Below, piece after piece: positions 1 to 21,121 of a stretch of 21,121 nt of DNA (positions are counted from its first letter, which is position 1; each line of letters begins with the position of its first letter). Source of the DNA: a virus. The stretch covers positions 1 through 21,121 of the IMG/VR virus record IMGVR_UViG_3300021959_000494; one strand, given 5' to 3'. Made by a program: the position numbers and the translations under genes. Under the pieces are notes generated by a model. It worked only from the letters and a program-made list of their open reading frames with translations. It had not been told where the DNA came from and made no database searches.

Positions 1-965
1 GTTGTTGTTAGTGAAGATAAAGCATCTTGATCATCTGCTAATGAAGCAGAAAGTTCTCCTAGTGTATCTAACGTTGAACCAGCAGTACCGATTATAGTAT
101 CTACTCTATCCTGTACAAATGCTGTTGTTGCTAACTTAGTAGAGTCATCAGTTCCGGTTTGTGTAGGTGCTGTTGGGTTACCAGTAAATGCAGGTGATGC
201 GAACATCGTACTTTTACTTTCGTTTGTTACATTACTTAATCCTACATCTCCTTTAGTAGTACCTTGTGCTCTCAAACCACTATAAGTACCTGTTTGTGAG
301 AATGCTGCTACATCTGAAATGTCAGCTGATGTGATAGATAAAAATGATTTTATATCTGTTACTGAACCACTAAGTACGTTATCACTATCTAGTTTACTTT
401 TTACCCCATCTGTAAAGTGAGTAGAACTAGTATTTAATGATATGCTTCTATTAGTATCTATTGTACCTCCTCCAGACAAACCTAATCCACTACCAATAGT
501 AATGTCTGAATGATCTATATTTTCGTTTGCTTCATACCCAGTTGTGTTATGAATATCAATCTGAGATGAACCAGATATAACTCCTTCTGAGTCTAATTTT
601 GTTTTTACTAATGCGTCTGTATATCCTACCTTATTTGAATTAGTAGTAATTGCAGATGCTTGACTAGTAGTTATTCCAACTTTATCGGAATTTGTAGAAA
701 TTGCTGTTGCTTGACTATTACTAATAGTTGTAGTGTTCCCAGCAAGTGCTGAAGTAGAAGTACTTCCTAACTGTAAAAGTGTAGGTAAGTTACTTACATC
801 ATTATAGTTTACTTGTATACTGGATGATAGGAGCGTTGGTTTTCCGGATACGTTGGCGTAGGCAACTGAATCTGCTTGTATATCCCCGTCGAATGTTCCT
901 GTAAAGGAACCAGAGAAAGATCCTGTCGCTTGAGCGTTGGTCATTAATGGGCTGTGTATTCTCAT
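1..965 (-). CDS. Large tail fibre-like protein, N-terminal part (partial, runs off left edge)
   Basis: An open minus-strand frame begins at ATG 965-963 and stays open to base 1, giving about 321 residues with the C-terminus outside the window. The protein is rich in Ser, Thr, Gly and Asn. It starts MRIHSPLMTNAQ and then shows fibre signatures: a GKPTLLSSSIQV segment (also found, slightly changed, in the 475-aa and 1271-aa proteins), two near-repeats of T-x-S-Q-A-x-A-I-(S/T)-T-N-S-(D/N)-K-V-G, a GLGLSGGGT turn, and near residues 245-285 the stretch LSNVTNESKSTMFASPAFTG followed by LATTAFVQ, a combination common in phage tail fibres. The role is inferred to be host recognition at the tail tip or long fibre. 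ATG 965 is the farthest upstream start seen, 20 bases after a promoter-like octamer. No Shine-Dalgarno box is visible. Cell target and exact fibre type are unknown. Confidence 0.8.
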   Translation of the reverse strand, partial: MRIHSPLMTNAQATGSFSGSFTGTFDGDIQADSVAYANVSGKPTLLSSSIQVNYNDVSNLPTLLQLGSTSTSALAGNTTTISNSQATAISTNSDKVGITTSQASAITTNSNKVGYTDALVKTKLDSEGVISGSSQIDIHNTTGYEANENIDHSDITIGSGLGLSGGGTIDTNRSISLNTSSTHFTDGVKSKLDSDNVLSGSVTDIKSFLSITSADISDVAAFSQTGTYSGLRAQGTTKGDVGLSNVTNESKSTMFASPAFTGNPTAPTQTGTDDSTKLATTAFVQDRVDTIIGTAGSTLDTLGELSASLADDQDALSSLTT

Positions 966-985
966 CTTAGTGGTTAAATTTATAA

Positions 986-994
986 TTATAAATA
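986..994 (-). promoter_or_regulatory. Candidate late promoter, TATTTATAA octamer (copy 1)
   Basis: Minus strand reads CATATTTATAATTATAAA. It lies 22 bases after the stop of the 96-aa gene and 20 bases before the start of the left-edge fibre gene. It is one of seven matching gap motifs. Promoter activity is inferred from recurrence and position only. Confidence 0.45.
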
Positions 995-1015
995 TGCAAC
1001 TTCAATCATTAGTAA

Positions 1016-1306
1016 CTATTTTTTTACAACTACTCTACCAGTAAAGTTTGAGTCAAACTCAAGGGATACTGTATTAGCGTTTGATGCAGTTATTGATGCA
1101 GGAAGCACTTGGTGCTTATCTGTATCGTATATTTGTACTATTGGATAGTCTTCGTTAAGGTTGTGGGTAATTGTATAGGAAGAGTTGCCTGAAATAGCTT
1201 GATCATATCGAGCTATAGAACCAGCTACAGAAATGTCTCCTGTAACGTTTAAAGATGTTAGGGTAGCGTTCGAGCCGCTAGTAATTAATTTTTTCCAGTT
1301 TGGCAT
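1016..1306 (-). CDS. Small fibre-module protein, W-K-K tag plus ITHN beta module (96 aa)
   Basis: This protein has two visible parts. Residues 1-25 carry the MPNWKKLITSGS tag, which recurs as MASWKKLIVSGS in the 281-aa protein and [12 protein letters not shown] in the 475-aa protein. Residues 43-96 form a beta-rich module (TITHNLNEDYPIVQIYD, then LPASIT, NTVSLEF and GRVVV) that matches residues 58-108 of the 281-aa protein. Such modules occur in phage fibre and tail-tip proteins. It looks like a minimal relative made of anchor plus one module, possibly a fibre tip, a decoration protein or an accessory adhesin. The gene sits between the 77-aa gene and the left-edge fibre gene with small gaps on each side. 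It is intact, and the upstream gap contains a promoter-like octamer and a possible branched hairpin. Molecular function is not recognised beyond the fibre family resemblance. Confidence 0.75.
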   Translation of the reverse strand: MPNWKKLITSGSNATLTSLNVTGDISVAGSIARYDQAISGNSSYTITHNLNEDYPIVQIYDTDKHQVLPASITASNANTVSLEFDSNFTGRVVVKK

Positions 1307-1323
1307 GTTACTTCTATTTACGG

Positions 1324-1362
1324 TTGGCTACTCTAAATGAGTCCACTTCCCTTACGGGCCAA
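1324..1362 (-). other. Possible branched RNA structure in the leader of the 96-aa gene
   Basis: TTGGC at 1324-1328 can pair with GCCAA at 1358-1362. This encloses ACTC-TAAAT-GAGT (1330-1342) and CCC-TTAC-GGG (1349-1358, which competes for one outer G). All stems are only 3-5 bp and there is no U-tract, so a terminator is unlikely. The evidence is weak. Confidence 0.2.
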
Positions 1363-1375
1363 TAATTAGCTTTAA

Positions 1376-1384
1376 TTATAAATA
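1376..1384 (-). promoter_or_regulatory. Candidate late promoter, TATTTATAA octamer (copy 2)
   Basis: Minus strand reads GACTATTTATAATTAAAG. It lies 38 bases past the stop of the 77-aa gene and 69 bases before the start of the 96-aa gene. The ten bases TATTTATAAT are identical to copies 1, 4, 5 and 7. Confidence 0.45.
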
Positions 1385-1421
1385 GTCTATAAAATATAAG
1401 AAATAAATACTTAAGAGCAAA

Positions 1422-1655
1422 CTACTGCTCTTTCAACTTTGTAAGTTTAATCCAGATATTAGAGAAGTATTCAAATTCAGAACCAATGTAGTTCGCAGAA
1501 CGTAATTTAGTTAAGATAAAGTTAATTTCCTCTACTGTGAGAGTATTGATAGAAACACCTTCTATCTTTTTTAAATTTTCTAGTGTATTAGGTTCCTTTA
1601 TAGTAGTCTTTCCTTTTGTAACCAATCCCATTTTTTTGAGTAATTTTTTAAGCAT
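1422..1655 (-). CDS. Small basic/helical hypothetical protein (77 aa)
   Basis: The frame could be extended upstream to an ATG at 1730, but that start would put 83 bases inside the 281-aa fibre gene. ATG 1655-1653 overlaps that gene's end by only 8 bases, as expected in an operon, and gives a 77-residue protein starting MLKKLLKKMG. The N-terminal half is basic (KKLLKK, GKTTIKEP). The C-terminal half is predicted helical with the pattern LTVEEINFILTKLRSA followed by an aromatic stretch (EFEYFSNIWIKL). I do not recognise a family with confidence, although small proteins of this kind follow fibre genes in other marine T4-like phages as far as I recall. Codon use and AT content match the neighbours. 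Function unknown; a fibre-assembly chaperone or small virion protein would suit the position, but this is speculation. Confidence 0.6.
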   Translation of the reverse strand: MLKKLLKKMGLVTKGKTTIKEPNTLENLKKIEGVSINTLTVEEINFILTKLRSANYIGSEFEYFSNIWIKLTKLKEQ

Positions 1656-2493
1656 AAATAAATATAGTACCTGAGTCAATTTTGACGTTACCGTTTTTTT
1701 GATATTCTGGTACGTCTGAATGACCGGCATCTATATCTACAACTGCTGATGCAAAAGCATCAGGGGTAGCAGAAGCTGCTGTATGTCCTAAAGAACCTGT
1801 GAATCCGAATCTTGCAGCAGTATTATTGTAAATCAATGCATGACCTGCTCCTGAACCTTCATCTATAATTATACCTCCTTGATTAGGAGAACCAGAACCT
1901 GAGTTTAATAAAATAAATTTATCCTCAACTAATAAGTTAGTTGTGTTTAATGTAGTAACATCTCCTTCGACTGTTAAGTCTCCAGTTATAGTCATCCCTG
2001 CAAATGTTGGAGTAGATGACTCTTGTAGAGTAGTAATATTAACGTTAGAACCATTCAAACGAACTTGACCTTGGTTAGTACCGGCTAATGAACTAGATAC
2101 TAAGCCTGCAGGAATATTTGAAATATAATCCCAACCTGTAGATCCTGATACTATATGACCTCCTTTTCCTACTACTGCATGTCCAGAAGTATTCTGGTCG
2201 AATGCTACAGTAACAGTATTACTATTTGTCAACGTAATAGAAGCAGGGATAAGCATTACACCATTGCTATCATATACAGATACTATAATGTTGTCTGTAT
2301 TAAAATTGTGTGTAATAACTTTAGAAGTAACATTAGTGAATGTATCCTCTACAGTTGCTACTTGAGAAACAGTTACGTTAGTCAAGTTTGAACCATCTCC
2401 TTGAAAAAAGGATGCGGTTACTGCGTTGGTTACATCAATATTAGCTAATTCTGCTTGCGATCCGCTTACAATAAGTTTTTTCCAAGATGCCAT
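1648..2493 (-). CDS. Modular tail fibre protein with W-K-K tag, ITHN module and FILLNSGS C-terminal module (281 aa)
   Basis: The modules in order are: residues 1-12, the anchor-like tag MASWKKLIVSGS; about 30-40, [11 protein letters not shown], which matches [11 protein letters not shown] in the 475-aa protein; about 58-108, the beta module ITHNFN ... VYDSNG ... IPASIT ... NTVTVAF shared with the 96-aa protein; about 160-281, a C-terminal domain with [45 protein letters not shown] and a final IFIYA. This last domain aligns closely with residues 345-475 of the 475-aa protein. Fibre-family membership is well supported by these repeats, and role in attachment to the host surface is inferred. The start at 2493 has no Shine-Dalgarno box; upstream lies a hairpin but no TATTTATA octamer, so it may be read through from the 475-aa gene. 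Confidence 0.8.
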   Translation of the reverse strand: MASWKKLIVSGSQAELANIDVTNAVTASFFQGDGSNLTNVTVSQVATVEDTFTNVTSKVITHNFNTDNIIVSVYDSNGVMLIPASITLTNSNTVTVAFDQNTSGHAVVGKGGHIVSGSTGWDYISNIPAGLVSSSLAGTNQGQVRLNGSNVNITTLQESSTPTFAGMTITGDLTVEGDVTTLNTTNLLVEDKFILLNSGSGSPNQGGIIIDEGSGAGHALIYNNTAARFGFTGSLGHTAASATPDAFASAVVDIDAGHSDVPEYQKNGNVKIDSGTIFIYA

Positions 2494-2535
2494 TATCGAT
2501 TCTGTATTTTTATATTACTGTTATATTGCGACTAA

Positions 2536-2575
2536 TAAGGTTGGACGAGGAGCTCTATGCTCCCCGCCTTCCTTA
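2536..2575 (-). other. Intergenic stem-loop between the 475-aa and 281-aa fibre genes
   Basis: As minus-strand RNA, GGGGAGC-AUAGA-GCUCCUC forms a 7-bp stem (2547-2565) around a 5-base loop, and an outer UAAGG/CCUUA stem (2571-2575 with 2536-2540) can close it. One inner pair is G-U on the minus RNA but A-C on the plus RNA, which favours a minus-strand transcript. No U-tract follows, so a simple terminator is unlikely; an mRNA processing or stability element fits better. This is inference from base pairing only. Confidence 0.45.
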
Positions 2576-2581
2576 AAAAGT

Positions 2582-4009
2582 TTATACATAAATGAAGATA
2601 TCGTCGCTACTATCAACTTTCATGTTTCCACGTTTGTGGTATTCAGTATCTGCAATGTCATGAGCAACATTGTCTTGATCAACTACTAAAGAAACATATG
2701 CTTCACTGTTAGCTGTTGTTGCTGTATTACTGTTAACAGATTGATTAACACCAAATCTACCATCACCAGAGTCATAAATGAAAGCATGTCCAACACCTGA
2801 TCCTTCGTCGATGATGAAACCACCTTCGTCTGGATTAGCTGAACCTGAATTCAATAAAATGAATTTATCTGTAATTGCAGTGTTAGTAGTGTTAAGATAC
2901 GTCATATCGCCACTTACAGTAAGATCACCGGAAATGATTGCATCTCCTGATAATGTTAATCCTGCAAATGTAGGTGAATCACCTGTCTGTAATCCTGTAT
3001 CAACGTCTGTGTTAGCACCATTTACTGAAGCTCTAACAGTACCTTGAGAAGGAGAAGTGAATGCTGAAGCAGAAACAATTCCTGAAGAATCAGAAATGTT
3101 AAATGTTACAGCGTTGTTTGATACTACTGCATCTAATCCTGCACCACCAGCAAATGTGATTGTCTCACCTCCTGCTACTGTATCTGTACCGGTATCACCA
3201 GCCAAACCTAAACTAGTAGCTACTGCTACTGTTCCTGCTGCTGTTAATCTACCTTGTGCATCAACTGTGAATGTTGGAATAGCTGTAGTTGAACCATATG
3301 ATCCTGCTGTTACTGTTGTATCTGCAATTTTAGCTGCAGTTACTTGGTCATCAGCAATGTGAATTGTATCAATAGCTCCATCTACGAAATGCTCACTATT
3401 AATTGAGTTATCAGCAATCTTGTCACCGTTAACTGCATCAGCTGCTATTTTACCTGCACTAATTCCTAAATCTTTAACTCTTACTGCTCCTGTACCATCA
3501 GTTGCTGATAGTTCGATTGAAGCTCCATCTACTGTTACTTCGATTTCATCAGCATTAACGGTTACACCGTCTCCACCAATTACATTAAGTGTTAAGTCAC
3601 CTGTAGTACCACCACCAGTTAAACCTGCTCCTGCAGATACACCTGTGATGTCACCGTCTAAGTCAGCATCGATTGTAATAGTACCAGCAGCATCATCATA
3701 TGTTGCTGTAATGTTAGTACCACCTACTATCGCTGCACCGATCACGTCTTCTACTCCTTCTTCAAATCCAGCTGTTGAAGTTGCTGTAATTTGAGCTGAA
3801 GAAGAAACTAATGTCGGTTTTCCTGTAATGTTTCCGAAAGCAATCGAGCTAGCGGCTACATTTGTTAAGTTTGAGCCGTCACCCGTAAAGCTTCCATTGA
3901 ACGAACCAGAAAGTGTTGCACCAGAACCACCCTCTGCGAGGTAGTTTGCATCATTTACTAATTGAGCTACGGAGGATCCCGAGACGACGACCTTTTTCCA
4001 TTCTGCCAT
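2582..4009 (-). CDS. Modular tail fibre protein, Gly/Thr-rich shaft with FILLNSGS C-terminal module (475 aa)
   Basis: Residues 1-12 are the tag [12 protein letters not shown]. Residues 33-50 contain [18 protein letters not shown], and 56-74 [20 protein letters not shown], a segment that recurs in the 1271-aa and left-edge proteins. Residues 117-140 hold [20 protein letters not shown], a widespread fibre turn motif. About 155-235 is a repetitive shaft with recurring A-x-K-I-A-D units ([31 protein letters not shown]). About 245-300 reads [15 protein letters not shown] and onward. Residues 345-475 are the C-terminal module ([12 protein letters not shown] ... [10 protein letters not shown] ... 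[18 protein letters not shown] ... IFIYV) shared with the 281-aa protein. The role is inferred to be a tail fibre or side-fibre component. A promoter-like octamer lies 46 bases before the start. Confidence 0.85.
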
Positions 4010-4055
4010 AATTTTTAATTTTGAATTTAAAAGGGTTGTTAATAATTGTTATTGT

Positions 4056-4064
4056 TTATAAATA
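4056..4064 (-). promoter_or_regulatory. Candidate late promoter, TATTTATAA octamer (copy 3)
   Basis: Minus strand reads CATATTTATAAACAAT. It lies in the 67-base gap between the 210-aa and 475-aa fibre genes, 13 bases after the first gene's stop and 46 bases before the second gene's start. The octamer is perfect; the last base of the usual extension is A instead of T. Confidence 0.45.
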
Positions 4065-4076
4065 TGTTCATATAAG

Positions 4077-4709
4077 TTAAACTCCAAAATAAAAATGACC
4101 GTCGCTACCAAAGTAAATACCGCCTGACATTGGATCAGGAACTGCACTTTGTGAAACAAGAACCATAATACCTTGTTGATTAATTTTAAATACTTCTGTC
4201 GATGCAGAAGTTATACTAAGAGGTGTTGATACACCATCGTAATTTAATTCTAAAGAACCAGTTACTACTAGATTATTAGTAGTTGAATAAAGAGAACCTG
4301 TTGCTGAAAATATACCGGATGTTGATAAATTTGTTACAGCGTCTGTAAAATGTGTTGAGCCGGTATCTAGTGTTAAACTAACAGTACCTGTTGAACCGCC
4401 ACCAGATAGTCCAGCACCCGGTGTTACACCTTTTATATCTCCAGCGAAAGCATTAAATTCTAACCAAGAAGCTGAAGGAGCATAAGTGTTAACATAGTCA
4501 GGTTGATGTACTGTTGCTTGATACAAATTAGAGTCGCTAGAAACGAAAACAATTTGATCATCAGATATACGAGAGACTGATTCACTTAGAAGTGCTTGAA
4601 AAGTATCATAGACTTTAAAAGCTCCTTTTATGTGAGTAACATCAGCTAACTCTGTACCTGCATTTTTAGCAGCTGTTGTTAAATCTAATTTTTGACTAAA
4701 TAATGGCAT
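4077..4709 (-). CDS. Fibre-like structural protein (210 aa)
   Basis: The N-terminal part (about 1-90) differs from the W-K-K tagged proteins: it starts MPLFSQKLDLTTAAKNAGTE and contains VYDTFQALLSES and SSDSNLYQATVHQPDYV, a pattern often seen in fibre proteins that carry a small globular domain. Residues 90-135 have GDIKGVTPGAGLSGGGSTGT and GSTHFTDAV, the same turn and STHFTD motif as in the left-edge fibre protein. The C-terminus (GGIYFGSDGHFYFGV) resembles the closing strand of phage fibre proteins. The gene follows the 1271-aa adhesin by 8 bases and probably belongs to the same transcript. It is intact and has no catalytic motif. Likely a tail-fibre, fibre-tip or connector component; I cannot tell which. 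Confidence 0.7.
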   Translation of the reverse strand: MPLFSQKLDLTTAAKNAGTELADVTHIKGAFKVYDTFQALLSESVSRISDDQIVFVSSDSNLYQATVHQPDYVNTYAPSASWLEFNAFAGDIKGVTPGAGLSGGGSTGTVSLTLDTGSTHFTDAVTNLSTSGIFSATGSLYSTTNNLVVTGSLELNYDGVSTPLSITSASTEVFKINQQGIMVLVSQSAVPDPMSGGIYFGSDGHFYFGV

Positions 4710-4717
4710 CTCTTATA

Positions 4718-7700
4718 TTAATTCGTTGGAGCAGATCCACTGCTCGGTGTTAATCTTAATTCTAATGTATTAGCTGTTTGAGTTGCAGTTCCTGCAATAA
4801 CATACCAATTACTATATCCATCAAATGAATTTTCAAGAGGAAGATTATGTATCTCTGCTCCATTTATGCTGTTAGTCCAACCGGCTGAGTCTGGATTAAC
4901 ATTAAAAACATATTCACCTACAGTTGTTCCAGAAAATGATTGTCCTATTGATGTCGGTACTCCTTCTAGGTCTGAATTAGAGGGTACTAAAATAAATATT
5001 TGTTCTTGTACGTTTCCTGCAGCAAAGCTTCCTTCTTGTCGAAGTAATTTGTCAACAGAATTATATGTTGCGGATCCGTCTATGTCTACTCTCCTAGTAA
5101 CCGTTCCTCCTCCAACTGAAAAAGAACTATTTCCTAAAGAACCAGATTGAAATCCATTATACGGTGAATTTGTACTTGTACCGGTAATTAATGTAGGAGT
5201 AGCAGTAGATGTACTAGTGATTCCAGTTGTACCGTTAAAATTACTACTAAGTCCTAAAACTCTATTACCGGATAATGTATATACTAGAGCTCTACCAAAC
5301 TCTAAACTCTGATCTATTGTTATTGTTCTGCTATATGTTCTACTTTTACCGAAGTTATCTGTAATGTTTATATCTACACTATAGCTTCCAGCTGTTAATG
5401 GTCCATTAGCTTGAATAATGTAAGATGAATTGGTTCCATTTTGAGATACTGCTGTAAAGCTGCTAGAGTTTGTACCTGATAGAGTTAAAGTAAATGGAGT
5501 ATCGTTTTCTGTGTCAGAAATATTAACCGACATTAAATTTGCTCCGCTTATAGCGTTATCTGTGTTAAAATTATTAGAATAGTATCCAATTGCTGCAGTT
5601 GGTGCAGCATTTTCAGTTACAGCTATAGTTATTCCACTTAAATTAGTATTCCCGTACTGATCAGTCCAGGTTATAGTAGTATTTAGTATATCCCCCGAGG
5701 ATGATGAACCACTTACGTTAGATGCTATTGATAACCTACCGTTAGTATCTATTGCTATTTGATTATTACTAGATGCCCAAACTTGGACATATTGACTATT
5801 ATAATTAGGTGAGTAACTAACACTTAGCTGGCCTTGAGTTCCTGTTCGGCCGTTTGAATTAGTAACTATATTAGTTCCGCTAAGAGCTGATTCAATAATA
5901 TAGAAACTACCGTTTGTTGATAGGTTTCCTGTCGTAGCTTGCTGTATTGCTATTGTATTATTTGCAACTAAAGTATCATCCCCATATTCATCTTTAATAG
6001 AAATGGTATAACTATAATTTCCAGCACTTAAGTTAGAACTAGCAGTTATAAAGTATGTACCTGCGTTATAGTAGTACCCTAACCCTGTTGCTCCAGAGAA
6101 TGTAAATGTTGAATGATCTATGTTGTCACCGTTCGGATCACTAAATGTTATTGTATCTAATGTATTACCTGCTAATGCTCCATTGGTATTATAGTTAGCA
6201 GTCTGTTGAGTTAAGTTCTGTGTAGGTGCAGCATTATCTGTTACAGCTACAGTAAAGGTTTGCTCAGTTACAGTACCAAAGCTATTAGAAGCTGTTACAG
6301 ATCCTACTAAGGATGCTCCTGCTACATAAGAACCGGATATATCTGCAGCTAATTTAATTCTACCTGAGCTATCTATGTTAAATAAGTTGGAAGTGCTGTT
6401 TACATTCCAGTTTACAGATTGATTAGCGGTAAATTTTGCTTTAGTACCAGCTTGACCAGATGCATTACTGGTTACAAAATCGTTTGTAAGTGCTGATTCT
6501 ATAATATAGAAAGGAGTGTTGCTACTTATTGCTGCTGCTAAGTCATCAGCTATAGGAATTGTGATTGTAGCTGTATTAAAGGTAGTATTAAAATTGTCAG
6601 ATACCTTAACAGAGTATCTATACTCATCGATTCTATCTGAATTAATAAAGCTATTACTAATTCTTGTTATTCTTCCTGAGGAAGACATTTGAAATGGATC
6701 TTCGTCTGGGTTTGAATGGCTTGTTCCTGTGTAATATCCAGGTGAAACTATCCCTCCATTGTACCAAGCCTCTAAAAAAGTAAAGTTTGTAAATACTACT
6801 GTATCACCTTCAGGGTCTGTAGCTACTATATCCTTATAAGTTACTCCATCATTTACATCTTCACTAAAACCGGTTAATGTTTGATTGTTAATAGTCGGTA
6901 TCACATTATCTGTAACATTAATAGTTATTGGAAGTTGTGTAATCGAGTCGTTATCAAGTCCTGCTTCATAGTGTTCGTCAGCAGCAGTGATGTTAAATGA
7001 GTATGATGAAGTAGTCTCGTAGTCTAAAGAAGAAGTTGCCTGTACTATCGATACATAATTGGCGGATTTACTTACTGTAAAATGGTCTCCTGCTATAGAA
7101 CTAGAGGTAATAGTTATTGAATCGCTTTCATTATCAGTAAAGTATAGTCTAACTACCTCTCCTGCTGAAGCATTTTCGTTTCTTGATGTTGTATAAGAGT
7201 TAATTATTGATCCACCCGTAGATCCTTGTCTAAATACCGGTGCTGTGTTAGGATTAACTCTTAAGTAAGCTGTTTGTGTACCTACAGCACCAAAAGAATC
7301 CGTAACATTTATCGGAATTTGATGTGCCAGTACTCCATCTCCTCTATCTATAGTATTAATAGAAGCTGAAGCAAAGGTTACCAATGAAAGAACACCTGAA
7401 TTTGTTATACTTACTTTATTATCTAAGTATGAACTAGCAATTCCCCATGTTAATGACTGTGATTCTGGGTCTGTAGCTGATAGTGTTGCTATATTAGTAC
7501 CTGCAACCGTGTATTCTGATATACTAAGGTTAGGTGAAGAGGTTATATTAGGTGCAGAGTTAGGAAAGAATATCTTATCTAAGAATTCTGTTACACTTCC
7601 GCTTGTTCCTGCATTGAAAGTATTGTTAAATAGGTCTGGTAATAGTGTATTAGATACTATTCTATTACCATTATAGTTAGTATTCCCGAATCCTGATCTA

Positions 7701-8533
7701 ACAGCTGATTCTGAAATAAACGTATCGCTTATAAAAGAGGCTGAGTCGGCATTTACTGCATGAGATGATGATAATTCTGTGATTATCTCGTAAGATGCAC
7801 TTACAGCATAGGAAGCTGATACTGCATTTGCTGCTATGCCAGTGGCTAGACTTAAATCTATCTGTGCTGAAGAGGAAACTAATGTAGGTTTATTAGTAAT
7901 ATCATCAAAATCTGTAGATATAGAAGATATAGAGGCAGCTAATGAGCTACTTACAGAATCTATTAATGTACTTACAGAACCTGAGTTTGCTATTTTAATC
8001 CAATTACCGGCATGAGCGAAATACCCTGCTCCAGTAGAATGAACGTGTGCAAACATACCGTGGTATTGATTAGCGCTAGGTAAATCACCTTCTGTAGGGT
8101 ATACATTAGAGTACTGTATCTTTTTACCGGGTATATCTATGATTGATGCGGAAGATGATATTAATTCAGGTTTATTAGTTATATCATCAAAGTCTGTAGT
8201 TATTGACCCTACTGAAGAAGCAACTGAGCTACTAAATGCATTAAATTCAGGTGTGGTAACTACTCCTACACCGTTAATTAGTATAGAACCAGTCAGATTT
8301 AATGAACCAGTAAAAGAATGTACATCGTCTGATGTATTACCGAACTTAGATGAACCGCTTTCGTATAGTATTGAAGCAGAAACTACCTCTGAGTGGTAAG
8401 CTTGTGCAGATACAGTACCGTCCACAGTAAGATCCCCAGTAATCGTCTGTGATCCGTAAAGATTTAACGATCCTGTTATGTCTCCGTTCCCGTTTAATGA
8501 CGGGCTTATCTGTTTCCACTGTATTAATGCCAT
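4718..8533 (-). CDS. Giant cadherin/Ig-like repeat adhesin, likely tail fibre (1271 aa)
   Basis: Residues 1-30 (MALIQWKQISPSLNGNGDIT) faintly echo the W-K tag of nearby fibres. Residues 105-230 contain two copies of a segment, TTDFDDITNKPELISSS and [17 protein letters not shown], whose second half also occurs in two other fibre proteins. From about 328 to 1075 run roughly seven beta-sandwich repeats of about 100 residues with cadherin-type features: ATDPES (353-358), LDYE ... ITAADE (503-520), ATDPEGD (571-577), and repeat ends VTDNVIPT, VTDNAAPT and VTENAAPT. A two-repeat unit beginning FYIIESAL is duplicated (about 675 and 877). The remaining 195 residues form a separate Ser/Gly-rich tip. 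No signal peptide or membrane segment is seen, consistent with a virion protein. The start directly abuts the gp15-like gene's stop, so they are cotranscribed. Binding of host surface glycans or proteins is inferred. Confidence 0.8.
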   Translation of the reverse strand: MALIQWKQISPSLNGNGDITGSLNLYGSQTITGDLTVDGTVSAQAYHSEVVSASILYESGSSKFGNTSDDVHSFTGSLNLTGSILINGVGVVTTPEFNAFSSSVASSVGSITTDFDDITNKPELISSSASIIDIPGKKIQYSNVYPTEGDLPSANQYHGMFAHVHSTGAGYFAHAGNWIKIANSGSVSTLIDSVSSSLAASISSISTDFDDITNKPTLVSSSAQIDLSLATGIAANAVSASYAVSASYEIITELSSSHAVNADSASFISDTFISESAVRSGFGNTNYNGNRIVSNTLLPDLFNNTFNAGTSGSVTEFLDKIFFPNSAPNITSSPNLSISEYTVAGTNIATLSATDPESQSLTWGIASSYLDNKVSITNSGVLSLVTFASASINTIDRGDGVLAHQIPINVTDSFGAVGTQTAYLRVNPNTAPVFRQGSTGGSIINSYTTSRNENASAGEVVRLYFTDNESDSITITSSSIAGDHFTVSKSANYVSIVQATSSLDYETTSSYSFNITAADEHYEAGLDNDSITQLPITINVTDNVIPTINNQTLTGFSEDVNDGVTYKDIVATDPEGDTVVFTNFTFLEAWYNGGIVSPGYYTGTSHSNPDEDPFQMSSSGRITRISNSFINSDRIDEYRYSVKVSDNFNTTFNTATITIPIADDLAAAISSNTPFYIIESALTNDFVTSNASGQAGTKAKFTANQSVNWNVNSTSNLFNIDSSGRIKLAADISGSYVAGASLVGSVTASNSFGTVTEQTFTVAVTDNAAPTQNLTQQTANYNTNGALAGNTLDTITFSDPNGDNIDHSTFTFSGATGLGYYYNAGTYFITASSNLSAGNYSYTISIKDEYGDDTLVANNTIAIQQATTGNLSTNGSFYIIESALSGTNIVTNSNGRTGTQGQLSVSYSPNYNSQYVQVWASSNNQIAIDTNGRLSIASNVSGSSSSGDILNTTITWTDQYGNTNLSGITIAVTENAAPTAAIGYYSNNFNTDNAISGANLMSVNISDTENDTPFTLTLSGTNSSSFTAVSQNGTNSSYIIQANGPLTAGSYSVDINITDNFGKSRTYSRTITIDQSLEFGRALVYTLSGNRVLGLSSNFNGTTGITSTSTATPTLITGTSTNSPYNGFQSGSLGNSSFSVGGGTVTRRVDIDGSATYNSVDKLLRQEGSFAAGNVQEQIFILVPSNSDLEGVPTSIGQSFSGTTVGEYVFNVNPDSAGWTNSINGAEIHNLPLENSFDGYSNWYVIAGTATQTANTLELRLTPSSGSAPTN

Positions 8534-9787
8534 CTATGCTGTAAATTTACCGGATATTGAATATTCATCTGTATCAGATATATCAAACCCTAATCCATCG
8601 TTAAATAAAACCACAACACCGTTACCGATTTGTTCAATAGACGTAATTGCATCGCTTTCGACAATTAGTCCATTAATAAATACCTTAAAATTTGCTGGTA
8701 TGAGATCGGGGAACCCTGAAGGTGGTGTTGATATAGTTGTATTTTCCCAAGTAATCGTTTTAGACGCACTATCTACAGTAACAGTTTTGTTATTACTAGT
8801 ATACATACGTTCTAGTGAAACATATTCTTTCTGTTCTGCTGTCATTGATTCTTCTATTGTTGTTATTGATAAACTATCTCCAGCTTTATCGTAGAATCTA
8901 CTACGAGTCTGGTTAGTATTATTGTTTGCTATTCTATTTCTATCCACTACTGCTATATCTGATACTGTTTCCATACCAAAATTTACTCTAGACTTAGAAA
9001 AGAACTTATTAGAGCCCTGTAAAGTAGCGTTAATAGAGTCTGGTACTATATGGCCTAGTAGAGATATGGTAAAACTTGTTTTAATTGTTCTGTCTTGACC
9101 TTGAGCTACTTCAGTAGTAGTGGCATAGTCGTTTATCTGAGCTCTAAAGTTAAATTTATTAGGATCTCCCCAATATGAATCAGAAGCATAGTTAATAGCT
9201 TCAATTAATTTATTCATTTGCTCTATATATGATGTAAATATGATACATGAGTACTTCATATTAACAAAATCAGGTATAACTACTCCTTGATACTCTTTTG
9301 TTTCAGTTCTATTGTTGAGAATTGAAAACTTATCATAAGCATTCTTCTTAGAATATTTTTTTTCAAATATACCGTAGTTAATCGGATTGTTAGCATCCAT
9401 CTTATTACCTAAGTTTCTATTTTTCTCTAAAGAATCTCTTTTAAGCATTAATAATGGAGTAAGTACCTTACCGTTTTTATCTCGGTAAAAACCGTCTTTC
9501 TGTACTGCTTTCCATCTTTCCGGAGAACCATATAGAATAGGTACATTCTTTTGTGAGTTATTCTGAATGACGGAGAGTTTTATTACATTGTTAAAGTAGT
9601 AAAATATAGCTTCGTCTATATCTCTAATTCCTATAGAGAAGTTCTTATTAGTATCATTTATTACAGTTCGTTGTAGCTCTCTTCTCTTCTTATTAGAAGA
9701 CGGAGCTTTAGTACCACTCACTTTAGGAGTAATACTTTCTTGAGAAAGCTGTTTCTGTGTTTTCGGTATTGGTTTTCTATCTGCCAT
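8534..9787 (-). CDS. Tail completion / sheath-terminator protein, T4 gp15-like, with extra C-terminal beta domain (417 aa)
   Basis: After a basic N-terminal tail (1-48), residues 49-250 follow the layout I recall for T4 gp15: FSIGIRDIDEAIFYYFNNVIK, then a VP-(I/L)-L-YGSPERW strand (82-92), then YSCIIFTSYIEQMNKLIEAI (179-198) matching the Y-x-L-S-I-F-T-R-Y segment of T4 gp15, and an ISLLGHIVPDSI strand near 241-252 matching its E-V-N-G-W-M-Y-P-P part. In T4, gp15 caps the tail tube and sheath and joins the tail to the neck. T4 gp15 is about 270 residues; this protein is longer by a C-terminal domain (about 330-417: KTVTVDS ... FKVFINGLIVESDAITSI ... VVVLFNDGLGF ... GKF) that looks like a fibre-type beta module. 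The gene lies 1 base after the gp14-like gene, in the T4 order 13-14-15. The assignment is by remote resemblance, without a search. Confidence 0.6.
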   Translation of the reverse strand: MADRKPIPKTQKQLSQESITPKVSGTKAPSSNKKRRELQRTVINDTNKNFSIGIRDIDEAIFYYFNNVIKLSVIQNNSQKNVPILYGSPERWKAVQKDGFYRDKNGKVLTPLLMLKRDSLEKNRNLGNKMDANNPINYGIFEKKYSKKNAYDKFSILNNRTETKEYQGVVIPDFVNMKYSCIIFTSYIEQMNKLIEAINYASDSYWGDPNKFNFRAQINDYATTTEVAQGQDRTIKTSFTISLLGHIVPDSINATLQGSNKFFSKSRVNFGMETVSDIAVVDRNRIANNNTNQTRSRFYDKAGDSLSITTIEESMTAEQKEYVSLERMYTSNNKTVTVDSASKTITWENTTISTPPSGFPDLIPANFKVFINGLIVESDAITSIEQIGNGVVVLFNDGLGFDISDTDEYSISGKFTA

Positions 9788-9788
9788 G

Positions 9789-10265
9789 CTACTCTATTCC
9801 TGTTACTTCTCTTCGTGTTAAGTGACAATCAACTATAATAGAAAGAGAAGAGCCGAAGTTTTTACCGTAATCGGTAAGGTTATAGCTTTTATCTCTACCT
9901 AACATTAATTGATTCTCTCTTACTGTATCAACCTGGTAGTAATCTTCCGACCATACTAATATATCTCCTACTTCTGGTACTACATTAATATCAACTAAGT
10001 CTTGTCTTATGAATGCGAATGAAGCTTCTCTACCTAAATCTGGTCCAAAGTCATCTACATCTATAATTTGATCACCTCTAGTTATAAAGCAGTTTAACTT
10101 AGCTGGTTCCATATATGATTTATCTAATGATTCTCCATATATGTTAGCAACAGTATCGTCCAAGCTAATTTTATAGTACAGAACTTCTTGTTCAACTATA
10201 TCACTTAATAGCTCTCTATTAATATTAATTAATAAATCAAAATCTCTACTGCTTCCGAATATCAT
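9789..10265 (-). CDS. Neck protein, T4 gp14-like (158 aa)
   Basis: Sequence features recall T4 gp14, a neck protein that with gp13 closes the filled head and receives the tail. They are DIVEQEVLYYKISLDD (21-36) like the E-S-I-Q-x-R-G-V-E-C-Y-Y-V-P-R region, NIYGES (41-46) like L-I-F-G-E-D, DVDDFGPDLGREASFAFIRQDL (about 70-91) like the F-G-M-Q-V-x-D-E-V segment, and VPEVGDILVW ... YYQVDTV ... LGRD (97-125) like K-E-G-D-L-I-Y-F-P ... F-E-I-N-W-V ... L-G-Q. At 158 residues it is shorter than T4 gp14 (256), lacking most of the C-terminal part. Its start codon overlaps the stop of the 99-aa gene by one base (TAATG), and the gp15-like gene follows after one base. Similarity is by eye, so family is likely and symbol uncertain. 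Confidence 0.55.
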   Translation of the reverse strand: MIFGSSRDFDLLININRELLSDIVEQEVLYYKISLDDTVANIYGESLDKSYMEPAKLNCFITRGDQIIDVDDFGPDLGREASFAFIRQDLVDINVVPEVGDILVWSEDYYQVDTVRENQLMLGRDKSYNLTDYGKNFGSSLSIIVDCHLTRREVTGIE

Positions 10266-10564
10266 TACTTTTCTTCTATTGTCTGTTCTCCTACTTCTAC
10301 AGCTATTATATTATCGTATTTAGCAACCGTATTATCTCTGAATGCTTTATATGCTTCAATAGAATCTTTTTGGCTTATAATTTTTACTTTATATGTAGCT
10401 AATTTAGATTCTTTATCTTGGCTTGCAACTGTTACTGTGGTGACTCCGGGCATTGCTCTAAGAGCATCATCATACCCTTCAGATCCTTCTTCTCCAAATG
10501 TAACTTTAACCATAGCCTCATAGGTATTATAGTTAATTTCTAAAATTATATCAGATAACTTCAT
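10265..10564 (-). CDS. Small protein with capsid-targeting-like N-terminus and ferredoxin-like pattern (99 aa)
   Basis: The first nine residues MKLSDIILE match MKLSELILE of the 173-aa protein at 15417-15938 in seven of nine positions and end in I-L-E, which fits the (L/I)-x-E cleavage rule of T4-type gp21 proteases. Residues 16-99 alternate strand and helix (AMVKVTFGEEG, YDDALRAMPGV, TTVTVASQDK, ATYKVKIISQ, SIEAYKAFRDNTV, NIIAVEVGEQ), consistent with a small beta-alpha-beta ferredoxin-like or ACT-type fold. No catalytic or metal motif is visible. The gene is wedged between gp13-like and gp14-like genes with one-base TAATG overlaps on both sides, so its translation is coupled to theirs. It may be a neck accessory protein or an internal head protein packaged and injected with DNA. 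Both are inference; I do not recognise the family. Confidence 0.65.
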   Translation of the reverse strand: MKLSDIILEINYNTYEAMVKVTFGEEGSEGYDDALRAMPGVTTVTVASQDKESKLATYKVKIISQKDSIEAYKAFRDNTVAKYDNIIAVEVGEQTIEEK

Positions 10565-11763
10565 TACCCTATGAATATTGTATTAGGTACTCCTGCAAGA
10601 GCATCGTTTATATATTTTGTCTGTGCAGCTTGCATCTCTAACTGTGAATTCATTGAAGCTGTCTGCAGCATTGCTTTAAGGTCTTCTATGAGAGCAGTTT
10701 TTTCAGTTCTAGAATCTGCTAATAAGTCAGCTTGATTAAGAGTTGCTTCAGAGCCGGGTACTGGAACTGTTGTGTATTTACCTCTAACGTAAGCTAAAGT
10801 TTCTTTTGAGACTGCTGCTGCATATTTGTATATCCACTGTCTACCTATAGAGTTAATCTCAGCATAAGTAGGATTTTCAGTTGGAACGTTTGAAAGGTTA
10901 GTAATCACAGATGATCCTCCTGCATTACCTCCAAAACCTCCTTGTGATGATGCTGATGCTGATACATTTAATCCGTCATCTATATATCTTTTTTCAGCTG
11001 TTAGGTAATATTCAAATCTTAACTTACCAACTTTCTTAGGAATTGGAAATATTCTTAATTTATTATTATGTATTTCAAAAGAGTAATGTGATTTTCTTAT
11101 CTGGTCGTTAAACTCAATAGCTTGGGTCTTTAATATATCGTAAGAAGCTGGCATTAACATAAAGTTGATACCGGGACTAAATTTACCGAAGTCGAATGCC
11201 TCCATTAATCCTTGTACTCCTGTACCGGTACCAGCAAATGGATCAAAATATCTCATAATAGCAGGAGGTGCTTCGTAAAATATTCTTCTAATCTCTGCTA
11301 CACCAGGTGCATCTGATAAATTGATAGCTGCTTGTAAGTCGTAATTTTGTTTACCTATTTCTAATTCTATCGATCCAGTATACAGTTCAGTATATCCTCC
11401 AACCATAGCTTCCATCCCATACTGTTTGGATGCTCTAATCATTTCTTCTAATGAAGGTTTAATTAAAGTAGTATTTATAGCTTGTGCTTGAGATCCTCCT
11501 GACAGAGACCCGAAGTTTTGAGATGCTAAGTTAGCAAATACTTCTGCTCCGTAAGCCGTTACAGCTTCTTCGAAGGCAGCAAAAAAGTTTTGACATTCTA
11601 GTTCGACGTCCATCATCGGATAACCTAACTTTTTAGCACAATAAGAAGCTACTTTAGGTGCTTCTGTTTGAAAGTCAGTATCAGAATCATAAAAGCCGAA
11701 TGGTGTAGGGTTATCTGCAGGTGTAAAAGTACAGGAACCGTTCCAAATATTTATGTTCGCCAT
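10564..11763 (-). CDS. Neck / head-completion protein, T4 gp13-like (399 aa)
   Basis: The N-terminal region (about 23-70: FYDSDTDFQ ... YCAKKLGYPMMDVELECQNFFAAFEEAVTAYG) parallels the start of T4 gp13 (R-R-L-G-A-P-I-I-N-V-E-L ... A-L-E-L-Y-G). The C-terminal region parallels its end: RQWIYKYAAAVSKETLAYVRGKY, PVPGSEATLN, LLADSRTEKTALIEDL and a final NTIFIG, against T4 N-R-W-V-K-D-Y-A-T-A-L-A-K-E-L ... L-I-E-E-A-R-L-E-K-E-A-L-R-E-E-L ... G-I-L-V-G. In T4, gp13 binds the portal vertex after packaging and, with gp14, forms the neck. This protein is about 90 residues longer than T4 gp13, with an extra Gly/Ser-rich loop near 270-285 (SASASSQGGFGGNAGGSS). The start lies 14 bases after a promoter-like octamer and 27 bases after phoH. 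Assignment is good but made without a database search. Confidence 0.72.
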   Translation of the reverse strand: MANINIWNGSCTFTPADNPTPFGFYDSDTDFQTEAPKVASYCAKKLGYPMMDVELECQNFFAAFEEAVTAYGAEVFANLASQNFGSLSGGSQAQAINTTLIKPSLEEMIRASKQYGMEAMVGGYTELYTGSIELEIGKQNYDLQAAINLSDAPGVAEIRRIFYEAPPAIMRYFDPFAGTGTGVQGLMEAFDFGKFSPGINFMLMPASYDILKTQAIEFNDQIRKSHYSFEIHNNKLRIFPIPKKVGKLRFEYYLTAEKRYIDDGLNVSASASSQGGFGGNAGGSSVITNLSNVPTENPTYAEINSIGRQWIYKYAAAVSKETLAYVRGKYTTVPVPGSEATLNQADLLADSRTEKTALIEDLKAMLQTASMNSQLEMQAAQTKYINDALAGVPNTIFIG

Positions 11764-11777
11764 TTATCGATAGTTTA

Positions 11778-11786
11778 TTATAAATA
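11778..11786 (-). promoter_or_regulatory. Candidate late promoter, TATTTATAA octamer (copy 4)
   Basis: Minus strand reads TACTATTTATAATAAACTATCGATAA and then the gp13-like ATG. It fills most of the 27-base gap after phoH, 5 bases from that stop and 14 bases from the next start. If it is a -10 element, the leader of the neck operon would be under ten bases. Confidence 0.5.
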
Positions 11787-11790
11787 GTAA

Positions 11791-12477
11791 CTAATCTCTG
11801 AAGGTTCTATATACGTTTAATACAGGTGCAACAATGTTATGTCTATGGTTTTGTTCTAATGAGGCAGTTCTAAAGCCTTCTACTTGTTCTTCGACTCTAG
11901 AGAGAAAAGAAAATCCAGTTTCTCTTTTATCTTTTAAATCTATTTGTGCCATATCTCCACAAATTACCATCTTAGATCCTCTACCGAGTCTACCTATTAC
12001 TGTTTCCATTTGATTATGAGTAACGTTTTGCGCTTCATCTACTATTACAAATGAATTTAGAAACGTTCTACCTCTCATAAATGCAAATGGTACAATTTCT
12101 ATTCTACCTTCGTCTAATTCTTTTTGTATTTTCTCCTTATTATATAGCATATGTAAATTGTGATATATTGGAGCTAACCAAGGATCCATCTTCTCTCTTA
12201 TATCTCCTGGAAGAAAACCTATATCTTCTTTAGACACTGTAGGTCTTGTTATGATAATCTTATCTATACGTTTAGTGAATAGTAAATCTAATGCTACTTG
12301 AGTTGCTACTAGTGTCTTACCACTTCCTGCCATTCCTTTTATTACTGTGATTGGAGCTTCTAGTATTAACTTTTTTGCTTCTTTTTGTTCTTCGTTTAAT
12401 GTTACATTGAACTTAATTGGTCGCTTAGGGCGATTCTTTTTGACGAATACATCGTCAGTATGATGGTTTGATGCCAT
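11791..12477 (-). CDS. phoH: PhoH-like P-loop ATPase (228 aa)
   Basis: Walker A is GMAGSGKT at residues 48-55, followed by a long helix. The ITRPTVSKEDIGFLPGDIREKM segment (76-97), the MRGRTF motif (134-139) and the Walker B block FVIVDEAQN (143-151) are hallmarks of the PhoH domain, and CGDMAQIDL (around 173-181) is the following sensor-like segment. The length of about 230 residues fits the single-domain phage type, without the N-terminal PIN domain found in PhoH2 or the KH domain of other bacterial homologues. PhoH-like proteins are predicted RNA-linked ATPases and are frequent in marine phages; the older link to phosphate stress is weak for phage copies. The gene sits alone between the gp23 terminator and the neck operon, with promoter-like octamers before and after it. 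A role in late RNA metabolism is inference. Confidence 0.93.
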   Translation of the reverse strand: MASNHHTDDVFVKKNRPKRPIKFNVTLNEEQKEAKKLILEAPITVIKGMAGSGKTLVATQVALDLLFTKRIDKIIITRPTVSKEDIGFLPGDIREKMDPWLAPIYHNLHMLYNKEKIQKELDEGRIEIVPFAFMRGRTFLNSFVIVDEAQNVTHNQMETVIGRLGRGSKMVICGDMAQIDLKDKRETGFSFLSRVEEQVEGFRTASLEQNHRHNIVAPVLNVYRTFRD

Positions 12478-12538
12478 TCAGTTCTATTTTAATTAATATA
12501 CCTTTTTTTATAACCTTAATTGTAATATAGTAATTTAA

Positions 12539-12547
12539 TTATAAATA
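12539..12547 (-). promoter_or_regulatory. Candidate late promoter, TATTTATAA octamer (copy 5)
   Basis: Minus strand reads GTCTATTTATAATTAAATTAC. It begins 3 bases downstream of the gp23 terminator's U-tract and 61 bases before the phoH start. A new promoter directly after a terminator is the strongest positional support for reading this motif on the minus strand. Confidence 0.55.
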
Positions 12548-12550
12548 GAC

Positions 12551-12576
12551 AAAAAAAAAGAGGCCCGAAGGCCTCT
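12551..12576 (-). terminator. Rho-independent terminator after gp23
   Basis: On the minus strand, AGAGGCC-TTCG-GGCCTCT forms a perfect 7-bp stem with a UUCG tetraloop, followed by a run of eight further Ts. The stem ends 24 bases past the gp23 stop. This is a textbook intrinsic terminator and would end the abundant capsid transcript before phoH. Confidence 0.93.
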
Positions 12577-12600
12577 CTTAATTTATTCATAAGAATAATC

Positions 12601-14172
12601 TTAGATCTGAGCTAAGTCAGAGATAAAGATTTTTCCGTAGAATTCAGGTCTGATCATCTTCTTAGCGTAACGAGTCATTAAACCTTTTCTTGGAGTGAAA
12701 GATTCTGGATCGTATACTAATGGAGTCATCATTAATGGTACGTAAGGTGCGTATACAGCTCCTGTTTCTAGGAATTGTGAACCTCTGTAACCCATCAATA
12801 AGATGTTTTCAGTCATGTAAGGATTCTTGTAAACTTTGAATCTGTTTGCAAGAGAACCAACTTTCTGTACTCCCATGTTGAAGTCCATTTGATCACCGTC
12901 TGTTGCAGCAGCATATCCAGGAATAGATTCTAGGATTGTTGCAACGTTTGGAGATACTACTACGAAGTTTGCACCACCTCTAAGAGTTTTCTGGTGAATC
13001 TTGTTAGATACTTTTTGGATTTTAGTTCCTAAAGTTTGGAACCATTGTCCTTGAGTATTGTAGAAATCAGAAGTAGAGTTAGTCCAGTTTGAACCGTTCC
13101 ATACTTTGTTGTTTTCTGCAGACCAGTGCTCAGTTGTTCTAGCACCTAAGATCAACATATCTAAAATCTCTAGATCGATTTCCATTGAAATGTACTCACT
13201 TAATAGTGAAGTCAATTCAGCTTCTGCATCGATTGAGTGATATGCGTTAAGATCTTGTGCGAATTCTGGAGTCCATTGTGCTTTTAACTTTCTAGTCTTA
13301 GCAACAATTGCCTCAGATGCAAGTTGAACGTCGATTTCTGGAATCGCTAAGTTTTCAACTGCTCTATCAGAATTTGCTTCATAGTCACCTCTAGTGTTGT
13401 CAGATGGTTGTAAGTGGTAGATTAAATCTTTGTTACCAGTTGAACCAGCTGCTCCAGTTGCTACTACGAATTCTACGTTAGCTCCATTCAATTGTGTAAA
13501 TTGAGGGAAGTTAGCAATACCTGCTAATCTGAAAGCTCTAATTCCTTCTGCGTCAGCACCTGCTGGTAGAGCAATAGAAACTAAATCATAATCTGCAGGA
13601 GATAATCCTACTTCATGATTGATAGATCCAGATGCTACTCCAGTTGTTACTGTAGCTGCTACAGAACTAGAAGCGTCATTGATAGTGTAGCCAAATTGAC
13701 CTGCACCATACATACCGCCTGCTACGTCTACGTCTTTTCCGATTTTAGAATTAGCGTCAGATACATTACCATAAAGGCTTTCTCCGTCGGTTCTTCCATT
13801 CTTAGTGTCTCCGTATTTGAAGTCTAAGTAAAATACTAGCCCTGAAGGCAAGTTCATTGGTTGTACAGATACGAAATCTTGTGCAACGATAGATGAGAAT
13901 ACTTTTCTCACCAATGGTAAAGCTACTCCTGCCCACTGCTCACCTGCTCCAGCAGAAAATCCAGTACTTGTACCAGATGCTCCTGTGTTGTTAGCTTCAG
14001 CGACAATTTGTTTTGCTTGGTTTTCAAGGATTACAGCCATGTTATTTGCATGTCTGTTGTCTTTGATACCTTCTAGCAATCCACTAGCTCCCCATTTTTC
14101 TGCTAATTTAGCAGAGTCAGCTTGCATACTTTTGTAAGTATTTGAGCTCTCTAATAGGTTATTAATTTCCAT
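12601..14172 (-). CDS. 23: Major capsid protein, T4 gp23-like (523 aa)
   Basis: The landmark region is residues 80-120: WAGVALPLVRKVFSSIVAQ, then DFVSVQPM and the segment NLPSGLVFYLDFKYG, which correspond to the T4 gp23 stretch around I-x-x-F-D-I-C-G-V-Q-P-M-N-S-P-T-G. The protein forms the hexamers of the icosahedral head (HK97 fold). T4 gp23 is 521 residues, so the length is right. The N-terminal propeptide (roughly 1-59) contains several sites of the gp21 type: LLE ending at 34, ILE ending at 50, and VAE ending at 59. By position relative to T4 (cleavage at residue 65), E59 or E50 is the likely maturation site. The gene follows gp22 by 24 A/T-rich bases with no Shine-Dalgarno box and is followed by a strong terminator. 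Confidence 0.95.
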   Translation of the reverse strand: MEINNLLESSNTYKSMQADSAKLAEKWGASGLLEGIKDNRHANNMAVILENQAKQIVAEANNTGASGTSTGFSAGAGEQWAGVALPLVRKVFSSIVAQDFVSVQPMNLPSGLVFYLDFKYGDTKNGRTDGESLYGNVSDANSKIGKDVDVAGGMYGAGQFGYTINDASSSVAATVTTGVASGSINHEVGLSPADYDLVSIALPAGADAEGIRAFRLAGIANFPQFTQLNGANVEFVVATGAAGSTGNKDLIYHLQPSDNTRGDYEANSDRAVENLAIPEIDVQLASEAIVAKTRKLKAQWTPEFAQDLNAYHSIDAEAELTSLLSEYISMEIDLEILDMLILGARTTEHWSAENNKVWNGSNWTNSTSDFYNTQGQWFQTLGTKIQKVSNKIHQKTLRGGANFVVVSPNVATILESIPGYAAATDGDQMDFNMGVQKVGSLANRFKVYKNPYMTENILLMGYRGSQFLETGAVYAPYVPLMMTPLVYDPESFTPRKGLMTRYAKKMIRPEFYGKIFISDLAQI

Positions 14173-14196
14173 TGTTTTAGAATTTTAATTTATTAA

Positions 14197-15288
14197 TTAT
14201 GATTTGATAATACCTGCAAGTTTCTGCATTCTTCTGACAGTGTCAGATACTTCTGAAATTACTTCTGGTTTAGTAGCAGTAATTCCGGTAGCTTTAGATG
14301 CAAGACCCTTAACTTTTGATTCAGAAACTTGTTTCTTTGTACTAATTACATTTTCAGAAACCGTTTCAAATACTAATTTAACTTCTTTTACTGTTTCCGC
14401 TTTATCGAAAGCAGCAATGATGTTAACTTTTTGAGATTCAGCCAAATTATTTGCCTTGAATATCTTGTTTACGTATAATAGTTTAGAGTTCAATAAGTTT
14501 ACTTCTTGTAAATCTTTTCTAAGAGTCTCAATTGTATCAAGTGCTCCTTTAAGATCTTCTTTTAAAGTATCGTTAACGTTCTTTTCACTAGTATCGCTTT
14601 CAGCAGGAATTTCGTTAGCAGTATCTTCAGAGACTGGCTCTTCTGTTGCTGCTTCTAATTCTGCTAATAACTCGTCTAGGTCGATTTCTTCTTCGCCTTC
14701 TGCTTCTGGTTCTGCTTCTAGTCCTGGTTCCTCTAATGGAGCTTCATCGCCTAATCCTTCAATATCACCACCGTCCATATCTGCACCTAAGTCTGCGTCT
14801 CCGCCTACTTCTTGTGCTATGATATCTCTAATCATGTCTTTGAATTGATCAACTGATAATTTACTCAAATCTTCGTCACCATCGATTTCTTCAGCTTCCT
14901 CAGCTTCTGGTTCAGCATCAACTTCGGGTTCAGCTTCGTCTTCAGATTCTTCTGAATCATCCTCAGCTTCTTCGTCGCCTTCCATTGCAGGTTCAACCTC
15001 TGTTAGATCTTCCTCTATTGCTTCTTCTTTTTTGTCGTCTTTAGAATAGTCTCCTTCATCAACTGTTTCATCTTTCTTATCGTCAGATTTTTCAGCTTCT
15101 TTTTCAACTTCGTTTACTACTTCTTCTTCTTGTGTGGAATCTTCCATTTCTTGAAGTTTAGCAGCTAACATGTCTTTTAGATGTGGAGTAAGACTCTCTT
15201 CTAAAGCTTCTTTAGCGTTCGCAATAGCGGCTTCACGTACAGATTTTGCCTCAGCAATAGCTTGCTTAAACATTTCTTTGTTTGCCAT
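14197..15288 (-). CDS. 22: Prohead core scaffold protein, T4 gp22-like (363 aa)
   Basis: The protein has three zones. Residues 1-50 are helical with an alternating A/E/K pattern and an early IAE (11-13). Residues 52-235 are extremely acidic, built from Glu/Asp/Ala/Pro runs, interrupted by a short helix (LSVDQFKDMIRDIIAQEV, 144-161). Residues 240-363 hold the conserved-looking part: TLKEDLKGALDTIETLRKDL coiled coil, LLYVNKIFKANNLAESQK, and a terminal VRRMQKLAGI. In T4, gp22 builds the inner core on which gp23 assembles and is later chopped to peptides by gp21; the several (L/I)-x-E sites fit this. It is about 95 residues longer than T4 gp22 because of the acidic zone. Its position between the protease and gp23 matches the T4 gene order. 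A 128-base leader carries a promoter-like octamer and two hairpins. Confidence 0.9.
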   Translation of the reverse strand: MANKEMFKQAIAEAKSVREAAIANAKEALEESLTPHLKDMLAAKLQEMEDSTQEEEVVNEVEKEAEKSDDKKDETVDEGDYSKDDKKEEAIEEDLTEVEPAMEGDEEAEDDSEESEDEAEPEVDAEPEAEEAEEIDGDEDLSKLSVDQFKDMIRDIIAQEVGGDADLGADMDGGDIEGLGDEAPLEEPGLEAEPEAEGEEEIDLDELLAELEAATEEPVSEDTANEIPAESDTSEKNVNDTLKEDLKGALDTIETLRKDLQEVNLLNSKLLYVNKIFKANNLAESQKVNIIAAFDKAETVKEVKLVFETVSENVISTKKQVSESKVKGLASKATGITATKPEVISEVSDTVRRMQKLAGIIKS

Positions 15289-15313
15289 TTTAAAAAAAAT
15301 TGTGATTTTCGGT

Positions 15314-15331
15314 ATAGCTATTAAGAGCTAT
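15314..15331 (-). other. Small stem-loop in the gp22 leader (proximal)
   Basis: ATAGCT (15314-15319) pairs with AGCTAT (15326-15331) around a 6-base loop, 25 bases before the gp22 start. The stem is 6 bp and AT-rich, and no U-tract follows. It may affect ribosome access, but stability is low. Confidence 0.3.
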
Positions 15332-15355
15332 AATGTGAAGTTTATAAAAATATTA

Positions 15356-15376
15356 ATGCAGTATAGATGACTGCAT
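15356..15376 (-). other. Stem-loop at the 5' end of the predicted gp22 leader
   Basis: ATGCAGT (15356-15362) pairs perfectly with ACTGCAT (15370-15376) around a 7-base loop. It starts 7 bases downstream of the TATTTATA octamer, so it would sit at or near the 5' end of a gp22 transcript, where a stem-loop can slow RNA decay. This is inference from position. Confidence 0.4.
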
Positions 15377-15383
15377 ATTCGTA

Positions 15384-15391
15384 TATAAATA
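15384..15391 (-). promoter_or_regulatory. Candidate late promoter for gp22-gp23, TATTTATA octamer (copy 6)
   Basis: Minus strand reads TATATATTTATATACG. The octamer is perfect but the extension differs (TA instead of AT). It lies 26 bases after the 173-aa gene's stop and 95 bases before gp22, ahead of the two most abundantly needed head genes. Confidence 0.45.
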
Positions 15392-15416
15392 TATAAGAAT
15401 TACGAAAAATGAAAAA

Positions 15417-15938
15417 TTAGGCTAATCCTATGTCTGAAAGTATGTTTCGGAATATAGTATGCACTTCTTTTCCTTTAACGAAAGATTTTAAAGTATTAAA
15501 TATTCCTTGACCCCAAGATGATTTTCTTAATGCTTGTATAGCTTCACCTCCATAAGCTCCTGCCATACTAAAAATAAGCAGAGCGTATATTCCTTTAGTA
15601 ACAGGTTCTAAGTATTTTTTAGCTTTACCTACTAGAACTACAGTTAACACTCTTTTAATAGGAGACATGAATGCTTCTTCATTTTTGTGAGTCCAGTCGT
15701 AAATAGCTTTTGATTTATCTTCTACTTTATCCCATCCTTGTTTTTTGGCTATCTTTTTAGCCATTCCGGATATCATATGAGCTACTGTGTTGCTTAGAAG
15801 TATATAACTTATTACTCCTACTACACCTAAAGCTTCTTGAACAGGTTTTTTATTTTCTAGTTCTTTTTCTATTGCTTTGGCTAATTGAGCTCCTAATTGA
15901 GTTTCATCACTCTCTAAAATAAGTTCAGATAACTTCAT
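15417..15938 (-). CDS. Hydrophobic protein with capsid-targeting-like N-terminus (173 aa)
   Basis: The N-terminus MKLSELILE is nearly identical to that of the 99-aa protein and ends in an I-L-E site at residue 9. Residues 12-36 are a charged helix. Residues 36-59 (ALGVVGVISYILLSNTVAHM and on) and about 97-134 (RVLTVVLVG ... GIYALLIFSMAGAYGGEAI) are hydrophobic and could be membrane-seeking or buried helices. Between them is a basic segment (MAKKIAKKQGWDKVEDKSK). Its start overlaps the gp21 stop by one base (TAATG), so translation is coupled to the protease. I do not recognise the family. Placement between gp21 and gp22, plus the cleavable leader, suggests an internal head or core protein; the hydrophobic helices could act on a membrane during DNA entry. 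That last idea is speculative. Confidence 0.7.
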   Translation of the reverse strand: MKLSELILESDETQLGAQLAKAIEKELENKKPVQEALGVVGVISYILLSNTVAHMISGMAKKIAKKQGWDKVEDKSKAIYDWTHKNEEAFMSPIKRVLTVVLVGKAKKYLEPVTKGIYALLIFSMAGAYGGEAIQALRKSSWGQGIFNTLKSFVKGKEVHTIFRNILSDIGLA

Positions 15939-16516
15939 TAAGATCTAATAATATCGTTGATAATAGAATTTAAACTTGAATATCTGTTTTGAGTTCCTTT
16001 ACCTTCTTGTAGTGCTACAGGATTCATAAAAGCACCGTGGGTAGATGGATTAGATACAAAGTCCCAACATACTAGCTCAAAGTCTCCCTGTACTTCTAGA
16101 GTGCCTTCGTTTGTTTGTTGAACTGAACCAGTTCCTCTTGATGAGATACCTATAGTATGTCCTGCTTTGATTATCTCTTTAACAATATTACCAGAAGGGG
16201 TATTAAGTAGTTCTACGCGTCCCATAAGGTCGTTCCCTTTCCAGTATAACTCTTTTACTATATGTGAAGCGTTCTTTAGAGAGACAACAGGAGATTCAGG
16301 ATGATCTAATTCTCCAAACGCATTACCATTTTTAACAAACTCAGATATATACCTTTCGGCTTCTCTCATTAAGATTGCTTTACTATATGTTCTACCATTT
16401 TGGTTTTTAGCAACTGCTCGTTGCATAACTCCTTCTACTTCGAATACTCCAGGTTTATCCTTAGATTCTCTAATAATAGGTTTAAATGGTGTAACGTCTA
16501 CTAGTAATTGTGCCAT
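15938..16516 (-). CDS. 21: Prohead core protease, T4 gp21-like (192 aa)
   Basis: This is a serine protease of the T4 gp21 / herpesvirus assemblin type that cleaves scaffold, core and capsid proteins during head maturation. Visible family features are GVFEVEGVMQRAVAKNQNGR (23-42), the strand/helix YSKAILMREAERYI, the histidine block FGELDHPE (67-74, candidate catalytic His72), and the serine block TIGISSRGTGS (121-131, candidate nucleophile Ser125 or Ser126), followed by DFELVCWDFVSNPSTHGAFM (145-164). T4 gp21 is 212 residues, so this is a full-length compact version. Known T4 substrates are cut after (L/I)-x-E, and matching sites occur in gp22, gp23 and several small proteins here. Cotranscribed with the 669-aa gene (6-base gap) and the 173-aa gene (1-base overlap). 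Confidence 0.92.
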   Translation of the reverse strand: MAQLLVDVTPFKPIIRESKDKPGVFEVEGVMQRAVAKNQNGRTYSKAILMREAERYISEFVKNGNAFGELDHPESPVVSLKNASHIVKELYWKGNDLMGRVELLNTPSGNIVKEIIKAGHTIGISSRGTGSVQQTNEGTLEVQGDFELVCWDFVSNPSTHGAFMNPVALQEGKGTQNRYSSLNSIINDIIRS

Positions 16517-16522
16517 GATATT

Positions 16523-18532
16523 TTATTTTTTATTCTTCTTTCCGTAAGAAGATTCTCTAAGGGAACCATTTATTGTAGGAGATGCTGGTGAGAATACCGT
16601 TTGTTTTGGTTCTTCTTCTAATTCTCCTAATGGCCTTTCACCGGAGTTATGAGCATCTATTTCTGATTGTGTAATAGTTCTTACTTTAGGTAGCTCTATT
16701 TTTTTGGTAAACCCTCCTTTGATTACTGGTCTAAGATCTTGTTTGAAAGCAGCTTCTAGAGAAGGCGCTATAAAAGCTCCTACTTTTAATCCTTCATCAT
16801 TTTGAAAGTCTGCTGTCTTAGCAAAAGTACTTTTTATCTTTTCACCAATTTTATCGTAAAAAGCTTCTATTTCTGTTACAATGTTTTCTAAATCATTTAC
16901 AATAGGTTTAACTCCTGGAAATGATTCGTAAGAAGAACCCCAATCTGCTAATTTATTAGTTGCAGCTTCATTAAGAGTATCTTCTGAAAGTATATTTGAT
17001 ATTAAAGTTTTAAGACTCTCTCTTACTACTTCATCTTTACCCATTGCTTTTTTTATAGCTTTATCTTTAGCAGCTTTATAGTCATCACCGTCTACGTCTC
17101 CATCACCATCATGGTCTGTACCTTTCTTTTCGTAGACAGCATTTTCTGAACATCCACATGAAGCACATGCTCTTAGCATATGTTTCTTTTCTCCACAATC
17201 AGGACAAGCGCCGTAATCTTCTTCACTTAACTCTCTTTCGTATAAGCCTCCTTCTGACATTTGAAGTAATGTTTGTTTTATTGCTTTTTTAAAATTTCTT
17301 ATGTGATCTAAACATTCTTGTTTATCTCCTTCTTTACAGGCATCGATAGCATAAGATAGATGTTGGCCTTCTCTATGATAGTTTACATCTGTAAAATCTT
17401 CAAAGATAGCTTCCATAGTCTCTACTGGGGTATTTACTCTTATCTTTAGAGCTGTTTCTAACATCCCTTCGTAATCAAAGTTTTTAGTATAGCCTGATCC
17501 AATTTTATAAGGAGTAACTATATCTTCTTCAGAATTATAATTTTTAATACGAGCCATTTCATCATCAGACATTTTTTCGTCTAAAGATACATCATCTCTA
17601 TTGATAGTTTCATATTCATCATAATTCATCCAAACATCAGCAGGATCACTACAATCTATATCTCCGCTAAAAATATCATCTTTATGAGTTCTAATAAATG
17701 CTAGAGCATCATCTGTAGATACTTTATGTCCTGAATCTGGGTGTCCATGTATAGTTAAAGCATCAATACATCCTCTCATTGCCATTTTTCTATCATGGTT
17801 AACTGTTCTTTCTCCTGGTATACCTGGTTGAGTAGGTATAGGATCTGCTTCTTTTATATTATGAAGTTGGTTATACCATGCTTTATACTCTGGGTCTCTA
17901 TCTAAGTTAGCAATTAACTCTGGTGATAAAGAATCTAATCCTTGATCATCAACTTGCTGTACTGCTTTCTCTGCATTATCTGGATCTTCAACATATTTCG
18001 AAATAATTTGAAGTAAAGCATCCATACTTTGGTCGTCAAATGCTGTTGGCACACCAGCTTCTTCTTTTAATGTAGCTTTCTTTAAACCGTTGAAAGTATC
18101 TGTATCTGCAGCGCCTCTTTTAACTTCTTTTGATTTATCGTTTTTATCAACAACTGCTGATTCTCCAGAGACTAAGTTAATATAGTGTAGAGGGTTTTTA
18201 GTAAGATTAGCTATTGCTCTTTCTTTAGCTCTTTTTACTACGTCTTCATCAGAGTTAAATTCGTATGTAACGATACCTAATAATCCTAGTTCGTATCTCA
18301 TACCTCTATTACAAGCCTCATCAGAAAAAGAATAACTCTTATTATTATTTTCTTTCTTATAATCTTCAAAAACAAGTCCTTTGTTCTTAAGGATCTGGAC
18401 TGTATCTTTAAATCCGTTAAATTGTGTTATAGAGTTAGGAAATGAAAGACGCATCTGTCTTACAAATTCTCCTTTAGCCATTTTACCTTCGTTAACGGCT
18501 CTTAATTTCTCTGTAGCTGTGTTGTATTTCAT
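16523..18532 (-). CDS. Large prohead-region protein with CxxC cluster and EF-hand-like loop (669 aa)
   Basis: Domains as I read them: residues 1-120, a helical N-terminal part with KMAKGEFVRQMRLSFPNSIT and FNGFKDTVQILKNKGL; 155-240, an acidic linker-rich region; 245-430, a helical middle part including LTIHGHPDSGH; 443-461, a cysteine cluster CPDC-x9-CASCGC like a small zinc ribbon; 473-485, a D-x-D-x-D-x-D loop (DHDGDGDVDGDDY) followed by a basic helix, resembling EF-hand/dockerin calcium loops; 500-669, a second helical region ending in a basic tail SSYGKKNKK. There are many I/L-x-E sites. It fills the slot of T4 core genes 67/68 between portal and gp21 but is far larger. I recall Asp/Gly loops of this kind in head-core proteins of marine T4-like phages. 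Function is not established; core, scaffold or internal head protein is inferred. Confidence 0.7.
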   Translation of the reverse strand: MKYNTATEKLRAVNEGKMAKGEFVRQMRLSFPNSITQFNGFKDTVQILKNKGLVFEDYKKENNNKSYSFSDEACNRGMRYELGLLGIVTYEFNSDEDVVKRAKERAIANLTKNPLHYINLVSGESAVVDKNDKSKEVKRGAADTDTFNGLKKATLKEEAGVPTAFDDQSMDALLQIISKYVEDPDNAEKAVQQVDDQGLDSLSPELIANLDRDPEYKAWYNQLHNIKEADPIPTQPGIPGERTVNHDRKMAMRGCIDALTIHGHPDSGHKVSTDDALAFIRTHKDDIFSGDIDCSDPADVWMNYDEYETINRDDVSLDEKMSDDEMARIKNYNSEEDIVTPYKIGSGYTKNFDYEGMLETALKIRVNTPVETMEAIFEDFTDVNYHREGQHLSYAIDACKEGDKQECLDHIRNFKKAIKQTLLQMSEGGLYERELSEEDYGACPDCGEKKHMLRACASCGCSENAVYEKKGTDHDGDGDVDGDDYKAAKDKAIKKAMGKDEVVRESLKTLISNILSEDTLNEAATNKLADWGSSYESFPGVKPIVNDLENIVTEIEAFYDKIGEKIKSTFAKTADFQNDEGLKVGAFIAPSLEAAFKQDLRPVIKGGFTKKIELPKVRTITQSEIDAHNSGERPLGELEEEPKQTVFSPASPTINGSLRESSYGKKNKK

Positions 18533-18534
18533 TT

Positions 18535-18720
18535 TTATGCTTCTTTGTATCCTTGTTTTTTTAGTGCCTCCTTAGCTTTTCTATCTTTACCGAAAGCATT
18601 AGGCGTTGCGTAGTTCATTCCCTTACCAGGAGTAAAGGTAGCTGTACCACCTGTAACGTTAGCTTCATCTAACTCTTGTATTACTTCTCTAACTAAAGAT
18701 ACTATGTCTGATCTTTTCAT
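18535..18720 (-). CDS. Small prohead-region protein, possible core/internal peptide (61 aa)
   Basis: The N-terminal half is a helix starting MKRSDIVSLVREVIQELDEA with two sites of the gp21 type (IQE at 14-16, LDE at 17-19). The rest is a Gly/Thr-rich stretch (VTGGTATFTPGKGMNYATPN) ending in a basic tail (KDRKAKEALKKQGYKEA). Its ATG overlaps the stop of the 284-aa gene by four bases (ATGA) and it precedes the 669-aa gene by two bases. In T4 this slot holds gene 67, an 80-residue core protein processed by gp21, so a gp67-like role is plausible by position and size, although I cannot align them. Intact and clearly part of the operon. Confidence 0.65.
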   Translation of the reverse strand: MKRSDIVSLVREVIQELDEANVTGGTATFTPGKGMNYATPNAFGKDRKAKEALKKQGYKEA

Positions 18721-19571
18721 AATGATTTTAACTCATTAACTAGCTCGTAATATTGCATTAAGTTAACTAAATGACTATCGTTGATTCTGTCTTTATTAGA
18801 AACTTGGACGATAGATTTAGAGATTTCATCTAACTTTATTTTAACTACATCATCATTTACTTTAGCAGAGTACTTCTTAACTGATTCTGCTATTCCTGCT
18901 AATTCTCTATTGACTAAGGTTCTCAACTTAGTAGTAGAGTTAACTGATGTGATAAATTCTTTAAGTATATTTTTTTGCTCTGGGAGTAGATCTTTATATT
19001 TGTCGTTAAATTTCTCTAACAATATTTTAAAGGTCAGTAAACGTAAGTCTTTATCATATTTACTGTAATCTTCAATAATAGTATCTTTAACGTTGTTTTG
19101 ATTTTGTCTATCAGATGTTAAATGCTCTAATAATGTCATTTTATTATCAATGATAGTGTTAGGATCATATAAAGTATCGGCGTTTTGAGCTTCTAACATA
19201 CAGTAGAGTGCAGCTAGTGCTTTATAATCTCTAACCTGTATAGCGAAAAATTCCTCTATATTATAATTTTCTTTTATCTCTGATATTAATGCATATTTTT
19301 GCTTCTTAATAGACTTGTAGTCAAGTCTTCTAGATATCTCAGTAATTGTAGATACAATTGTTTCTGCTTTAGTTTGAGATACAGTTCGGTTCTTCCCAAT
19401 AAATTCATATAGTTTGAATTCTTGAGCTAGTGGCGTCTTATTTGAAAAATACTTACGTATAATACTTACAGCAGCTGAGTCTCTATTATTAAGAGTATCA
19501 GAAGCTACTTGTTTTACAAGTAATTCAAATATAAGACCTGTATTTCGAAATTTTGAGTGTTTTACTTTCAT
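18717..19571 (-). CDS. Helical protein of unknown function after the portal gene (284 aa)
   Basis: The protein starts MKVKHSKFRNTGLIFELLVK and is almost entirely helical by composition, with frequent K, E, L, I and N. Notable segments are SIIRKYFSNKTPLAQEFKLY (36-55), VSTITEISRRLDYKSIKKQK (88-107), EEFFAIQVRDYKALAALYCM (116-135) and RLLTFKILLEKFNDKYKDLL (177-196). There is no Walker, metal, cysteine or membrane motif. The start is 15 bases after a promoter-like octamer and 28 bases after the portal stop; its stop overlaps the next ATG by four bases. The position between gp20 and gp21 points to a prohead assembly or portal-associated role, but no family is recognised. An ATG start at 19571 is the only good start before the octamer. 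Confidence 0.7.
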   Translation of the reverse strand: MKVKHSKFRNTGLIFELLVKQVASDTLNNRDSAAVSIIRKYFSNKTPLAQEFKLYEFIGKNRTVSQTKAETIVSTITEISRRLDYKSIKKQKYALISEIKENYNIEEFFAIQVRDYKALAALYCMLEAQNADTLYDPNTIIDNKMTLLEHLTSDRQNQNNVKDTIIEDYSKYDKDLRLLTFKILLEKFNDKYKDLLPEQKNILKEFITSVNSTTKLRTLVNRELAGIAESVKKYSAKVNDDVVKIKLDEISKSIVQVSNKDRINDSHLVNLMQYYELVNELKSL

Positions 19572-19586
19572 TATACACGTTTACTA

Positions 19587-19595
19587 TTATAAATA
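19587..19595 (-). promoter_or_regulatory. Candidate late promoter, TATTTATAA octamer (copy 7)
   Basis: Minus strand reads TACATATTTATAATAGTAAACG, then the start of the 284-aa gene 15 bases later. It lies 5 bases past the portal stop. Spacing resembles copy 4 (14 bases before the gp13-like start), so both would give very short leaders. Confidence 0.5.
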
Positions 19596-19599
19596 TGTA

Positions 19600-20315
19600 T
19601 TATTTTCCTAAATCCTTAATGTTATCTTCATTTAGAAGATCTGGTTCAACGATTGGATTTTGTTTAAATACAATATTCTTAAATGATTCTTTATTCTTAT
19701 GGTATATAGCCTGTGTTTTAAAGGTTTCCATCACATTATCATTATCTGATGGATACCCTCCTTTCATACCGTCTTGACCAAGAGGATCACGTCCTCCTAA
19801 GCCGTCATTAGTTCCATAAACTGAAAACTTTTCTGTTGGACGACCGCCTTCTGGTCCAGGTTCGCCGTGTTTAGGTTCAGTTTCAGAATAACCCATTGGT
19901 ACTTCACCTTCACCTCCTCCTTTCGGAGTAGATGTAGCTCTTCTACCGTACATTGAAGCTAAATCGTGAGGGGTTCCATAAGAAATACCTGATTTTGCAG
20001 GATCATTACCTTCTGCCTCAATTTGTGAAACTCTGAATGTACGTTTACCGTCTTCTCTCATTAGATCTCTCATTTGCATATACTGATCTTCAGATAGATC
20101 GAATATGTTTTCGTAGATATAATCTGTAGAGAATAATTTAGAATCTTTCATTTGATTCGCTAAATCAATTTTTTCTTTAAGTAGTGCTACTTTTTCTTGT
20201 TCAAATATGATTGAAGGTGTAGTTAACTTAATTTCAAAATTAGTTAGAGATTCTCCTGTAAAACCTTGTGTATATAAATGAACTAGGGCAATCTTAGTAA
20301 GTTCTGATTCATTAT
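19600..20315 (-). CDS. 20: Portal protein gp20, C-terminal fragment (3' side of an apparent frameshift)
   Basis: The reading frame is open upstream of the ATG at 20151 as far as a stop at 20347-20349. Translating it gives SELTKIALVHLYTQGFTG, LTNFEIKLTTPS and EQEKVALLKEKIDLANQ before residue M of 20151. That is the expected continuation of the 5' fragment's FARTVERIQKI, so this is the same protein in another frame and not a separate 183-aa gene. The remaining part includes STDYIYENIFDLSEDQYMQM, like the end of T4 gp20. Beyond the T4-like part is a Gly/Pro/Glu-rich tail of about 130 residues (GGGEGEVPMGYSETEPKHG, GGRDPLGQDGMKGGYPSDN), which T4 gp20 does not have as far as I recall. If translated alone from 20151, a 183-aa product would result, but that is unlikely to be functional. 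Confidence 0.8.
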
Positions 20316-21121
20316 CTTCTGGATTCTTTCTACTGTTCTTGCAAACCTAATATCTTCTGCTGCTAAAGTAGCTTTCCCGCTTAATTCACCTTCATAACCA
20401 AAATAGGCTTTAGGAATTTTTAATGCAGCAAATAACTTAGATTGTAAATACTGAACGTCGTTTGTACCGTCGTATTCCAAACCTTTAGTAGTTTCTATCT
20501 TTGTAGAGCTATCACCACCTCTAACAGGTAAGTAATAATCTTCCATCATATTTTGCATATTGAATCTAAGATTATACTGACCATCTTCTCCCATATAAGG
20601 AGTTTTTTTCATGGTATTGATAGTTTTTTGCATAAACTGCTCTACTTCATTAGGCGGTATTGAACCAACATTTATGTAGAACATTCTCTTTTCTGGTGCT
20701 CTCATGATACGATGAATTAACATCGCATCTTCCATAAGGGTAACTTGTTTATGTATCTTTCTAGCTGGTTCTAAGTAAGAGCGGCCATAAGGTAGATAAG
20801 ATGTATCTGATAGTAATCTGAAGTGAGCTACTTCATAATTGTCAAAAATAATTTTATTCTTATTATTTCCTCTTCTGTAATTAGGGTCAGCAGATGCTGC
20901 TATACCGTCTAATTCTAATTCGAATTCTACCTTCTGTGGATTTTCTGGGTCAGCACCTTCATGTCTGATTAAATTGTAAACCGTGTAAGGTAGTACGTTG
21001 TATACACCGAACTTTTCAGCTATCTCTAATTTTAAGAAAAAGTCACCGTATTTAACCATATTTCTAGTCCATGACCAAAGGTTAAATTCAATATTTAATA
21101 CATCGTAAAATAGATTATAGA
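20283..21121 (-). CDS. 20: Portal protein gp20, central part (partial; 5' end outside window, 3' end cut by apparent frameshift)
   Basis: The portal dodecamer sits at the special head vertex, nucleates head assembly and is the channel for DNA packaging and exit. The frame is open to the right edge: about 20 codons before ATG 21059 encode YNLFYDVLNIEFNLWSWTRN, so 21059 is not the true start and the gene continues outside the window. Supporting segments are VKYGDFFLKLEI, HFRLLSDTSYLPYGRSYLEPARK, LMEDAMLIHRIMRAPEKRMFYINVG, TNDVQYLQSKLFAALKIPKAYFGYEG and the IRFARTVERIQKI helix, all in the order of T4-type gp20. The frame ends prematurely at TAG 20285-20283 after MNQNLLRLP, while the expected continuation is present one frame over. 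Restoring one base near 20304-20315 would rejoin both parts into a protein of over 500 visible residues. Confidence 0.88.
   Translation of the reverse strand, partial: YNLFYDVLNIEFNLWSWTRNMVKYGDFFLKLEIAEKFGVYNVLPYTVYNLIRHEGADPENPQKVEFELELDGIAASADPNYRRGNNKNKIIFDNYEVAHFRLLSDTSYLPYGRSYLEPARKIHKQVTLMEDAMLIHRIMRAPEKRMFYINVGSIPPNEVEQFMQKTINTMKKTPYMGEDGQYNLRFNMQNMMEDYYLPVRGGDSSTKIETTKGLEYDGTNDVQYLQSKLFAALKIPKAYFGYEGELSGKATLAAEDIRFARTVERIQKIMNQNLLRLP

Follow-up and report, generated by a model that had tools for sequence, protein, structure and literature searches.

The window analysed here, a stretch of 21,121 nt from IMG/VR virus record IMGVR_UViG_3300021959_000494, contains three fibre-type genes that begin with the same short peptide. 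What this peptide does, and how the sequences behind it came to differ, is the question raised by the locus. The minus strand of the window carries the structural block of a T4-like myovirus, comprising portal, prohead protease, scaffold, major capsid protein (MCP), PhoH and head-tail adaptor, and the adaptor is followed by a run of fibre-like genes on the same strand. Among cultured phages the nearest is Flavobacterium phage immuto (genus Immutovirus), whose MCP shares 66% identity with the window's along the entire protein; the MCP of Microcystis phage Mel-JY01 shares about 51%.

Gene D (nt 4718–8533, minus strand, as are all genes below) encodes a fibre-like protein of 1271 residues with a cadherin-type domain. 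It starts with MALIQWKQIS, a weaker relative of the WKK tag start. Gene E (nt 4077–4709), between D and A, encodes an untagged, fibre-like protein of 210 residues with a weak tail-fibre PHROG match. Gene A (nt 2582–4009) encodes a 475-residue protein made of the WKK tag, a variable middle and a terminal FILLN module. Gene B (nt 1648–2493, 281 residues) has the tag MASWKKLIVSGS, an internal-type ITHN module and a terminal FILLN module. A small gene for about 77 residues (nt 1422–1655), the ATG of which overlaps the end of B, lies between B and gene C. Gene C (nt 1016–1306, 96 residues) consists of the tag MPNWKKLITSGS and one terminal-type ITHN beta-sandwich, and it occupies the position at which heads are exchanged in relatives. 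The next fibre gene downstream of C (nt 3–965) is untagged, starts with MRIHSPLMTNAQATGSF and runs off the window. The middle of gene A (window nt 3001–4000) has a GC content of 42%, compared with 32–40% in the rest of the window, and matches PHROG 13518, which has no function assigned in PHROG. It may be of different origin.

The three tagged proteins and their common modules agree with the preliminary description. A and B share the terminal module (47% identity, B residues 74–280, E 1.9e-35). B and C share the ITHN module, with 43% identity over residues 1–110 (E 2.1e-15) and 46% for the module pair itself. The tag has the consensus M[AP]xWKK[VLI][IVL]xSGSxA.L and extends over about 28 residues. 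Its pattern matches 152 times in 80 related IMG/VR loci, never antisense in these loci and never in 1.24 Mb of reversed control sequence, which excludes a chance origin. Residues 1–12 are near-invariant and conservation declines to background by about residue 28, a profile that is partly due to ascertainment, as some of the loci were retrieved by the tag pattern itself. Residues A14, L16 and L19 are also conserved, though they lie outside the search pattern. The tags fall into two classes in fixed order, MA- mostly at the A/B position and MP- on C, which suggests two addresses.

A search of IMG/VR with a degenerate DNA pattern shows that the tag marks a fibre-gene cassette in hundreds of uncultured aquatic T4-like phages, a lower bound counted among the matches listed; one cultured genus, Immutovirus, has the cassette as well. 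In the 80 loci the cassette has the order D, A/B, small gene, C, and the tagged genes share one orientation. A tagged C lies within 1.3 kb in 70 of 71 loci that were found via B and had sufficient downstream sequence. Across bacterial and archaeal genomes representing 84,980 species, the degenerate pattern matched five times. In three cases the match lies in this cassette on a MAG contig; the other two (L209 and L210) have no tagged ORF, so that in these genomes, too, the tag is seen only within the cassette. A peptide search of 50,697 phage records matched solely four Immutovirus records. In Immutovirus the tagged B is annotated as a structural protein and the tagged C as a putative tail fiber-like protein, and the tagged genes are flanked by head completion genes on one side and by the tail sheath gene on the other. 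The 49-kb stretches of Mel-JY01, Rhodothermus phage RM378 and the 484-kb uncultured phage LR756508, which cover these genomes in part, contain no tag; it is therefore not universal among phages with this capsid type. The tag is thus confined to a fibre-gene cassette both in the IMG/VR loci and in the bacterial and archaeal scan, whereas its presence on non-virion proteins would have spoken against the docking proposal of the preliminary description.

Comparison of closely related loci reveals that the sequence behind the tag of C is exchanged. Where the DNA of two phages is 90% or more identical as far as C, homology breaks off inside that gene in 45 of 69 pairs, 28 of these breaks lying within the first 40 codons. 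At the same upstream identity, B is broken in 10 of 33 pairs, none within the first 40 codons, and untagged genes in 35 of 258 pairs, five within that range. The break frequency in C is therefore far above that of B or of other genes. Among the 333 C genes, breaks occur in 47 phage clusters, and the break of the best pair lies in the first 40 codons in 29 of them, against 7.9 expected under a uniform distribution (p about 7e-12). For instance, DNA identity is 99% up to codon 23 of C in L082 and L083, followed by divergent sequence, 96% up to codon 25 in L049 and L054, 89% up to codon 27 in L066 and L068, and 86% up to codon 22 between the Immutovirus isolate (L084) and L103. Most breaks come from metagenome contigs, but in at least one pair one of the genomes is that of an isolate. 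The nearest relatives of the window (L004–L011) show no recent swap in C. The products of complete C genes range from 92 to 3,132 residues (median 345), and 55 C proteins display a mean column identity of 8% beyond the tag, while residues 1–12 are near-invariant. Different heads behind a kept tag, which the preliminary description proposed to look for in metagenomic relatives, do occur, and fixed, vertically inherited versions are not what is found for C.

Known fibre domains are present among the heads of relatives. An S74 endosialidase-type chaperone ends 12 of the 55 dissimilar C proteins, collagen repeats occur in five, the K1-lyase C-terminal and YadA head domains in single members, and many match tail-fibre PHROGs. 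Whereas these domains are found in relatives, the window's C carries the ITHN domain alone; a neighbouring fibre gene in the window matches tail-fibre PHROGs. In the model of C, residues 33–95 form one beta-sandwich with a pLDDT of about 90, and the model of B has a mean pLDDT of 60. The tag is of low confidence in both models, as might be expected of a peptide that becomes ordered on binding, but this may reflect no more than a shallow alignment or the missing trimer. A search of PDB sequences returned nothing for B and weak matches for C, the best being a capsid decoration protein (E 0.06), which was rejected. Structural matches of the C model to beta-sandwiches of phage fibre, neck and adhesin proteins (Z 5–7) are too weak for a family name, viral structural matches of the B model were disregarded as evidence of function, and Pfam matches on A, B and C (ArlS_N, Hom_end) fell under the cut-off.

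Recombination could enter this locus in two other ways. The preliminary description regarded the 281-residue protein as a combination of modules from the other two, as if the window's three genes had recently swapped modules among themselves. B indeed has one module type in common with C and another with A. In L017 and L034, moreover, internal FILLN copies of A group with those of B from the same genome, which shows that internal modules can be exchanged. However, the window's terminal modules lie in separate clades according to gene position: that of A clusters with its counterparts in L004, L006, L008 and L011 (support 99), and that of B with the B genes of L004, L005, L006, L008 and L011 (support 98). 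A and B are thus long-standing duplicates, each passed on at its own position. For the ITHN module, the copy in C falls in a clade formed by C-terminal copies (99/98), whereas that of B lies in a different clade with internal ITHN copies from C genes of relatives. The 281-residue protein is therefore not a chimera of its neighbours. The trees speak against recent exchange among A, B and C, and the DNA of their tags is merely 56–72% identical from gene to gene, with no sign of homogenisation. We consider recent swapping within the window very improbable; the module exchange foreseen in the preliminary description is real for C across phages and not for the window's own three genes. It might also be thought that the tag serves mainly as a recombination seam, a piece of conserved DNA that favours the shuffling of fibres, the peptide itself having no special role, since the breaks gather at its 3′ side and the B and C tags of L082 and L083 are 89% identical over 38 nt. 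Yet the codon choice at S10, G11 and S12 is nearly free, indicating selection on the peptide and not on a DNA site. The B and C tags are hardly more alike within genomes (72% DNA identity) than between genomes (70%), tags within single genomes are not homogenised, and B, bearing the same tag, has no break in its first 40 codons in the pairs described above. The diversity of codons largely refutes the seam, which we rate as highly unlikely. Apart from the window, two fibre genes of L029 (nt 3960–8099 and 12294–16448), separated by 8 kb, have internal FILLN modules that group together with a support of 97, a sign of exchange within one genome.

We put the probability at about 70% that the tag serves the fibre-type proteins of Immutovirus-related T4-like phages as an N-terminal peptide for docking (or assembly), with exchangeable heads behind it. 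The peptide probably acts as a plug by which interchangeable host-binding fibres are fixed to the virion; it would bind a virion protein, the heads would bind host receptors, and MA and MP could be two addresses. The fibre genes are kept in a fixed cassette with neck genes on one side and tail sheath genes on the other, A/B supplying the MA-type tag with a constant C-terminal module and C the MP-type tag with an exchangeable adhesin head. Recombination would join foreign fibre sequence directly behind the tag to give a new head, and the attachment point on the virion would be kept while the receptor-binding part changes. The common docking peptide of the preliminary description thus gains from the confinement to the cassette and the head exchange in C, but its single common site is doubtful because the MA- and MP- classes occur in fixed order. 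The Baltic flavobacteriophage papers gave no virion proteomics for tagged proteins. It is also conceivable that the peptide is not a docking site and is recognised during assembly, for example by the product of the small gene that separates B from C, or by a trimerisation chaperone. The tag is short and N-terminal, 359 of 409 related loci have an ORF homologous to the small gene immediately before C, and in the window the start of the small gene overlaps the end of B. The small protein, which matches nothing in Pfam and nothing convincingly in PHROG, may be a chaperone or tag partner. Against a role in assembly, C heads frequently have an S74 chaperone of their own, and we find this explanation rather unlikely.

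Podoviruses are known to carry short docking peptides followed by exchangeable receptor-binding parts; what would be new here is a variant of this arrangement in an uncultured T4-like group. Phages of the K1-5/SP6 and KP32/KP34 groups carry short conserved N-terminal docking peptides on secondary receptor-binding proteins; these peptides, 7–11 residues long or specific to a group, attach to an anchor or adapter that contains a T4 gp10-like domain (PMC6872550). As in the K1-5/KP32 systems, the present peptide is short, conserved and N-terminal on several otherwise dissimilar proteins per phage, and the part behind it is exchanged horizontally, as the cluster count and the gene controls above demonstrate. 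Unlike theirs, the WKK tag is about 28 residues long, occurs on two to four genes per genome and comes in two classes. No Pfam or PHROG match to a gp10-like domain was obtained in ten window proteins, and the baseplate genes lie outside the window. The TSP1–4 clusters of Ackermannviridae likewise combine conserved N-termini with exchangeable receptor-binding parts, and a conserved motif was proposed to permit recombination; attachment there involves the N-terminal XD (gp10-like) domains of TSP2/TSP4, beside vriC (PMC8432352). The fibre/spike gene cluster, the conserved N-termini and the exchangeable receptor-binding parts are alike, while the cassette and the phage lineage differ. None of the XD domain profiles matched A, B or C, and the C model is a middling structural match to CBA120 TSP4 (Z 5.7).

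Immutovirus immuto (Flavobacterium phage vB_FspM_immuto, MW353175) is the only cultured phage found with the cassette, in the same order. It differs from the window in having one MA-type gene instead of A and B and an unrelated C head, and its annotation does not describe the tag. Because a cultured phage has the same cassette, the docking idea is testable. The tag is a simple sequence mark for adhesin genes in a large uncultured aquatic T4-like group, whose fibre genes otherwise have little common sequence, and it shows the place of head exchange. Searching for the tag and the sequence following it would list the receptor-binding repertoire directly.

The tag is not bound to one gene position. 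An MA-type WKK tag is found on the gene in the D position, with another N-terminus on B, in L067, L078/L080, L075, L158 and L184. D has WKK in six of 12 loci where B is without it and in none of 143 where B has it, a count that ignores relatedness. Behind their different starts, the D proteins of L067 and L016 share 33% identity across 650 residues; the tag was therefore placed on another fibre body. It is speculative, and in our estimate possible rather than probable, that MA and MP serve as two addresses on the virion, each of which can be moved from one fibre body to another, so that docking and receptor binding evolve independently. Each phage would then fill one MA slot and one MP slot, the MA tag being mostly on B and elsewhere on D. 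If true, docking and receptor binding would be independent parts across hundreds of uncultured T4-like phages.

Other conserved N-termini occur beside the WKK tag. A third type, ...SNRLLASRRYT..LTDxQEAFTxVLDLxSxE, replaces WKK on B in L067, L158, L162, L184, L081 and L185, and these B genes retain the same terminal module. A second motif (MALKFRRGSTADKSGSLSFGEPYVN or MATFQIRRG..GEPY.N) is common to neighbouring fibre genes of L020, L022, L028–L030, L065, L067 and L078, and the cassettes therefore use more than one tag type. Starts near that of the window's gene downstream of C (MRIDSPxMTNAxATGSF) are present on the genes after C in L006 and L034, forming another conserved N-terminus.
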